Source of the DNA: Anaerorhabdus furcosa
Lineage (GTDB): Bacteria > Bacillota_I > Bacilli_A > Erysipelotrichales > Erysipelotrichaceae
NCBI RefSeq assembly: GCF_900167375.1
Contig: NZ_FUWY01000002.1
Location: 310,001-374,000 of the forward strand
Length of the DNA stretch: 64,000 bases
Direction of reading: 5' to 3'
Shown here: positions 1 through 64,000 of the stretch, piece by piece
Numbering within the stretch: position 1 is the first letter of the stretch
Layout: each line of letters opens with the position of its first letter
Position numbers and translations under genes: made by a program
Notes under the pieces: model-generated
What the model was told of the DNA's origin: nothing
The model's database searches: none
Seen by the model: only the letters and a program-made list of their open reading frames with translations

Positions 1-725
1 TAGCAAGTAATTATTTTGATGTGATTAACGAATTAATTGAAGACAAAAATATTGATTTATTCTTGTTTGGTTGTGTAATACATGGTCCTAATAAAAATGA
101 AATATACTCACCAATTAATTTAACTTATGAAAAAAATTTATTCCTAATGAATCCTATTTTCTTTGATCCAGCAGTTTTGAACTTTCCATGGAACAAAATA
201 TATAAAAGAAAAATTATTGATGAATTTGAAATTATGTTTGATGAGAGTATAGGTATTGCTGAAGACTTTGGGTTTAATGTGAAATTCTTAAAAAAAGCAA
301 ATCAAATTAAGACTTCTAAAGAAGTTCTATATTATTATAATCGAATGATTCCTAATTCTATTACAAATACTAGACACTCATTTAAAACTGATATTGAAAT
401 TAAGATTTTAACGGAGCTTAATGAAATGATAGATACTACTAATTTTGAACTAGAAAGAAATTATTTTAAATACTTGGTAAATATTTTTATTGGGTTAGTA
501 AAAAGTGATTATATTAATGAAAATTTAGACACTAATACATGTAAAAATAACTTTATTAAAGCGAAAAAAATAATTGAATATAGAAATATAAATTTTGATG
601 ATAAGAGGCAATTAATAGATTGTACTTTCTTATTTTTGATTAAGAAACTAAAGTATGAACAGTTTATATTTATAATAAAAAACTATAATTTCTTCAGTAC
701 AATATATTTGAAAATCAGAAAATGA
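1..725 (+). CDS. Glycosyltransferase family 2, C-terminal part (5' end outside window)
   Basis: The reading frame is open to the left window edge (first full codon at position 3), so this is the tail of a longer gene and the GTG at 21 is not its start. The visible part has the second half of a GT2 fold: a 'PWNKIYKR' acceptor-side segment and an 'EDFGFNVKFLKKA' segment, the E-D pair matching the general-base ED motif of GT-A inverting enzymes. The DxD donor site must lie upstream. It probably adds one sugar to a lipid-linked repeat unit at the cytoplasmic face. The gene ends 55 bases before the next GT and reads in the same direction. The donor and acceptor cannot be told. Confidence 0.8.
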   Translation, partial: ASNYFDVINELIEDKNIDLFLFGCVIHGPNKNEIYSPINLTYEKNLFLMNPIFFDPAVLNFPWNKIYKRKIIDEFEIMFDESIGIAEDFGFNVKFLKKANQIKTSKEVLYYYNRMIPNSITNTRHSFKTDIEIKILTELNEMIDTTNFELERNYFKYLVNIFIGLVKSDYINENLDTNTCKNNFIKAKKIIEYRNINFDDKRQLIDCTFLFLIKKLKYEQFIFIIKNYNFFSTIYLKIRK

Positions 726-780
726 AAAACGCAGAAATAAAGAGCAAAAAGCAAAATAAACCATGCGAAGGAGAAGCAAC

Positions 781-1761
781 ATGATAGATATCACTGTGAT
801 TGTCACATTATATAACAAAGAAAAATATATTGAGGATTGTATTAAATCACTTCTTCAACAAGAATTTGAAAACTTTAATATTTTAGTCATCGACGATGGT
901 TCAACAGATGAATCATGCTCATTAGTAACTAATTTAATGTTGAATGAATCTAAAATTTTGTTACACAAGCAAGCTAATACAGGATTAGGTGGTGCTCGAA
1001 ATAAAGGGTTAGAATTAGCTAGCAATTGCAGATATGTTTGTTTCGTAGATGGTGATGATTATGTTAAACCAAATTATCTCAAAACATTATATACACTTTG
1101 TGAGCTAGAAAATGCAGATATTTCAATTTGTAATGTTGAATCATATCCGATGAATAAAAATTTTAGGGCTTGGTTTAAAGAATATAAAGGAAAAGTTGAT
1201 CCAGAATTTTTAGATGATAGTCTAATGGTAGTTAATAAGTTATTTAGAAAATCATATTTGGACGAAATGGAATTTAGATTTTTTGAGAAAAGTGGAGATG
1301 GTGCAATCATAAAACTTATGTTGAATACTAATAACATCATAAGTAGTTTAGAGCCGTTGTATATTTATAGATATGTTAAGGAATCTATGAGCAATACACG
1401 GAGTATAGAATTATATAAATCTGTAGTTGAAAATTCAAAGAAAATGAGAACAATAATCTGTGAATCAAAATATAACGATGATAGCAATATGATGTTATTT
1501 GGAGATTATATGGTCATTGATACATTTTTGCAATTATTGGTAATTGATATAATGAATAATGATAAAGAAGAATATAGCAATACAAAAAAAGAATTGTTAA
1601 AATTTGATTTAAACAATAAATATTTTAAGAAATTCTATAAAGATAAATATGGTATAGCCTATTACTTCGTTGTTCGTTACCTATTGATTAATAGCTTTTA
1701 TTTATCAAGGTTTATGATTTTAGTAAGAGATGCAATAAGAAAAGTGATACTTATAAAATGA
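781..1761 (+). CDS. Glycosyltransferase family 2 (cell-surface polysaccharide)
   Basis: This 326-residue GT2 enzyme starts 'MIDITVIVTLYNKEKYI'. It has the nucleotide-binding 'IDDGST' motif (D38-D39) and the metal-binding 'VDGDD' motif (residues 89-93), followed by the 'GLGGARNKG' segment typical of SpsA-like transferases. I chose the ATG at 781, not the in-frame ATG at 763, because AAGGAG (768-773) lies 7 bases ahead of 781 and inside the longer reading. The C-terminal 80 residues are basic and partly hydrophobic, suggesting membrane association. Its stop overlaps the next gene's start (ATGA), so the two are translationally coupled. The sugar specificity is unknown. Confidence 0.85.
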   Translation: MIDITVIVTLYNKEKYIEDCIKSLLQQEFENFNILVIDDGSTDESCSLVTNLMLNESKILLHKQANTGLGGARNKGLELASNCRYVCFVDGDDYVKPNYLKTLYTLCELENADISICNVESYPMNKNFRAWFKEYKGKVDPEFLDDSLMVVNKLFRKSYLDEMEFRFFEKSGDGAIIKLMLNTNNIISSLEPLYIYRYVKESMSNTRSIELYKSVVENSKKMRTIICESKYNDDSNMMLFGDYMVIDTFLQLLVIDIMNNDKEEYSNTKKELLKFDLNNKYFKKFYKDKYGIAYYFVVRYLLINSFYLSRFMILVRDAIRKVILIK

Positions 1762-2582
1762 ACAAGACAAATATAAAGTCACAATGCAGTTTTCAACTAT
1801 TAGTATCAACAATGAATAAAAGCAACTATGAACTAGAAAGAATGCTACATTCTAATAATATAAGCTGTAATAGCTTGATAATTAATCAATGTAATCATAA
1901 TATATTAGATTCGAATAATATCTGTGAGAAAAAAAAGAATGTAATTAGTTTAAATGAATTTGGTTTGAGTTTAAGTAGAAACATAGCAATTGAAAATAGT
2001 GAAGCTGATATTTGCCTATTTGCAGATGATGATATTTCATATATTGATAATTTTGCTCAACTAATCACAAATGAATTTGAAAAGTATCCTGCATATGATA
2101 TTATTATTTTCTATATTAACAGATCACCTAGATTTGTCCAAAAAAGGATTGGTCGAAAAAAACGCATTAATATGATAAGCTCACTTGGAATTATTTCCAG
2201 TCAAATAGCGTTTAGAAGAAAGAGTATTGTTGATGCAAACATAAGATTTGATATACAGTTTGGATCTGGTAGTAACCATTATATGTGTGGAGAAGAAAAT
2301 ATATTCTTAATAGACTGCCTTAAAAAAGGTATGAAAATTTTATATATACCTTTGGTAATAGGAACAATGGATGATAGTGATTCAAGTTGGTTTAAAGGGT
2401 TTGATGAGAATTATTTTGTTTCAAAAGGTGCAATATTTCACCGATTATTTCCAATATTTGGCTTTGTATTAATTGGTACTTACGCATTAGTAAAGTATAA
2501 CGAATATAAAGGGGATATAAATATTTCCAATTCAGTAAAACAGATGATAAAAGGATATCGTGAACATTCTAAGGATATTTGA
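1758..2582 (+). CDS. Glycosyltransferase, GT2-like (divergent)
   Basis: A 274-residue protein with a GT-A-like layout: an acceptable beta-alpha N-terminus, 'LSLSRNIAI' (the conserved S-R-N step), then 'ICLFADDDISY' containing the DDD metal/donor motif near residue 90, and 'CGEENIFLIDCLKKG' near residue 176, matching the catalytic E/D region. The N-terminus lacks the usual 'SVIIPxYN' start and instead has 'FQLLVSTMNKSNYEL', as in small GT families that use a shorter first motif. A hydrophobic stretch around residues 231-246 may anchor it. It is coupled to the preceding GT by a 4-base overlap and is followed after 32 bases by the flippase. The assignment to a polysaccharide GT is firm, the specificity is not known. 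Confidence 0.72.
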   Translation: MNKTNIKSQCSFQLLVSTMNKSNYELERMLHSNNISCNSLIINQCNHNILDSNNICEKKKNVISLNEFGLSLSRNIAIENSEADICLFADDDISYIDNFAQLITNEFEKYPAYDIIIFYINRSPRFVQKRIGRKKRINMISSLGIISSQIAFRRKSIVDANIRFDIQFGSGSNHYMCGEENIFLIDCLKKGMKILYIPLVIGTMDDSDSSWFKGFDENYFVSKGAIFHRLFPIFGFVLIGTYALVKYNEYKGDINISNSVKQMIKGYREHSKDI

Positions 2583-2614
2583 AATTTATTAATTTATAGA
2601 AAAAGTGTATAAAG

Positions 2615-4132
2615 ATGAAAAGTAAAATGACAAAGAGAACTTCAAATTCATTCAAAAATTTAGTATTTGGGATAACACTCTCTGTTGTTTCAATGCTTTT
2701 TGGTATGATTAATAGAAAAATATTTCTAATGGTCATAGGTATTGATGTTATTGGAGCACAAGATGTTTTGATTAGTTTATTTGCAACAATACAATTATTG
2801 TGTTGTGGTTATGGAACTGCCACATATATTCATTTGAATAAAGCATTTGCAAATAATAAAATGGATGATTTTGCTGAATATGTATTAATAAGTAAGAAGA
2901 TAACATATTTATTGTCTTTTGCTTTACTTATTGTAGGAACAGTAGTATGTTTTAATATAAATTTATTTATCTCATCAAATACTTTAAGTATAGAAACTCT
3001 TCAAATTGCTTTTTATTCACAATTTCTAGCATCAATAAGTAATGTATTTGTGGACTATAAACGTTCAATAATGATAGTTATGCAAAAAGAATATAAATTA
3101 TTTATAGTTGACTTGATTTTGACTGTTTTCTTTGCTGCACTTCAAATAGTAATCATATTTAAAACTGAAAACTATATTCTATATGTATTCGCAGTTTCAT
3201 TTAAAATGATTTTATATTCATTTATATGTAGTCGCATAACAAATAAAGAATATCATATTTTCCCAATCTCAAGTAAGATATCATTAACTCACTTTGTAAG
3301 ACTTAAGAAAGTAGCGATAAAACAAGCAGTAATTGATTTAAGTGATTATATATATTATTCAACTGACTCCATTGTTCTATCAATGAATTGCGGTATTATT
3401 CAAGTAGGCGTTTATAGTAATTATTATATGATTTTCATGACAATTACACTTCTAGCGAAAAGGGGTGTTGAATCAATCCAAGCAAGTTTTTCAGAAATTA
3501 TCAATTCAGCTGAAACAAATACAGAGTCCAAATCACAATTAATTCAATTGTATGATTGTGTTTGTTTTGTCATCATTGCATTTTGTTCTTTATACCTGTT
3601 AGGATTAACAGATATGTTTGTAAATATTCTATATGGAGCTGAATATTTATCACAATTTACAACAGTTTTGTTAGTACTCAACTTTGTGATAGTATTCTCC
3701 CAATTCTCATTATATTCATATTTGAGAACAACAGGACAATTAATTAACGAAAGATATTATGATGTGATTATGGCCAGTATGAATATTGTGCTATCTATCT
3801 ATTTTTCAAGGATATTTGGACTTAATGGAGTTATTATTGGTACAATTATTTCAAATATATTTATTTGGATTATTAGAATAATACTGATTAATCAAATAGA
3901 TCAAGTTGTTAATATAAAGGTGTATCTGGTAAAGAAAATTTTAGGAATAGTTATTCTACTACTTGTTTCATATGTAAATTATTTGGTTATATCTACATTG
4001 GACATTGAGATTTTTATACGTTTTCTAATCATGATAATAATGTGTACTGCTGAATTTGCTACGATTTTCTTAATATTGATTTATAGAACAAAAAATGGTG
4101 TAATCATAAGGAAAAGTATATTAAATAGATAA
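2615..4132 (+). CDS. Wzx-type polysaccharide flippase (MATE/PST superfamily)
   Basis: A 505-residue protein almost wholly made of hydrophobic segments, about 12-14 predicted membrane helices, beginning 'NLVFGITLSVVSMLFGMINRKIFLMVIG' (cut here to describe: helix 1 with a charged turn). This is the PST/RfbX layout used to move undecaprenyl-diphosphate-linked repeat units across the membrane. The central cytoplasmic loop 'LKKVAIKQAVIDLSDYIYYSTDSIVL' region is typical of Bacillota flippases ('TDsiil' in helix 7). It closes the first GT cluster. A second flippase of similar length is encoded at 42965-44491 on the other strand. No Wzy polymerase is obvious next to it. The start codon has only a weak ribosome site. 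Confidence 0.85.
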   Translation: MKSKMTKRTSNSFKNLVFGITLSVVSMLFGMINRKIFLMVIGIDVIGAQDVLISLFATIQLLCCGYGTATYIHLNKAFANNKMDDFAEYVLISKKITYLLSFALLIVGTVVCFNINLFISSNTLSIETLQIAFYSQFLASISNVFVDYKRSIMIVMQKEYKLFIVDLILTVFFAALQIVIIFKTENYILYVFAVSFKMILYSFICSRITNKEYHIFPISSKISLTHFVRLKKVAIKQAVIDLSDYIYYSTDSIVLSMNCGIIQVGVYSNYYMIFMTITLLAKRGVESIQASFSEIINSAETNTESKSQLIQLYDCVCFVIIAFCSLYLLGLTDMFVNILYGAEYLSQFTTVLLVLNFVIVFSQFSLYSYLRTTGQLINERYYDVIMASMNIVLSIYFSRIFGLNGVIIGTIISNIFIWIIRIILINQIDQVVNIKVYLVKKILGIVILLLVSYVNYLVISTLDIEIFIRFLIMIIMCTAEFATIFLILIYRTKNGVIIRKSILNR

Positions 4133-4357
4133 GCAATAAAAATTCTTTTATAAAATAGGAAAATATATATTTTTAACTAATAATATTTTAACTAATACAT
4201 ATATTTCTATTTGAAAATATTTTTGTTTTTATAGTTTGATAATATTTAGAAAATGTATCAAAACCAATCAAATAATCATATAAATTTTTAGAATTAAGTA
4301 GGTAGTTGAACTTTGATAAATTAAGTATGTTCTACATCGTAATTGTATAAAAAGCAT

Positions 4358-4375
4358 AAAAAATAGCTATTTTTT
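4358..4375. terminator. Palindrome, probable bidirectional terminator
   Basis: A perfect 18-base palindrome of six A, TAGCTA and six T overlaps the stop codon of the ImmA-like gene (minus strand). The A-stem-T form fits a weak intrinsic terminator for the repressor-protease transcript and possibly also for the flippase operon coming from the left. The core is short, so efficiency is uncertain. The 4133-4357 stretch before it is extremely AT-rich and I see no gene in it. Confidence 0.4.
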
Positions 4376-4813
4376 ATTTGATAATACATTAAGCTGCTTC
4401 GAAATCAAAAATTCATATATTTTCGTTGCAATTTTCTCTGGTATTCCCAGGCTAGTAGAGAGTTCGATAATATTCATGTTTGTTAAATCAATATCTTTAG
4501 TTAAGCAAAGAAATGAAAATACATTTGCTTCATTTTCTATGCGATTTTTATATTTTGAAAGATAGAAAGAGAATCGAACTCCAGATTCATGATGTAATAG
4601 ATAATGACCTAGTTCATGAAATAACACAAAACGTTCGTATTCAGGTGTTAAATCGGATTTGATAAGGATAAAATTCTCTGAAAGTGTTGCATCAAATTTT
4701 TTGCTGTTCAATATTTCACTATAAATTATATTCAAATTATATTCCATTAATACATCATAAATATTTGAAGATTTAATGGTTTGAGCAACTTGTATAATTT
4801 CTTCGATTTTCAT
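4367..4813 (-). CDS. ImmA/IrrE-family metallopeptidase (anti-repressor protease)
   Basis: A 148-residue protein with the zinc-metalloprotease motif HELGH at residues 66-70, preceded by 'RFVLF' and followed by 'YLLHHES', the standard ImmA/IrrE (DUF955) core. Enzymes of this family cleave a partner Xre repressor and so release a prophage or integrative element from repression (ImmA-ImmR of ICEBs1 is the reference pair). It lies 11 bases downstream of the Xre gene on the same strand, the usual pairing. The start at 4813 has AGGTG five bases ahead. It is shorter than many homologues but contains the whole catalytic part. Here it is probably the switch that induces the tail operon. Confidence 0.88.
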   Translation of the reverse strand: MKIEEIIQVAQTIKSSNIYDVLMEYNLNIIYSEILNSKKFDATLSENFILIKSDLTPEYERFVLFHELGHYLLHHESGVRFSFYLSKYKNRIENEANVFSFLCLTKDIDLTNMNIIELSTSLGIPEKIATKIYEFLISKQLNVLSNKK

Positions 4814-4824
4814 AAGTTCACCTT

Positions 4825-5298
4825 TTATTTATTTTTAACTGTGTAAAGTTCATTAGCTAGTTCAATCAATTCATCACTATTCATTTGTTCAGGATCAAAA
4901 CCACCCATTGCAAAAATTTGTGTTGATGTTAAATACTGATAGGCATCCTCTCGTGTAAAAAACTGTCCAGAGGTTGATGTTACTCGTCTATACTCATGTT
5001 CAAGCATAGAGTTAACTGCTGTTTTGCCATAATCATCAAGACTTCTAAATTTGTGTATTTGTTCGATTTCAGCTGCAGTGAAAGACTCTCTTTTGAAATC
5101 AATGGCATCTTGAAACAAGAAATTAGCATCTACATTCAAGTGTTTCATTAAATCATACAGTATTTGCTCTTTTGGGTGACTTGTATCACTCTCATAATTT
5201 GTTATCGCAGAAGGAGTAACACCGATAAGTTTTGCTAGCTGAACTTGTGTTAGTCCTTTTATTTCACGTGCTTCTTTTATTCTTTTACCTATTCCCAT
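4825..5298 (-). CDS. Xre-family repressor of the tail island
   Basis: A 157-residue regulator starting 'MGIGKRIKEAREIKGLTQ'. Residues 5-58 form an HTH_3 domain with the 'TQVQLAKLIGVTPSAITNYE' helix-turn-helix. The C-terminal part has no S24/LexA serine-lysine peptidase signature, so it should not self-cleave; inactivation by the neighbouring ImmA-like protease is the likely route. I start it at the ATG 5298 because GGAG lies at 5307-5310 just ahead; the longer open frame to 5397 runs into the promoter and has no ribosome site. A TTGACA-N17-TATGTT promoter precedes it and palindromes further up are likely operators. It probably represses both itself and the divergent tail operon. Confidence 0.88.
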   Translation of the reverse strand: MGIGKRIKEAREIKGLTQVQLAKLIGVTPSAITNYESDTSHPKEQILYDLMKHLNVDANFLFQDAIDFKRESFTAAEIEQIHKFRSLDDYGKTAVNSMLEHEYRRVTSTSGQFFTREDAYQYLTSTQIFAMGGFDPEQMNSDELIELANELYTVKNK

Positions 5299-5323
5299 AA
5301 TTATTACTCCTAATATTAATCTA

Positions 5324-5352
5324 AACATATCAAAGCAAAAACATCTTGTCAA
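5324..5352 (-). promoter_or_regulatory. Sigma-A type promoter for the repressor gene
   Basis: Reading the minus strand, TTGACA (5352-5347) is followed after 17 bases by TATGTT (5329-5324). The -35 box is a perfect consensus and the -10 box matches 4 of 6. The predicted start of transcription falls about 20 bases before the repressor start codon, leaving room for its GGAG site. Confidence 0.6.
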
Positions 5353-5362
5353 CCAAAATAAT

Positions 5363-5437
5363 TCAAGAAACTTGTGATAAATCAATTGAAAAATCATATA
5401 TCATGATATATACTTGAAATATATTCAAGTTTCTTGA
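5363..5437. promoter_or_regulatory. Operator cluster between repressor and tail operon
   Basis: Four overlapping or neighbouring dyads lie in 75 bases. CAAG-N3-CTTG occurs twice, at 5364-5374 and 5426-5436, the two copies being reverse complements of one another including the TTC/GAA flank. A perfect 16-base palindrome (ATATAT CATG ATATAT type) lies at about 5397-5412. ACTTGAA-N5-TTCAAGT spans 5412-5430. Such paired dyads in a divergent intergenic region are the usual binding sites of the neighbouring Xre repressor. A candidate rightward promoter, TTGAAA (5414-5419) with GATAAA (5436-5441), would be covered by the last two dyads. The binding itself is inferred. Confidence 0.55.
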
Positions 5438-5540
5438 TAAACACTAAAAGTATGAACTCTTTTAAATTATATGAAGTAGAAAACTTGATGGCAGTTAAGT
5501 GGGATGTTCAAGAATTAAATAGGAAGAGGGGAGTTTGGGT

Positions 5541-5822
5541 ATGCTTACAAAAGATGAATTTGAATTTTTGAATTATGCAGTAAGGAATGGGTTTAATTTA
5601 ATATCGAAAGAAGGAAATAGTAATTTTGTTCGAATATTTTGTGAAGATGTTGAGAAAGATGAACATGATAATCCAGTAATTGAAAAAGATGGAAGTTTTA
5701 GAATAAAAACTAGAGAACAGTTTTGTCAAACATCTAATTTTAAACAACTAGTAAAATTTAAAATCTATAAAATTACCGAGTTATTAGAAAGTAATGAAAG
5801 TGGCTCATATGAGAAAAATTGA
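5541..5822 (+). CDS. Small early protein of the tail island, function unknown
   Basis: A 93-residue hydrophilic protein beginning 'MLTKDEFEFLNYAVRNGF' with an acidic middle and no membrane segment or motif I recognise. The ATG at 5541 is preferred over the TTG at 5535 because GAGGGGAG (5526-5533) sits 7 bases ahead of it. It is the first gene of the rightward operon and its 3' end overlaps the start of the sigma-like regulator gene, so the two are coupled. Position suggests a regulatory or replication-derived leftover role, but nothing in the sequence proves one. Confidence 0.65.
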   Translation: MLTKDEFEFLNYAVRNGFNLISKEGNSNFVRIFCEDVEKDEHDNPVIEKDGSFRIKTREQFCQTSNFKQLVKFKIYKITELLESNESGSYEKN

Positions 5823-6246
5823 GCTGGATTTAAAGTTGAAATTATTTAAGTATCAAGTTTTATCTCTTATTGAATTTGAGGAAAAACTCGTATTAATCAA
5901 TGAGGAATTATCAGGTAACATACATGCACCCAAAATATTAGGTTATGAAGAGGCAAAAGTACAACGAGGTACAAGAATATTTAAAAATAATATATTGGAG
6001 TGTTTAGAAGATGAAAAATATTATATTGAAAAAAGAAATGCTAGTTTATTTGCAGTAAGAGAAATCATGTTCTATTTACAAGAGTTAGATGATGTTGAAA
6101 TTGATTTACTTGAAAGAGTATATTGGTTTGAGCAAAACTATGATCGCATTGCAGAAGTGTATAGTTATGACAAATCAACGATATGTCGTAAGAAAGAAGC
6201 GATTCTTCAAAAGCTGCAACGCGTTTCGCACAGAAGACATATATAA
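5794..6246 (+). CDS. Sigma-like/ArpU-like HTH activator of the late (tail) genes
   Basis: A protein of 150 residues (or 145 if the ATG at 5809, which has AAAGTGG five bases ahead, is the true start). The N-terminal two thirds are helical and charged. The C-terminal 45 residues, 'IDLLERVYWFEQNYDRIAEV' followed by 'YDKSTICRKKEAILQKL', form a sigma-70 region-4-like helix-turn-helix. Proteins of this form (ArpU, phage late-gene regulators) lie just ahead of late structural genes and switch them on. Here it lies between the repressor and the tail operon, with a 147-base non-coding stretch behind it that probably carries its target. The function is inferred from HTH form and position. Confidence 0.7.
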   Translation: MKVAHMRKIELDLKLKLFKYQVLSLIEFEEKLVLINEELSGNIHAPKILGYEEAKVQRGTRIFKNNILECLEDEKYYIEKRNASLFAVREIMFYLQELDDVEIDLLERVYWFEQNYDRIAEVYSYDKSTICRKKEAILQKLQRVSHRRHI

Positions 6247-6393
6247 TGGTCTCAGGTCCACTTTACGGACACGCTTGCTATTTATAAATAACTAGCAATA
6301 AAAGATATCTAGATAACTTGGTCAGTAGATTAGACCTTAAATAGTCTATTGGTGGATGCACCTAAAACTATTTTTATGAGAGGAAATGGTTAT
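6247..6393 (+). promoter_or_regulatory. Leader/late-promoter candidate region before the tail genes
   Basis: This 147-base gap follows the sigma-like activator. It contains the dyad TTGCTA (6275-6280) / TAGCAA (6293-6298), whose loop holds a perfect TATTTATAAATA palindrome, and a weaker TAGAC/GTCTA dyad near 6332-6348. No good consensus sigma-A promoter is seen, as expected of an activator-dependent late promoter. A GAGAGGA ribosome site at its end serves the gene at 6394. The regulatory role is inferred from position. Confidence 0.35.
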
Positions 6394-6726
6394 ATGAAGA
6401 AGTCAGAATTAATCGCGAGAGGATTTACTACCGAGCAAATTAATTATGTTTTTGCGGAAAATGGTAAAGACATCAATGCAGAAAAACTAAAAACACAAAA
6501 AGTTGTGAAAGAGATAACTGAACTTAAGGAATTGTTCAATAGTCAATCTAAAATTGCTACTACAAACGGTGTTGATGCAAATGTGCTAGATACACAACAA
6601 ATAAAAAATAAAAGCATTTTAAATGATATAGAAGAACAAAAAGTTTGTGTAAATTTTGAAAAAGATAAGGACTTATTAAAAATTCAAATAACCTTTCCAA
6701 TCAATGATGTAAATATAGAAAAATAG
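6394..6726 (+). CDS. Small Gp20-scaffold-like remnant or tail-operon leader protein
   Basis: A 110-residue protein. Its first 35 residues, starting 'MKKSELIARGFTTEQINYVF' and followed by 'AENGKDINAEKL', resemble the N-terminus of phage minor structural/scaffold proteins of the Gp20 type ('L.E.GLTEEQI..I...NGKDI'). The rest is charged and low in complexity. Normal Gp20 proteins are about 180-200 residues and serve capsid assembly, so here it would be shortened and without a head to build. The start at 6394 has GAGAGGA nine bases ahead; the open frame upstream to 6349 lacks one. It may be a repurposed regulator or chaperone. The family match is moderate, the function unknown. Confidence 0.6.
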   Translation: MKKSELIARGFTTEQINYVFAENGKDINAEKLKTQKVVKEITELKELFNSQSKIATTNGVDANVLDTQQIKNKSILNDIEEQKVCVNFEKDKDLLKIQITFPINDVNIEK

Positions 6727-6737
6727 GAGAAAAAATT

Positions 6738-7220
6738 ATGGCTACAATTTTAAGACATCAACGCTTAGCGTTCTTAGACATCGATGGAAAATATGAATTA
6801 TTTGGAAATGGTGTAACAGACTGGACTGTTGCAGGAAATGCAAAAACTGCAGAAAAACAATATGTTCACCAACAAAATGCTGCAGGAGGTATTAACGGTT
6901 ATGCACCTACTATGGCAATTACTGCAGAAGCATTCTCGGATGATCCTGTAATGGAATATATTCTTGATATTGCACGTACTTGGGATATTGGTGCAAAAGC
7001 ACATACAAATATTGTTGTTGTGGACACTTGGGAAGGTACTGAAACAGCACGCAAGGCTGTTAAGCAACCAGTAGTTATCTCAATTGATAATCCAGGTTCA
7101 GGTCCTTCAGGTGAAGCATTAGCTGTAACAGCTACATTAACATATGATGGTGATGCTGTAATTGGATCATTCAATATGTCTACCAAAACATTCACTGTTG
7201 ATGGTGGAGCAGAAGCATAA
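6738..7220 (+). CDS. Major tail tube protein
   Basis: A 160-residue protein starting 'MATILRHQRLAFLDIDGKYE'. Alternating short beta-strands, a 'TDWTVAGNAKTAEKQYVHQQ' segment and a C-terminal 'SFNMSTKTFTVDGGAE' strand fit tail tube proteins of siphophages. Size and place directly before the tail chaperones and tape measure are diagnostic. The Listeria monocin tube protein (LmaA/antigen A) is of similar size and holds the same position. An AGGAG lies 8-9 bases ahead of the ATG. It should polymerise as stacked hexamers around the tape measure to form the flexible tube. Local GC content is higher than in the flanking genes, as is common for highly expressed structural genes. Confidence 0.82.
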   Translation: MATILRHQRLAFLDIDGKYELFGNGVTDWTVAGNAKTAEKQYVHQQNAAGGINGYAPTMAITAEAFSDDPVMEYILDIARTWDIGAKAHTNIVVVDTWEGTETARKAVKQPVVISIDNPGSGPSGEALAVTATLTYDGDAVIGSFNMSTKTFTVDGGAEA

Positions 7221-7245
7221 GATAAAATTATAGGAGGAATTGAAC

Positions 7246-7602
7246 ATGGCATTTTATTTTAGTAATAAGTTAAGTGTTGAAATAGAAGATAAGCAATACA
7301 CAATTGATTTATCGACTAATAAAGTAATTGAAGCAATTAATGAAATTCGAAATAAATCAATTGTAATTGCACAAATCAAAGAACCAGAATTAAACGATAT
7401 ACAAAACTATGTAGAATCAATGCAAAATTTCATTGAAGAATTATTAGGTAAGCAAAGCTTTGAGAAAATATTTAAAGATAGAGTTATAGATTTTAACAAC
7501 ATAGCTGAGCTAGTACAATATTTACTTGCTGAGATAGAGAAATTCAAGATACAAAAATTGAATAAAATAGTTGATTCAAACACACCTGAAAAATTGAATT
7601 AA
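7246..7602 (+). CDS. Tail assembly chaperone (first of two)
   Basis: A 118-residue acidic, helical protein starting 'MAFYFSNKLSVEIEDKQYTI' with no catalytic motif. Its place between tail tube and the Gp15 homologue, and its size, match the first tail chaperone (gpG position; DUF6673-like). These proteins coat the tape measure before tube polymerisation and are absent from the finished tail. AGGAGG (7232-7237) precedes the ATG at 7246 by 8 bases, so I prefer this over the TTG at 7240. It ends one base before the next gene; unlike the gpG/gpGT pair of lambda there is no overlapping frame, so the second chaperone is a separate product. Confidence 0.72.
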   Translation: MAFYFSNKLSVEIEDKQYTIDLSTNKVIEAINEIRNKSIVIAQIKEPELNDIQNYVESMQNFIEELLGKQSFEKIFKDRVIDFNNIAELVQYLLAEIEKFKIQKLNKIVDSNTPEKLN

Positions 7603-7603
7603 G

Positions 7604-8185
7604 ATGTCTTTTAACTTCCTCCTAGATGAATATCCTAATGAAGTTATTGTTGAAGAAGTTGTTTACAAGGTAAATACTGATTTTAAATGTATTTTATCTA
7701 TTATACAACTTCTTGACAATGATTTATTTTGTGAGCAAGAAAAAATAATCAATTCTATACGTATATTTTATGGTAATAACATACCTAGAAATACATCATT
7801 AGCATTTAATGAGTTAATTGGCTTTATTCAATTATATCAAGAAGAAAAAACAAACAGTAAGAAGCATAACAAAGTGATAGATTACACTATTGATAGTGGG
7901 TTGATTTTATCAGCTTTTATGCAAGTTTATAAAATTAATTTAATTGAAACTAATTTGCATTGGTTTGCGTTTAGTTGCTTATTGGAGAATATTAGTGATG
8001 AGCAAATTAGATTAATACAAATCATGAATATTAGAAGTATGGAAATTGATGAAAACTACTCAGCTAAGCAAAAGCAGAGAATTAGAAAACTGAAAAAAGA
8101 GTATTCACTGGAGAAACAAGAGGATATTAGCAATGATTTTGCGAACTCCTTTTTTTTGGGTGTGAAAGGAGGTCAAAATAAATGA
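7604..8185 (+). CDS. Phage Gp15-family tail assembly chaperone
   Basis: A 193-residue protein of the bacteriophage Gp15 family (named from Listeria phage A118). The visible family pattern runs 'VEEVVYKVNTDFKCIL' near the start, 'IDYTIDSGLILSAFMQVYKI' and 'LIETNLHWFAFSCLLENI' in the middle, and 'IMNIRSMEIDENYSAKQKQR' at the end. It follows the first chaperone immediately without its own strong ribosome site, so coupling is likely. It ends in an ATGA overlap with the tape measure gene. An 8-T run near its 3' end (8150-8157) does not open a longer frame on slippage. The A118-like relationship supports the comparison with listerial monocin. Confidence 0.85.
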   Translation: MSFNFLLDEYPNEVIVEEVVYKVNTDFKCILSIIQLLDNDLFCEQEKIINSIRIFYGNNIPRNTSLAFNELIGFIQLYQEEKTNSKKHNKVIDYTIDSGLILSAFMQVYKINLIETNLHWFAFSCLLENISDEQIRLIQIMNIRSMEIDENYSAKQKQRIRKLKKEYSLEKQEDISNDFANSFFLGVKGGQNK

Positions 8186-10374
8186 CAATTCAAAAACAAA
8201 CAATTTACTATGATATCAAAGTAAATTCAAAAGATGTTGATAAGATTATAAAGAAATGTAATTCAGTATTAAAAAAATTGGTATCAACAATAGAAGATTC
8301 AATGGAAAATGTGAATAAGATAAGTAGCTCTATTGATGAAGGCTTTGCTAACATTGAGAATTCAATTAAAAATTCTTCTCAAGAACTAAATAATCTTACT
8401 GTAGCATTCATGACATTAAAAGAATTAATACCAAGTATTTCAAGCAATATTGAAAAACTTGCAAGTAATGCAAGTAATTTAAACAATGATAATGCTGTAT
8501 CCATGTTTGGGGAGTCAATATTGGGTTTGTCAGAAAAATCAAAACAATCTATTACAAGTTTTTCGATGATTTTAGATTCAATACAAAAACTTTCAGAAGA
8601 ATCAAAAACATTGGAAATAAAATTTAAGAACAATGAAGATGCAGTTAAAAGGTTAACAATTGCTTTGTCAAATACAGGTGTAAGCAAATCAAAATCAGAA
8701 TTTGATTCTTATGCTGATACTTTAGGTGATGTATGGAATGGAGTAAAAGGAGCAGTTGATGTATTTAGTACATTTAAAACAATTGCAGATTTAGCAAATG
8801 GTGCAGCTGAAGGAATAAAAGCATTAACTACCGCATCCACAGGTTGGGTTGGTCTAGTAGTTTCTATTGGTATTGGTGCTATTGCGGCTTTAACTGCTGG
8901 TTTAATGGAATATGACAAGGTTATAAATGCAGAACATTATGCAATGATTGATAAGAATAATACTATTAAGGATTCTATAGCAAGTATGGATCAAATGGCG
9001 AGTGCATCAAAAAGACAAATGGATATTGAATTAGGTGAAATTTCTGTCTTAGAAAGTTACTATAATTCACTTCGTCGAAATATTGATGAAAATGGTGTAT
9101 ACATAGGAACTAAAGAGCAACTTGCAGTAACATTAGGCCAGTTGAATGATGCGTTTCCACAACTAAATGCTCATTTGGATGAAGAAAGCCAAAAAATAGT
9201 TGATCAAAATGGAGAAGTAATTGATCTTAAGGATTCTGTGGGTGAGTTGATTAAAGCAAAAAAAGCACAAGCATATTTAGATGCATATCAAGATGATTAT
9301 GCTGAAAATATGAAAAAGAAGAATGATGCGATTAAAGAAAATATTGAATATCAAAAAGAATTAAGTGATATCAAATCAAAGCTTCAAGATATTGATTTAG
9401 AAGAGTATGGCAGATTAGGTTTAACCGTCAGCACTGATGCCGCAGCAGAATATGCGAAGCAATTTAATTTAGATCCTTCTCAAATTTCTGAGTTGGTTAC
9501 AAGACAAAGTGATCTTAATGGTGTTATGGCAACCAATAACGAACTAATTAATCAAGCAAATGCTGCAACTAGTGAGTATGGTTCAGTACTTGAAGCTGTT
9601 GCGAGTGGCGATTATGATGGAGCCTTAAGCTTAATTAATGGTTTAGGTGAAATTACTTTATATGATCCTGAAAAAGGTCAAGAACAGATTTCTGCATTAG
9701 CCAGTCAAGTTGATCAGGCAAAAGAGACAGTTGCTGCTTTAAAGACAATGGAAGAAAACAATCCTGAAGCCAATGGTGCTTATGAAGAACAACTTGCACT
9801 TGCACTTGAAAATCAAGCCATTGCTGAAGCAGAACTACAAAAAGCGAAAGATGCAATTAATGAACAAAATTTAGTAAAAGAATCAGAAGCAGGTCTTGCT
9901 GAAGGCGCTGAACACAATAGAACATTTGGTGAAGAAGCAGTTCGAGGTATGATTGAAAATGGACAAATAAGTGGTGAATCATTTAGTACGGAGGTATTAG
10001 CGATTCTGAATGCAATGGTTTTGCCAACAAAGCAAATGGTTATTGAAGCAGTCTACAGAGGATTCGATGGGCCTTACAAAGAGGATCCCAATGGGCCAGG
10101 AGCTTCGTTTGATGATTCAGCAGGTGAATATCATTCTATAAAGCCATCATGGTCAACTGGTGGTAGAAGTCTTTCTCAAATGATTTTAAGTGGTGTTCAA
10201 CGCAGACTATCTACTACACTTGAAATTGGTATTCCTCGTCCTAATTTGGTTTTAGATAGTACAGGATCTACAGAAATAACGCAGAATTTAAGTTTTAATC
10301 AACCAATACAAAAGCCAAGTGATGTCAGTCGTGCACTACAAAAAGCAGCACGTGATTTAAGGAAAGTGAAGTGA
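8182..10374 (+). CDS. Tail tape measure protein
   Basis: At 730 residues this is the longest gene of the island. The first 180 residues and residues 330-600 are rich in helical, coiled-coil-like K/E/N/A repeats. A hydrophobic segment 'GWVGLVVSIGIGAIAALTAG' lies near residues 220-240, as is usual in tape measure proteins. An AAAGGAGG site (8165-8172) and the ATGA overlap with the Gp15 gene mark the start. In siphophages the length of this protein sets tail length (about 1.5 angstrom per residue), which would give a tail of roughly 100 nm. No lytic transglycosylase or peptidase domain is evident. The C-terminal part binds the Dit hub encoded next. Confidence 0.88.
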   Translation: MTIQKQTIYYDIKVNSKDVDKIIKKCNSVLKKLVSTIEDSMENVNKISSSIDEGFANIENSIKNSSQELNNLTVAFMTLKELIPSISSNIEKLASNASNLNNDNAVSMFGESILGLSEKSKQSITSFSMILDSIQKLSEESKTLEIKFKNNEDAVKRLTIALSNTGVSKSKSEFDSYADTLGDVWNGVKGAVDVFSTFKTIADLANGAAEGIKALTTASTGWVGLVVSIGIGAIAALTAGLMEYDKVINAEHYAMIDKNNTIKDSIASMDQMASASKRQMDIELGEISVLESYYNSLRRNIDENGVYIGTKEQLAVTLGQLNDAFPQLNAHLDEESQKIVDQNGEVIDLKDSVGELIKAKKAQAYLDAYQDDYAENMKKKNDAIKENIEYQKELSDIKSKLQDIDLEEYGRLGLTVSTDAAAEYAKQFNLDPSQISELVTRQSDLNGVMATNNELINQANAATSEYGSVLEAVASGDYDGALSLINGLGEITLYDPEKGQEQISALASQVDQAKETVAALKTMEENNPEANGAYEEQLALALENQAIAEAELQKAKDAINEQNLVKESEAGLAEGAEHNRTFGEEAVRGMIENGQISGESFSTEVLAILNAMVLPTKQMVIEAVYRGFDGPYKEDPNGPGASFDDSAGEYHSIKPSWSTGGRSLSQMILSGVQRRLSTTLEIGIPRPNLVLDSTGSTEITQNLSFNQPIQKPSDVSRALQKAARDLRKVK

Positions 10375-10378
10375 TGAT

Positions 10379-11269
10379 ATGGATAAAAAATATTTATTAC
10401 TAACATTTGATAATGGTATTTCAACTCTTAAAATGGGAGTTGGTGAAACAATAAAAGTAGTTCGAGTAGAAGGATTTGAAGCACCAGATTACATATTACA
10501 TACTACATCTATCGCTACTGCTGATGGAGTTCGAATTACCGGTAAGAAAGTTGATGAACGCTCTCTTAACATTACTTTTGGAATTGATGATATCAACAAT
10601 ACAGAAGTTTATAGAAAACAAATTCAAAAGTTTTTTAATCCTAATAAAACAATAAAACTTAAAATGAATTGGTGTTATAGTCAAGCACAGATTGAATGCG
10701 AATTAGAAGAATTTAGTTGGTCGAGTATTGAATCAATGTGGTCATATTTAGAGGGATCTGTTGCATTAAAATGTCCATTTCCATTTTGGAGTGATTTGGA
10801 TAACTTTGGTAAAAACATTGCTGCTATTACGCCGATGTTTACATTTCCTTTAGGAATGATTAACTTCAATGAAAGTGGTAGTAAGAATTTGGGATATCAA
10901 GTCATGGGTTATAATACCTTATCCAAAGAAGTTCTTTTGAATAATAAGGGTGATGTACCAACTGGTGTAGAAATTCACTTCATTGCTAAACGAGGTGTTG
11001 TTAAAAATCCTAAGATTACTTTATTAAGCTCAGGAGAATTCATTGAAGTCGTTCAAGATATGGCAAAGAATGATGTCATTGTAGTTAACACAAATGTTGG
11101 TAAAAAAGGAATCACAAAGAATGGCGTTAATATTTTCAAAGAAAAGAACAAGTTATCTACATTCTTCCAACTTGAACTTGGTGATAATAAAATAGCGTAT
11201 GATGCGTTAGAAAACTATACAAATCTGGATGTACGTGTTTACTATACTCCGAAATACTTGGGGGTATAG
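10379..11269 (+). CDS. Distal tail protein (Dit)
   Basis: A 296-residue protein in the Dit position between tape measure and hub. The N-terminal domain (about 1-140) begins 'MDKKYLLLTFDNGIST' and contains 'RVEGFEAPDY' and 'KVDERSLNITFGI', typical of Sipho_tail/Dit belts, followed by 'RKQIQKFFNPNKTIKL' and a 'CPFPFWSD' turn at the junction to the C-terminal galectin-like domain. It forms the hexameric ring at the tip of the tube to which the hub and receptor-binding proteins attach. The gene starts 4 bases after the tape measure stop. It is of ordinary length for simple Gram-positive siphophage baseplates. Confidence 0.83.
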   Translation: MDKKYLLLTFDNGISTLKMGVGETIKVVRVEGFEAPDYILHTTSIATADGVRITGKKVDERSLNITFGIDDINNTEVYRKQIQKFFNPNKTIKLKMNWCYSQAQIECELEEFSWSSIESMWSYLEGSVALKCPFPFWSDLDNFGKNIAAITPMFTFPLGMINFNESGSKNLGYQVMGYNTLSKEVLLNNKGDVPTGVEIHFIAKRGVVKNPKITLLSSGEFIEVVQDMAKNDVIVVNTNVGKKGITKNGVNIFKEKNKLSTFFQLELGDNKIAYDALENYTNLDVRVYYTPKYLGV

Positions 11270-11272
11270 AAG

Positions 11273-12310
11273 ATGGAATTATTAATTCTAGACAGGAATT
11301 TTGAAGAAATCGCAACGATTGAACTTTTTAGTTCTCTTCAGTGGAATCGAAAATATTATGATTATGGTGATTTTGAATTAGAGACAGATATTAGTCATAT
11401 AAAATTATTTCAAGAAGGTGTATATCTATTTCGCAAAGATTATGAATTAGCGTTAATTGAAGAAATTACTTATGAAAGATCTGATAGTAATGAATACTCT
11501 TTGAAAGTTAGTGGAAGATTTATCACTGCAATTTTAGATGATAGGGTTGTAGTAGGTGAAAAGAAACTAACTGGAAATCATGAGGACATTGCATACCAAT
11601 TATTGAATGAAAATTTTATTCAACCTACAGATGCATTGAGAAAAGTGAATTACTTAAGCGTTGCGATTAAAAGTAAACTAGGTGAATCTACAACACTGGA
11701 ATTAAAGAATGCCGTGATTGGTAAAAAGTTAAATGAGTTCTTAGAAGAGAAGGAATTAGCACATAAAATCGAATACGACTATCTCAATAATCAACTGGTA
11801 TATTCGGTGTGGAAAGGATTAGATCGTACTGAGGAACAAACAATCAACTCGTGGGCTGTTTTTTCAGATGATTACGACAATATAGTAAATATTGATTATT
11901 CACATGATATGAGTGATTATATCAATTTTGCTTATGTAGTTGGAAAAGATAATTTAAGAGTTGAAGTAAATCAAATCAAAGAGGGTGAAAGACGGAGAGA
12001 AAAAGTTGTGTCCTCTTCTGATAGTGATAGGAATGTTTTAACTGATAAGGGGAAGCAAGAATTAGATAAAAATAAACTAGTAGAAGTTATCGATTGTAAT
12101 ATTCTAAGTAGTGAGAATTTATTGTATAGAAGAGACTATGATTTAGGAGATCTTTGTACAGTAAAAATCAGAAGTATAGATAAAATGTCTTCCTTGAGAA
12201 TTACAGAAGTAAAAGAAGTATATGAAAATGGTGAGATAAGAATTGAACCTAAATTTGGTGATGATTATATTACTATTACAAAATTTATAGAAAGAGAGGT
12301 AAAATCATGA
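11273..12310 (+). CDS. Tail hub protein, Siphovirus ReqiPepy6 Gp37-like (Tal)
   Basis: A 345-residue protein starting 'MELLILDRNFEEIATIEL' with the family hallmark 'WNRKYYDYGDFELE' and 'ALIEEITYERSDSNEYSLKVSG' region, a strong match to Gp37-like tail hub proteins. These correspond to the N-terminal gp27-like hub domains of tail-associated lysins and hold the baseplate centre. It has no C-terminal peptidase or lysin extension, so cell-wall digestion by the tip would need another protein. It lies 3 bases after dit and overlaps the next gene by ATGA. Membership is confident, details of assembly are inferred from phage homologues. Confidence 0.85.
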   Translation: MELLILDRNFEEIATIELFSSLQWNRKYYDYGDFELETDISHIKLFQEGVYLFRKDYELALIEEITYERSDSNEYSLKVSGRFITAILDDRVVVGEKKLTGNHEDIAYQLLNENFIQPTDALRKVNYLSVAIKSKLGESTTLELKNAVIGKKLNEFLEEKELAHKIEYDYLNNQLVYSVWKGLDRTEEQTINSWAVFSDDYDNIVNIDYSHDMSDYINFAYVVGKDNLRVEVNQIKEGERRREKVVSSSDSDRNVLTDKGKQELDKNKLVEVIDCNILSSENLLYRRDYDLGDLCTVKIRSIDKMSSLRITEVKEVYENGEIRIEPKFGDDYITITKFIEREVKS

Positions 12311-13260
12311 GAAGTGGTTTTTTTAATTCGGATATAACAGGTTATAACGATAGTGGTATGCCTATTTTTGATAGAGCGGAAGATGCGGAATTCTTTGCTC
12401 ATTTTTTCAAATCATTCTTCACAAATGGTGTATATCCAAATCCCAGCTCAAATTTACAAGTTTCAATACAAGAAGGAATGAATGTTAAGGTATTACCTGG
12501 GTTATGCTTGATTGAAGGGTATTTTGGTTGGGAAGATACAGAACGTGTGTTAGCAATTCAAGCAAGCGAGAGTTTAGACCGAATTGACCGTATTGTACTG
12601 CGTCTAAATTTAGCAGACAGAACGATTGATTTATATGTAAAGAAAGGGGTTGGAGCAACAAATCCTGTAGCACCAGAAATTACTCGTCCATTACCAAATC
12701 AGGGCGGTGATATATTTGAGTTAGGTATCGCAGATATCTTTGTAGCAAAAAACACGACATCAATTACACAACAGCGTATAACAGATTTGCGTTTAAATAA
12801 TGAATTTTGTGGACTTGTAGTACAGACAGTAAAAGGAATAGATACTACAACTTTATTTCAACAGTTACAAGGACAAATTAGTGAAAACATGGAATTAATT
12901 CAAAGTGCTTTGGATGAAACACTAGCGGGAGATATTATTTCAAAACTTACTAAAGACTTGAATAAGCTAGTTATTCCTACTACAGCTATATGGACACAAC
13001 TTACTTCCTCAACTGCAAATGAGGAAGAATTAGAAAATGATCCAAACTTAACTTATCCATGGTTTTCGGATGTATTGTTTAACTGTACTGAAAATGATTA
13101 TGTTGAGTTGCAACCTAATATACCAACAAGTGAATTAGGGGTAGCACCATTTAACTATTCAAAAACGAGTAAACTAAGAATTTATGCAAGTGATAATTTA
13201 ATCGGGAAAGAACTTAAGTTTATGGTTTGTCGTAAAACTAGAAAGAATGAGGTAGTGTAA
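12307..13260 (+). CDS. Baseplate/tail-fibre adaptor protein (BppU-like N-terminus)
   Basis: A 317-residue protein. The N-terminal half is a known phage baseplate module: 'MRSGFFNSDITGYNDSGMPI', then 'AEDAEFFAHFFKSFFTNGVY', 'GLCLIEGYFGWED', 'RIDRIVLRLNLADRTI' and 'ITQQRITDLRLNNEFCGLVV'. This module docks a receptor-binding part to the Dit/Tal baseplate. A helical linker at about 185-215 leads to a C-terminal beta-rich domain ending 'LKFMVCRKTRKNEVV'. GAGAGG precedes the ATG. It is coupled to the hub gene and followed 1 base later by the first of three tail-tip paralogues, so it is probably the adaptor on which those sit. Confidence 0.8.
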   Translation: MRSGFFNSDITGYNDSGMPIFDRAEDAEFFAHFFKSFFTNGVYPNPSSNLQVSIQEGMNVKVLPGLCLIEGYFGWEDTERVLAIQASESLDRIDRIVLRLNLADRTIDLYVKKGVGATNPVAPEITRPLPNQGGDIFELGIADIFVAKNTTSITQQRITDLRLNNEFCGLVVQTVKGIDTTTLFQQLQGQISENMELIQSALDETLAGDIISKLTKDLNKLVIPTTAIWTQLTSSTANEEELENDPNLTYPWFSDVLFNCTENDYVELQPNIPTSELGVAPFNYSKTSKLRIYASDNLIGKELKFMVCRKTRKNEVV

Positions 13261-13261
13261 T

Positions 13262-13663
13262 ATGTTAGGAAAAATATTAACAAAAGCAAAAGGTTTTTTT
13301 CCACCTGGTTATAAATATGTAACGGGTAAAATGAATATAGAAGTATGTAATTCAAATGCAAATATTGTACCTTTAACAGGAAGGGTGTATCAATTGAAGT
13401 TAGATGAATATAGAGGATTTACGGTTAAAGCTGGTAACCTCATTTTAGCTGATGTAGGTTTTACACAATCTGGTTGGGTGAATAATACTTCAACAATTTT
13501 GTATTTGGATTTTTTATCTGCATTTAACTTTAACTGGAATGATTTAATCAGTAAATCGAAACCAATTGATGTAATACACAAGTATAATCCAACTAATAAG
13601 AGTGTGTTTATAGTTGAAATAACTTCTTGGTTTGAAAAAAGCGGGGGGGGGGGGGGGGTATAA
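13262..13663 (+). CDS. Tail-tip (receptor-binding) protein 1, with phase-variable G tract
   Basis: A 133-residue protein starting 'MLGKILTKAKGFFPPGYKY'. It shares the pattern MLGKIL - GYK - (I/L)xPLT - final W(F/L)EK with the next two genes, so the three are paralogous tail-tip domains. The domain ends at 'ITSWFEK'; this is followed by Ser, five Gly all coded by GGG, Val and TAA. Those Gly codons are a run of 16 G (13643-13658). With 17 or 14 G the frame passes the TAA and runs open through 13660-13713 into the next gene, giving a fusion of about 280 residues; with 15 G it ends 21 codons later. No enzymatic motif is seen. The receptor-binding role comes from position behind the baseplate adaptor. 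Confidence 0.68.
   Translation: MLGKILTKAKGFFPPGYKYVTGKMNIEVCNSNANIVPLTGRVYQLKLDEYRGFTVKAGNLILADVGFTQSGWVNNTSTILYLDFLSAFNFNWNDLISKSKPIDVIHKYNPTNKSVFIVEITSWFEKSGGGGGV
13643..13658. repeat. Homopolymeric G16 tract in a tail-tip gene
   Basis: Sixteen consecutive G in DNA of roughly 30% GC, inside the last codons of the first tail-tip gene. Long G runs are classical sites of slipped-strand mispairing and phase variation. Glycine elsewhere in the island is mainly coded GGT or GGA, so GGG repeated five times is not codon preference. Length changes shift the reading into either an immediate stop (present form), a short tail, or a fusion to the next paralogue. The true length may be mixed in the population or misread in assembly. 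Confidence 0.85.
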
Positions 13664-13713
13664 ATCCTCTTTTAAAAAAATCCTCAACTTTCTTGCGAAA
13701 GGTGGTATCAACC

Positions 13714-14103
13714 ATGTTGGGTAGAATTCTTATAAATCAGAAGAGTGAGTACGCAGGATACAAAATCATGAGGGGAATTAAAGATATAGTAAGTACTTCT
13801 AATGATGGAATCATAAGCAGATTAATACCACAAGAAATTATTCCTTTGACATTTAAGTTAGAGTGGTCTGGGACAGCTAAATGGTATATACATTTCGCAA
13901 TGCAAAGTACACCAATTGGTTGGGTTAATGGATTTATTTGGTCAGGTGGTGGCAAAGAGACATGTATGACATATATGGATGTTGAATCTTTGTATGGCCT
14001 TGAATACTTAAAAAAATGCAAATATTTTGGTGGAAATGCTACAAACGCAACTGGAACTTATAAAATCACTATGGTTAAGTGGCTGGAAAAGGTTGGTGGT
14101 TAG
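13714..14103 (+). CDS. Tail-tip (receptor-binding) protein 2
   Basis: A 129-residue paralogue of the preceding gene: 'MLGRILINQKSEYAGYKIM' at the start, 'EIIPLTFKLEW' in the middle and 'MVKWLEKVGG' at the end. I start it at the ATG 14 codons-scale downstream of the frame's TTG (13693) because AAAGGTGG (13698-13705) lies 8 bases ahead of 13714 and the shared family start MLG(K/R)IL falls exactly there. The frame is open upstream back to the G16 tract, so in another phase state it becomes the C-terminal half of a fusion with protein 1. In the present state it should be made on its own. Middle residues are diverged from the paralogues, as expected of receptor-contact surfaces. Confidence 0.66.
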   Translation: MLGRILINQKSEYAGYKIMRGIKDIVSTSNDGIISRLIPQEIIPLTFKLEWSGTAKWYIHFAMQSTPIGWVNGFIWSGGGKETCMTYMDVESLYGLEYLKKCKYFGGNATNATGTYKITMVKWLEKVGG

Positions 14104-14104
14104 T

Positions 14105-14506
14105 ATGGTACTTGGAAAAGTATTAGTGAATGGAAATGATTCACCATTTCCAGCAGGATTTAAATTTGAATTTGGAGAGCATCCAACCTTGAAAGGATCT
14201 GGCACTATTAATTATGACAACAGTAAGTTAATTCCTTTAGTTATCACTCTAGAAAATGGATTAGCGAATGATTGGAGCGGAAATGCGCAAACACATTTAT
14301 ATAAAACATTGAATGGGAAAAATATTCAGTATTTATATTGCCAACCACGAACAAGTTACTCGTTGGGTTATGTTTCAATAACAAATTACACAGGACTAAC
14401 AATTGATTTAATAAGGCATTCAGGAGGATTTGATAACTTGCAAAAAAGAACAAATATTGTGACAAACTTTTCATGTATCTGTACAATGTGGTTAGAAAAG
14501 AAATAG
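14105..14506 (+). CDS. Tail-tip (receptor-binding) protein 3
   Basis: The third tandem paralogue, 133 residues: start 'MVLGKVLVNGNDSPFPAGFK', middle 'LIPLVITLENG', end 'ICTMWLEKK'. It begins one base after the stop of protein 2, with the start chosen by alignment to the family start; the open frame reaches back to 14027 without support. Aromatic and asparagine-rich beta-type segments fit a small receptor-binding head. There are no other motifs. Together with its two neighbours it suggests either a hetero-oligomeric tail tip or a cassette of alternative binding domains. The amidase gene follows after 20 bases. Confidence 0.64.
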   Translation: MVLGKVLVNGNDSPFPAGFKFEFGEHPTLKGSGTINYDNSKLIPLVITLENGLANDWSGNAQTHLYKTLNGKNIQYLYCQPRTSYSLGYVSITNYTGLTIDLIRHSGGFDNLQKRTNIVTNFSCICTMWLEKK

Positions 14507-14526
14507 ATCTAGAAAGGAGTGATTTA

Positions 14527-15282
14527 ATGGAAATAATTCAACAACTAATCTCGCAAGATAAATATGGATTAAAATGTCCATATGTATTAAATCCAAAATA
14601 CATTACTATTCATAATACTGGGAACAATGCCTCTGCACAAAACGAAATTAATTATATGAAAAAGAATTTAAGCAATACAAGTTTTCATATAGCAGTAGAT
14701 GATAAGGTCGCTATCTTAGGAATACCTTTGAATAGAAATGCATGGCATGCAGGTGATGGAAGTAAAGGTATAGGAAATAGAGAATCAATTGGAATCGAAA
14801 TATGTTACTCAACAGATTATTCTAGTGATAGACATAGTAAAGCATTTTACAATGCAATTGAAGTAACGAAACAATTAATGATAGAATTCAACATTCCCAT
14901 TGAAAATGTAAGACAGCACTATGATTGGAGTAAGAAAAATTGTCCGCATCGAATTAGAAAGGAAGGAACTTGGAAAAAGTTCCTTTCTCTTTGCTGTGAA
15001 GCAGAATCAATTGAAACCCATGAGCAAAAACTAAAAAGAATAAGAGTAGAGAAAGAAGGGCTTTATATACGTGAAAAAGTTAATGGAGAAATTATAGGGT
15101 TTATACCTGAAAATAGTTTTCAAGATTTTGATTTAATCATGTTTGTTAAGGGTATACAATCTGATGGGTTTCAACACTGTAAAGTTCAAGGAAGTTGGAT
15201 TTATAATGGGCTTTCATATGAAAATAAAATAGGCGATATTCAATTTGACTCTCGTGTTTATAGTATTGAAGAAAGTGAGTGA
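14527..15282 (+). CDS. N-acetylmuramoyl-L-alanine amidase endolysin
   Basis: A 251-residue endolysin. Residues 1-155 are an Amidase_2 domain with the zinc and catalytic pattern 'ITIHNTGN', 'SFHIAVDDK', 'WHAGDGSKGIGN', 'IGIEICYS' and 'HYDWSKKNCPHRIR' (zinc ligands in the first and last). The C-terminal 90 residues start 'RIRVEKEGLYIREK' and look like SH3-type wall-binding repeats. It cuts between N-acetylmuramic acid and L-alanine to release particles. AAAGGAGT (14513-14520) lies 6 bases before the ATG at 14527; the upstream open frame to 14473 overlaps gene 3 and is not needed. There is no signal peptide, so export depends on the holin encoded next. Confidence 0.9.
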   Translation: MEIIQQLISQDKYGLKCPYVLNPKYITIHNTGNNASAQNEINYMKKNLSNTSFHIAVDDKVAILGIPLNRNAWHAGDGSKGIGNRESIGIEICYSTDYSSDRHSKAFYNAIEVTKQLMIEFNIPIENVRQHYDWSKKNCPHRIRKEGTWKKFLSLCCEAESIETHEQKLKRIRVEKEGLYIREKVNGEIIGFIPENSFQDFDLIMFVKGIQSDGFQHCKVQGSWIYNGLSYENKIGDIQFDSRVYSIEESE

Positions 15283-15286
15283 TACA

Positions 15287-15463
15287 ATGAAAGATAAATT
15301 ATACAAATTAATTGATTTAAAAAGCATTATTACATTAAGTATGATATTTGCGCTTATTTTCGGATGGTTTGTAAATAAAGTAAGTACAGAACAATTTATT
15401 CCCTTAGTAACCATGATTATGACATTTTATTTTGCACGCAACAAAGCAAATACTTTGGAATAA
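15287..15463 (+). CDS. Small two-helix holin
   Basis: A 58-residue protein with charged N-terminus 'MKDKLYKLIDLKS', a membrane helix 'IITLSMIFALIFGWFV', a short polar turn and a second hydrophobic stretch 'FIPLVTMIMTFYF', ending 'ARNKANTLE'. Size, two hairpin-forming helices and place behind the endolysin fit a class II-type holin. It begins 4 bases after the amidase stop with GAGTG ahead, and ends 1 base before the following gene. It should form the membrane lesion that lets the amidase reach the wall. Confidence 0.7.
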   Translation: MKDKLYKLIDLKSIITLSMIFALIFGWFVNKVSTEQFIPLVTMIMTFYFARNKANTLE

Positions 15464-15464
15464 C

Positions 15465-15752
15465 ATGGATCAAAATGGATCGATTACATTAGGCTTACTA
15501 TTTGCGATAATTGGATGTTTTATTGGCTTAGCTGGCTGGATTTCGAATCGTGATAAAAAAATTGCGAATGATAGTGAGTTCAAAGGTTCCGTTAGTGCAA
15601 AATTAGATGTTGTTCTTGGAATTAAGACAGAGATCAAAGAATTAAAAGATGATTTAAAGAAAATATCTGAAAAAATGGTTATAGTTGAAGAATCAACAAA
15701 ATCTGCTCATAAAAGGATGGATGAGCATATATCAGTACATGAATACAATTAA
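15465..15752 (+). CDS. XhlA-like membrane-anchored coiled-coil lysis accessory protein
   Basis: A 95-residue protein: N-terminal membrane helix 'ITLGLLFAIIGCFIGLAGW', then a charged coiled coil with 'SEFKGSVSAKLDVVLGIKTE', 'LKDDLKKISEKM' and 'STKSAHKRMDEHISVHE'. This layout, seen in XhlA and many A118-like phages beside the holin, suggests a holin partner. The start at 15465 is 1 base after the holin stop; an upstream in-frame ATG (15432) would overlap the holin and lacks a ribosome site. It is the last gene of the tail island and is followed by a strong terminator. Confidence 0.68.
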   Translation: MDQNGSITLGLLFAIIGCFIGLAGWISNRDKKIANDSEFKGSVSAKLDVVLGIKTEIKELKDDLKKISEKMVIVEESTKSAHKRMDEHISVHEYN

Positions 15753-15782
15753 AATATTATTCTAATAAATTAGAAATAAGTA

Positions 15783-15832
15783 AAAAAACTCATCACCGAA
15801 TCTTGTAATAAGAACGGGGGATGAGTTTTTTT
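15783..15832 (+). terminator. Intrinsic terminator ending the tail island
   Basis: AAAAAACTCATC (15783-15794) pairs with GATGAGTTTTTT (15820-15831), followed by a T run to 15832. The A-rich left arm would make it work for the convergent YfhO-like gene on the minus strand too. It sets the right-hand limit of the island. Confidence 0.8.
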
Positions 15833-15867
15833 CTTTGATTAATTGTAATATAGAATTAAACTACTTT

Positions 15868-18369
15868 TTAATTATTTTTTTTCAAAAATATGATTAGTGC
15901 AAAGATAGAAATCAAAGAAATTGTTACTCCTTTTATTATACCTCTAGGTAAGTAATAAAGTGAAATTGTGTGTGTTCCTTGTTCAATTGGGAATGATAGG
16001 AATAAATTCAATGCAGAATTTGTATCAATTGGTTTTCCATCTAATTTTACTTTCCAACCTTGATCATATGGAATGTTCAACATCATTATTCCATCTTTAG
16101 AAGCATTAATATTTCCAGAGATATAACCTTGTGATAAAAATGAAATTTCGAAAACATCATTTGTTATTTCTCTGTAATATTGATTAAAGATATCCATATC
16201 TTGATAGAATATGTTTAGGTAATCAATATTTAAACTATCTTCTAAAAGTTGGATTCTGATAGTAAGATCTTCATTAGTATCAAACTCACCGATTCTTAAA
16301 ACTTGATGTTGCCCATAAGTGAAATAGTTACCAATAAATTGATTGTTCGCAAATATCTCAACTTGTTTTTCGTTAGATGAATTCATATACAAATAAATTG
16401 GAGAATGTTTTAATGGATTTATTTTGATTTCGATAAATGGATTTTCTCCATTAGAATTAAACGTTAATGTATCGTTATTGATTTGAGTTAAATCATGAAG
16501 AATGATTTCTCCAATTTCCAGATGCTGCATAATATCTAAACTGTAATTAGAGGAAAGCGATTTCCAAATTGAATTTTGATTACTAAACCAAGAAAATTCT
16601 TGCAAATCAGATTGGTACACTTTTTCACTTACTACAACTCCTAATGGTAAAGCGTACATATTCTTATAAAGTTTTATTCCATTTACATCAACTATATTTT
16701 CATATCCAATAGATAAATCTTCACCTGTTAATAAATATTTAACACTCAGTAATGAGTCGTTTGAATAAGTAGTCCCAGAATTATAGTGAGCCCAATTATC
16801 TTCGCTACTATATCCTAAAATTGAACTCAAATAGTATCTCGTTTTATTTGTTTCTGCGGAACTGTTATGCGAAATTCCGTTGTAGCTAAGTAATAATGAG
16901 TCATTGTGTGACCGATAATTGGTTTTTTCAAGTCGATAAAAGCCATTATCTAATTCATTTGCCTTATCAATCAAAGGTTGGTATTGATCAACAAAATATT
17001 TATATTCAGTGAATGATTCAAATTTTAATTCCTTTAAAATCAAATAACCATTTAAAGTCAATTCTATTGCAACAATAATAAATAAATATTTTGTTTTATT
17101 TAATAAAAAACAAGTTAATAAAACTAATACTATAATGATTGTAATTGCTATCTTAAGATTATTTAGATACAAATAAGAGTGGGTCAATAGCAAAGCAATA
17201 GTTAAGATGAAAATAAACGTAAGTATTAAATAAAGCCTTTTATTGCACTTTCTATTTTGGTAATCACGAAACCCAAGGTATCCAAAATATATTAAGAAAA
17301 ATGAAAAGATAAAACTATATCGGAAAGGAAACCAATTTGGTGTAGAGAAACCATGCCATACCATGTTTATTGGTTGGATGATAAATGAAGTGATGAAAAT
17401 CATTATGACCAGTAGTGATGCTAATTTTTCTTTTTTTGTTCTAGCGGTTGATGAGAAGTACATGAAATCACACAGGATAATTAAGGAACCACAGAAAATA
17501 TTAGGTAAACCTCTTATTATTTCGTTAAAATCAAAACTACCTATAACTAATTTTGAAATTAAATCAAAAAATGACATATTGAATTTAAGTTCAAAACGAT
17601 TTAAATCAAGAATCTGCTTATTACTTTGTAATGAATAGTATGTTGGTAGTAATATGATTGAAGATAAACCCACAGCTAGTAAAGATGATAGAATATAATT
17701 AGCCAGGATTTTATATATTTGCTTTTTAGTTAATTCATCATCCAAAACCAATTTATATAGAAAATAAATAAGCGAAAATATACATAACATAAATCCAATA
17801 TAGTAGTTAAAAATTATACTAAATGTTAGGGAGATTATATATAATAAAGGTTTTGATTGTGATATAAGTTTATCGATTCCTTTGGCTATAATAGGAAGTA
17901 AAATTATAGAATCTAACCAAGGTAAATTACTATAGTAGGTAATGAAAAAAGACATGAGTGCAAAAGATGTAGAAAATAATAAAGATGTATATTTTTTATT
18001 ATCAACGAAATAGTTAAATGAGAGACCAGCTAACCCAATTTTAATTAGTATTGTGAAAGTAATAGCTATAGGAAGATATTTTGTGGGGGAAACTAATGAA
18101 ATGAAATTGAGAGGACTCAAACAATAATAAGAAATTAAACCAAAATTTTCTCCTCCTAATGTTTTGCTGAATGAATAAAATATTGCTGATGGATCATGTA
18201 CTATTTCTTTTAAATATGAAAAGAAAGCCAAATACTGACTATTTAGATCTAATGAAAGAAGGGTTTTGTCACCGAATGGTAGAATTTTCAATAAAGCCAA
18301 CACTATTAAAAATAAAAATATCGGCGAAGAAAAGGATAGTAGTCTTATTTGCGATGTTTTATTCTTCAT
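15868..18369 (-). CDS. YfhO-family membrane glycosyltransferase (GT-C type)
   Basis: An 833-residue polytopic protein: about 12 membrane helices in residues 1-450, then a large extracytoplasmic part ending in the YfhO signature 'MMLNIPYDQGWKVKLDGKP' and one last helix. The first loop carries 'DKTLLSLDLNSQY', with the acidic residue typical of GT-C catalytic loops. YfhO proteins transfer sugars from polyprenyl-phosphate to teichoic acids or other wall polymers outside the cell. AGGAG lies 6 bases ahead of the start. It is on the opposite strand from the rest of the cluster, divergent from the Dpm1-like GT at 18533 which could supply its donor. It is the closest of the window's copies to classical YfhO. 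Confidence 0.82.
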   Translation of the reverse strand: MKNKTSQIRLLSFSSPIFLFLIVLALLKILPFGDKTLLSLDLNSQYLAFFSYLKEIVHDPSAIFYSFSKTLGGENFGLISYYCLSPLNFISLVSPTKYLPIAITFTILIKIGLAGLSFNYFVDNKKYTSLLFSTSFALMSFFITYYSNLPWLDSIILLPIIAKGIDKLISQSKPLLYIISLTFSIIFNYYIGFMLCIFSLIYFLYKLVLDDELTKKQIYKILANYILSSLLAVGLSSIILLPTYYSLQSNKQILDLNRFELKFNMSFFDLISKLVIGSFDFNEIIRGLPNIFCGSLIILCDFMYFSSTARTKKEKLASLLVIMIFITSFIIQPINMVWHGFSTPNWFPFRYSFIFSFFLIYFGYLGFRDYQNRKCNKRLYLILTFIFILTIALLLTHSYLYLNNLKIAITIIIVLVLLTCFLLNKTKYLFIIVAIELTLNGYLILKELKFESFTEYKYFVDQYQPLIDKANELDNGFYRLEKTNYRSHNDSLLLSYNGISHNSSAETNKTRYYLSSILGYSSEDNWAHYNSGTTYSNDSLLSVKYLLTGEDLSIGYENIVDVNGIKLYKNMYALPLGVVVSEKVYQSDLQEFSWFSNQNSIWKSLSSNYSLDIMQHLEIGEIILHDLTQINNDTLTFNSNGENPFIEIKINPLKHSPIYLYMNSSNEKQVEIFANNQFIGNYFTYGQHQVLRIGEFDTNEDLTIRIQLLEDSLNIDYLNIFYQDMDIFNQYYREITNDVFEISFLSQGYISGNINASKDGIMMLNIPYDQGWKVKLDGKPIDTNSALNLFLSFPIEQGTHTISLYYLPRGIIKGVTISLISIFALIIFLKKNN

Positions 18370-18474
18370 CTAATTCTCCTCATTTTATTTACTTACTATT
18401 ATACATTAAAATTAATATTCGTTAAAAGAATTAAGGTAAATTTTAGTTATAAGTATATTAATGGATTATTTTTT

Positions 18475-18482
18475 TGTATAAT
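18475..18482 (+). promoter_or_regulatory. Possible -10 box ahead of the GT2-YfhO operon
   Basis: TATAAT lies at 18477-18482, about 50 bases before the start codon at 18533, in the divergent region between the two YfhO-side transcripts. No convincing -35 box is found at 17 bases. It is the best promoter candidate for the rightward operon, but support is weak. Confidence 0.3.
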
Positions 18483-18532
18483 AGAATAATAAATAAAAAT
18501 TATGATACTATTTTACTCGTGGGGGATATTAT

Positions 18533-19459
18533 ATGAAGATAGCAATTTTAATACCCTGTTACAATGAAGAACTAACAGTGGAAAAAGTAGTAACCGATTT
18601 TAGAAAATATAGAGCAGATGCAGATATTTATGTTTATGACAATAATTCTAAAGACAAAACATATGAATTGGCAGTTAAATCGGGCGCAATAGTAAAGAGA
18701 GAGTCTAAGCAAGGAAAAGGAAACGTTGTTAAATCCATGTTTAGAGATATAGATGCTGATGTCTATGTTTTAGTAGATGGGGATGATACCTATCCTGCAG
18801 AAGAAGTTCAAAAGTTAATCGACCCTGTAATAAATGATAATGTTGATATGGTTATAGGAGATCGATTAAGTAATGGAACATACTTTAGTGAGAATAAAAG
18901 AGGATTTCATGGATTTGGTAATAATCTTGTCAAAGGGCTAATTAATAAATTATTTAGAAGTGATGTAAAAGATATTATGACGGGATATCGAGCTTATAGT
19001 AAAAGATTTGTAAAATGCATGCCTATTATGAGTGATGGGTTTCAAATTGAAACTGAAATGACAATATTCTCGTTAGTTTATGGAATGAACATAAAAGAAG
19101 TTCCAATTACATATCGAGATCGGCCAGAGGGTTCGGAGTCAAAACTGAATACCTTTTCAGATGGATTGAAAGTACTTGTTACACTGTTTGATTTGTTTAA
19201 AAATTATCGCCCATTTTTATTTTTTGGGATAATTTCATTTATATTTGGTTTAGTTGGATTGATTGTGGGACTCCCAGTAATTACAGAATTTATTCAAACA
19301 GCATTTATTACTAAAATACCTTCTGCAGTATTGGCTGCATCACTTTGTATAATTTCATTTATACTATTCTTAGTGGGAGTCATATTAGATTCAATTAAAA
19401 ATCAAACGCAAATTTTATTTCAAATGCATGTGAATGAATTTATGAGAAATAAAAAATAG
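18533..19459 (+). CDS. Dpm1-like polyprenyl-phosphate glycosyltransferase
   Basis: A 308-residue GT2 of the dolichyl-phosphate mannosyltransferase type: 'MKIAILIPCYNEELTVEKVV', 'YDNNSKDKT' (residues 36-43), 'VDGDDTYP' (81-88) and 'DIMTGYRAYSKRF', then two C-terminal membrane helices at about 228-250 and 268-292. Such enzymes load a sugar onto polyprenyl phosphate on the inner face. The product is flipped and used by GT-C transferases outside. YfhO-like genes flank it on both sides (one divergent, one 19 bases downstream), the expected partners as in CsbB-YfhO systems. No GtcA-like flippase is seen. The donor sugar is unknown. Confidence 0.87.
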   Translation: MKIAILIPCYNEELTVEKVVTDFRKYRADADIYVYDNNSKDKTYELAVKSGAIVKRESKQGKGNVVKSMFRDIDADVYVLVDGDDTYPAEEVQKLIDPVINDNVDMVIGDRLSNGTYFSENKRGFHGFGNNLVKGLINKLFRSDVKDIMTGYRAYSKRFVKCMPIMSDGFQIETEMTIFSLVYGMNIKEVPITYRDRPEGSESKLNTFSDGLKVLVTLFDLFKNYRPFLFFGIISFIFGLVGLIVGLPVITEFIQTAFITKIPSAVLAASLCIISFILFLVGVILDSIKNQTQILFQMHVNEFMRNKK

Positions 19460-19478
19460 TTAAAGAGGGAGAGATATC

Positions 19479-22004
19479 ATGACAAAGGAATTCAAAAAAT
19501 TACTAATCATTATATCAATTATTCTCTTCTTTTTTTATTGTTTCTTATTGATTAATCATAATGGTATTCTTCTTTTTTTTGGAGATGGAGCAGACCAGTA
19601 TATTCAATTTGTTTCAAATAGTTATGATATGATACGCCTAGGAGAATTCAGTATGTGGAACAGTACCATGGGACTAGGTGCGAATATGTTTACAATGTTT
19701 TTTACAGTGTTAGGATCTCCTTCGTTTTATTTAATGTTACTAGCTCCAAATAAAGAGTATTTAGTCTATTTTATTGCAATTATTGACGTAATTAGATTTC
19801 TTATTATTTCAATACTTGCATATTTGTGGATATCAAAACTAATAATAAATGAAAAAGCTCGAATTACTGTTTCGATAGTATTTACTTTTTCTGGCTGGAT
19901 TCTATTTTGGATGCATATGCCTCACTTTATGGATATGTACATCTATTTAGCACTTATTTTATATTGCTTAGAATATATATTCGAAGATAAGAAAAAAATA
20001 CTATTTTCACTGTCAATCGCAGGATTGGGTGTATTAAGTATCTATCAATTATATATGATGAGCTGGTTTATTCTCTTTTACATGCTTTGTAGATACTTTA
20101 TGAAGTATGGAAAGTTTGATAAGAAAACATTCTTGCCCTTGCTAAGAAAAACATTACTTTTTTATTTATTGGGAATTGGAATGGGTATGATTGTAATACT
20201 TCCATCTATCTTTATTCTTTTATCTACAAATAGAATAGATTCAAGTGGATTTAATCTTTTTTCTGTCATTAGTTTAAATGATATTTTAAGAACAATAACA
20301 AGTATGATTTCTCCAGTAAGTAATGATTATGATTATAATTTATACTTTGGAGCAATATCTAATGGAATAGGTGATGGTAATACAATATACAATTACACGA
20401 CCATTTTATTTCCCTTATTATTAGGGCAATTAATACATATCAAATTTAAAGGAAAGAAAGTTTTGTTGATATCTACAGTAATAATGTATAGTTTACTATT
20501 ATTTAGATTCTCTTATTTTATTATTAATGGAAATTTGTCAATTCGTTGGACATTTTTCTTTGTAGTTATAAACTGTATGCTACTTGCGTTTGTTCTTGAA
20601 AATCAAAATCAATGGAACAAAAAAACACTAATTATCAATGCATTTATTGTAATAAGTATGATTTTAGGATTAACAATTTTAAGTAGAACTATCGATCTTA
20701 TAAGCATTCAAAATAGATTGATTCAAAAATATGTGATTCCTTTTTTAATTCTAATCAGTTGTTTATATGTTGTCTCTTTAATCAAATTCAAGCGATTATT
20801 TTATTTTGTTTTGATAGTTGAGATTATATTCTGTTTATTTGTACGAATGTTTAATGGTGATCATTGGATAATCGATGAAGGAAAGTCTATAGACTACTAT
20901 CATTCAAAAATATTTTATCATGACGTGATTGATGAGATTAAAAGTAAAGAAACTGCGAATTCGTTTTATCGTTTAGAAATTGATAGCAGAGATAACTTAG
21001 GTTATAATCTTCCTCTAGCTAATAACTATAAAGGATTTTCATTTTATGTAAGTGTATATAATTATTATACAGCACCATTATATGAAAATAGATTTGGTAA
21101 TCAATGGTATAATGGATACCAACCATCAAAATATTTACTAAAATCATTACTAGGAAATAAATATTTAATTCAAAGTAAAGATACAGAAATTCCTTATGGG
21201 TATCATGAAATAAATAGTAGTAATGAATCGAATTATATTAAATTTGAAAATAGCATTGACATGGGATTAGGTTATGCGACTAATAAATTGATTTCGTATG
21301 AAGATGTTAAGGATAAAAGTATATTTGAACAAGATATGGCAATGTTACAAGGAATAATAGTTGATGATGCAAATGCAACGTCAAGTTATATAATGCCAGA
21401 TGCTGTTGATTTCGATTCAGTAAATAAAGTATTTAAACCTCTCGTTGATTTCGAAGGTCAATATTATATAGATTATTCCTTAGATGATCCGCAAACTACA
21501 TGTCGATATGAAATGTACTACGAGGGTAATCAATTTGATGAGTTGACAAACTACGAGGTTGGATATCAAGCAATTGTATTAGACAAACCCTATAATGATG
21601 TGTTTGCTTATTGTACGAGTAATAATAATCCAAATCATTATTCAAATATAAACATATACTCTATTGATAATCAAGATGTGGATGAACTCTATAACAATTG
21701 GAACAATCAAGATAAGTTTGAAGATGTTGTTTATAAAGATGATGAAATAACTGCAAAAATTAAAATAACGAGCTCAAATAAAATGGTGATGACAAATATT
21801 CCATATGATCCAGGTTGGAAAGTAAAAATTGATGGCAAATATACTCCAATCAAAGTCGTGAATTTTGGATTAATTGGTTTTGAGTTGAATGAGGGAATGC
21901 ATGATGTACAAATGACATTTATACCACAAGGATTATATGTGGGTGGATTTATTACTATCGTTTCTTTAGGGATTTTGGTTTTTATTGTAGTAAAGAAAAA
22001 ATGA
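19479..22004 (+). CDS. YfhO-family membrane glycosyltransferase (GT-C type), subgroup B
   Basis: An 841-residue YfhO-type protein: about 12 helices in the first 450 residues, a soluble extracytoplasmic domain, the signature 'MTNIPYDPGWKVKIDGKYT' and a last helix. The first loop 'LLFFGDGADQYIQFVSNSYD' carries the acidic catalytic-type residues. It is a close paralogue of the gene at 33367 (same loop, same 'SPSFYLMLLAP' and 'NNNPNHYSN' segments), so one arose by duplication. It follows the Dpm1-like GT in one operon with a GAGAG ribosome site, so it likely uses that enzyme's lipid-linked sugar. A terminator follows directly. Confidence 0.82.
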   Translation: MTKEFKKLLIIISIILFFFYCFLLINHNGILLFFGDGADQYIQFVSNSYDMIRLGEFSMWNSTMGLGANMFTMFFTVLGSPSFYLMLLAPNKEYLVYFIAIIDVIRFLIISILAYLWISKLIINEKARITVSIVFTFSGWILFWMHMPHFMDMYIYLALILYCLEYIFEDKKKILFSLSIAGLGVLSIYQLYMMSWFILFYMLCRYFMKYGKFDKKTFLPLLRKTLLFYLLGIGMGMIVILPSIFILLSTNRIDSSGFNLFSVISLNDILRTITSMISPVSNDYDYNLYFGAISNGIGDGNTIYNYTTILFPLLLGQLIHIKFKGKKVLLISTVIMYSLLLFRFSYFIINGNLSIRWTFFFVVINCMLLAFVLENQNQWNKKTLIINAFIVISMILGLTILSRTIDLISIQNRLIQKYVIPFLILISCLYVVSLIKFKRLFYFVLIVEIIFCLFVRMFNGDHWIIDEGKSIDYYHSKIFYHDVIDEIKSKETANSFYRLEIDSRDNLGYNLPLANNYKGFSFYVSVYNYYTAPLYENRFGNQWYNGYQPSKYLLKSLLGNKYLIQSKDTEIPYGYHEINSSNESNYIKFENSIDMGLGYATNKLISYEDVKDKSIFEQDMAMLQGIIVDDANATSSYIMPDAVDFDSVNKVFKPLVDFEGQYYIDYSLDDPQTTCRYEMYYEGNQFDELTNYEVGYQAIVLDKPYNDVFAYCTSNNNPNHYSNINIYSIDNQDVDELYNNWNNQDKFEDVVYKDDEITAKIKITSSNKMVMTNIPYDPGWKVKIDGKYTPIKVVNFGLIGFELNEGMHDVQMTFIPQGLYVGGFITIVSLGILVFIVVKKK

Positions 22005-22014
22005 AAATTTAGCG

Positions 22015-22047
22015 AAAGAGAACGTTCATAGGTGAAGGTTCTCTTTT
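22015..22047 (+). terminator. Intrinsic terminator after the GT2-YfhO operon
   Basis: AAAGAGAAC (22015-22023) pairs with GTTCTCTTT (22038-22046), followed by T and an AT-rich stretch. A TATAAT box at 22055-22060 follows at once, 24 bases before the next start codon, so a new transcript probably begins there; no clear -35 box is seen. Confidence 0.7.
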
Positions 22048-22083
22048 ATTCATGTATAATTGATAAGTATTGGAGGAAATGCA

Positions 22084-24276
22084 ATGAAGAAATTATTAGT
22101 TCTTTTATTAAGTTTTCTAATCGTTGGAATGTTAGTTAGTAGCATTTTTAATATGAGCAAAGAAGAAAATCCTAATATACCAAGTAGCACACCGACCGCA
22201 GAAACACAAGAACCACCACTAACAAAAGTGAATTACGCGCCAATAGAAGTAGATAACACAACAGGTTTTGAAACTTCTTGGTATACAGGTGCAAGTGATG
22301 CGAATGTTAATCTACAAGCTTCTTATAATGAGAAAGTAATTAATATTGAATATCCAGGGACAACATTAGAGAGTGCAACATTTTTTAGAGAAGGAATTCC
22401 GTTTAAAAAAGGTGATGATTATATCATTGTTTTTGACATTGAAAGCAGTGTTCAAAGAAATGTTGAATTGATACTCAAGAATGCTGATAGTCAAGAAATT
22501 CTATATAAACAACCAATCGCAATTGGTGAGAATAAGCAAATAAGAGTTGAATTTAATATGGATAAAGAAACTTGTTGGAATGGAGAGTTTTTGCTTAATA
22601 TAGGCAATGATGGGCAAGAGGTTACATCTTCATATCATACAATTACAATTCGTAATTTAAATATTGTAAATGCAACAGATTCGGATAATAGTATTAAAGT
22701 AAATCATATAGGATATCGCATAAATGATCAAAAACAAGCAGTTTTCCCATATAGTCAAGGCGATTCATTTAATGTGATTGATGTAAATACAGGTGCTGTT
22801 GTATATACAGGTGCGATAAAAAATAAAGTAAGCAATTCTAAAACAGGAGAGATGAACTTCATTGGTGATTTTACAAATGTTATGACACCTGGGAAATATC
22901 GAATCGAATCACAAATTTGTGGTACATCATTTGAATTTGAGATTGGAGATCATGTTTTTAAGACGGTAGCTACTGATTTATTGAAAATGCTTACAATTCA
23001 AAGATGTGGATATGATTTGTCTACTGATTATATTGGTGACTTAGCCCATGCTTCTTGTCATCACACGGATGCACTTATTTATGGAACTGATCAAATAATC
23101 AGTGTTCGTGGTGGTTGGCATGATGCTGGTGATTACGGAAGATATGTTGAAACAGGTGTTAAAACATTAAGTGATTTATTATTTGGCTATATGGCAAACT
23201 CAGCTTATTTTGAAGATAATCTTGCAATTCCTGAAAGTGGGAATGGCATTTCTGATATTTTAGATGAAGCAAAATATGAGCTAGATTGGTTATTAAAAAT
23301 GCAAACATCATGGGGAGAAATCTATAGTAAGGTTGTAACACCTTCGTTTGCAGGTGATATTATTCCAGAACAAGATAATCAACAACTTTATGTTGTTGGA
23401 TCATCTACAACAACTACAGCAGATTTTGTAGCGATTATGGCACTTGCTAGTCAAATTTATGCTGATGTTGATCCAGATTTTAGCAATAAATGCTTAGAAG
23501 CAGCAAAACTATCTTGGGATTATTTGCTAAGTTCAGTAAATAATGGCGAGATTAAAAATCCTGAAGATATTCAAGCGGGAGAATATAGAGATAGTAAAGA
23601 TTCAGATGAGAGATTTTATGCTGCTATTGCTATGTGGTCTGTTACTCAGGATAAATTGTATTTGGATATTGCTAAAGAGGTTTACAACCAAGACAATACG
23701 AGTGCTCAAGGGCTATCGTGGAAGGATATTGGTGGATTTGGACGTTATTTGTATTTAGTTAATGAAAATGCCAAGAATGATAAAGAATTTTACGAATTAA
23801 TGAAAACTTCACTTGTTAATGATGCAAATGTTCTCCAAGGAATTGCATACAGTGATGGATATTCTACTGCATTAGAGCATTATTCTTGGGGAAGTAATGG
23901 AAGTATAGCGGATAATGGAATTCTATTATCGATGGCTTATAATATTACAAATGAGATGTCATATCGACAACTAGCGATAGAGCAAGTAAATTATTTATTA
24001 GGGAAAAATGTGCTAAATAGGTCATATGTTGTAGGCTATGGACAAAACTCACCAACTAATATGCATTCTAGACTAGCTAAAGCTAAAAACACGATATTAA
24101 AGGGTGCATTAGTTGGTGGAGCAAATAGTGATCGTGATGATGCATTGTTAAATGAACTTGGTGAGAATACTCCTGCTGCCAAAATGTATTTAGACCGATA
24201 CAATAGTTATTCAACAAATGAAGTATCAATTTATTGGAATAGCGGATTACTTCATCTAATTTTAAGCCTCGATTAG
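22084..24276 (+). CDS. Membrane-anchored GH9 family glycosidase with N-terminal CBM-like domain
   Basis: A 730-residue exported enzyme. Residues 1-24 form a signal anchor without a lipobox cysteine. A Ser/Thr/Pro linker leads to a CBM4/9-like beta domain (about 55-195), then a CelD_N Ig-like domain (about 200-290, 'IKVNHIGYRINDQKQAVFPY'), then the GH9 catalytic domain. Catalytic residues are recognisable: D347 and D350 in 'GGWHDAGDYGRYV', the 'NMHSR' loop near residue 660, and the acid E713 in 'STNEVSIYWN'. GH9 enzymes hydrolyse beta-1,4-glucans and related polymers. The start is the ATG at 22084 with GGAGG ahead; the frame's TTG at 22060 overlaps the promoter. In this setting it probably trims or releases the organism's own polymer. 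Confidence 0.87.
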   Translation: MKKLLVLLLSFLIVGMLVSSIFNMSKEENPNIPSSTPTAETQEPPLTKVNYAPIEVDNTTGFETSWYTGASDANVNLQASYNEKVINIEYPGTTLESATFFREGIPFKKGDDYIIVFDIESSVQRNVELILKNADSQEILYKQPIAIGENKQIRVEFNMDKETCWNGEFLLNIGNDGQEVTSSYHTITIRNLNIVNATDSDNSIKVNHIGYRINDQKQAVFPYSQGDSFNVIDVNTGAVVYTGAIKNKVSNSKTGEMNFIGDFTNVMTPGKYRIESQICGTSFEFEIGDHVFKTVATDLLKMLTIQRCGYDLSTDYIGDLAHASCHHTDALIYGTDQIISVRGGWHDAGDYGRYVETGVKTLSDLLFGYMANSAYFEDNLAIPESGNGISDILDEAKYELDWLLKMQTSWGEIYSKVVTPSFAGDIIPEQDNQQLYVVGSSTTTTADFVAIMALASQIYADVDPDFSNKCLEAAKLSWDYLLSSVNNGEIKNPEDIQAGEYRDSKDSDERFYAAIAMWSVTQDKLYLDIAKEVYNQDNTSAQGLSWKDIGGFGRYLYLVNENAKNDKEFYELMKTSLVNDANVLQGIAYSDGYSTALEHYSWGSNGSIADNGILLSMAYNITNEMSYRQLAIEQVNYLLGKNVLNRSYVVGYGQNSPTNMHSRLAKAKNTILKGALVGGANSDRDDALLNELGENTPAAKMYLDRYNSYSTNEVSIYWNSGLLHLILSLD

Positions 24277-24325
24277 ACTTCATTTTAGTGGTTGATTATG
24301 GTAGACTATAAACGGTGATAAATGA

Positions 24326-26383
24326 ATGAATATGATTAAAATATTACTTGTATTGATTTCGCTTATTGGAATATTTACAGGTGTAGGAATTGCAATCCTA
24401 GATAAACTAAATATTGAAAGAAAAGGATTTGCGGCTCCTATTGGTTTTGTTGTATTCTTGACGCTATTGCAATTGTTGTATTATCCTGCTCAAATATTTA
24501 ATTTATCTTTTAATTGGATTATTGGCAGTAGTTTTATTGTATTGATTATTGGAACTTTATTAACTTTAAAAAATATAAAAAAAGTAGTAGAGAATCTATT
24601 GAGAAAAGATACTCTAATTGTGTTAGGTGTGTTTATTGTTTTTATCATTGTATTTTCGAAGCTATTTATAGATATTGAATTTTCTGATTCACCTATGTAT
24701 CTAAACTACATTTCTCAAAATATCAATATTGAACAGTTAAATATGTTTAATTTATACTCAGGACTTCCTGGTGCAGAATGGGATGGTTTATATCTATATC
24801 AAGGATATTTTCATTTTGCATCATTTTTATGTTGGTTAATCAATATTCCTTTCTATTTACTAGGAAAACCAGGATATGTTGAAAATATTATGATTTCAAC
24901 TTGGGGTCTGGGAATGCTGTATAGTTTAATTAGTTCTATGTTTATCGTTAATATTATAAAATATTTTAAACTAAAGAATAAATGGTTTGAATTTTGTTTG
25001 TTATTCTTTACTTTATTTTATTCTAATTTCTATTATTGGCGAGTTGCATTTAGTTTTTATGGAAATACATTTAGAACTCTCCTTGCGACAATGCTAATCT
25101 TCTATGCATATCGATGGCTTAAAGAAGAGAATGAAAATATTAAATACGTAATTCCCTTTATTGTAGGAGCAGGATTGGCTTGTTCAAGCAGTTACTTGTT
25201 TATTTCTTTTGCGATTCTTTATTGCCTTGCAGTTTATTTGTTTGTGATCAAAAAAGAACGTACTTTTGTTGATATGTCTATTTTTGTTCTACCAATTGCT
25301 ATTTATGCGACTGTAATGTTTTGTAGAACAAATATCTATATAGGTGCAGCATTCCTAATTGTTTTTTCAACATATTATCTTGGAAGATTCACAAGACCAA
25401 TAAGAAAGCTAATTATCAACATTGAAGAATTTTTATTTAATAATGCAAAACTCATATTCTTTATCGTTGTACCCGTTGCTGCGATTCTATTCTCAGCGTA
25501 TATTAATTTCTTTAAACCAGAATATTTATACAACTATTCATATTATTTTCAAGATCATCAAAAATATGACATGGTTAAGGACTATACATTTGTGTATTCA
25601 TTTTGGATAGATAATATTATGAATGCTTTACGTTGGATCGGTGTTATTTTAGTAATTATCTATGCAAAAACAAAAGAAGATAAATTTATTAAAATGATGA
25701 TATTGTTAATACTATTTGTATTTTTAAATCCACTTACTACAACAGCAATATCATACTTAATTGCTTCTAATGTCTTCTATAGAACAGTTGAAGTGCTATT
25801 TAACCCATTTACTGAATTAATATTGCTAATCTATATTTATCAAGCAATTCAGTGGCAAAAATTATGGCAATGGATATTTGAGTTCATATTAATAGGAGTT
25901 GTTATTCTTGGTCATGCATTCTCATGGTTAGGCTATGAAGAAGGATTGTATACTTTTTATTTTATAGGTGGAAAAAATACAGAGTCACTATACAAAATAG
26001 AACCACACGAGTTTAAGTCAATCAAATTCTTGCAAGAAGAACTTAAGAATCATCCACAAGATGATCAATTGACAATCATATCTCAAGTGAATGGAGTACG
26101 TACTTTTATTCCAGAAGCATATCAAATATTCACTTCCAGAGATTATTTCTATCCATTTATTCGAGTTGATTGGGTATTCTATGATATTACTCGACGACAT
26201 TATGATTGGGAAGAAAAATATGATGATATTCCTTATGAACGAGCATGTGAATTTATTAAAGATTATGATGTGGATTACTCACTAATAAGATATTGGGAAA
26301 ATCCTGAATTTGACAAAGAAACAGATAAATGTATGGATACATTATTTGATAGCGGTATTGTTAAAGTGAAGAGGAGTAAATAG
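24326..26383 (+). CDS. Large polytopic membrane protein, GT-C-like (family of 58238-60319)
   Basis: A 685-residue protein with about 14 membrane helices in residues 1-550 and a soluble C-terminal domain of about 130 residues ('EPHEFKSIKFLQEEL' to the end). An acidic pair in the first large outer loop, 'IEFSDSPMYLNYI', has the form of GT-C catalytic loops. It is a paralogue of the gene at 58238: both share 'FYGNTFRTLLAT'/'FFGNTWKTLVIA' and 'CSSSYLFISFA'/'CSSSGFFIAAF'. Both sit beside a PTPS-related gene and YfhO genes, so they are a fixed part of a duplicated module. It is probably a sugar transferase or polymerase acting outside the membrane; no described function is certain. Confidence 0.6.
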   Translation: MNMIKILLVLISLIGIFTGVGIAILDKLNIERKGFAAPIGFVVFLTLLQLLYYPAQIFNLSFNWIIGSSFIVLIIGTLLTLKNIKKVVENLLRKDTLIVLGVFIVFIIVFSKLFIDIEFSDSPMYLNYISQNINIEQLNMFNLYSGLPGAEWDGLYLYQGYFHFASFLCWLINIPFYLLGKPGYVENIMISTWGLGMLYSLISSMFIVNIIKYFKLKNKWFEFCLLFFTLFYSNFYYWRVAFSFYGNTFRTLLATMLIFYAYRWLKEENENIKYVIPFIVGAGLACSSSYLFISFAILYCLAVYLFVIKKERTFVDMSIFVLPIAIYATVMFCRTNIYIGAAFLIVFSTYYLGRFTRPIRKLIINIEEFLFNNAKLIFFIVVPVAAILFSAYINFFKPEYLYNYSYYFQDHQKYDMVKDYTFVYSFWIDNIMNALRWIGVILVIIYAKTKEDKFIKMMILLILFVFLNPLTTTAISYLIASNVFYRTVEVLFNPFTELILLIYIYQAIQWQKLWQWIFEFILIGVVILGHAFSWLGYEEGLYTFYFIGGKNTESLYKIEPHEFKSIKFLQEELKNHPQDDQLTIISQVNGVRTFIPEAYQIFTSRDYFYPFIRVDWVFYDITRRHYDWEEKYDDIPYERACEFIKDYDVDYSLIRYWENPEFDKETDKCMDTLFDSGIVKVKRSK

Positions 26384-26385
26384 CA

Positions 26386-27309
26386 ATGAAGAAAATAATT
26401 TGTTTACTCTGTGTACTTTTGCTCGTAGGGTGCACGGAAAAAAGTAATAATCAAAAACCTACAATAACTCCAACAGAATCAAATGAACCAACACAGCTTA
26501 TTTTTGAAAATCAAGGGGATCTCATTGATGACTGGAGTAATACCTATCGAGTGATGGCTCATGCTATGGGTGGAATAGATAACATTGATTACACAAATAG
26601 TTTAGAAGCAATGGTGTATAACTATAATCAAGGAACTCGATTGTTTGAAATTGATTTGGAGCGTACAAGTGATGGTGATATTTGTTTAACACATACTTGG
26701 GTCGATTTTAGAACGAAGCTAACCGATATTGGTGGAGATGATGAATATGCCCCATTATCGACAGAAGAATTTAAAAATGCAAAAATTATGGGTAAGTATA
26801 CCACGATGATGTTCTCTGATTTATTAGAAATCATGACTGAAGTTAAAGATTTTTACATTATTCTTGATTCTAAGACATTTGATATCGATTCAACAAATAG
26901 TATGTATAGTGAACTAGTGGAAGAAATAAACAAAGTAGATCCATCTTTGCTTCATCGATTTATACCACAGGCTTATACACCAGAAATTTATGATACAATT
27001 GAAACTTATGGATTTGATGAAATCATATTCACCTTGTATCATTATTATGTAGATTCAGATGGTCAAAAAATATATCAAATTGTTAAGGAAAAAGATGTTC
27101 CTGTAGTGGTTATGCATATGGATAATGAGTGGGGAACTAAAGTAATTACAGATGTATATGCGTATGCAGAAATGGACAATAATTTGGATCAATTTAATAT
27201 TTATATTCATACAGTTAATGATATGAATAGAGCTAGAGAAATTATTAATGATTATCATTTCTTTGGAGTTTATTCTGATTTCATAACAGAAAATTTGTTG
27301 GGAGCTTGA
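26386..27309 (+). CDS. Glycerophosphodiester phosphodiesterase lipoprotein
   Basis: A 307-residue lipoprotein: signal peptide with lipobox 'LLVGC' (C16), a Thr/Pro/Asn linker, then a GDPD fold. Active-site pattern: H59 in 'AHAMGG' (the usual HRG is altered to HAM), 'NSLEAM' (71-76), E88 and D90 in 'FEIDLERTSDGD', and H103 in 'LTHTW'. The loss of the arginine after the first histidine is also known in secreted GDPDs. It would release glycerol phosphate from glycerophosphodiesters or from poly-glycerolphosphate chains outside the cell. It begins 2 bases after the previous stop, with GGAG inside that gene. The LtaS-like enzyme two genes down suggests a shared teichoic-acid substrate. Confidence 0.83.
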   Translation: MKKIICLLCVLLLVGCTEKSNNQKPTITPTESNEPTQLIFENQGDLIDDWSNTYRVMAHAMGGIDNIDYTNSLEAMVYNYNQGTRLFEIDLERTSDGDICLTHTWVDFRTKLTDIGGDDEYAPLSTEEFKNAKIMGKYTTMMFSDLLEIMTEVKDFYIILDSKTFDIDSTNSMYSELVEEINKVDPSLLHRFIPQAYTPEIYDTIETYGFDEIIFTLYHYYVDSDGQKIYQIVKEKDVPVVVMHMDNEWGTKVITDVYAYAEMDNNLDQFNIYIHTVNDMNRAREIINDYHFFGVYSDFITENLLGA

Positions 27310-27328
27310 ATTAATTAGGGGTGCTTAA

Positions 27329-28999
27329 ATGATAAGATACTTTAAAAAAAATTGGCATGTTTTCGTCTTGTGTTTTTTAATAACACTTATTTTTTCGCTA
27401 CCTTTGTTCGATAGTGGGATAGTTAAAGGACATGATCTGCTTTTTCATTTAAATCGGATTCAATCGCTAAGTGAGGCGATAAGTCATGGTGATTTTTTTC
27501 CTTCTATATTTCATAATCAAAGCTATGGATTCGGTTATGGAACACCTTTATTCTATTCTAATCTTTTTGTCTATATACCCGCATTACTTGTGAATATGGG
27601 ACTTACTTTGACATTGAGTTATAAAATATTTCTTTTTGTTTGTGCGATGTTAACAGCGTTATCGATGTATTATTGTATCTACTTGATATTTGAAAATAAA
27701 AAAATATCCTATGCTTCGGTTGTATTGTATATGTTTTCAGCTTTTCATATAACAGATGTTTATGTACGCTCAGCAATAGGAGAGATTTTGGCTTTTATAT
27801 TTGTTCCATTAGTTTTTTTATCCATCTATCAAATGTTGGTTCAGAAAAAAGATTGTTGGTTATTGATGGGACTTTCTTTTACAGGTTTACTATTGTCACA
27901 TAATATTTCCTTTTTAATATGCTGTGGTGTGTTTGCGATTTTTCTTATTGCAATGTTTAAACAAGTTGATAAGAAAACCTTTAAAACAGTTATGTATGCA
28001 ATAATACTGAGTTTTTTACTATCTGCATTTTATTTACTTCCAATGCTAGAGCAAATGAGGGGTGGTTTATATGCTGTTAATGGATATTTTAATAAAGATT
28101 CTTTACTGCATTCAACATTAAATATAGAACAAATATTCAAGATTAATACAACCTTCGGGTATTTAGGGCATACGTATGATTTATCGCAAGCAGCTACGAT
28201 GAATATTGGATTAATCTTATCGATAATGACTCCATTATATCTCTTCTGCAAAAAAAAGACCTTATTTTTTACTCTTAATTTTGTGGTGTGCTGTCTTGCG
28301 ATTTGGATGACCACTAGCTATTTTCCATGGGATTTATTTGGTATATTAGGATTTATGCAATTTAGTTGGAGAGTACTAATAGTTGCACTTCCAGCTGCTG
28401 TAATTGTTGTCAGTTATATTCTAAATTACTTTGAAGATGAGAATAAATTTAAATTTATATATTGGATAGTTATGTTTTTTAGCCTGTCTATTGGTATATA
28501 TCAATTGGCTCCAATCTATAATGAAGAAAAAATATTGAAAGATAAAATAGTATTCTCAACTAGCGAGTACAATCATATTGGAGAATTATCATTAGGCGAT
28601 TACTTACCACTAAATTCAAACATTAATTATCAAGAATATGGACAGTATATTGAGACTAATAATCAATTGAGTAATATTGAAAATTACAATAAGAGCTATA
28701 ATAACATGTCATTTACTATATCTGAAGCAAAGGAAAATGATTTTTATACATTACCATTAATATACTACAAAGGGTACATTGTTGAAATACAGTCCAATTC
28801 GGAAAATGTCATTACGCAAACCTATCCAAATGAGGAGGGTTTAGTCACTTTCAGGATACCAAATAATCGTCAAGAAATATCTATTAAGATATCCTATAAA
28901 GGGACAAAAATACAAAAGTTAAGTAGTATTCTTTCTGTGTTATCGTTTATAATGATAATAGTTTATTTTATATTAAGAAAGGGAAGAAAAATCAAATGA
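27329..28999 (+). CDS. PTPS-related membrane protein (GT-C-like)
   Basis: A 556-residue protein of the family historically named '6-pyruvoyl-tetrahydropterin synthase-related' membrane proteins, which is a misnomer. The hallmarks are 'GHDLLFHLNRIQSL' in the first outer loop, 'GFGYGTPLFYSNLF' and 'DVYVRSAIGEILAF'. It has about 10-11 membrane helices and a C-terminal outer domain of about 120 residues ('GDYLPLNSNINYQEYG'). The fold is GT-C-like, so transfer of a lipid-linked sugar outside the cell is a reasonable guess. It is paralogous to the gene at 56514 and both have the same motifs. It is ATGA-coupled to the LtaS-like gene. Confidence 0.72.
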   Translation: MIRYFKKNWHVFVLCFLITLIFSLPLFDSGIVKGHDLLFHLNRIQSLSEAISHGDFFPSIFHNQSYGFGYGTPLFYSNLFVYIPALLVNMGLTLTLSYKIFLFVCAMLTALSMYYCIYLIFENKKISYASVVLYMFSAFHITDVYVRSAIGEILAFIFVPLVFLSIYQMLVQKKDCWLLMGLSFTGLLLSHNISFLICCGVFAIFLIAMFKQVDKKTFKTVMYAIILSFLLSAFYLLPMLEQMRGGLYAVNGYFNKDSLLHSTLNIEQIFKINTTFGYLGHTYDLSQAATMNIGLILSIMTPLYLFCKKKTLFFTLNFVVCCLAIWMTTSYFPWDLFGILGFMQFSWRVLIVALPAAVIVVSYILNYFEDENKFKFIYWIVMFFSLSIGIYQLAPIYNEEKILKDKIVFSTSEYNHIGELSLGDYLPLNSNINYQEYGQYIETNNQLSNIENYNKSYNNMSFTISEAKENDFYTLPLIYYKGYIVEIQSNSENVITQTYPNEEGLVTFRIPNNRQEISIKISYKGTKIQKLSSILSVLSFIMIIVYFILRKGRKIK

Positions 29000-30837
29000 A
29001 GAAAACATTATCAATCACCAATGTTGTTGTTTTATTTGTTTCTATATTATTGTTAGAAATAATATTTAGAAATGACATTGGAATAACTAATTTATTTGGT
29101 TCTTATTTATTATACACAAGTTGTTTTGCATTTATCTTATCTTCTATAATGCTTCTTTTTGGAAGAGTAGGCAGAACCATATATAGTGTTCTCATTCTTG
29201 TCTTTATTGGGGGATTATTTGCTGCTCAATCACTCCACTATGACTTTTTTGAAACCTTTTTCTCAATTTCGAAAATAAGTATTATACAAGAGTTTTTTCA
29301 AGTAAGTGGGGAAACAACACATAAAATGAGTTTATCATTGCTTATTTATTTTATACCAGCTCTTGTATGCTTGATTATTGGACTTATAAAACCATTAAAT
29401 GAAAAAATATCTTTTAAAGTTAGATCTATTTTATGTTCTATATTACTAGTAATTGGTGTTATGGGTTTATTATTTATACCACAAGGCTACAAAGATAACA
29501 AAATTATGAGTAAGAGTAATAAACTTTTATATGAAACTCTATATAACAGTGAAAAAGCGGTGGATAAGCTAGGATTTTATGCATATACAATTAAAGATGT
29601 GCAACTTTACTTGGATAAAGATAATTCTTCGGATGAAAATAATAAATTAATCGTAGATATGTATATGCAAGACAATGGATATAAGGCATCAACAAATGAA
29701 TATACTAATATGTTTGAAGGAAAAAATTTAATTTTAATTTTGTGTGAATCCTTATCACCAATAGCGATTAATGAGGATTTAACGCCTACTTTGTATAAAT
29801 TGCAAAGAGAAGGAATAAATTTCTCGAATCACTATGCTCCAGTATTTCAAACTGCAACATCGGATAGTGAATATATTAGTCTTACTGGATTATTACCTTC
29901 AATATTAGATGGTCCAATTTCATATGATTTTGCAGACAATTCTTTCCCAATGGCTTTACCGTGGAAATTTAGAGATTTAGGCTATTCAGCGAACTCATTT
30001 CATTCATTTAAGAAAAGTTTCTATAATAGAGAACAATTACACTATACTTATGGATTTACATATTTATATGACTGGGAAGATTTAAACTTTTATAAAAAAC
30101 CAGAATTTGTAGAAGCAATGAACTGGGTTGCAGATAAAGACTTAATGAGTTCAGTTGTAAAAATCTCTATAGATTTAGAACAAGAACCATTTTTTGATTT
30201 TGTAATTAGTGTTTCTGGACATATCCCTTATATAAGGGGTAGATATGAACTTGAAAATGATCTTTGGGAAACGATAAAAATTTATGGAGAAGTGGGAGAA
30301 ACATATTCAGAAGAGGCATTATGTTATCTTGGTGCTCAACGGACATTAGAATCTGGTATTGAAGAACTTATAAATGATTTAGAAAAAGAAGGTTTATTGG
30401 AAGATACGGTTATTGCTCTATATGGAGATCATTATCCTTATGGATTAACAAAAGAGGCAAGTAAAGAATTGTTTGGAGAAAATATTGGGAATGATATTTA
30501 TAAAACACCTTTCATCATATGGACTCCAGGTATAGAACATAAAGAAGTTACAGATATTACATCAACATTTGATATCTATCCTACTTTAGCTAATTTATTT
30601 GGACTAGATATTAATGGTCAAATGATTATAGGTAGAGATGCTTTGTCTGGTTCAGAAGGATTAGTAATATTTCAAGATTATTCATGGAAAACAAATGATG
30701 GATATTACGATGCGACAAAACAAGTGTTTTCAACTTCGAATCTAAATGAAGATGATATTGAAGAGATAAATGACAAGGTATTCAACTTAATAATGGTTGG
30801 ACAAAATATAATAAGGGAAGATTACTTTAGAAACTAA
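28996..30837 (+). CDS. LtaS-like phosphoglycerol transferase (sulfatase fold)
   Basis: A 613-residue protein with 5 N-terminal membrane helices (about 1-165) and an outer alkaline-phosphatase/sulfatase domain. Active-site features: 'LILILCESLSP' (metal Glu), the nucleophile T288 in 'QTATSDSEY', 'VSGHIPY' and 'ALYGDHYPYGL' (metal-binding D-H). These match LtaS, which polymerises glycerol phosphate from phosphatidylglycerol to make lipoteichoic acid, or adds phosphoglycerol to other polymers. It is coupled to the upstream PTPS-related gene and shares an operon with a GDPD lipoprotein. Which polymer it serves (LTA or a decorated polysaccharide) cannot be told; sequence drift in the first motif hints at a decorating rather than housekeeping role. 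Confidence 0.84.
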   Translation: MKKTLSITNVVVLFVSILLLEIIFRNDIGITNLFGSYLLYTSCFAFILSSIMLLFGRVGRTIYSVLILVFIGGLFAAQSLHYDFFETFFSISKISIIQEFFQVSGETTHKMSLSLLIYFIPALVCLIIGLIKPLNEKISFKVRSILCSILLVIGVMGLLFIPQGYKDNKIMSKSNKLLYETLYNSEKAVDKLGFYAYTIKDVQLYLDKDNSSDENNKLIVDMYMQDNGYKASTNEYTNMFEGKNLILILCESLSPIAINEDLTPTLYKLQREGINFSNHYAPVFQTATSDSEYISLTGLLPSILDGPISYDFADNSFPMALPWKFRDLGYSANSFHSFKKSFYNREQLHYTYGFTYLYDWEDLNFYKKPEFVEAMNWVADKDLMSSVVKISIDLEQEPFFDFVISVSGHIPYIRGRYELENDLWETIKIYGEVGETYSEEALCYLGAQRTLESGIEELINDLEKEGLLEDTVIALYGDHYPYGLTKEASKELFGENIGNDIYKTPFIIWTPGIEHKEVTDITSTFDIYPTLANLFGLDINGQMIIGRDALSGSEGLVIFQDYSWKTNDGYYDATKQVFSTSNLNEDDIEEINDKVFNLIMVGQNIIREDYFRN

Positions 30838-30845
30838 GGTTGATT

Positions 30846-30873
30846 TTGTAAAAATACAAAGGTACTGTATAAT
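30846..30873 (+). promoter_or_regulatory. Possible internal promoter before a YfhO gene
   Basis: TTGTAA (30846-30851), 16 bases, TATAAT (30868-30873). If used, transcription begins near 30880, and the ATG at 30890 rather than 30872 would be the start codon. Uncertain because the leader would be very short. Confidence 0.35.
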
Positions 30874-33229
30874 GAAACGGGTGATTAAGATGAAGAAAGA
30901 GTTTAAACATTTACTAATTTTGGGTGTGCTAACGGGTATAGTTTGTCTAGCAATGTTTTTACCAAACATTCTTAATCATTTGCCAGTGATTTATGGTACT
31001 GATTTAAAGCCGGAACAAGTTTTCTTTAACATGGAATTCACAAATTTGATGAATAATTTTTTCAAAACGGGTACACTTCCATTTTATTCATGGTCTATGT
31101 TTTTGGGAACAAATTATTGGGCGTCACAGACATTTTATAATTTTGGTGATATTTTCACATGGCTAAGTTTGCTAGTTCAACAGATGAATTTCTTTGATAA
31201 AACATTATTGTTTGAAATCATTAAATTCTTTGTATCATCATATTCAATGTATTTTTTATTAAGAGAAATGAAAATAGAGACCAAAATACGTTATATTGGG
31301 GCTCTATCTTTTGCTTTTAGCGGATGGGCAATTTTCTTTAGTGGTCAACTAATGTTTCATTCCTTTTATTGTTTTGTTCCTTTATATTTCTTAGGGGTAG
31401 AAAGATATATTAAGAATAATAAAAAAATACTATTCTTATTCATGGTGGTATTATTATTAATATCTAACTGGTATTATTTTTACACCGTATCAATATTTAC
31501 AACTCTTTACTATACATATAGATATTATGTTTTAAATAAAAATTTTAAAAATTATACTGTTAATACTTTGCGACTAATTGGTATTTACTTCATTGGAATA
31601 CTTATATGTGGAGCGATTTTCTTACCAACTATTTTTTACATGACTGGAAATGATAGAATTGGAATCAATCATGATTTATTTTTTGGAGATAAGCAGGTTT
31701 ATATTCATTTGCTAGCGTCGATGTTTGTACCTAATTACTTATATATTTATAGAGGTAATGTTTTCGAAACAAATTGGCATGTGACTAGAGAAATATGTCT
31801 TTATGCTGGCTCAATCATTTCATTGATTATTTGTCAAATTTTTGCTTATAAAGACAAAGTAATTAAAATAGCAACATTAGTTTTTTATGGAGTGATAGTG
31901 CTAATTGCGATTATTCCAATGGGTAATGCGATGATGCATGGATTCAGTGAACCTTCATTTAGATGGTTATTTTTAGTTGTACTTTTAAATATAATAATAG
32001 CATGTCATCTCTTGAATGATTTCGAGAATATTGATAAAAAAATATTTAAATATGTGGCAACAATTATTTGCATTCTAGTGATATTACTTGTGCCTTTTTC
32101 TACAATAGTTAGTGGAAGTATCTCAAGTTTATTAAGTGAATATTTTATACAGTGGATATTATTTGTTATATGTTCTATATTGATTGGATTTGTTGCATTT
32201 ATTTTACTTAAAAAGAAAAAAAATTTTATGAATTATTTGCTTATTTTAACCGTTCTAGAATTTTCGATATTTGGAGCAGTATTATATACAACAAATTTAG
32301 ATTTTAGTGAGAATGGATCTTATGAATTTTTTGAGCAAGTTACTCATGTTCTTCAAGATGATGACAATGAATTGAATAACTATTTAGATTATTTGAATAC
32401 AGACAATTACGAACAATATTATAGAGTTTATGTTCCCCATGATTCTATTTATTGGTACTATAGTCATAATATGTCAGTTGCCTATCAATTAAATGGATTA
32501 ATGGTTTATTTTTCAACATATTCTCCAAGTGTAAATAAGTTGAAAGAACTTGCTCCGCAAATAATTGATTATTCCTCAGCAATGATCTTCAACATCACTG
32601 ATCCTGATTTAATGAATTTCTTAAATGTTAAGTATGCTCTGGTGTTAAATGAGAATGAACTACCTTCCAAGATTAATTGGGAATTAGTTGATGATAATTA
32701 TAGGGGAAGTATAAAAGTTTATGAAAATAAAAATTATAGAGCGATAGGTACAACTTATTCAAAAGTTTTATCTTCGACAGACTTTATTGAGAGTGAAACT
32801 AGTGTTTCCGAATTGAATAACATAATCGTTTGTGATGAAAGTGATGTGAAGGAAATTGAAGGTTTTCTTGGCTCTAAGAATAGTGTGAATTTAGAAAATG
32901 TTCAATATGGAGGTAACCAGTTAACGGGGTCTGTTGTATCTGATGATTCTACCTTCATGGTGATAACAGTTCCGTATGATGAAGGATGGAAAATATTAAT
33001 TAATGGGCAAGAAGTAAAGAAATTTGAAGTAAATGGAGGATTTATAGGAATTCCGATTGAAAAAGGAACTAATAATGTAGAAATGTATTTTACACCACAA
33101 GGCTTTAAACTAGGTGTGATAATGAGTGGAATTGGGATTATTCTTGCAGGGGTAGTTATTTCGTTAGAGTTTATACGAGAATACAAGAAGAGAAAACTTT
33201 TAATAAATAAAGGAATAAAAGATAAATAA
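30872..33229 (+). CDS. YfhO-family membrane glycosyltransferase (GT-C type), subgroup A
   Basis: A 785-residue YfhO-type protein (779 if the ATG at 30890 is used; AAAGG 9 bases before 30872 supports the longer form). It has about 12 helices, the first-loop segment 'YGTDLKPEQVFFNMEF' with conserved acids, 'MMHGFSEPSFRW' in the middle, and the signature 'MVITVPYDEGWKILINGQEV' near the end before the last helix. It belongs with the genes at 60377 and 62737, which share 'HGF(S/G)(E/D)PSFRW' and 'YFTPQGFK' or its variant. It probably transfers a sugar from polyprenyl phosphate to a surface polymer. It lies 34 bases after the LtaS-like gene, whose product might be the acceptor's maker. Confidence 0.82.
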   Translation: MKRVIKMKKEFKHLLILGVLTGIVCLAMFLPNILNHLPVIYGTDLKPEQVFFNMEFTNLMNNFFKTGTLPFYSWSMFLGTNYWASQTFYNFGDIFTWLSLLVQQMNFFDKTLLFEIIKFFVSSYSMYFLLREMKIETKIRYIGALSFAFSGWAIFFSGQLMFHSFYCFVPLYFLGVERYIKNNKKILFLFMVVLLLISNWYYFYTVSIFTTLYYTYRYYVLNKNFKNYTVNTLRLIGIYFIGILICGAIFLPTIFYMTGNDRIGINHDLFFGDKQVYIHLLASMFVPNYLYIYRGNVFETNWHVTREICLYAGSIISLIICQIFAYKDKVIKIATLVFYGVIVLIAIIPMGNAMMHGFSEPSFRWLFLVVLLNIIIACHLLNDFENIDKKIFKYVATIICILVILLVPFSTIVSGSISSLLSEYFIQWILFVICSILIGFVAFILLKKKKNFMNYLLILTVLEFSIFGAVLYTTNLDFSENGSYEFFEQVTHVLQDDDNELNNYLDYLNTDNYEQYYRVYVPHDSIYWYYSHNMSVAYQLNGLMVYFSTYSPSVNKLKELAPQIIDYSSAMIFNITDPDLMNFLNVKYALVLNENELPSKINWELVDDNYRGSIKVYENKNYRAIGTTYSKVLSSTDFIESETSVSELNNIIVCDESDVKEIEGFLGSKNSVNLENVQYGGNQLTGSVVSDDSTFMVITVPYDEGWKILINGQEVKKFEVNGGFIGIPIEKGTNNVEMYFTPQGFKLGVIMSGIGIILAGVVISLEFIREYKKRKLLINKGIKDK

Positions 33230-33366
33230 AATGCTTGAATTCAAAAGTATAAACAGTAGAAACTAGATGATTTAGATAAAATGAATATTACTTTGTTTCT
33301 TTATAGCATTTTAGGGAATAAATCGATCACAGTATTAAATTTATATATGTAAAGGGATGTGAGTTT

Positions 33367-35910
33367 ATGAGTAAAAACAAAGAATTAAAAATACTTTTAC
33401 TAAGTGTAAGTGTTGTTCTAGCAATATACTATTTTTATGTTTTATTTGCGAATGGAGGGACATCACTATTTTGGGGAGATGAATCTGAACAAGTAGTTCA
33501 ACTATACGCTAATTCATATGAATTGATTAAGTCTGGGAATTTTACTCTCTGGAATCCTTCGATTGGAACGGGAGCGAGTCAATTTACTATGTTCCTATCT
33601 ATATTGGGAGCTCCATCCTTTTATCTAACATTGTTATGTCCAAGTAAAGAGTATATTGTTTATATATTTCCATTAATAGACATGCTAAGATTTTTAATCG
33701 TTGCAGTATTAAGTTATTTGTGGATATCAAGGTTAGTTAAATCAAGCCAAGCTCGAGTGATTACAAGTTTGTCATTTACATTTTGTGGTTGGATGATGTA
33801 TTGGATGCATTATCCGAATTTCATGGATACTTTTATTTACTTGTCTGCTATATTGTATGTTTGCGAAGAAATGTTTGAAGATAAGAAATTTTGGTTATTT
33901 TCTTTACTAATTGCTTTTATAGGTATATTAAGTTTATATCAATTATATATGATCTCATGGCTTATCTTCATTTACTTAATCTGCAGATATTTCATGATAT
34001 CGAGTTATAATATTGATTGGAAGAAGTTTTGGCATATGTTTTTCAAAGTATTCTTTTACTTTGTTTTGGGTATTGGATTGGGAGCAATTGTTATATTTCC
34101 TTGTGTCCTTATTTTATCATCCACAAATCGAATAATGGATGTAAGCTCAAGTTTATTTTTACCTATAAAACCACTCGATGCATTTAGAGTTCTGACATCT
34201 TTATTCTCACCAGTCATAAATGATTTTGATTATAATCTATTTGGATCACCTTTTACAAAAGATGTAATGAGTGTGTACACTGTATATAATTACTCTCTTA
34301 TTATATTTCCATTATTTGCATTGCAAGTTTTTAAAGTTAAATTCAATGGTAAAAAAATACTAATCACTACCATGATTCTCTTATACCTACTGTTATTCTT
34401 TAAATTTTCATATTTTGTATTTAACGGGAATAATTCGGTACGTTGGAGTTTTTATTATAATGTATTTAATTGTGTACTATTAGCATATCTCATAGAAAAC
34501 AAATCTCAATGGGATTCGAAACTTCTAAAATTGTCAGGAATAGGGATAATTTTATTTATTATTTGTATTTCTATTATCAGCAGATATTTTGGTCTTGCTT
34601 CAAATATAAGCCGATTAACCCAACTATATGTAGTACCCTCACTAATTGTCTTCATCATTTTGTATATTATTTCAAGTGAAAAGAATTTTAAGTATATATA
34701 TATTTTGATTAGCGCAGAGATTCTTATGTGCCTATTATTAAGGTCGTTTAATGGAAATTCTTCACTTGTAGCTAATCAAACTACTGTAGATGAATATCAT
34801 GATAAAATATTTCAAAATGAAATAATGGACTACATTAATACCATAGATGATAGTACATACTATCGTATGGAATTTGATGTTCAAGATTCATTGGGTTACA
34901 ATATGCCGCTTGCTAATACATATGCAGGATTCACTTCATATGTAAGTATTTATAATTATGAGAGTATTGAATTCTATGAAAACAGATTTTCAAATTCTTG
35001 GTTTGTTGAATATAATCCTTCAAAATTCTTGGTAAAGAGCCTATTAGGAAATAGATATCTTGTGACTAATTCGGAATCATTAGAGATTCCTTATGGATAT
35101 ACTCAAATGAAGGAGTTCAACGAATTTGCAGTGTATAAAAATTCTATAGATATGAATTTAGGTTATGCAACAAACAAAGTAATATCAATGAAATCACTTG
35201 CTGATAAAGATACTTTTATTAAAGATTTTGCAATGATGCAGGGTATTGTTGTGGATCAAGAAGATTCAGTTATTATTGATTACCCTCGAGAAGTTAAAAG
35301 TGATCTATTAAATGAATCATTCAGTCCTATTTTAGGAACAGATGGTGTGTATATTATTGATTATAGTTCAAGTGATCCAAAATCAGTATGTAAGTATGAT
35401 TTGTATTACAATGGTGATAGTTTTGATACTAGAAATAGTAGAGAAATAGGATACTATGCACTAAAACTCGATAAAGACTATAATGATATTTATGTATATT
35501 GTGCAAGTGATAATAATCCTAATCATTATGTACCTGTAAATGTATATTGGTTGTCGAATAAGCAAGTTGATCAATTCTATAGTGGATTGAATAAACAAGA
35601 TAAATTCTATGATGTTGAGAGTTCTCAAGATAAGATATCTGCTAGCATTTCAATTACTGGAGAAGATAAGCTTGTGGCAACAAGTATTGCATATGATGAT
35701 GGATGGTCTGTTAAAGTTGATGGGAAAACAACTGCTATAAGAAAAGTGAACTATGGATTTATTGGTTTTGATTTAACAGAAGGTACACATCGTGTAGAAT
35801 TCACTTTCATTCCTAAAGGGTTGATATTAGGGATAATCGTGACTGTTATCTCAATAATTGCTTTTTTGGGTTTACTTTGGTTTGAAGCAAGAAGAAAGAG
35901 GAAGGCTTGA
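33367..35910 (+). CDS. YfhO-family membrane glycosyltransferase (GT-C type), subgroup B
   Basis: An 847-residue paralogue of the gene at 19479 with the same first loop ('FWGDESEQVVQLYANSYELI'), 'APSFYLTLL', and 'ATSIAYDDGWSVKVDGKT' before the final helix. About 12 helices lie in the first 450 residues. Its C-terminus is strongly basic ('ARRKRKA'), cytoplasmic by the positive-inside rule. It begins 137 bases after the previous YfhO gene with GGGATGTGAG ahead, so it may have separate expression. Two subgroup B copies in one window suggest two different donor or acceptor pairs. No catalytic residue seems lost. Confidence 0.82.
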   Translation: MSKNKELKILLLSVSVVLAIYYFYVLFANGGTSLFWGDESEQVVQLYANSYELIKSGNFTLWNPSIGTGASQFTMFLSILGAPSFYLTLLCPSKEYIVYIFPLIDMLRFLIVAVLSYLWISRLVKSSQARVITSLSFTFCGWMMYWMHYPNFMDTFIYLSAILYVCEEMFEDKKFWLFSLLIAFIGILSLYQLYMISWLIFIYLICRYFMISSYNIDWKKFWHMFFKVFFYFVLGIGLGAIVIFPCVLILSSTNRIMDVSSSLFLPIKPLDAFRVLTSLFSPVINDFDYNLFGSPFTKDVMSVYTVYNYSLIIFPLFALQVFKVKFNGKKILITTMILLYLLLFFKFSYFVFNGNNSVRWSFYYNVFNCVLLAYLIENKSQWDSKLLKLSGIGIILFIICISIISRYFGLASNISRLTQLYVVPSLIVFIILYIISSEKNFKYIYILISAEILMCLLLRSFNGNSSLVANQTTVDEYHDKIFQNEIMDYINTIDDSTYYRMEFDVQDSLGYNMPLANTYAGFTSYVSIYNYESIEFYENRFSNSWFVEYNPSKFLVKSLLGNRYLVTNSESLEIPYGYTQMKEFNEFAVYKNSIDMNLGYATNKVISMKSLADKDTFIKDFAMMQGIVVDQEDSVIIDYPREVKSDLLNESFSPILGTDGVYIIDYSSSDPKSVCKYDLYYNGDSFDTRNSREIGYYALKLDKDYNDIYVYCASDNNPNHYVPVNVYWLSNKQVDQFYSGLNKQDKFYDVESSQDKISASISITGEDKLVATSIAYDDGWSVKVDGKTTAIRKVNYGFIGFDLTEGTHRVEFTFIPKGLILGIIVTVISIIAFLGLLWFEARRKRKA

Positions 35911-36307
35911 CAAAAGTATTCTTAATAACAATGTTGTGATTATGCTTAAATTTGAAACAATTTTAATTGTTAGACATAATTATAGATTTCATGATATTGG
36001 ATCATTGAAATGTGGACTATTAAAAATATCCTTTGTTAAAGAGAAGTAATACATTGATAACTATAAATTTGTATTAAATCTTCGATATGATGAAAGATGA
36101 AAGATATAATCCCTAGGTAAGATGTAAAAAATGATAGAATGTAGAATATATTGGAAGTCTGAATGAAAAATGAGATAATAATTAAGAATTGTATTCAGTA
36201 CCATAAGAATACAAAAACAAGAGTGATCGTAAGAGAACATGATTATTTCTAGCTAAAGTAGCTAATTTGGTTGATTTAATAAAACGTATAAAGTAAAGGG
36301 GTAAACT
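35911..36307. other. 397-base gene-free stretch before the sugar-nucleotide operon
   Basis: This is the longest non-coding gap in the window. It is AT-rich. A weak open frame (C-terminal extension of a 63-codon frame, 35858-36049) resembles nothing I know. A hairpin lies at 36189-36214, and a TAGCTA-AAG-TAGCTA repeat at 36250-36264. No tRNA, riboswitch or CRISPR pattern is visible. It probably holds the promoter and leader of the operon starting at 36308, though no strong promoter consensus stands out. Confidence 0.5.
36189..36214 (+). promoter_or_regulatory. Leader hairpin upstream of the sugar-nucleotide operon
   Basis: TTGTATTC (36189-36196) and GAATACAA (36207-36214) form a perfect 8-base-pair stem with a 10-base loop, about 94 bases before the GtrB-like gene. 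No T run follows, so it is not a standard terminator. It may be a protein-binding or RNA-stability element. Confidence 0.3.
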
Positions 36308-37249
36308 ATGAAGAAAATATCAATTGTCATTCCGTGTTATTTCAATGAATTGAATATTCCGGAAACGTATTCAGTTTTAAAGCGGGATGTTTTAGATAAA
36401 AGAGAAGATATCTTATTTGAATTAGTGTTTGTCGATGATGGTTCAAAGGATAATACTTTACTAGAACTTAAAAAAGCTCAAAAAACGGATACAAGAATTA
36501 GAATAGTTAAATTATCCCGTAATTTTGGTGAATTTAGGGCTATTGTAGCAGGAATGAGTGTTGCAACAGGTGATGCAATCGCGGTTATGAGTGCTGATTT
36601 ACAAGATCCACCCTATTTAATCACTGAAATGATTGAATACTGGGAAAAAGGTGAAAAAGTTGTAATTGCAGCAAGAAATAAAAGAAATGAACCGTGGATT
36701 AAGAATTTTTTTGCAAATACTTATTACAAAGTAGTTAGAAAATTAGTCATTGAAGATTATCCACAACAGGGATTTGATTTCTTTTTAATGGATTCAGATG
36801 TTGCAAAGATATTAGTGAATATGCAAGAGAAGAATTCATCAATTTATGTTCAGCTTATCTGGACAGGATATAAACCTAAAGTTATAGAATATACACGAAT
36901 GGAGCGTGAAAAAGGCGAATCCATGTGGTCTTACAAAAAGAGATTTGATTTATTTATAGATACATTTATTGTATTCTCTCATACGCCGATTCGTTGGATT
37001 AGTGTATTTGGATTTTTAATGAGTATAACAGGTTTTATCGCAGCAATTTACTTTATATTTGATAAACTAATAAACAAAGTAGATGTTGCCGGTTGGACAT
37101 CATTAATAGTAGTTGTATTGGTACTAGCAGGTGTTCAAATGATCATGCTAGGTATTATCGGCGAGTATATGTGGAGAAATCTTGATGAGACTAGAAAAAG
37201 ACCACTTTATATCATTGAAAATGTAATTGAGGGAGAAGCAAATGAATGA
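36308..37249 (+). CDS. GtrB/ArnC-like polyprenyl-phosphate glycosyltransferase
   Basis: A 313-residue GT2: 'MKKISIVIPCYFNELNIPET', 'VFVDDGSKDNTL', 'KLSRNFGEFRAIVAGM', 'MSADLQDPPYLI', 'GFDFFLMDSDV' and 'REKGESMWSYKKRFDLFIDT', all hallmarks of GtrB/ArnC/DPMS type enzymes. Two C-terminal membrane helices lie at about 232-256 and 270-292. It makes undecaprenyl-phosphate-sugar at the inner face for use by an outer GT-C protein. It opens the sugar-nucleotide operon and its end overlaps the FdtA gene by 8 bases, which suggests that the aminodideoxy sugar made next may be its donor. The many YfhO/GT-C proteins nearby are candidate partners. Confidence 0.88.
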   Translation: MKKISIVIPCYFNELNIPETYSVLKRDVLDKREDILFELVFVDDGSKDNTLLELKKAQKTDTRIRIVKLSRNFGEFRAIVAGMSVATGDAIAVMSADLQDPPYLITEMIEYWEKGEKVVIAARNKRNEPWIKNFFANTYYKVVRKLVIEDYPQQGFDFFLMDSDVAKILVNMQEKNSSIYVQLIWTGYKPKVIEYTRMEREKGESMWSYKKRFDLFIDTFIVFSHTPIRWISVFGFLMSITGFIAAIYFIFDKLINKVDVAGWTSLIVVVLVLAGVQMIMLGIIGEYMWRNLDETRKRPLYIIENVIEGEANE

Positions 37250-37646
37250 TGTTTATTTACAAGCATTTAAAGCACATGGTAGTGATGAAGATGGCTATTT
37301 AAGTGCAATTGAAAAGAATACTGGACTTCCTTTTGATATTAAGCGTGTTTATACTGTTATTAACACAAAAGAAGGCAATGTGAGGGGTTATCATGCACAT
37401 AAAGAACTATTTCAAATTTTCTTTGTTTTAAAAGGTAAAATTGAAGTTCATTGTGAGGATTTAGAGGGTAATGAAGAAAAGTTTATACTAGATGATCCTC
37501 ATATTGGCTTAGTTTGTGGTCCTTACATATGGCATACATTGACTTATCATGATGATGCGATTCTAATGGTTTTGGCTAGTGAAGGTTATTGTGAATCTGA
37601 TTATATAAGAAATTATGAAGACTTCATTCAAGAGAGAGGTAAATAA
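37242..37646 (+). CDS. dTDP-4-oxo-6-deoxyglucose 3,4-ketoisomerase (FdtA/QdtA-like)
   Basis: A 134-residue cupin of the WxcM/FdtA family. Beta-barrel motifs 'RGYHAHKELFQIFFVLKG' (catalytic histidines of the family) and 'GLVCGPYIWHTLTY' are clear. FdtA and QdtA convert dTDP-4-keto-6-deoxyglucose to the 3-keto sugar of galacto or gluco form. The following gene is the matching 3-aminotransferase, so the pair leads to dTDP-Fuc3N or dTDP-Qui3N. The ATG at 37242 is chosen because GGGAG lies about 7 bases ahead and it overlaps the previous stop. No RmlA/RmlB or 3-N-acetyltransferase (FdtC/QdtC) is encoded in the window; these must lie elsewhere or be lacking. Confidence 0.83.
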   Translation: MNDVYLQAFKAHGSDEDGYLSAIEKNTGLPFDIKRVYTVINTKEGNVRGYHAHKELFQIFFVLKGKIEVHCEDLEGNEEKFILDDPHIGLVCGPYIWHTLTYHDDAILMVLASEGYCESDYIRNYEDFIQERGK

Positions 37647-37647
37647 A

Positions 37648-38742
37648 ATGAAAGTAGCTAATAATTTATTGCGTCCACAATATTTAAAATATAAAGATGA
37701 ATATCTAAAAAAAGTTGAAGAAGTATTAGACAGTGGATGGTATGTGTTAGGGAATGAAGTAAAGGCTTTTGAAGAAGAATTTGCAACATATAATAATGTG
37801 AAATATTGTGTTGGTGTTGCGAATGGCTTGGATGCATTAATATTAGCATTTGAAGCGTTAAACCTTGAAGAAGGAGATGAAGTTATAGCACCTGCAAATA
37901 CCTATATAGCATCAATCATGGGGTTTACAAGAAATGGTTTAGTACCTAAATTTGTAGAACCAGATGAATTTTATAATTTAGATATTAGTAAAATTGAAGA
38001 AGCAATCGGTCCTAAAACAAAAGCAATCTGTGTTGTTCACTTGTATGGTCAAATTGCTAATATGGAAGAAATAATGAGAATTGCCAAAAAACATAATCTC
38101 TATGTTGTAGAAGATTGTGCACAATCACACGGAGCTTCTTTACATGGTAAAAAATGTGGTACGTGGGGAGATGTAGGGTGTTTCAGTTTCTATCCAACAA
38201 AAAATTTAGGTGGATTTGGAGATGGAGGAGCAATCATCACAAATAATAAAGATTTTGAAGAAGAAATTCGAATGATGCGTAATTATGGCTCAAAGAAAAC
38301 CTATTATTTTGAAAAAGTTGGGTTTAATTCTCGCCTGGATGAACTTCAAGCAGGTTTATTAAGAGTAAAACTTAAATATTTAGATGAGTTAACTGAAGAA
38401 CGCAGGAAAGATGCAGAAAGATTTATTAAGGAAATCAACAATCCGAAAATACTTCTTCCAGCGTATCAATTTAATCGAGAGGGACATGTATTTCATTTAT
38501 TTGTAATTCAAGTTGAAGATAGAGATGATTTTATGAAGTATTGTGAGGAGAGAGAAATTGGATTAAAAATTCATTATCCTCAACCACCACATTTGAGTGA
38601 TGCATATAGGTATTTGGGATATAAAGAAAATGATTTCCCAATAACGGAAAATCAAGCAAATCATATTGTGTCTTTACCAATGTATAATGGAATGACCAAA
38701 GAGGAAGTTGATTATATAATTGGTGAAATGAACAAGTATTAG
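37648..38742 (+). CDS. DegT/DnrJ/EryC1 sugar aminotransferase (FdtB/QdtB-like)
   Basis: A 364-residue PLP-dependent aminotransferase. The cofactor lysine is K185 in 'FSFYPTKNLGGFGDGG'; other marks are 'GVANGLDALILAFEAL', 'VIAPANTYIASI' and 'VVEDCAQSHGA'. It would aminate the 3-keto sugar made by the preceding cupin to give dTDP-3-amino-3,6-dideoxyhexose. It starts 1 base after the previous stop, with AGAGAGG ahead of ATG 37648; the open frame from 37615 lies inside the previous gene. Close relatives include FdtB, QdtB and TylB-type enzymes, and gluco or galacto specificity cannot be read from sequence. Confidence 0.87.
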   Translation: MKVANNLLRPQYLKYKDEYLKKVEEVLDSGWYVLGNEVKAFEEEFATYNNVKYCVGVANGLDALILAFEALNLEEGDEVIAPANTYIASIMGFTRNGLVPKFVEPDEFYNLDISKIEEAIGPKTKAICVVHLYGQIANMEEIMRIAKKHNLYVVEDCAQSHGASLHGKKCGTWGDVGCFSFYPTKNLGGFGDGGAIITNNKDFEEEIRMMRNYGSKKTYYFEKVGFNSRLDELQAGLLRVKLKYLDELTEERRKDAERFIKEINNPKILLPAYQFNREGHVFHLFVIQVEDRDDFMKYCEEREIGLKIHYPQPPHLSDAYRYLGYKENDFPITENQANHIVSLPMYNGMTKEEVDYIIGEMNKY

Positions 38743-38790
38743 TAAAATACTTGCAGTTTATTATCTTTAGAAAGCGAAAGAGGTATGAAG

Positions 38791-39570
38791 ATGAAAGTAG
38801 TTATTCTAGCTGGTGGTTATGGGACAAGAATTAGTGAAGAGTCTCATTTAAAACCGAAACCGATGATTGAAATTGGAGGAAAACCAATACTATGGCATAT
38901 TATGAAATATTATAGTTTTTTTGGACATAATGAATTTGTAATATGTGCAGGGTATAAACAAGAAGTGATAAAAGAATGGTTTTCGAATTACTTTTTGCAT
39001 ACAAGCGATATTACATTTGACTTTACTCAAGGTAATAAATTAATTGTACACAATAACGTGTCAGAGAATTGGAAAGTTACAATCGTTGATACAGGTTTAA
39101 GTACTATGACAGGCGGGCGTATAAAACGAATTAAAAACTACATAGATAACGAGCCTTTCTTTTTGACTTATGGGGATGGAGTAGCTAATGTCGATTTGGA
39201 TTCGTTGATAGATGAACATAAAAAAAGTAATAAACTACTTACTTTAACGACTATTCAACCTGGGGGAAGATTTGGATCATTAGAAATTGATGAAAATAAT
39301 GTAGTAAAATCGTTTCAAGAAAAAAATCCGGAAGATGGAGGTTGGATTAATGGTGGATTTATGGTGATTAATCCTAAAGTATTTGAATACATTGAAGGTG
39401 ATACGACAGTGTTTGAAAAAGAACCATTAGAAAAACTTGCACAAGAGGAGAACATATATGCATATAAGCATCAAGGTTTTTGGCAATGTATGGATACGGT
39501 AAGAGATAAAGAATATTTGGAACAACTAATTAAAGATAATGAAGCACCATGGGAGGTTTGGAAAAAATGA
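38791..39570 (+). CDS. rfbF: Glucose-1-phosphate cytidylyltransferase
   Basis: A 259-residue nucleotidyltransferase with 'VVILAGGYGTRISEESHLKP' at the start, 'KPMIEIGGKPILWHIMKYYS', 'YGDGVANVDLDSLI' (D-x-D-like metal site) and 'FWQCMDTVRDKEYLE'. It makes CDP-glucose from CTP and glucose-1-phosphate, the first step to CDP-3,6-dideoxyhexoses. I chose ATG 38791 over ATG 38785 because the AAAGAGG site is only 1 base from the latter but 7 from the former. It is coupled by an ATGA overlap to the dehydratase. RfbF is one of the most recognisable members of its class. Confidence 0.92.
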   Translation: MKVVILAGGYGTRISEESHLKPKPMIEIGGKPILWHIMKYYSFFGHNEFVICAGYKQEVIKEWFSNYFLHTSDITFDFTQGNKLIVHNNVSENWKVTIVDTGLSTMTGGRIKRIKNYIDNEPFFLTYGDGVANVDLDSLIDEHKKSNKLLTLTTIQPGGRFGSLEIDENNVVKSFQEKNPEDGGWINGGFMVINPKVFEYIEGDTTVFEKEPLEKLAQEENIYAYKHQGFWQCMDTVRDKEYLEQLIKDNEAPWEVWKK

Positions 39571-40628
39571 ATCTAAGTGAATTTTATAAAGATAAAAAGG
39601 TGTTGGTTACAGGGCATACTGGATTTAAAGGTAGTTGGCTATGTTCAATTCTTTTAGAACTTAATGCTGAAATATGTGGTATAGCTTTGGAACCTTCAAC
39701 AAATCCTAATCTATTTAATCAACTTGATTTGAAAAATCGAATAAGTTCACATAATATTATTGATATTCGTAATTTAAATGAGATTAAAAAAGTTTTTAAT
39801 GAATTTAAGCCAGAAATTGTAATTCACTTAGCAGCTCAACCTCTGGTAATAGAGTCATATGAAAATCCTGTTTATACTTATGATGTTAATGTAATGGGTA
39901 CTGTAAATATATGTGAATGTATTCGACATACAGAATCGGTAAAGTCTTTTGTAAACGTTACAACAGATAAAGTATATGAGAATATAGAAGAAGAGAGTCA
40001 TGCTTATTTAGAAACAGATCGATTAAACGGTTATGACCCTTATTCAAATAGTAAATCATGTTCGGAATTAATCACAGATAGTTATAGAAAATCATTTTTT
40101 AATGATTTAAATATTGCAACATCAACATGTAGGGCTGGAAATGTGATTGGAGGGGGAGATTACTCAGCAAATAGAATAATACCTGATTGTTTTAGAGCTA
40201 TTCAAAATAATGAATCTATTTTGGTTAGAAATCCTAATTCAATAAGACCTTATCAACATGTTTTAGAAGCTGATATTTTTTATTTAATGCTCGCAATGAA
40301 ACAATCGATAAATATTACTTTGGCTACAAACTATAATATTGGGCCAGATGAATTGGATTGTATTACTACGGGGCAATTATGCGACATAGTTTGCAATCAC
40401 ATTGAATACTCTCCTAAGTGGAATGCAGTGAATTATTTTGGACCGCATGAATCAGGGTTTCTTAAGTTAAGCAATATAAAAGCAAGAAAAAATTTGAATT
40501 ATGCTCCTAGATGGAGTTCAAAGGAAGCAATTGAATTTACAATTGATTGGTATATTGATTTCTTAAATAAGAAAAATATGACAAATATTACTCAATTCCA
40601 AATAAAAGAATTCTTGAAAGATTATTAA
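39567..40628 (+). CDS. rfbG: CDP-glucose 4,6-dehydratase
   Basis: A 353-residue extended SDR enzyme: 'VLVTGHTGFKGSWL' (NAD site, residues 12-25), 'VIHLAAQPLV', 'NVTTDKVYEN', catalytic 'YDPYSNSKS' and 'RAGNVIGGGDYSANRIIPD', all standard for RfbG. It turns CDP-glucose into CDP-4-keto-6-deoxyglucose. The ATG at 39567 overlaps the previous stop and has GGGAGG 10 bases ahead. Next comes an SDR and RfbH, so the order F-G-SDR-H continues the pathway to a 3,6-dideoxyhexose. Confidence 0.92.
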   Translation: MNLSEFYKDKKVLVTGHTGFKGSWLCSILLELNAEICGIALEPSTNPNLFNQLDLKNRISSHNIIDIRNLNEIKKVFNEFKPEIVIHLAAQPLVIESYENPVYTYDVNVMGTVNICECIRHTESVKSFVNVTTDKVYENIEEESHAYLETDRLNGYDPYSNSKSCSELITDSYRKSFFNDLNIATSTCRAGNVIGGGDYSANRIIPDCFRAIQNNESILVRNPNSIRPYQHVLEADIFYLMLAMKQSINITLATNYNIGPDELDCITTGQLCDIVCNHIEYSPKWNAVNYFGPHESGFLKLSNIKARKNLNYAPRWSSKEAIEFTIDWYIDFLNKKNMTNITQFQIKEFLKDY

Positions 40629-40641
40629 ATTAGGTGACATT

Positions 40642-41547
40642 ATGAAAAGTGCTGTGATAAGTGGAGCTAATGGATTTATTGGGAATTCTTTATGTAGAGA
40701 ATTACTTCGACAAGGTTATAAAGTTTATGGGATTTCAAGATATGGAACAACAATTAAAAATGAAATGTATAAAGATATTATTTTTAATGAAGAATTAAGT
40801 AAAATGATAAATCTATTTCAAGTCAATGAGGAATATGACTATTTTTTTCATTTTGCATGGAGTGGTGTTTCATCTGAATTTCAGCAAAGCTATTTGACTC
40901 AAATCAAAAATATTGAAACATCATGTCAATATGTCGAATTTGCTTCTCGATTGAAATGTAAGAAATTTATATTTGCTGGTAGTATTTTTGAATATGAAAA
41001 TATACAGAATAGAAATATTACTTTCGATACAAGTAATAGTGCTAAAAACTATAGTTATGCGAAACTTGCTGCACATCAAATGTGTTTAACATTGTGTAAC
41101 GAAAAAAACATGTTATTTAATTCTTGTCTTATCTCCAATGTTTTTGGAGAAAATGAAAATAGCAAGAGATTTATTTCTTCATTTATAAAAGCAATTCAAA
41201 ATGATGAAAAATTTCTATTATCACAATGTGATCAAATGTATGATTTTATTTATATCGAGGATGCAATTAATGCGATTATTTGTATTGCAGAAAAAGGGCA
41301 TAATTTGTGCGAATATTATATAGGTTATGGCGATGTTAGACCTTTGTTAGAATTTGTATTAATGATACGTAATCTTATTAATGAGAATTATCTTTTAGAA
41401 ATTGGAAAAAGAACTGAAAAAACAACGTATTTTGATTTTAATCAATTTGATGTGTCAAAAATTAAAGATGATTTGGATGTTAAATACAAATATGACATAG
41501 TCAGTGCATTAAAAAAAACTGTTGGAGGAAAACAAGATGAACGATAA
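40642..41547 (+). CDS. SDR-family reductase/epimerase, likely CDP-3,6-dideoxyhexose synthase
   Basis: A 301-residue extended SDR: 'AVISGANGFIGNSLCRELL' (NAD(P) site), 'FFHFAWSGVSSEF', 'FIFAGSIFEYE' and catalytic 'YSYAKLAAHQ' (Y-x-x-x-K). Lying between rfbG and rfbH, it is the likely last reductase that fixes the sugar's stereochemistry (abequose, paratose or ascarylose type), like RfbJ or RfbS. The 'FAWSGVSSEFQ' segment is reminiscent of abequose/paratose synthases. The E3 reductase (RfbI/DdhD) usual for the RfbH reaction is absent from the window. Which isomer forms cannot be read from the sequence. Confidence 0.7.
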   Translation: MKSAVISGANGFIGNSLCRELLRQGYKVYGISRYGTTIKNEMYKDIIFNEELSKMINLFQVNEEYDYFFHFAWSGVSSEFQQSYLTQIKNIETSCQYVEFASRLKCKKFIFAGSIFEYENIQNRNITFDTSNSAKNYSYAKLAAHQMCLTLCNEKNMLFNSCLISNVFGENENSKRFISSFIKAIQNDEKFLLSQCDQMYDFIYIEDAINAIICIAEKGHNLCEYYIGYGDVRPLLEFVLMIRNLINENYLLEIGKRTEKTTYFDFNQFDVSKIKDDLDVKYKYDIVSALKKTVGGKQDER

Positions 41548-42886
41548 ACAAACGAGTAAAAATAAAATTTTAAATTTAGTAAAAGAATATGTTCAAGAGT
41601 ATCATTTAACAGAGAATCAATTTCATGAAGGAGATAGAATCTCCTATGCTGGACGTGTTTATGATGAGGAAGAGGTATGTAATCTTGTTGATAGTGCTTT
41701 AGATTTTTGGCTTACTTCCGGAGAATATTGCCAGAAATTTGAAAAGGAGTTTGCAAAATATTTGAATGTTAGATATTGCTCATTAGTAAATAGTGGTTCA
41801 TCCGCGAATTTATTGGCATTTATGGCATTGACTTCTCCACTTCTACAAGATAGACAAATTAATAGAGGTGATGAAGTTATAACTGTTGCTGCAGGATTTC
41901 CAACCACTGTATCTCCAATTATAAATTATGGTGCAGTTCCTGTTTTTATAGATATCACTTTACCAACATACAACATAGATGTTAGGGTGCTTGAACAAGC
42001 TTTATCGCCAAAAACTAAAGCTGTTATGTTAGCTCATACCCTTGGGAATCCTTTTGACTTAAAAATGGTGAAGCTATTTTGTGAAAAGCACAATTTATGG
42101 TTAATTGAAGACAATTGTGATGCTTTGGGTTCAATATACTCATATGGTGGTATAGAAAAAAAGACAGGAACAATTGGAGATATAGGAACATCTAGTTTTT
42201 ATCCACCTCATCATATAACTATGGGTGAAGGAGGAGCAGTAGTCACTGACAATCCACTCTTGTATAAGATTGTTAATTCATTTAGAGATTGGGGTAGAGA
42301 CTGTGTTTGTAATTCAGGGCAAGATAATTTATGTAAGAATAGATTTACAAAACAATATGGCAAATTACCTTATGGATATGATCATAAATATGTATACTCT
42401 CATTTTGGATATAATTTAAAAGCAACGGAGATGCAGGCAGCAATCGGTGTTGCACAATTGAAGAAAATAGATTCTTTTGTAGAAATGCGTCGTTTAAATT
42501 TTGACTATCTTAATTCTAAACTATCAGATTTACAATCCGAAATTATCCTTCCAATTGCTACTGAAAATAGTAAACCTAGTTGGTTTGGTTATATAATAAC
42601 AGTTAAAAATATTGAAGATAGAAACAAGCTTGTAAAATTTTTAGAAGACAGAAATATTCAAACAAGAATGCTCTTTGCTTCAAATATGATTCTGCATCCA
42701 TGCTTCACACAAATGTCAGAAAATAATAATGGATATAGAGTAATTGGTGATTTAGAAAATACTAATACGGTTTTATACAATAGTTTTTGGATAGGAGTAT
42801 CTCCTAAAATGACAAGTGAAATGCTTGATTATATGGCTAATTCAATTCATTTGTTTTATCAAAATAAAGAAGAAAATAAGATATAA
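41537..42886 (+). CDS. rfbH: CDP-4-keto-6-deoxyglucose 3-dehydrase (E1)
   Basis: A 449-residue PMP-dependent, iron-sulfur dehydrase of the DegT fold. The PLP lysine is replaced by histidine (H225-H226 in 'FYPPHHITMGEGG'), the mark of RfbH/E1, and the cluster cysteines C194, C256, C258 and C266 are present in the family's C-x-C-x7-C form plus one upstream. It removes the 3-hydroxyl of CDP-4-keto-6-deoxyglucose, with an E3 reductase as electron source. That reductase is not encoded here. GGAGG (41524-41528) lies 8 bases ahead of ATG 41537, which overlaps the previous gene. The whole set shows that a CDP-3,6-dideoxyhexose is made. Confidence 0.92.
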   Translation: MNDKQTSKNKILNLVKEYVQEYHLTENQFHEGDRISYAGRVYDEEEVCNLVDSALDFWLTSGEYCQKFEKEFAKYLNVRYCSLVNSGSSANLLAFMALTSPLLQDRQINRGDEVITVAAGFPTTVSPIINYGAVPVFIDITLPTYNIDVRVLEQALSPKTKAVMLAHTLGNPFDLKMVKLFCEKHNLWLIEDNCDALGSIYSYGGIEKKTGTIGDIGTSSFYPPHHITMGEGGAVVTDNPLLYKIVNSFRDWGRDCVCNSGQDNLCKNRFTKQYGKLPYGYDHKYVYSHFGYNLKATEMQAAIGVAQLKKIDSFVEMRRLNFDYLNSKLSDLQSEIILPIATENSKPSWFGYIITVKNIEDRNKLVKFLEDRNIQTRMLFASNMILHPCFTQMSENNNGYRVIGDLENTNTVLYNSFWIGVSPKMTSEMLDYMANSIHLFYQNKEENKI

Positions 42887-42964
42887 GTGCTGTTTAATAA
42901 ACAAGTTTTTTGATAATGGTTATTTGCAAAATAAAAGAATTTAGAAAATAAATTTTGAAATTAT

Positions 42965-44491
42965 TTAACTTGGTTTATTGACTAAATTTTTTATTGTTGC
43001 TAACACAAGTTTAAAAGGTTTAGTTTTTACAAAAATAACAAGATTAAGTATAAAGGAAAAAGAAACAACAAACATACCTTTTATAATTAAAGATAGTAGC
43101 GATGATACAGTAGGAAATATCATACCAGAGACAGTACTAATTAAAAGAACTTCAAGAAATAAAAGAAGGATATATAAAAGTTGAGTGAAGACTAATTTCA
43201 TTCGATAAGGTTTAAATATATCTGTAGAGACATGATATATTTTTCCATAATACCAAATTATTTTACTAATAACGGTACCGATAAAAACACCAACAACTCC
43301 GAACATAGATGCAAGAATAATTGAACCGATTAGATTTGAAAGAGCAGAAAATATAATAGGCAGTCTTTCTTTGAACATATAACCATTGATCATAAAAATG
43401 CTGTCAATTGTGCAAAAAAGAATGTCAATGGACAAAATGATGATTAGAGTAAAAACAACACCGTTATTAATCAAGTAAGTGGATCCTACCCATAGTATAA
43501 TAAATTGATTAATTAGCGAATAACAACCAGCTACAATAATTGATGCAAGAAAGAAATTGATTAAATTCATTGATTCAAAAATTTCAAAAAAACTTTTATT
43601 ATCATCAACTGTATGCATAAAATCAGCCATAGAACTTCTTAATGAAACAAATATATTTTTGAGAAACTCAGATATGGTATTAAATATCATAGTATATATT
43701 GATAAATAACCAACAACATCTGTTGAAAACATAACTGAAATAATAATTGTATCCATTGAAAAATAAGTTACATCATAAGCTGCTCTTAAAAGATATGATT
43801 TGCATTGGACAAAAATGTTACTTTCGCGTATTTGTTCAAATTTTAGTCCTTTGATTTTACGTAAGTAACTATATTCTTTTGTTACTATGAAAAATTCATA
43901 GATATAAAGGGATATTGTCTTTATTGATAAAATAACGATATAAAGTATGTAATTTTTTGTATAAACAATGGTCAAATATTGTAATATAAAAATAAATAAC
44001 TCTAAAAAAACAGAAAATGAAACGGAAAGATACATTTTTTGATTAGCCTTTAATATGTTTGTTTTGTAAAGAACTCTAAATCGAATATACATTTCAACCA
44101 TTTTGATAAAGAAAACAACATAAATTAGCAATAAATTATTGTAACTTATATTGAATATTTGAATAATGAAAGGTGAAATTAGTAATGATACGATTAGAAT
44201 AAACAATGAAATATACTTATAAATTGTTTTAAACAAAGAAACTTGATAAATAATTCCAGTTTGATCATTTTTCGCAATTGCTTTATATAGATTGAAAACA
44301 AAAATAGTGCTAAAGCCAATATCGATAAGTGATAAAGAAATGAAGAAATTTGAAAACACTTCTGTAATACCAAGTAACTCAACAGGAAAATAAAGTAAAA
44401 AAACCTTTTTAAGCACTAATGAGTAAATAAAAAGTAAAATTTGAGAAATAATAGTTAAGGTTGTATTTAATATTGAATATTTACTTCTCAT
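42965..44491 (-). CDS. Second Wzx-type polysaccharide flippase
   Basis: A 508-residue polytopic protein with about 12-14 helices and the PST/Wzx pattern ('YSILNTTLTIISQILLFIYS' as helix 1, 'YDVTYFSMDTIIISVMF' in helix 7). It is of similar length to the flippase at 2615 but clearly diverged. It lies alone on the minus strand, convergent to rfbH and divergent from the GT at 44706. AGGA 6 bases ahead of the ATG at 44491 supports that start over a TTG at 44497. It probably exports a second repeat unit or is a parallel copy with other specificity. The 78-base gap to rfbH has only a weak GTTTA/TAAAC hairpin followed by T. Confidence 0.84.
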   Translation of the reverse strand: MRSKYSILNTTLTIISQILLFIYSLVLKKVFLLYFPVELLGITEVFSNFFISLSLIDIGFSTIFVFNLYKAIAKNDQTGIIYQVSLFKTIYKYISLFILIVSLLISPFIIQIFNISYNNLLLIYVVFFIKMVEMYIRFRVLYKTNILKANQKMYLSVSFSVFLELFIFILQYLTIVYTKNYILYIVILSIKTISLYIYEFFIVTKEYSYLRKIKGLKFEQIRESNIFVQCKSYLLRAAYDVTYFSMDTIIISVMFSTDVVGYLSIYTMIFNTISEFLKNIFVSLRSSMADFMHTVDDNKSFFEIFESMNLINFFLASIIVAGCYSLINQFIILWVGSTYLINNGVVFTLIIILSIDILFCTIDSIFMINGYMFKERLPIIFSALSNLIGSIILASMFGVVGVFIGTVISKIIWYYGKIYHVSTDIFKPYRMKLVFTQLLYILLLFLEVLLISTVSGMIFPTVSSLLSLIIKGMFVVSFSFILNLVIFVKTKPFKLVLATIKNLVNKPS

Positions 44492-44654
44492 GTTCAATCC
44501 TCACATTTCTTTAATTATAACTTGAAAATGAATAGATTTATATCAAATAATTTTAGTTTAGAGAATAAAGAGTGAGAATATTGAAATTTAGCAGTTTTTG
44601 CATCTAGGTTTGGTTATAATTAATTTATTATTTTTTAATATATAGATTAACACT

Positions 44655-44682
44655 TTGAAAAAAGAATAATCTATATTATAAT
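44655..44682 (+). promoter_or_regulatory. Sigma-A type promoter
   Basis: TTGAAA (44655-44660), 16 bases, TATAAT (44677-44682), with a predicted start about 16 bases ahead of the start codon at 44706. It would drive the operon starting with the GT at 44706 in the divergent gap from the second flippase. Confidence 0.6.
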
Positions 44683-44705
44683 TTTACTGATATGAGGGAT
44701 ATACT

Positions 44706-45644
44706 ATGAAAAATTATCACACATTTGGTATTGCTGTACCTATTTATAATAATAAAAAAATATTTAGAAAAAATGTTCTTAATCTTAGAGATGTTTTTTT
44801 AGAAAATAATTTAGAGTTTCCTAAACTTTTTGTTTCAGACAATGCATCTACTGATGGATTAGAAGAAGAAATTGAAGTTATAAAAAAGGAATATCCTAAT
44901 TTAGTTTATCATCGAAATAAAGAGAATATGGGCTATGACTACAATTTTGCGAATGCATTAAAAATTTCTGACTGTGACTATACATGGCTTTTAGGGTCAG
45001 ATGATTCAATTCAAGGAGATTTGACTTCAATTCTTAACTTATTAAAAATTGAAGGAGACTATGATTTAATTATAAATGGAGAAGACCATAAAATAACAGA
45101 AGGTATTAAGGAAGATAAAGATTATATTTTCTCGGAATTATGCTACCAAATGAATTGGATTAGTGGTTTGATTCTTTCAAAGCAAATCATAGCAAATTTG
45201 GATTTTGATAGATATCAAGGAACTTATTGGTCACATACTGGAGCAATTTTAAATTATATGTTGAAAAATCCATTTAAGTTGTATTATTTGCACAATAAAA
45301 ATGTTTTTAGAATGTGTGGGAACGAAGTTTCGTGGGGAAAGAAATATTATGAGATTACATCCAAACTTTGGGCAGATATGATAATGGGATATGAAGGAGT
45401 CTCATATGAATTAAAACTTTTGTGCTGTAGAAATGGATATAAGTATGGAAGAATGACAAACATGAATTTACTTTCACTTAGAGCGAAAAAAGAATTTAAC
45501 TATAAAATGATAAAAGAAGATTATGAATATATAAGGTTATATAATAAAACAAATAAATTAGTATTAATTGTTATTTCAATTTTACCTTCTGCTCCTCTTA
45601 ATCTTTTAAGAAGGTTTTATATTAAAATTCTTGATATAAAATAA
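44706..45644 (+). CDS. Glycosyltransferase family 2
   Basis: A 312-residue GT2: 'FGIAVPIYNNKKIFRKNVLN', 'FVSDNASTDGLEEE', 'RNKENMGYDYNFANAL' and 'YTWLLGSDDS' (donor-binding D-D near residue 98), the type seen in rhamnosyl/abequosyl-like transferases ('GSDD' in place of DxD, 'DNASTDG'). This abequosyltransferase-like form is of interest because a CDP-3,6-dideoxyhexose is made by the genes just upstream. The link is an inference. It starts a new operon behind a good promoter and a GAGGG ribosome site. The TupA-like gene follows 44 bases on. Confidence 0.8.
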   Translation: MKNYHTFGIAVPIYNNKKIFRKNVLNLRDVFLENNLEFPKLFVSDNASTDGLEEEIEVIKKEYPNLVYHRNKENMGYDYNFANALKISDCDYTWLLGSDDSIQGDLTSILNLLKIEGDYDLIINGEDHKITEGIKEDKDYIFSELCYQMNWISGLILSKQIIANLDFDRYQGTYWSHTGAILNYMLKNPFKLYYLHNKNVFRMCGNEVSWGKKYYEITSKLWADMIMGYEGVSYELKLLCCRNGYKYGRMTNMNLLSLRAKKEFNYKMIKEDYEYIRLYNKTNKLVLIVISILPSAPLNLLRRFYIKILDIK

Positions 45645-45688
45645 TAGATTTTAGTTAATTACTAATGAGGAAAGAAGAGGTAGCACAT

Positions 45689-46597
45689 ATGTCGTATGCA
45701 TCGCTTAAGGAAAGTTTGAAAAAATCAGATATAATTGAAAAGTCATATCTTATTTTGCTAAAGATGTTATATTCAATGAATTCTAAAATTGCTGTTAAAT
45801 TTGAATTTTTAATTTCTATGGGGTATAGCTTGGATTTAAAAAATCCTAGTACTTTTAATGAAAAAATTCAATATTTAAAATTTAATGAAAAGGGAATTCT
45901 AATAACAAATTGTGCTGATAAAATATTAGTGAGAGATTATATCATATCAAAAGGATATAGAGCAATTTTAAATGATATCTTAGGAGTTTATGACAATGCA
46001 GAACAAATAAATTACGATTTATTGCCTAATCAATTTGCCTTGAAGTGTAATCATGGATGTGGATATAACATTATTTGCAAGGATAAAAGCCAACTAAATA
46101 TAGAAGAAGCAAATAAGAAACTAAATTCTTGGTTGAAAGAAAAGTTTGGAGTTTTGCATTATGAACCACAATATTTTAATATTAATAGAAAAATTCTTTG
46201 TGAAAAATATCTTGAAAGTGAATCTGGTGGCATAATGAACGATTATAAGTTATATTGTAGTCAGGGCAAGGTATTAATGATAAGAGTTATAACTGGCCGT
46301 GAAGATCATGATTTAAAGAAATATCATTTTGATAAAAATTGGAATTTTCTTGAGTCCAATACATCAGAATCAATGAATGAAATCCAAGAAAAAGTTAAAT
46401 ATACTGAAAAAATAAATGAAATTATTGAAATATCAGAGAATTTATCAAAAGATTTTAAATTTGTTAGAGTTGATTTTTATGTTATACGAAATAAAGTGAT
46501 TTTTGGTGAATTAACTTTTACACCTACAGGTGGATTCGATACAGGTTTCACAAAAGAATTGGATATATGGTTGGGATCTCAAATTGATTTAAATTAA
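45689..46597 (+). CDS. TupA-like ATP-grasp protein
   Basis: A 302-residue protein of the TupA-like ATP-grasp family, named for the teichuronopeptide protein TupA of alkaliphilic Bacillus. The pattern is 'LDLKNPSTFNEKIQYLK', 'FALKCNHGCGYNIICKD', 'ILCEKYLESESGGIMNDYKL' and 'FVRVDFYVIRNKVIFGELTF' (ATP and metal-binding acids), ending 'FTPTGGFDTGF'. Such proteins are common among polysaccharide genes and probably ligate amino acids or peptides to uronic acid or other groups of the polymer. AAGAGG lies about 8 bases ahead of ATG 45689; an upstream ATG at 45665 has no site. The UDP-glucose dehydrogenase next door could give the uronic acid it works on. Confidence 0.8.
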   Translation: MSYASLKESLKKSDIIEKSYLILLKMLYSMNSKIAVKFEFLISMGYSLDLKNPSTFNEKIQYLKFNEKGILITNCADKILVRDYIISKGYRAILNDILGVYDNAEQINYDLLPNQFALKCNHGCGYNIICKDKSQLNIEEANKKLNSWLKEKFGVLHYEPQYFNINRKILCEKYLESESGGIMNDYKLYCSQGKVLMIRVITGREDHDLKKYHFDKNWNFLESNTSESMNEIQEKVKYTEKINEIIEISENLSKDFKFVRVDFYVIRNKVIFGELTFTPTGGFDTGFTKELDIWLGSQIDLN

Positions 46598-46687
46598 TAT
46601 CATAGTAAAATTACAAATTAATCTGACTTTAAATGAAATATATTAAAAATTATTTTGGGGAAAATTGGTTATAGATTATGCAATTTT

Positions 46688-46716
46688 TTGAAATAACATC
46701 AAATTAATTATATTAT
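46688..46716 (+). promoter_or_regulatory. Sigma-A type promoter ahead of the UDP-glucose dehydrogenase
   Basis: TTGAAA (46688-46693), 17 bases, TATTAT (46711-46716). The -10 box lies at the left end of the inverted repeat at 46711-46745. A second TATAAT lies at 46739-46744 in the right arm of the same repeat. Confidence 0.5.
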
Positions 46717-46745
46717 ATTCAAAAATACTTTTTTTGAATATAATA
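46711..46745. repeat. Perfect 15-bp inverted repeat over the promoter
   Basis: TATTATATTCAAAAA (46711-46725) and its exact reverse complement (46731-46745) flank a 5-base loop. It covers the -10 element and presumed transcription start of the dehydrogenase gene. It could be an operator, or if transcribed a strong 5' hairpin. No T run marks it as a terminator. Confidence 0.6.
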
Positions 46746-46820
46746 GTTAATAAGCTTTCTTATATGAATGATGTGTTGACTGATTATAGATTTAGATTGA
46801 ATTTTAAAAGGAGAATGAGA

Positions 46821-47987
46821 ATGAAAATTGGTGTAATAGGATTAGGGTATGTTGGACTATCAAATGCTTTACTTCTTTCAAAAAAAGCAGATGTTTATGC
46901 GTTTGATATTACTGAGACAAAAAGGAAATTATTAAAAGAAAAAAAATCACCAATTGCTGATAAAGAAATTGAGATCTATTTAACCCATGATGACATTAGT
47001 TTTCAAGTTGTTGATACTTTGAATGACGCGGTAAAAGAAATGGATTATATTATAATAGCTACTCCAACTAATTATGATGAAGAAATAAACAATTTTGATA
47101 CATCGAGTGTAGATAAAACTATTGATTTTATTACAGACACTAATCCTAATTGTTTAATTATAATTAAATCAACTATACCAATTGGATATGTAAAAAATAA
47201 GATTTTTGAGACGGGTAATTCAAATATTGTTTTTTCACCTGAATTTCTTAGAGAAGGGAAAGCGTTATATGATAATTTATATCCATCAAGAATAATATTT
47301 GGAAATGATAGCAAAGAAATTAAAGAATTTGTGAGTGTTTTGATAAATTGCATTGAAAAAAAAGATGTAGAAGTACTGTATACTAATACAATTGAAGCGG
47401 AAGCAATTAAACTTTTTTCAAATACTTATTTAGCTCTTAGAATATCATTTTTTAACGAATTGGATACTTTTGCTGAGATGAAAAAGTTGAATTCCCAAGA
47501 TATTATTAAGGGAATATGCTTAGATCCTAGAATTGGTGATTACTATAATAATCCATCTTTTGGTTATGGAGGATATTGTTTACCTAAAGATACTAAACAA
47601 TTGAAAGCAAATTATGAAGAAATACCTAATTCTTTAATTACGGCTGTTGTTGAAGCGAATGTTATTCGAAAAAACTTTATAAGTGAGCAGATAATTAAGA
47701 TGAAACCAAGAACTGTTGGTATTTATAGAGCAACAATGAAAGCAAATAGCGATAATTTTAGAGAATCCTCAATACAAAAAATAATTGAAAATTTAACTAA
47801 TTATGGTGTAACAGTGATTATTTATGAACCCTTAATTCAAGAAAATTATTTTCTAGGAGCTAGAATTATAAATAATTTTAATGAATTTGCAGCAAATAGC
47901 GATATTATTGTTGCTAATAGAATGACAAATCAAATTTCAAAATATAAAGAGAAAGTTTACACTCGAGATATAACAGGGTGTGACTAG
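46821..47987 (+). CDS. ugd: UDP-glucose 6-dehydrogenase
   Basis: A 388-residue enzyme of the UDP-glucose/GDP-mannose dehydrogenase family: 'IGVIGLGYVGLSNALLLS' (NAD site), 'SPEFLREGKALYDNLYPSR', and catalytic C253 in 'FGYGGYCLPKDTKQL'. Its compact length matches UDP-glucose dehydrogenases such as those of Streptococcus HasB type. It makes UDP-glucuronic acid for the polymer. I chose the ATG at 46821 because AGGAG (46809-46813) lies 7 bases ahead; the open frame upstream to 46734 begins inside the inverted repeat and lacks support. A promoter and dyad upstream suggest separate control. Confidence 0.88.
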   Translation: MKIGVIGLGYVGLSNALLLSKKADVYAFDITETKRKLLKEKKSPIADKEIEIYLTHDDISFQVVDTLNDAVKEMDYIIIATPTNYDEEINNFDTSSVDKTIDFITDTNPNCLIIIKSTIPIGYVKNKIFETGNSNIVFSPEFLREGKALYDNLYPSRIIFGNDSKEIKEFVSVLINCIEKKDVEVLYTNTIEAEAIKLFSNTYLALRISFFNELDTFAEMKKLNSQDIIKGICLDPRIGDYYNNPSFGYGGYCLPKDTKQLKANYEEIPNSLITAVVEANVIRKNFISEQIIKMKPRTVGIYRATMKANSDNFRESSIQKIIENLTNYGVTVIIYEPLIQENYFLGARIINNFNEFAANSDIIVANRMTNQISKYKEKVYTRDITGCD

Positions 47988-47999
47988 ATAAGGTGAATT

Positions 48000-48692
48000 A
48001 TGATAAGAAGAATATTATTTATTATTTATCAAAGAATATACACTTTATTTAGAAGTATTCGCAACGATCAATTTTCTCATGTTCTGATGTTTCACAATAT
48101 TTCTAATGAAAATAATGACATTACGATTTCTAAAGAAAATTTTTACAAACTTATTACAAAATTAAATGAAGAAAAAAGAATTTGTAAAATTGAAGATTTA
48201 AAATATCAATCTATATCTAAAAGTGTTGTGATTACTTTTGATGATGTCTTTCAAAGTGTATATGTAAATGCATATCCTTTATTGAAAAGACTTCAAGTGC
48301 CTTATTTGTTGTTTTTGAATATTAAAATGTTAGATAAAGATAATTATCTTACAACAGAACAAATAAAAGAAATGTTGAGTGATTCTAATTGTATACTAGG
48401 AAGCCATTCAATAAATCATATTTTTATGAGAAATATATCTGAAGAGAAATTACAATTGGAATTATTGAACTCAAAAAAATTTCTTGAAAAAAAATTTGAT
48501 GTGATTTGTACATCATTTGCATTCCCATATGGTTCATTATACGCATGTTCAAAGAAGAATATAATTCAAGCTAGTAAAATTTATGATTATGTTTTTACAA
48601 CGATAAATATGAGTTTCGACGGAGACTTCCATAATATTCCAAGAATAAACGTAAATAATAATTGTAAGTTTCTTAAGGAGATGATTAAATGA
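48000..48692 (+). CDS. Polysaccharide deacetylase (NodB domain)
   Basis: A 230-residue NodB-type carbohydrate esterase with an N-terminal membrane-near segment 'ILFIIYQRIYTLF'. Motifs are 'VVITFDDVFQS' (D81-D82), 'LGSHSINHIFM' (metal ligands H136 and H140) and 'FAFPYGSLY'. It removes N-acetyl groups from a GlcNAc-type or related sugar in the polymer or precursor. It begins 12 bases after ugd and is ATGA-coupled to the next GT, which puts it in the repeat-unit pathway rather than peptidoglycan maturation. The side of the membrane on which it acts is not clear. Confidence 0.83.
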   Translation: MIRRILFIIYQRIYTLFRSIRNDQFSHVLMFHNISNENNDITISKENFYKLITKLNEEKRICKIEDLKYQSISKSVVITFDDVFQSVYVNAYPLLKRLQVPYLLFLNIKMLDKDNYLTTEQIKEMLSDSNCILGSHSINHIFMRNISEEKLQLELLNSKKFLEKKFDVICTSFAFPYGSLYACSKKNIIQASKIYDYVFTTINMSFDGDFHNIPRINVNNNCKFLKEMIK

Positions 48693-49627
48693 TTTCGGTA
48701 ATAGTTCCAGTTTATAACGTTGAGAAGTATATAGAAAAATCTTTAGAAAGTATTATTAATCAAAGTTTTAAGAATTTTGAATTAATTCTTATTGACGATG
48801 GTAGTACTGATAATTCAATAAGAATTGCCAAAGATTATTTGGAGAAAAGTGAAGTGTTTTGGAAAGTCATCTCGCAAGTCAATAATGGGCAAGGTAGTGC
48901 TAGAAATAGAGGGATTCAGGAATCATCGGGTGAATATATTGTTTTTGTAGATTCTGATGATTTACTATCTCCTTGTTTTTTGGAGCACCTATTTTATGTT
49001 ATTAAAGATGAAAAAACAAATGTAGCTTTCTGCGATTTTATGTACATAAAAGATCAAACAATTCCAAATGAACTATTTGAAAATGGAAAAATAATAATTT
49101 CATCAAACAAAGAAATTTTAAAAGAATTTTTGTTAAGAAAGTTTGAAATCATTATTCCAGCTTTTATAATTAAAAAGGACTTCCTAATACAAAATAAAAT
49201 ATTTTTCGAAAATAAAGTAAGATATTCTGAAGATCAAATTTTTATGTGGTTATGTTTTTTATATGAAGAAAATGTTGTTCATTTGAAAGAAAAACTATAT
49301 TATTATTACCGACATGAAGATTCTGTTATGACATCTTCAAGATTAAGTAAAATTATGGGCGGGTACAATGGGATCAAAGAAATGGTTAAGAAATATGACT
49401 TTCCAAGTGACATCAAAGAATATATCTTACCAAGATGGGTTTTAGGTGCTTTATATAGTTGTTCGAAGTATATGCCATATCATCAATTTAGAGAATTATA
49501 TATAGGAATGAATGGCAAAAAATTAGTTAGAGAAATGAAAAAATATCCTGATAATAAAGCTAGAATAGCCTCAATTATTTCGGTAAGTTCATGTTTATTT
49601 TATATTGTAAGTAAAAAGCTAAAATAA
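48689..49627 (+). CDS. Glycosyltransferase family 2
   Basis: A 312-residue GT2 with textbook motifs: 'MISVIVPVYNVEKYIEKSLE', 'ILIDDGSTDNS' (residues 32-42), 'QGSARNRGI', 'YIVFVDSDDLLSP' and 'RYSEDQIFMW' (catalytic E-D). It is coupled by ATGA to the deacetylase gene. The C-terminal 60 residues are basic and end in a hydrophobic patch 'ISVSSCLFYIV', likely membrane-peripheral. It adds one sugar to the lipid-linked repeat; specificity is not known. It ends 46 bases before the GT4 gene, with an extended -10 promoter in the gap. Confidence 0.87.
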   Translation: MISVIVPVYNVEKYIEKSLESIINQSFKNFELILIDDGSTDNSIRIAKDYLEKSEVFWKVISQVNNGQGSARNRGIQESSGEYIVFVDSDDLLSPCFLEHLFYVIKDEKTNVAFCDFMYIKDQTIPNELFENGKIIISSNKEILKEFLLRKFEIIIPAFIIKKDFLIQNKIFFENKVRYSEDQIFMWLCFLYEENVVHLKEKLYYYYRHEDSVMTSSRLSKIMGGYNGIKEMVKKYDFPSDIKEYILPRWVLGALYSCSKYMPYHQFRELYIGMNGKKLVREMKKYPDNKARIASIISVSSCLFYIVSKKLK

Positions 49628-49629
49628 AA

Positions 49630-49638
49630 TGTTATAAT
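49630..49638 (+). promoter_or_regulatory. Extended -10 promoter candidate
   Basis: TGTTATAAT (TGn plus consensus TATAAT) lies about 36 bases before the start codon of the GT4 gene at 49674, in a 46-base gap. No good -35 box at normal spacing, as is common for extended -10 promoters. Confidence 0.4.
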
Positions 49639-49673
49639 TCATTTGATTATTTTGATTCTTAAGGAGAATGTTC

Positions 49674-50807
49674 ATGAAAGTAGTAAACATATGTTTAGCG
49701 GGTTCTTATAATGATGGATGGGGTTACCAAGATAATTTACTAACAAAATATCAAAAATTAAATGGGAATGATGTTACAATAATTACTTCAAGATTTGTAA
49801 ATGAGAAAAATAGTGAGGAGTATTTAACTGTTCCAAGTGGTATATATATTAATGAATTAGGAATAAAAATTAAAAGATTGAATTTTGTAAAATTTCCTTG
49901 GATAACTAAAATTTTTAGAAAATATAGAGGATTATATAGTAGTTTAAGCGAAGAAAATCCTGATTTAATTTTCATTCATTGTTGTCAATTTGTAGATATT
50001 ATCAATGTATGCAAGTATGTCAAAAATCACCCTAATGTAAGAGTAAAAGTGGATAACCATGCTGATTATACAAACAGTGCGAAATCAGTTCCAGCAAAAA
50101 TTCTTCATTATACTTTATGGAGATATTGTGCTAGAAAAATCGATAGATATGCCGAAAAGTTTTATGGAGTAATGCCTTCGCGATGTGACTTTTTGATGAA
50201 ATATTATGGGATCGATAAATCAAAAATAGATTTGCTTGTAATGGGCGCTGATGATGAGCTAATCGAAAATACATCTAAAAATTTAAATGAATTAAGTAAA
50301 AAAGTAAATCCAGCAAATAATTTTTTGATTATAACAGGTGGAAAGATAGATATGCATAAAAAAGAAACTATTGATTTGATGAAAGCGATTAATCAAATGA
50401 AAGATGTGAAACTTCTTATATTTGGATCAATTGTAGAAGAGTTAATAAGCGAATTTAATGCGAATTTAAGTGAAAAAGTTACTTATTTAGGATGGATTAA
50501 TCAGCAAGAAACATATGATTATTTAGCTGTATCAGATTTAGCGGTATTTCCAGGAAGACACTCAGTATTGTGGGAACAAGCGGTTGGAATTGGATTACCC
50601 TCGATATTTAAAAAATGGAAGGGAACTACACATGTTGATTTAGGTGGCAATTGTATAATAATGGATAATTGCTCAGAAGAAAATCTAAAAAAAGAGATAG
50701 AAAATTTAAGAGATAACAATGAAAAATATCAAGCTATGAAAAAGAATGCAATAGAAAAAAAGAAATACTTTTCATATAAAGAAATAGCTAGAATGAGCGT
50801 AGAGTAA
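49674..50807 (+). CDS. Glycosyltransferase family 4-like (GT-B fold)
   Basis: A 377-residue GT-B enzyme. N-terminal domain: 'VVNICLAGSYNDGWGYQDNL'. C-terminal donor domain: 'NNFLIITGGKIDMHKKE', 'VTYLGWINQQETYDYLAVSD', and 'AVFPGRHSVLWEQAVGIGLP' with the conserved acidic E-x7-like position. The AAGGAG site is 7 bases ahead of ATG 49674 and only 1 base from ATG 49668, so the second is used. It transfers a sugar from a nucleotide donor to the lipid-linked repeat, retaining mechanism by family. It ends 18 bases before the CapE-like gene, whose product UDP-L-FucNAc (after CapF and CapG) may be its donor, as CapE-F-G clusters commonly include their FucNAc transferase (inference). Confidence 0.82.
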   Translation: MKVVNICLAGSYNDGWGYQDNLLTKYQKLNGNDVTIITSRFVNEKNSEEYLTVPSGIYINELGIKIKRLNFVKFPWITKIFRKYRGLYSSLSEENPDLIFIHCCQFVDIINVCKYVKNHPNVRVKVDNHADYTNSAKSVPAKILHYTLWRYCARKIDRYAEKFYGVMPSRCDFLMKYYGIDKSKIDLLVMGADDELIENTSKNLNELSKKVNPANNFLIITGGKIDMHKKETIDLMKAINQMKDVKLLIFGSIVEELISEFNANLSEKVTYLGWINQQETYDYLAVSDLAVFPGRHSVLWEQAVGIGLPSIFKKWKGTTHVDLGGNCIIMDNCSEENLKKEIENLRDNNEKYQAMKKNAIEKKKYFSYKEIARMSVE

Positions 50808-50825
50808 CATAAGGAGAATAAGACA

Positions 50826-51839
50826 ATGCTAAAAGATAACATTTTACTAATAACAGGTGGTACTGGATCATTTGGTAATGCAGTAGCAAAGCGGTTCTTA
50901 GTGTCGGACATAAAAGAAATTAGAATCCTATCGCGTGATGAGAAAAAACAAGACGATATGAGACATGAATATCAATCTCTATACCCAGAGTATTCAGATA
51001 AGTTAAAATTCTATATTGGTGATGTTCGTGATTATAATTCGATAGAGTATGCATTTAAAGGTGTGGATTATGTCTTTCATGCGGCAGCTTTGAAACAAGT
51101 TCCTTCATGTGAATTCTATCCAATGGAAGCGGTAAAAACGAATGTCATTGGAAGCGATAATGTAATAAAAGCTTGTGTAGAGCATGGCGTTAAGAAAGCT
51201 ATTTTTCTAAGTACTGATAAAGCTGCATATCCAATTAATGCAATGGGTATGACAAAAGCCTTGATGGAGAAGAATGTAGTAGCACGTAGTAGACAACTTG
51301 GAGAAGATGATACTGTTCTTTGCTTAACACGCTATGGTAATGTAATGGCGTCGAGAGGTAGTGTAATTCCTTTGTTTTGTGAACAAATTGAGCAAGGGAA
51401 ACCTATTACTATTACAAATCCACATATGACACGTTTTATGATGACACTAGAAGATGCAGTTGATTTGGTATTGTTTGCGTTTGAAAATGGTAAACAAGGT
51501 GATTTATTTGTTCAAAAAGCACCTGCATCTACAATTGAAGTGTTGGCGGAAGCTATAAGGGAACTAAAAGAAGTTAAAAGTGAAACAGTTTGTATTGGAA
51601 CAAGACATGGTGAAAAACTGTATGAAGTACTTGTTACAAAAGAAGATATGATAAAGGCTGAAGATTTAGGTAATTATTTTAGAATTCCTGCGGATAATAG
51701 AGACTTGAACTATGATAAGTTTATAGCAGAAGGTGATCATCGCTTTGAAAATATAGATGAATATAATTCACACAATACAGAACGACTTACAGTTGGAGCG
51801 ATGAAAGAACTGTTATTAAAATTAGATTTATTCAAATAA
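50826..51839 (+). CDS. capE: UDP-GlcNAc 4,6-dehydratase/5-epimerase (CapE/FnlA type)
   Basis: A 337-residue soluble SDR: 'ILLITGGTGSFGNAVAKRFL', 'VFHAAALKQVPSCEFYPMEA', 'FLSTDKAAYPINAMGMTKAL' (catalytic M-x-x-x-K in place of Y-x-x-x-K, as in CapE and FlaA1) and 'TRYGNVMASRGSVIPLF'. No N-terminal membrane domain, so it is CapE/FnlA rather than CapD. It starts the conversion of UDP-GlcNAc to UDP-L-FucNAc. CapF and CapG homologues follow directly, confirming the pathway. A ribosome site AAGGAG lies 7-8 bases ahead. A hairpin terminator or attenuator lies between it and capF. Confidence 0.9.
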   Translation: MLKDNILLITGGTGSFGNAVAKRFLVSDIKEIRILSRDEKKQDDMRHEYQSLYPEYSDKLKFYIGDVRDYNSIEYAFKGVDYVFHAAALKQVPSCEFYPMEAVKTNVIGSDNVIKACVEHGVKKAIFLSTDKAAYPINAMGMTKALMEKNVVARSRQLGEDDTVLCLTRYGNVMASRGSVIPLFCEQIEQGKPITITNPHMTRFMMTLEDAVDLVLFAFENGKQGDLFVQKAPASTIEVLAEAIRELKEVKSETVCIGTRHGEKLYEVLVTKEDMIKAEDLGNYFRIPADNRDLNYDKFIAEGDHRFENIDEYNSHNTERLTVGAMKELLLKLDLFK

Positions 51840-51860
51840 AAGGGACCTAATCCCTTTTTT
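51839..51860 (+). terminator. Hairpin (attenuator-like) between capE and capF
   Basis: AAAGGGA (51839-51845) pairs with TCCCTTT (51851-51857) and is followed by T to 51860. It overlaps the capE stop codon region. As capF and capG must be made with capE, it likely acts as a partial terminator, or a downstream extended -10 (TGGTATGAT, 51875-51883) restarts transcription. Confidence 0.55.
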
Positions 51861-51899
51861 ATGTGGATTTTAAATGGTATGATATTAAAGGTGAAAATG

Positions 51900-53000
51900 A
51901 TGAAAATACTAATTACTGGATCAAAAGGCTTTATAGGAAAAAATTTAGTGTATAAATGTCTTCAAGAAGGATATGAGGTTATTGAATTTGATAGAGATAA
52001 TTCTATTAATGATTTAGCGTCAAAAATTCATGAAGCTGATTTCATCATGCATTTGGCGGGTATTAATCGTCCGAAAGAAACTAATGAATTTTATGAAGGG
52101 AATTATGATTTAACACAAAAAATCATTGATTTTGTTAAACCAGAAAACAGAAATATTCCGATTCTTTTAAGTTCGTCAATCCATGCCGCTGTAGATAATG
52201 ACTATGGTAAAAGTAAGAAAATGGCTGAAGATACATTGTTCAATTTTTCCAGAGAGACAGAGAATCCAGTTTTTGTTTATCGGTTGGCCAATACTTTTGG
52301 GAAATGGTGTAAACCTAATTACAATTCTGTAATCGCAACATTTTGTTATAACATTGCTCATGGAAAAGATATACAAATCAATGACCGAGACACTGAATTA
52401 CCACTAGTCTATATTGATGATATTGTTGATTCTTTCATTAGCTGTATTGGTAAAGAAGCGAATGGTTCAATTAAAAATGTAGAACCAATTTATAAAATTA
52501 AACTAGGTGAAGTTGCAGATTTATTATATAAATTTAAAAATAGTAGAGATGATTTATTTGTTCCAAATCTTAGCAATGGATTCGAAAAGAAGTTGTATAG
52601 TACTTATTTGAGTTATCTTCCAGAAGATGAATTTAGTTATCCTTTGAAAATGAATGTTGATAATAGAGGATCATTCACAGAGTTTGTTAAAACAGTGGAT
52701 AGAGGGCAAGTATCTATTAATATTTCGAAACCAGGTATTGTTAAGGGAAATCACTGGCATCACACAAAAAATGAGAAATTTCTTGTTGTAAGTGGGAAGG
52801 GAATAATTCGATTTCGAGATGTAAACAGCAGCGAAATAATTGAATATCTTGTAAGTGGTGAAAAATTAGAAGTCATTGATATTCCTGTAGGATATACACA
52901 TAATATTGAGAATATTGGGGATACCGATATGGTTACTGTAATGTGGTGTAACGAGATATTTGATAAAGATAACCCAGATACATATTATTTAGAAGTGTAA
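51900..53000 (+). CDS. capF: UDP-2-acetamido-2,6-dideoxyhexose reductase (CapF/FnlB type)
   Basis: A 366-residue two-domain enzyme. Residues 1-245 form an SDR domain ('MKILITGSKGFIGKNLVYKC', 'IMHLAGINRP', 'YGKSKKMAED'). Residues 250-366 form a C-terminal cupin ('NRGSFTEFVKT', 'GIVKGNHWHHTKNEKFLVVS'), the layout unique to CapF/WbjC. The cupin epimerises and the SDR reduces the 4-keto sugar to UDP-2-acetamido-2,6-dideoxy-L-talose. AAAGGTG lies 6 bases ahead of the ATG at 51900, better placed than the ATG just before; the open frame upstream lies in the terminator. It stands between capE and capG in the correct order. Confidence 0.9.
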   Translation: MKILITGSKGFIGKNLVYKCLQEGYEVIEFDRDNSINDLASKIHEADFIMHLAGINRPKETNEFYEGNYDLTQKIIDFVKPENRNIPILLSSSIHAAVDNDYGKSKKMAEDTLFNFSRETENPVFVYRLANTFGKWCKPNYNSVIATFCYNIAHGKDIQINDRDTELPLVYIDDIVDSFISCIGKEANGSIKNVEPIYKIKLGEVADLLYKFKNSRDDLFVPNLSNGFEKKLYSTYLSYLPEDEFSYPLKMNVDNRGSFTEFVKTVDRGQVSINISKPGIVKGNHWHHTKNEKFLVVSGKGIIRFRDVNSSEIIEYLVSGEKLEVIDIPVGYTHNIENIGDTDMVTVMWCNEIFDKDNPDTYYLEV

Positions 53001-53011
53001 GGAGTAGAATA

Positions 53012-54139
53012 ATGAAAAAACTAAAATTGATGACAATCATTGGTACTCGACCAGAGATTATAAGATTAAGTGAATGTATAAAAGCATGTGATACATATTT
53101 TGATCATATTTTGGTGCATACAGGACAAAACTGGGATTATACATTAAATCAAGTATTCTTTGATGAACTAGGACTAAGAAAACCGGATTTTTATTTGGAT
53201 TGCGTTGGTGAAAGTTTAGGACAAACTATGGGGAACATCATCGCAAAGAGCTATGATTTGATGATTGAACAAAAACCCGATGCAATACTCATTCTTGGTG
53301 ATACAAACAGTGCTCTTGCAGCTATTTCGGCTAAGCGATTAAAAACTCCAATTTTTCATATGGAAGCAGGGAATAGATGTTGGGATTGGAATGTGCCTGA
53401 AATGGTTAATCGTACCATTGTTGATCATATTAGTGATGTTAATCTTCCATACACTGAACATAGTCGCAGATATTTATTGAGTGAAGGAATTGACGGAAAA
53501 ACAATTTTTGTGACTGGCTCTCCAATGAGTGAAGTTCTAAATGCCCATATGAATTCAATCATGAATTCAACAGTTTTAGAAAAATTGAATCTAAAATCAA
53601 AAGAATACATACTTGTTAGTGCACATCGTGAAGAAAATATAGATAATGAAGAGAACTTTATTTCTTTGATGAATGCGATTAATAGTATTGCAGAGCATTA
53701 TGAATTACCAGTTATTTATAGTACACATCCAAGAAGTAAAAAGTTTATTGAAAAGCGAAACTTTATTTTTCATCCATTAGTAAGAAGTTTAGAACCATTT
53801 GGTTTCTTTGATTATAATCATTTACAAATGAATAGTTTTTGTGTTTTGAGTGACAGTGGAACATTGTCTGAGGAAAGTGCTATTCTAGGTTTCAATGGAG
53901 TTTTAATTAGAACAAGTACAGAAAGACCGGAGGTATTAGACAAAGGAACTGTGGTAGTCGGTGGAATAACAGAGAAGACCATAGAACAATCAATTGAACT
54001 AGCGACATCTATGAGTAATAACAATGAATTGACTGTACTTGCAGATGATTATCAAGATAAAAACGTATCAGTTAAGGTAGTAAAAATAATTCAAAGTTAT
54101 ACAGATATTGTTAATAGAACGACTTGGTTGAAAAAATAA
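53012..54139 (+). CDS. capG: UDP-L-FucNAc-forming 2-epimerase (CapG/FnlC type)
   Basis: A 375-residue epimerase of the WecB/CapG class: 'LMTIIGTRPEIIRLSECIKA', 'ILGDTNSALAA', 'HMEAGNRCWDWNVPEMVNR', 'SAHREENIDNEENF', and 'CVLSDSGTLSEESAILGFN'. The special 'NRCWDWNVPEM' loop is that of CapG/FnlC rather than WecB. It inverts C2 of UDP-2-acetamido-2,6-dideoxy-L-talose to give UDP-N-acetyl-L-fucosamine. It follows capF by 11 bases with AAGGAG ahead. The set capE-F-G is complete and in pathway order. Confidence 0.9.
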   Translation: MKKLKLMTIIGTRPEIIRLSECIKACDTYFDHILVHTGQNWDYTLNQVFFDELGLRKPDFYLDCVGESLGQTMGNIIAKSYDLMIEQKPDAILILGDTNSALAAISAKRLKTPIFHMEAGNRCWDWNVPEMVNRTIVDHISDVNLPYTEHSRRYLLSEGIDGKTIFVTGSPMSEVLNAHMNSIMNSTVLEKLNLKSKEYILVSAHREENIDNEENFISLMNAINSIAEHYELPVIYSTHPRSKKFIEKRNFIFHPLVRSLEPFGFFDYNHLQMNSFCVLSDSGTLSEESAILGFNGVLIRTSTERPEVLDKGTVVVGGITEKTIEQSIELATSMSNNNELTVLADDYQDKNVSVKVVKIIQSYTDIVNRTTWLKK

Positions 54140-54179
54140 ATATGATAAAATAATGTATAGTATAGAAAGGGGAGTAATC

Positions 54180-54848
54180 ATGAAAACTCTAATTATAGTT
54201 CCGGCATACAACGAAGAGAAAAATATACCCAAATTAGTTGAAAGTCTAAATAATTATCCATATGATTTTTTGATTGTGAATGATTGCTCTACAGATAATA
54301 CAAAAGCATTGTTAGTTGAAATGAAACTCAATCATCTAAATTTGCCTAACAATATGGGTTTAGCTGGTGTAACGCAAATGGGATTTAAATATGCTTATGA
54401 TTATGGTTATAATGCTGCAATTGTTTTAGATGGTGATGGGCAACATAAACCCGAGTACATTGAACCTGTTCTAGCAAAAATTGAAGAAGGATATGATTAT
54501 GTTGTTGGATCACGATTCAAAGAAAAGAAACAACCATGGAATTTAAGAATGGTTGGTAGTAGATTAATCCAATCATTAATTAGAATTAAAACAGGAACAA
54601 AAGTGACAGATCCAACAAGTGGGATGCGAGCAGTAGGAAACGAATTGATTTCAGAGTTTGCTAGAAGTATGAATTTTGTAGCTGAACCGGATGCTCTAAC
54701 ATATGCCTTGCATGCAGGATTTAAAGTAACAGAAGTACAAGTGGAGATGGATGATAGAAATGATGGTAGTAGTTTTTTTAGTAATCCATTTAATTCTATG
54801 AGATTTATGATAAATGTATGTATGAGTATTCTGTTCATACAATGGTGA
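54180..54848 (+). CDS. GT2 polyprenyl-phosphate-type glycosyltransferase (paired with DUF2304)
   Basis: A 222-residue GT2 of the DPMS-like soluble class: 'MKTLIIVPAYNEEKNIPKLV', 'VNDCSTDNTKALL', 'ALVLDGDGQHKPEYI' type (here 'AIVLDGDGQHKPEYIEPVL'), 'VVGSRFKEKK' and 'VTDPTSGMRAVG'. It lacks the C-terminal helices of GtrB/Dpm1; instead the next gene encodes a small DUF2304 membrane protein, a frequent partner. I start at ATG 54180 with GGGGAG ahead; the frame's earlier ATG at 54153 is not supported. It likely charges a polyprenyl phosphate with a sugar used by the outer GT-C proteins encoded next (56514 onwards). Confidence 0.85.
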   Translation: MKTLIIVPAYNEEKNIPKLVESLNNYPYDFLIVNDCSTDNTKALLVEMKLNHLNLPNNMGLAGVTQMGFKYAYDYGYNAAIVLDGDGQHKPEYIEPVLAKIEEGYDYVVGSRFKEKKQPWNLRMVGSRLIQSLIRIKTGTKVTDPTSGMRAVGNELISEFARSMNFVAEPDALTYALHAGFKVTEVQVEMDDRNDGSSFFSNPFNSMRFMINVCMSILFIQW

Positions 54849-54854
54849 GGTTCT

Positions 54855-55208
54855 ATGTCAATTAAACTACAACTAGCTTTATTATTAGCTTCTTTGCTAA
54901 CAACGGTGTTTGTTACTTTTTGTGTTGTACGATTTAAAATGAATGTTAAGTATGGTATTGTTTGGATTCTTTGGGCTTTAATTATTTTGTTCTTAAGTAT
55001 ATTTCCATTTATATTAATTGGATTTTCCGATTTATTAGGAGTACAAACTGCATCAAATACAGTTTTCTTAATAACTATATTTCTAGCTTATGCACTCAGT
55101 TTTTACTTATTTATGAAAATATCGAAGCAAAATGACGAAATAAAGAATCTAACCTATGAGGTTGCAAAATTATCAAAAGAAATTAAAGAGAAAAATAGAA
55201 ATGAATAA
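54855..55208 (+). CDS. DUF2304 small membrane protein
   Basis: A 117-residue protein with three membrane helices (about 5-28, 34-56, 66-90) and a charged C-terminal coiled coil ending 'LSKEIKEKNRNE'. This is the DUF2304 layout, constantly found beside GT2 genes in Gram-positive polysaccharide clusters. The C-terminal coil probably binds the soluble GT2 to the membrane. It starts 6 bases after the GT2 gene and overlaps the next gene by 8 bases. The biochemical role is unproved. Confidence 0.82.
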   Translation: MSIKLQLALLLASLLTTVFVTFCVVRFKMNVKYGIVWILWALIILFLSIFPFILIGFSDLLGVQTASNTVFLITIFLAYALSFYLFMKISKQNDEIKNLTYEVAKLSKEIKEKNRNE

Positions 55209-56466
55209 GAAGAAAGTTTTAGTTATTCCTGGTGGGTTTGTTCCTTATAACGATACAGTTACACTTTTAAGTTACAAGCATTTAAGAAACATTGATGCTG
55301 ATTTTGATGTTGTTGCTCTACAAGGTAAAGAGGACAAAGGGCTAAAATCATGTGTAGAAAATGATAAGAATTTTAGTAAGTTTAAAATTGAATATGTATG
55401 TGATTATAATGATGCGATTGCTACACTTGAAAGAAAGAATGTTCTTTCAGGAGTAATAAATATAATGAAGTATTGCAGATTTGCTAAGAAAAAAGCGAAA
55501 CTAAACAACTATGATTTTGTCTATACTTCAAGTATTCCAGCTTTCACTCATTTAGCGGGATACTGGATTAAAAAAATGAAGGGTGACAAAATCAAATGGG
55601 TTGCTTCTTTTTCTGATCCTTTATATAAATCGCCATATAAATATGATGAAGATACATTGAGGGAATACTCATTGATTACTAAAATAGGTTTTTATATTTA
55701 CATTTGGATTTATATGAATGCTTGGTATGAGAAAATTGCTATGAAATACGCAGATAAAATTGTTTATATATGTGAAGAACAAAGAAACTTTATGATTGAG
55801 CATTATGAGAATAAAGATGAATTACTGAAAAAGTCAATGATTATACCTTTAAACTATATCAAGGATTGGGAAATTTATTCGAATTTAATGAATTGCAAAA
55901 AGAATTCAAGCGAAAAACCTAGAAAAATTTATCATTTTGGACGAATTTATGGATTACGGAAAATCGATAATCTTTTATTGGCTCTGAAAGAACTAAAAGA
56001 TGAAGATCCTAATTTATGCTATAAAATCAAATTTAAGCAATATGGTGAATTTAATCAAAGATATAAGAACATGATAAATGAACTAAATATTTCTGATGTA
56101 TTTGAAAATTTTGATAAGGTTTCATATGATGAAGTTATGAATCTTATGGTTGAGTGCGATGTTCTTGCATTATTTGATACGATTATGAAAGATGATGATG
56201 AGCAACCTTATTTGCCTTCAAAAACATTAGAATATATTTTATTAAAGAAAGAGGTCTTTATTTTAACAACTAAAAAAAGTCCAGCGTATCGTATTTTTAA
56301 GTCATTGGGCTTTATTCCAACGTTAAACAATATTCAAGCAATTAAAGAAAGCTTGAAAGAACTTATCAATAATAAACAGAGAGTTTATAATTATGATATT
56401 GAGCAATATGAAAATAGTAAAGCCACAGTAAAATTAAAGGAATATATCGAATCAAATTCAAAATAA
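55201..56466 (+). CDS. Glycosyltransferase, GT-B fold (GT4-like)
   Basis: A 421-residue protein: N-terminal domain 'KVLVIPGGFVPYNDTVTLLS', 'FVYTSSIPAFTHLAGYWIKK' and 'IKWVASFSDPLYKSPY'; C-terminal donor domain 'RKIYHFGRIYGLRKIDNLLL' and 'DVLALFDTIMKDDDEQPYLP', with 'SKTLEYILLKK' as the conserved Glu-containing donor helix. This is the pattern of 'glycosyltransferase' GT4-like proteins of Bacillota capsule loci. ATG 55201 is used, inside the end of the DUF2304 gene (ATGAATAA overlap); the open frame to 55156 would overlap it more. Specificity is unknown. It is the last soluble GT before the membrane-protein module. Confidence 0.78.
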   Translation: MNKKKVLVIPGGFVPYNDTVTLLSYKHLRNIDADFDVVALQGKEDKGLKSCVENDKNFSKFKIEYVCDYNDAIATLERKNVLSGVINIMKYCRFAKKKAKLNNYDFVYTSSIPAFTHLAGYWIKKMKGDKIKWVASFSDPLYKSPYKYDEDTLREYSLITKIGFYIYIWIYMNAWYEKIAMKYADKIVYICEEQRNFMIEHYENKDELLKKSMIIPLNYIKDWEIYSNLMNCKKNSSEKPRKIYHFGRIYGLRKIDNLLLALKELKDEDPNLCYKIKFKQYGEFNQRYKNMINELNISDVFENFDKVSYDEVMNLMVECDVLALFDTIMKDDDEQPYLPSKTLEYILLKKEVFILTTKKSPAYRIFKSLGFIPTLNNIQAIKESLKELINNKQRVYNYDIEQYENSKATVKLKEYIESNSK

Positions 56467-56513
56467 GCATTATAAATTTAAATTATATTAATTAGAAATT
56501 AGGAGGGAATTAT

Positions 56514-58241
56514 ATGAAATATTTAACTAATAAGAAAATAGTGATATTTTATTGCTTTTTAATTTCATTAATTTTTGTATATCCATTATTTAGCAAAAAC
56601 TTGGTTATTGGGCATGATACATTATTTCATTTGGGAAGAATAGAGGCATTGAAAGATGCATATGTCAATTTTGATTTCTTTCCTAGACTTTATTATCACC
56701 AAAATTTTATGTTTGGATATGCAACTCCTCTTTTTTATTCAGATATATTTTTAATTTTACCTGCATTGTTACGATTGATGGGATTATCATTAGTTTTTAC
56801 ATACAAATTATATTTATTTATTTGTTCGTTTATCAGTGTTTTATGTATGTTTTGGGCTTCGAAAAAGATTGTGAAAAATACTTATGGACCTTATTTGTCA
56901 TCTCTTCTATATTTATTTTGTACATATAGAATCACAGATGTTTATGTAAGAGGTGCATTAGGAGAAGTAATGGCAATGATATTCATCCCATTAGTCATCT
57001 ATGGGATGTATAATAGCATCTATGAAGAAAAACCAAAGTGTATGTATCTTGTAATAGGATTTAGTGGGCTTCTTCTTGTGCATAATATATCATTTATATT
57101 ATTCTGTATTGTTTACGGTATTGTATTAATAATTAATTTTAAAACACTGATTAAGGATAAATATCGTATAGCGAAAATATGTAAAGCGATGTTATTGTCA
57201 CTAGGGTTATTGGCGTTTTTCTTGTTACCGATGTTTGAGCAATTACGTGGGGGTAACTATGCAGTAAATGAGTTTGTTAAGGATTCAAATATTAGTAATT
57301 ATACTCTTTATTTTGAACAACTGTTTACTATAAGACTCAATTTTGGATTAGCAGGACACGAATTTGGAAGAGAGTATTGGATGACCACTAATACAGGACC
57401 TGTGATTTGGATTTTATCAGTCTTTTACCTATTTGTAAGAAAAGATAAAACTAAAGAATCAAGATTTATTTCTATATTAGGATTTGTAGGAATAGGAAGC
57501 ATGATTTTTTGCTTAAATATTATGCCATGGTCTTTCTTTAATAATTTCTTTAGTTTCATACAATTTCCATGGAGATTGATGATTGTTGCTTGTTCTTTAC
57601 TCTCAATTGTTGCAGCGAAGAGTATAGATTACTTCCCACAAAAAAAATCAAAATTAATAATTATTATCATTTTCTTAATTACAACACTAATTGGAATATA
57701 TCAATTATCTTTTGTATGCGAACAAGATACAAAGATATTTAATAATACTGAATATGATTTGATATCAGATGATAGTTATAGTGGAAAACATGGTATAGTA
57801 ACATATTATAATCAAGCCGAATTAGCTGCTGCAGATTATTTGCCAATAAAAGATAATGTCAATTATAGGGAATACGGCGATTATGTTAAAACTAACAACC
57901 CAGTTCAAATTGAAAATTTTAGTAGGCAATATAACAAAATTGAATTCTCAATTGAATCAAGTGATGCTAGTACATTTTATATATTGCCACTCATTTATTA
58001 TAAAGGTTATTCAGTTGATGTATTAGATGATCACAATAAATTAATTAAATCGATATCAACTTATCCAGATGATGAATCTTATTTGGTTTCATTTAATCCA
58101 GGTGAGTATAATCAACGGATAACTTTAAGAATTCAATATGAAGGAACTAGAATACAATTTATTTCTTATGGTATAACAGGTGTTACTCTTGTTTATCTAA
58201 TTATTAGTGCAATTCTTAATAGGAAGGGTAAAAGAAAATGA
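56514..58241 (+). CDS. PTPS-related membrane protein (GT-C-like), second copy
   Basis: A 575-residue paralogue of the gene at 27329: 'VIGHDTLFHLGRIEALKDAY' in the first outer loop, 'MFGYATPLFYSDIF', 'RITDVYVRGALGEVMAMIF' and 'LADYLPIKDNVNYREYGDYV' near the C-terminus all line up. About 10-11 helices. AGGAGG precedes the ATG. It is ATGA-coupled to the next gene, itself a paralogue of the gene at 24326, so the two families travel together. It probably acts as an outer-face sugar transferase. The outer loop D and H in 'GHD' are invariant between both copies, which fits a catalytic role. Confidence 0.72.
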   Translation: MKYLTNKKIVIFYCFLISLIFVYPLFSKNLVIGHDTLFHLGRIEALKDAYVNFDFFPRLYYHQNFMFGYATPLFYSDIFLILPALLRLMGLSLVFTYKLYLFICSFISVLCMFWASKKIVKNTYGPYLSSLLYLFCTYRITDVYVRGALGEVMAMIFIPLVIYGMYNSIYEEKPKCMYLVIGFSGLLLVHNISFILFCIVYGIVLIINFKTLIKDKYRIAKICKAMLLSLGLLAFFLLPMFEQLRGGNYAVNEFVKDSNISNYTLYFEQLFTIRLNFGLAGHEFGREYWMTTNTGPVIWILSVFYLFVRKDKTKESRFISILGFVGIGSMIFCLNIMPWSFFNNFFSFIQFPWRLMIVACSLLSIVAAKSIDYFPQKKSKLIIIIIFLITTLIGIYQLSFVCEQDTKIFNNTEYDLISDDSYSGKHGIVTYYNQAELAAADYLPIKDNVNYREYGDYVKTNNPVQIENFSRQYNKIEFSIESSDASTFYILPLIYYKGYSVDVLDDHNKLIKSISTYPDDESYLVSFNPGEYNQRITLRIQYEGTRIQFISYGITGVTLVYLIISAILNRKGKRK

Positions 58242-60319
58242 CTTTAATATCAAGTTGTGTAGCAATTATAATTCTTTCAATTTCTTACTTATTTGGTACT
58301 TTGATAGTAAATAAATTCTTTAGCAATAATTATCAAGTTCCGCGTACAGCGATTGGGTTCTTTTTATTGCTTGGAATTTTTCAATTTTTTTCATTTCTGA
58401 TTATTTATTTAAAACTGGATTCTGTTATACTAATGGTTTCATTAATTGGCATTTTTCTTATGTCGATTATATTAGTAATTAAAAATCATCGACTTGAATA
58501 CTTTTCTAAAAAGGAAATGCAATATCTTCTTTTTTGTATAATCTTCACTTTGATTCTATTCGCTATGATGTCTTTGCAAACGCAAGGAGAAAAAGCTTTT
58601 GATTCAGTTCACTATACATCAATGGTTATTGAAAATAGTGCATCAAGTAAAATCGGTGGATTTTCCGCATTTTCGGGTATTATCGGAAATGATATCAATG
58701 TTCAATATGACTACCAAAGTTTTTATCATTTCTTTTCTATGATTATAAAATTAGTTAGAAATATATTTAGTTTCGAGAATATATCATTGACACCAATTTA
58801 TTTAAATTTGTCTGCAATAATGTATTTTTTCATTTTGTCGGAGTTATTATTCAAATCACTTACTTATTTAAAAAATAAAAATATTAGTAAATTAGGTTTG
58901 CTATCTATTTTCTTTTGGACACTTCTGTTTTTTATGAATTACTTTAATATTTCACTCAATTTCTTTGGCAATACATGGAAAACTTTAGTAATAGCTACAA
59001 TTATGTTGAGTATTTATCAGTTTATAAATTCAAAGGATTATAAGAAAATTTACATATTAACATTTCTTTTTTCTGCTTTGATAGCATGTAGTTCTTCTGG
59101 TTTCTTCATAGCAGCCTTCATTGCTATTAGTTTTTTCTTTTACTTAATCTTCAAAAATTATAAAGATTATAGAACTTATTTTTCATTTGCAGTAAGTTGT
59201 TTACCTATAGCTATATTTACTTTTCTTTATATTGAAAGTATATCGATGCTAGTTGCAACTATAATCTTTACTGTCTATATCATATTAATATTATTTGCAT
59301 TATTATCAAAAAAATTAAATGATAAGCAATGGGATATTTTATTAAAATTATTGAGAATTTCATTCTGTGGTATAGTGTTATTTTTTGTTATTATTAGTTA
59401 TTTTGTCTCGAATACGATGTTTCCAGGAGTTGATGCACATTTTAGTGGATATGATTTCTTCTTTAGAATCAATAGTGTAGGAGATATGACTCTAAATTAT
59501 TTTCAGTCAATAAACTTTAGTGAGATGATTAGAAATATCATTTTTTGGGTGATGATATTGGTATTCATTGCAAAGATAGAGTATGAAAGAGAATACAAGC
59601 TGCTTCTTTTATTGATTGTTCTTTTATTCTTAAATCCATTTGTAACACCATTTGTTGCAAAATATATGACATATATGGTTTATAGTCGCTCATTTGAAAT
59701 TATAGTAAATCCATTTATTCTAACGATAATAGCTGGAAGTATTTTCAGTGTAGTTGTTGGTAAGAAAATAAATTATTTCTTTTCAATCATATTAACTCTG
59801 GTTTCAATTTATTTAATTTATCAAATAACTACGAATTACTATTCTACATATTTAATTCCAACAAGTGATTATAATAGCGAATATAGAATTACAAATAACG
59901 AATATGAACTATATAATGAAATTATTCAGGAAGTAAATGAATCGTCATTTGAAAGACCTAAAATCTTGAGTCAAAACATCGGATTAAAAGGTTATATACC
60001 TAGAATTGAAGTATTGCTTGATGCAAATCAGTATCGTTCTGCTCCGGCATATAGTGATTTGAATGTTGATGCACCGAGTGAATGGATGAATATATTTTAC
60101 CCTAGAGATTTTTATGGCCAAAAAGTATGGAATGAAGAGCCTGATTTTAAAAATACATGTAACGCAGTTTATGAGTCTAAAGCAGATTATTTAGTTATCG
60201 ACAAAGCTATTACTTATCAAGAAGATGAGTTGTATTTACCTTTTACATTCAAAGTACGAGAGTGCTCAACAAAGATTTTTGAAAATAATGATTGGGCATT
60301 TTACAAAGTAAATAAATGA
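58238..60319 (+). CDS. Large polytopic membrane protein, GT-C-like, second copy
   Basis: A 693-residue protein with about 14 helices and a C-terminal outer domain of about 140 residues ('ITNNEYELYNEIIQEV' to the end). The first outer loop has 'GEKAFDSVHYTSMVI', comparable in place to 'IEFSDSPMYLNYI' of its paralogue at 24326. Both share the 'F(F/Y)GNT' and 'CSSS' segments and both end with a domain carrying 'YPRDFYG'/'TSRDYFYP' type motifs. It is coupled by ATGA to the PTPS-related gene and lies 57 bases before a YfhO gene. Probable role: GT-C transferase or polymerase. The evidence is topological. Confidence 0.6.
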   Translation: MTLISSCVAIIILSISYLFGTLIVNKFFSNNYQVPRTAIGFFLLLGIFQFFSFLIIYLKLDSVILMVSLIGIFLMSIILVIKNHRLEYFSKKEMQYLLFCIIFTLILFAMMSLQTQGEKAFDSVHYTSMVIENSASSKIGGFSAFSGIIGNDINVQYDYQSFYHFFSMIIKLVRNIFSFENISLTPIYLNLSAIMYFFILSELLFKSLTYLKNKNISKLGLLSIFFWTLLFFMNYFNISLNFFGNTWKTLVIATIMLSIYQFINSKDYKKIYILTFLFSALIACSSSGFFIAAFIAISFFFYLIFKNYKDYRTYFSFAVSCLPIAIFTFLYIESISMLVATIIFTVYIILILFALLSKKLNDKQWDILLKLLRISFCGIVLFFVIISYFVSNTMFPGVDAHFSGYDFFFRINSVGDMTLNYFQSINFSEMIRNIIFWVMILVFIAKIEYEREYKLLLLLIVLLFLNPFVTPFVAKYMTYMVYSRSFEIIVNPFILTIIAGSIFSVVVGKKINYFFSIILTLVSIYLIYQITTNYYSTYLIPTSDYNSEYRITNNEYELYNEIIQEVNESSFERPKILSQNIGLKGYIPRIEVLLDANQYRSAPAYSDLNVDAPSEWMNIFYPRDFYGQKVWNEEPDFKNTCNAVYESKADYLVIDKAITYQEDELYLPFTFKVRECSTKIFENNDWAFYKVNK

Positions 60320-60376
60320 GTGATTCATTTTGAGTTTGATAATAATAAGGAGCTAAAGAATGGAGGATAGTTAGCA

Positions 60377-62656
60377 ATGATGGATTTTTTTAAAAAAAAT
60401 AAGAAGATTATCATATTGATCTCAACTGTATTGATAATCATCGCAATATGCATTTTGCCTTACATATTAACTGATACTGCTTTTATTCTAAGCTGGGATA
60501 TGAGGACACAATACAGTTTATTCTATGAAAATTTAAAGACGGCTTTCGAGACTTCAATTCAGGAGGGAACTCTTCCATTCTTTTCATGGACCACTTTCTT
60601 AGGAAACAATTTTTGGGCAAGTAAATTGTTTTACTATCACGATATTTTTGATTACTTCTTTACAGTGTTTAAAAATTTAACGTATAGCCAGATCGTTATG
60701 ATACAAACAGTAATTAAAGTAATGGGAGCATCTCTTTTTTTCTACTACTATTGTCATATTAGAAATTATAGTAAAAATGCAGCCATTTATGGATCGATAT
60801 GTTTTGGTTTCTCTGCTTGGGCATTAGATTCATTTTGCAATCCATTCTTTTTGTCATTTTATGTATTTACTCCACTTTACTTTGCTTGTATTGAAAATTA
60901 TTTTGTAAAAAAGAAAATTTCCGTCTACATATTAGTTACAGCTTTTTTAGCGATAACAAACTATTATTCATTTTATACTTTAAGTGTATTTACAGTATTC
61001 TATTTTGTATTTAGATATTATCAAATTAATTTAAAGTTTAGTGGACTTATAAAATGTTCTCTCCCACTAATCGGTGCATATTTTATTGGTGTATTCTTAT
61101 CTGGTTTTGCCTTAATTCCAGAATTATTAGACATCATTGGAAATAGTAGATTGGGAGAGTCATCATCTTTTCTTGTCTATGACTCAATAAAACCATATTT
61201 TGCAATTTTGTTAGGCATTTTTACCCCAACATCATTATTTTTAAATCATAGCTTAGAATTTCAATCAGTTTTTGAAACAATTAGTTCTAATAATACAGTT
61301 CTTGGCGTTCTTTGTTGGGCAGGATCAATTCATGGATTTCTAATAGTGCAAAGTTTCTTTTCTAAGAAAAGAGAGAACAAATTCATCTTGTTGCTATTTT
61401 TGTTGCTGTTGATTATCCCACTTGGATCATCACTGATGCATGGATTTAGCGAGCCTTCATTTAGATGGACACAATTTATGGTTTTCTTTACTATTGTTCT
61501 TACACTACCTTATATTGATAGAATTGAAATTATAAATGATAAAGTCTTAAAGTGGACGTATATTATTGGAGCGATATTAATGATTATGCTACCTATTGTA
61601 ATTCATAATGTCACAGCACCCATGGAAATGGGCTTTCCTATTGAGTACACAAGGATTGTACTTGTAGTTATTAGCATGACCATTGCTTTCCTTATTTTGA
61701 GAAAAAATCTAGAATTCAAATATATCTATTTATTTACAGTACTTGAAATTACGGTTGTTGCATTTTATTCTACATTTGGTAATCCTTATACAAAACAGTT
61801 CTCAAATAAAACTGTTTATGGAGTTGAGCATGTTCTAAAAGATAAAAATGAATTAAATGAGTACTTATATACCCTAGATGAAGAAAATCGCAACCAATTC
61901 TATCGGATTTATGTACCTGCTTCTGCAATTTACTGGGACTATTCTACAAACTTGAATTTGAACTACAATTTCAAGGGACTGATGTCCTATGATTCAACAT
62001 ATAGTTCTGCTATATTGCAAATGAATGAGATAAGCTCAATTAGTACATATCTAGCATGGGCTTTTGACATACAAGATTCGAATTTAATTGATTATTTTAG
62101 TACAAAATATGCAGTTGTGAGTAATCCGGATCAACTTCCTCATCAAAATTTTGTTGAAGTTGGGATTTATAATGATTTTTCAGTTTATGAGAATATTAAT
62201 TATCAGAATTTTATTCGCGTTTATGATAAAGCAATTTCATTATCTGAGTATAAGAAGATAAATGATTCAAGTGTGATTTTGGATACACTAATAGTAGATG
62301 ATAATATGATAAATGAATTATCTGGATACTTAGGTGATAGTAATTTTGAAGGCTTTGACTGGGTTTCTTTAGAACAGAATACTTTTGTAGGAGATATTGA
62401 ATTAAAGGAAAAGGGATTTGCCACAATTTCAATACCATTTGATAAGGGATGGAAAATAATCGTAAATGGTGTCGAAGTTTCGACTTACAATGTACAAGGA
62501 GGTACACTTGGATTTCCACTAGAGAAAGGATATAATCATGTTGAAGGATACTTTGTACCTAGTGGATTTAAATTAGGGGTAGTTGTATCATTAACTGGAT
62601 TGATTTTATTTATAGGCGTAGTAATTTTGCAATATAAAAAGAACTTTTCAAAATAG
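60377..62656 (+). CDS. YfhO-family membrane glycosyltransferase (GT-C type), subgroup A
   Basis: A 759-residue YfhO-type protein: outer loop 'ILSWDMRTQYSLFYENL' with the acidic site, about 12 helices, 'LMHGFSEPSFRWTQFM' in the middle, and 'ATISIPFDKGWKIIVNGVEV' followed by 'GYFVPSGFKLG' and the last helix. It belongs with 30872 and 62737. GGAGG (60362-60366) is 10 bases ahead. It is the shortest complete copy of the window, and its stop codon lies within a terminator stem. It likely works with the lipid-linked sugar from the GT2/DUF2304 pair upstream. Confidence 0.82.
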   Translation: MMDFFKKNKKIIILISTVLIIIAICILPYILTDTAFILSWDMRTQYSLFYENLKTAFETSIQEGTLPFFSWTTFLGNNFWASKLFYYHDIFDYFFTVFKNLTYSQIVMIQTVIKVMGASLFFYYYCHIRNYSKNAAIYGSICFGFSAWALDSFCNPFFLSFYVFTPLYFACIENYFVKKKISVYILVTAFLAITNYYSFYTLSVFTVFYFVFRYYQINLKFSGLIKCSLPLIGAYFIGVFLSGFALIPELLDIIGNSRLGESSSFLVYDSIKPYFAILLGIFTPTSLFLNHSLEFQSVFETISSNNTVLGVLCWAGSIHGFLIVQSFFSKKRENKFILLLFLLLLIIPLGSSLMHGFSEPSFRWTQFMVFFTIVLTLPYIDRIEIINDKVLKWTYIIGAILMIMLPIVIHNVTAPMEMGFPIEYTRIVLVVISMTIAFLILRKNLEFKYIYLFTVLEITVVAFYSTFGNPYTKQFSNKTVYGVEHVLKDKNELNEYLYTLDEENRNQFYRIYVPASAIYWDYSTNLNLNYNFKGLMSYDSTYSSAILQMNEISSISTYLAWAFDIQDSNLIDYFSTKYAVVSNPDQLPHQNFVEVGIYNDFSVYENINYQNFIRVYDKAISLSEYKKINDSSVILDTLIVDDNMINELSGYLGDSNFEGFDWVSLEQNTFVGDIELKEKGFATISIPFDKGWKIIVNGVEVSTYNVQGGTLGFPLEKGYNHVEGYFVPSGFKLGVVVSLTGLILFIGVVILQYKKNFSK

Positions 62657-62668
62657 AAAAGTTCTTTT
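62637..62668. terminator. Hairpin terminator between convergent YfhO genes
   Basis: AAAAGAACTTTTC (62637-62649) pairs perfectly (13 base pairs) with GAAAAGTTCTTTT (62656-62668) across a 6-base loop, overlapping the stop codon of the left gene. The A/T ends allow it to work in both directions, separating the two convergent genes. Confidence 0.65.
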
Positions 62669-62736
62669 AGATTACGTACAGTGTTTGAGTACTACCTAAA
62701 TGATCAAAAAGTCACATAATAGCGTATATTTATTAT

Positions 62737-64000
62737 TTATTTCTTCTTAACTTTTAGGTAAATAATTGCTGCAAATGACAAAATACCAATGAATGAAATA
62801 ATAGCACCTTCCTTAAATCCTTGTGGGGTGAAATACATTTCGATTTGATTATCTCCTTCAAATATCGGAATACCAATGAAACCACCATTAACTTTGTACG
62901 TCTTAACATTTTCGCCATTAATTTTTACTTTCCACCCAGAATCATAAGGTAAAGTTATAACCATAAAACTAGAGGCATCACTGTAAACGTATCCAGTAAG
63001 TTGATTATCATAGTATTGAATGTTTTCGAGAATGGAAGTTTCTTGGCTGGATATTAATGCATTGATATCTTCAAAATCATTATCATTTACATATAATGTG
63101 TTGGATAGTGACTTACTGTCAGAGTAATTATCTATTAATTCTATTTTTGAATAAGTTGTACCTAAATCGCGGTAATTATCATTTCGATATATAAGAAAAC
63201 TATATCGGAAGTTATTAGATAATAATCTCCAGTTACCACCAACAGGTAACTCGCTTTCGTTTGTGACTATCGCATATTTAACATTAAGGAAATTTAATAA
63301 ATTAATATCTTTGATATTAAATATCCACTCTGATTCAAAATCGCGAATGCTTGGTTCTAAAGCCTTTAAATCATTTATTGAGGGAGCATAAGTTGAATCA
63401 TATCCCATGGTTCCATTTAATTGATAAAGCATTGACATATTATGACTATAAGACCAATATAATGATTCATGTGGTATATAAACTCTAAAATATTGACTTG
63501 GATTTACGGGTTCAATAGAATTCAACACTTCATTGAGTTGATTGTCATAATCTTGTAATACATGTGATACTTTGTTAATAAATTCATAATTTTCGATTTT
63601 AGATATTTCATTTAATTTTCTTGCATATAAAATTGTTCCACCAATTAATAATTCAATTGATGTAAAAATCAGTAATATGTTCAGTAAGTGTTTAGGTTTT
63701 TTTGAAATAATAAGAACATAGATTAATAATGTTATTGCGTAAATTGTAAATAAAACAATTTGATATGTTAAATTTTGTAAAGATTGATTAGTAATAAGGG
63801 CACTTACTGGAATAATAGAAATCAATATGATAAAGGAAATAGTAGATGAAAGTTTAAATATTTTTAAATTAATTTCACTTATTTTATCCAAGATGATAGA
63901 AGAAGTTATTATATTAAATAATATTAAGAAAAATGTCCATCGAAAACTGGGATCGCCAAATCCATGAATAGCTGATCCGATTCTTGGGAATAACAAAATT
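62737..64000 (-). CDS. YfhO-family membrane glycosyltransferase, C-terminal part (5' end outside window)
   Basis: The frame is open to the right window edge, so the ATG near 63996 is internal and the true start lies beyond. The 420 visible residues cover the last helices and the outer domain: 'AIHGFGDPSFRWTFFL' (equivalent to mid-protein motifs of the other copies), 'VYIPHESLYWSYSHNMSMLY' and 'MVITLPYDSGWKVKINGENV' with 'YFTPQGFKEG' before the last helix. It is a close paralogue of 30872 (for example 'YSHNMS', 'FLNVKYA', 'GGFIGIPI' in both), so a recent duplication in opposite orientation is likely. Function as for the other YfhO-like proteins. Confidence 0.8.
   Translation of the reverse strand, partial: ILLFPRIGSAIHGFGDPSFRWTFFLILFNIITSSIILDKISEINLKIFKLSSTISFIILISIIPVSALITNQSLQNLTYQIVLFTIYAITLLIYVLIISKKPKHLLNILLIFTSIELLIGGTILYARKLNEISKIENYEFINKVSHVLQDYDNQLNEVLNSIEPVNPSQYFRVYIPHESLYWSYSHNMSMLYQLNGTMGYDSTYAPSINDLKALEPSIRDFESEWIFNIKDINLLNFLNVKYAIVTNESELPVGGNWRLLSNNFRYSFLIYRNDNYRDLGTTYSKIELIDNYSDSKSLSNTLYVNDNDFEDINALISSQETSILENIQYYDNQLTGYVYSDASSFMVITLPYDSGWKVKINGENVKTYKVNGGFIGIPIFEGDNQIEMYFTPQGFKEGAIISFIGILSFAAIIYLKVKKK

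Follow-up and report, generated by a model that had tools for sequence, protein, structure and literature searches.

A G16 tract at the end of a tail-tip gene of Anaerorhabdus furcosa as a probable slipped-strand switch of phage-tail adhesins

The first of three tandem paralogous tail-tip genes in Anaerorhabdus furcosa carries at its 3' end a run of 16 G residues (13643..13658, forward strand, by direct count), which is probably a random genetic switch deciding the adhesins borne on a phage-tail particle, since unrelated gut phages possess the same kind of run, in the same place and with differing lengths. In the reading preferred here, to which we assign a probability of about 0.6, the run would be a slipped-strand switch in the tandem array of tail-tip (adhesin) genes belonging to a siphovirus-type tail module, its length modulo 3 selecting between early stop, coupling and fusion. 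Coordinates refer to the window, i.e. the whole 64,000-nucleotide stretch that was analysed. Nowhere else in the window do nine or more G, or C, follow one another, the expected number of matches of a 9-mer being 0.03, and the G16 tract is the sole such run in the whole 2.4-Mb, 11-contig assembly.

The tail module covers approximately 11 kb (4.3–15.8 kb), with polysaccharide, glycosyltransferase and membrane-protein genes on either side. The reverse strand encodes its HTH repressor (4825..5397) and, adjoining this, an ImmA/IrrE-type peptidase (4367–4813), and a sigma-like activator gene is also present. On the forward strand lie genes for a probable major tail protein (6738..7220; phrog_3099/phrog_820), a Phage_Gp15-like protein (7604..8185; Pfam E 7e-33), a probable tape measure protein (8182..10374; phrog_1272, E 1e-4), a Dit-like distal tail protein (10379..11269; SPP1_Dit, E 8.5e-14), a Sipho_Gp37-like tail protein (11273..12310; Pfam E 1.3e-52; phrog_538, minor tail protein), a structural protein upstream of the tail-tip array (12307..13260) and an Amidase_2 lysin (14527..15282; Pfam E 2.8e-20), which is the first of the lysis genes and is followed by small membrane proteins. 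The module shows no gene for a terminase, portal or integrase. It has genes for tail, regulation and lysis but none for capsid or packaging, which is the content of an F-type tailocin, with the caveats that the protein of 12307–13260 matches PHROG 1220/9534, labelled by PHROGs as head proteins, and that 6388–6723 has a sub-threshold scaffold match. The former is read here as a tail-tip protein despite its label because the same family follows the Gp37-like protein in the G024 prophages. F-type tailocins, e.g. the Listeria monocins, are flexible-tail modules with tape measure, Dit, tail-tip and lysis genes and no head genes, situated between host genes; our module is like them in gene content and looks like a siphovirus-type tailocin. 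The adjoining part of the window (15868–35910) encodes large membrane proteins of 833, 841, 785 and 847 aa, which we take to be YfhO-like, together with a presumably DPM1-like glycosyltransferase, and is probably a surface glycosylation cluster.

The three tail-tip genes, all on the forward strand, have two motifs in common, M(V)LG(K/R)(I/V)L at the N-terminus and W(F/L)EK at the C-terminus. Gene 1 (13262..13663) encodes 133 aa in the present phase and ends ...SWFEK S GGGGG V TAA, with the early stop at 13661–13663; both the tract and this stop had been reported in the preliminary description of the DNA and are borne out by the sequence. Gene 2 (13714..14103) encodes 129 aa and would be the partner in coupling or fusion, and it does keep, as had been said, a Shine–Dalgarno-like site of its own, AAAGGTGG (13698..13705, forward strand), 8 nt before the ATG at 13714, with only weak predicted structure. 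Gene 3 (14105..14506) begins 1 nt past the gene 2 stop and is thus probably coupled to gene 2. Between the tract and gene 2 lies a spacer of 55 nt (13659..13713, forward strand) with two open frames. With 14 or 17 G the gene 1 frame enters gene 2 to give a product of 279/280 aa, joined by a linker of 18 residues plus glycines (INPLLKKSSTFLRKVVST), while with 15 or 18 G it runs through YKSSFKKILNFLAKGGINHVG to a TAG at 13722–13724 (forward strand), 21 codons further on. Re-reading of the frames reproduced each outcome previously claimed for 14, 15 and 17 G; what had been overlooked is that this TAG starts only 8 nt past the A of the gene 2 ATG. The locus combines a homopolymeric G tract in a tail-tip gene, the reading frame depending on how long the tract is, with an upstream stop that in the 15-G phase, at +8, falls within the approximately 10 nt of the downstream start used here as the mark of coupling.

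In the proposed mechanism, tract length modulo 3 would determine which stop is reached by ribosomes coming out of gene 1. With 13, 16 or 19 G they would halt immediately, some 50 nt short of gene 2, leaving gene 1 short-ended and genes 2 and 3 reliant on their own weak initiation. At 12, 15 or 18 G they would cross the spacer and stop on the gene 2 start codon, so that gene 2, along with gene 3 1 nt on, would be translationally coupled and made in quantity, and at 14, 17 or 20 G genes 1 and 2 would yield a single two-domain protein. Clonal cells could in this way release particles differing in tip composition and target range. We infer that slippage occurs at this locus, that it alters gene 2 yield and that it affects targeting. 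In the present 16-G state the tip would carry mainly the short-ended gene 1 product, with little made from genes 2 and 3 unless the AAAGGTGG of gene 2 is enough by itself.

Gene 1 has no Pfam match, and protein searches of 60 relatives, the 316 genomes of the order, phages, plasmids and IMG/VR found no homologue of it. Its AlphaFold model has a mean pLDDT of 53 and was set aside as a basis for fold comparison, and alignment-based scanning of IMG/VR found no sufficiently conserved stretch; the tail-tip gene family evolves too fast. As genes 1–3 have no homologue detectable by sequence within the order, the search was made by architecture, i.e. W(F/L)EK with a run of at least seven G no more than 12 nt behind it, across the 316 genomes. 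Matches occurred in two genomes only, A. furcosa itself and a Holdemania, and in both they are these tail-tip genes. The gene in the latter (Holdemania A; L072/L128) has a G10 tract and is a divergent relative, with an N-terminal MLTDIL, PFPGYE..G and IPL motifs and a C-terminal CTLWLEK, and it aligns to gene 3 by BLASTP at 28% identity (E 6e-4, for a single comparison). A second Holdemania prophage (Holdemania B, L143) carries a tandem array of genes beginning M(G/N)FCKNILPNG..., and in it a G12 and a G9 tract, each at the end of one gene and ahead of the next. The same array includes a natural two-domain adhesin (4778–5704 of L143) with a WLEK-TGAGGAKPVKP linker, so joined forms are compatible with an array of this type. 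Nine Gp37-bearing loci of the order showed no tract at the corresponding place, although in two of them (G024) a tract is found at the N-terminal end of a spike gene. Three spikes of about 519 aa in G024 carry the tract in their first codons (G10 in frame in L067, G10 out of frame in L068 and G11 out of frame in L145), and three of the four G024 tracts of at least nine are located in those spikes.

Our element and the two Holdemania prophages have in common tandem tail-tip genes, a tract at the 3' end, a spacer of 55–87 nt and then the next gene. Their four junctions (our own, one in Holdemania A, and HolB1 and HolB2 in Holdemania B) all offer an early TAA within a few codons in one frame, a stop near the next start in another (-2, +1, +8 and +8 at the four junctions, counted from the A of that ATG) and an open fusion frame in the third. 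Shuffled spacers satisfy all three frame conditions in 0.4–2% of cases per junction, for a nominal joint product of 1.7e-8 over the four, a figure that is too favourable, since two of the four had served to frame the rule and HolB1 and HolB2 lie in one array. At neighbouring junctions in the same arrays the genes overlap or stand a few nt apart, compared to the 55–87 nt at tract junctions, which suggests that gene 1 resembles an ordinary phage gene when it extends to the gene 2 start and that the early stop is a truncation. L163, which is homologous to the Holdemania B junction, has G10 and is in the coupled phase, whereas its Holdemania B counterpart has G12 and an early stop.

Differences in tract length between near-identical phages are observed directly elsewhere. 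L176 and L198 are 98.2% identical over 494 bp and have G11 and G12, which places them in the coupled and early-stop phases, respectively; L259 and L303 (99.5% over 9.6 kb) have G9 and G10, and L238 and L259 (97.8%) have G12 and G10. In the approximately 519-aa spikes, where the tract lies in the first codons, L067 has G10 and L152 has G13, at 98.0% identity with three gap positions. The comparison of L303 with L259 also indicates that one adhesin gene was seemingly lost in L303 through recombination between two poly-G/MxRSMMGRKK units, which would be a second route to new tip composition.

Two pattern scans of IMG/VR (G9, 42–72 nt, AGGTGG and ATG, and the same with AGGAGG) returned many tandem adhesin arrays on contigs of widely differing GC content, among the matches listed. 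In these arrays the tract lies in a gene end or a short leader ORF, and in one phase the stop falls on the start codon of the following gene. Among them are Lactobacillus-type arrays (MLDHxxFN...), seen also in the GenBank Lactobacillus phage vB_Lcr_AB1 (L234) with G7 and G8 junctions, and others whose genes begin MFxLIESN, MAI(F/Y)KK, MSHxxM or M(R/I)RSMMGRKK. Many matches to the patterns are due to chance. Array junctions were marked objectively as those where the first 14 residues of gene 2 resemble a neighbour's. Among the matches listed, one frame has its stop between -5 and +12 from the start at 16 of 20 array junctions compared to 27 of 68 other matches (P 0.002), and several of the latter (L154, L209, L210 and L303) really belong to the same arrays. 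The stop on the start is partly background, as the 27 of 68 illustrate, since ATGA-type overlaps are common in phage operons. At several loci the tract sits within a leader ORF of about 10 codons and not within a gene, and there coupling is the only sensible output.

The idea that G-tract phase variation operates here, put forward in the preliminary description, is strengthened by its recurrence at tail-tip and spike genes of unrelated prophages and by the near-identical relatives differing in length, but fusion, which had been proposed as the output, is not supported as the main one. In favour of a switch whose relevant states are separate proteins versus a two-domain fusion, with coupling incidental, the fusion frame is open not only at our locus but also in Holdemania A, HolB1, HolB2 and L163, with a joint chance of 0.002 for the first four, and the two-domain member of Holdemania B, with its WLEKTGAGGAKPVKPKEYKR linker, provides a ready-made example. 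None of the five junctions is in the fused phase now (16, 10, 12, 9 and 10 G), however, and in the other arrays with near-start stops, among the matches listed, the fusion frame is closed, which makes a single-versus-fused switch unlikely. Translational coupling of the next adhesin is the likelier primary output, because the stop on the next start is the recurrent feature and the fusion frame is closed in those other arrays, and fusion would be a lineage-specific third state. We give even odds to a broader proposal, viz. a widespread and undescribed class of phage switch in which poly-G at tandem tail-tip adhesin junctions or leader ORFs phases coupling, often with the ribosome site in a hairpin, and to which Erysipelotrichaceae-type members, our module among them, add fusion to make a three-state combinatorial switch.

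Three other explanations were weighed. RNA polymerase too can slip on long homopolymers, and slippage in transcription or translation on G16 could give a fixed mixture of products from constant DNA, a form of programmed recoding for which every frame here is open or meaningful; the genomic tract length differs between near-identical phages, as DNA slippage predicts, and we regard recoding as very unlikely. A tract acting as the spacer of a phase-variable promoter, TTGAAA-N21-TATAAA, driving transcription of genes 2 and 3 would have parallels in the many G11–G14 tracts of the order that lie between TTGACA and TATNNT, and similar hexamers do flank our tract. Yet the TTGAAA is coding sequence for the conserved FEK, the 21 nt exceed the 16–18 nt of the promoter scan, which found no site here, and the Holdemania A tract has no TATAAT-like box, so that the chances of this explanation are slimmer still. 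It is true that the exact run length is uncertain in a draft assembly and that some poly-G runs of other assemblies lie at contig ends, but a neutral hypermutable tract of no function, or a run inflated by assembly, is hardly credible for a tract inside a 482-kb contig, with coding sequence on both flanks and the same placement in independent assemblies.

Predicted local hairpins hold the ribosome site, better than in shuffled sequences, at HolB1, HolB2, L163, L202, L209 and AB1, the last with the hairpin GCCGCCACC-AGAAA-GGCGGTGGC. At our own gene 2 the Shine–Dalgarno site has a predicted unpaired probability of 0.06, which is not better than shuffles (p 0.53; z -0.45). A hairpin over the ribosome site was rejected as a universal feature, being not significant at our locus or in Holdemania A, and across all tract matches compared to 23 untracted starts the difference in pairing is not significant (P 0.16).

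Poly-G phase-variable receptor-binding proteins (RBPs) of phages are already known. Campylobacter phages have been described as controlling RBP expression through phase-variable poly-G (Sorensen et al. 2021, Cell Rep 35:109214, as cited in PMC11868660, PMC9311878 and PMC10579305). As far as these citing papers describe it, the likeness lies in a hypermutable poly-G that changes expression of a receptor-binding protein, and hence host recognition within a clone, and the difference in that the Campylobacter switching of RBPs is mediated by simple sequence repeats (SSRs), whereas our tract sits where two tandem tail-tip genes meet, and its outputs would be coupling and fusion. The present examples occur, moreover, in prophages of Gram-positive gut bacteria and in a tail module without head genes, as opposed to the Campylobacter phages as cited. 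Campylobacter surface genes have contingency loci with tracts of 7–11 G (PMC9311878), and with such slipped-strand loci of bacterial surface genes our tract would share the kind of DNA switch and the bet-hedging logic, while differing in that its target is the adhesin of a phage-tail particle and that a second run of at least nine G or C is absent from the host genome. The GeneTack study treats a co-located stop and start as a signature of coupling and tandem repeats near a frame transition as a signature of phase variation, and assigns its clusters to one or the other by the dominant signature (PMC3711429); here both come together.

The open-licence papers searched contained no report of a poly-G switch for tailocins, the tail-tip cassettes of F-type tailocins included, or for Gram-positive gut prophages, or of coupling as the switched step, in agreement with the earlier remark that no described tailocin is known to have one. 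The findings suggest that, in Gram-positive gut bacteria, temperate phages and also phage-tail particles may bet-hedge their target range via DNA slippage, with an output, i.e. coupling between or fusion of neighbouring adhesins, different from that of the Campylobacter phages. Tract length would be a readable DNA mark of the tip proteins of a particle, with a state scorable from ordinary sequencing reads, and the assembled tail-tip genes of many gut prophages may, by the same token, display one phase among several.

Poly-G runs occur in other settings too. Runs of at least 11 are present in 34 of the 316 genomes of the order, and G11–G14 tracts in genomes other than our own (L030, L034, L037, L049, L056, L057 and L058) lie between TTGACA and TATNNT-like hexamers in the manner of phase-variable promoters. 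Six IMG/VR contigs (L082, L084, L096, L097, L101 and L110) have genes resembling DNA adenine methyltransferases (NPPYGR...W(V/I)EK) with an in-frame G9–G13 just past the motif, the lengths differing between relatives, and are possibly phase-variable phage methyltransferases. At three loci of the Elusimicrobiota MAG JAISQF01 (L124, L129 and L131), G12–G16 follows a similar ...KIWLEK, with about 245–250 codons open in another frame, and the three may represent a contingency-gene family. In two gut MAGs (L123 and L125), a hydrolase-like gene, MKNYFIIHGSFGNSQE(N/H)WFPWLEKQI, is interrupted by a G10 tract, with the frame kept in one MAG and lost in the second.
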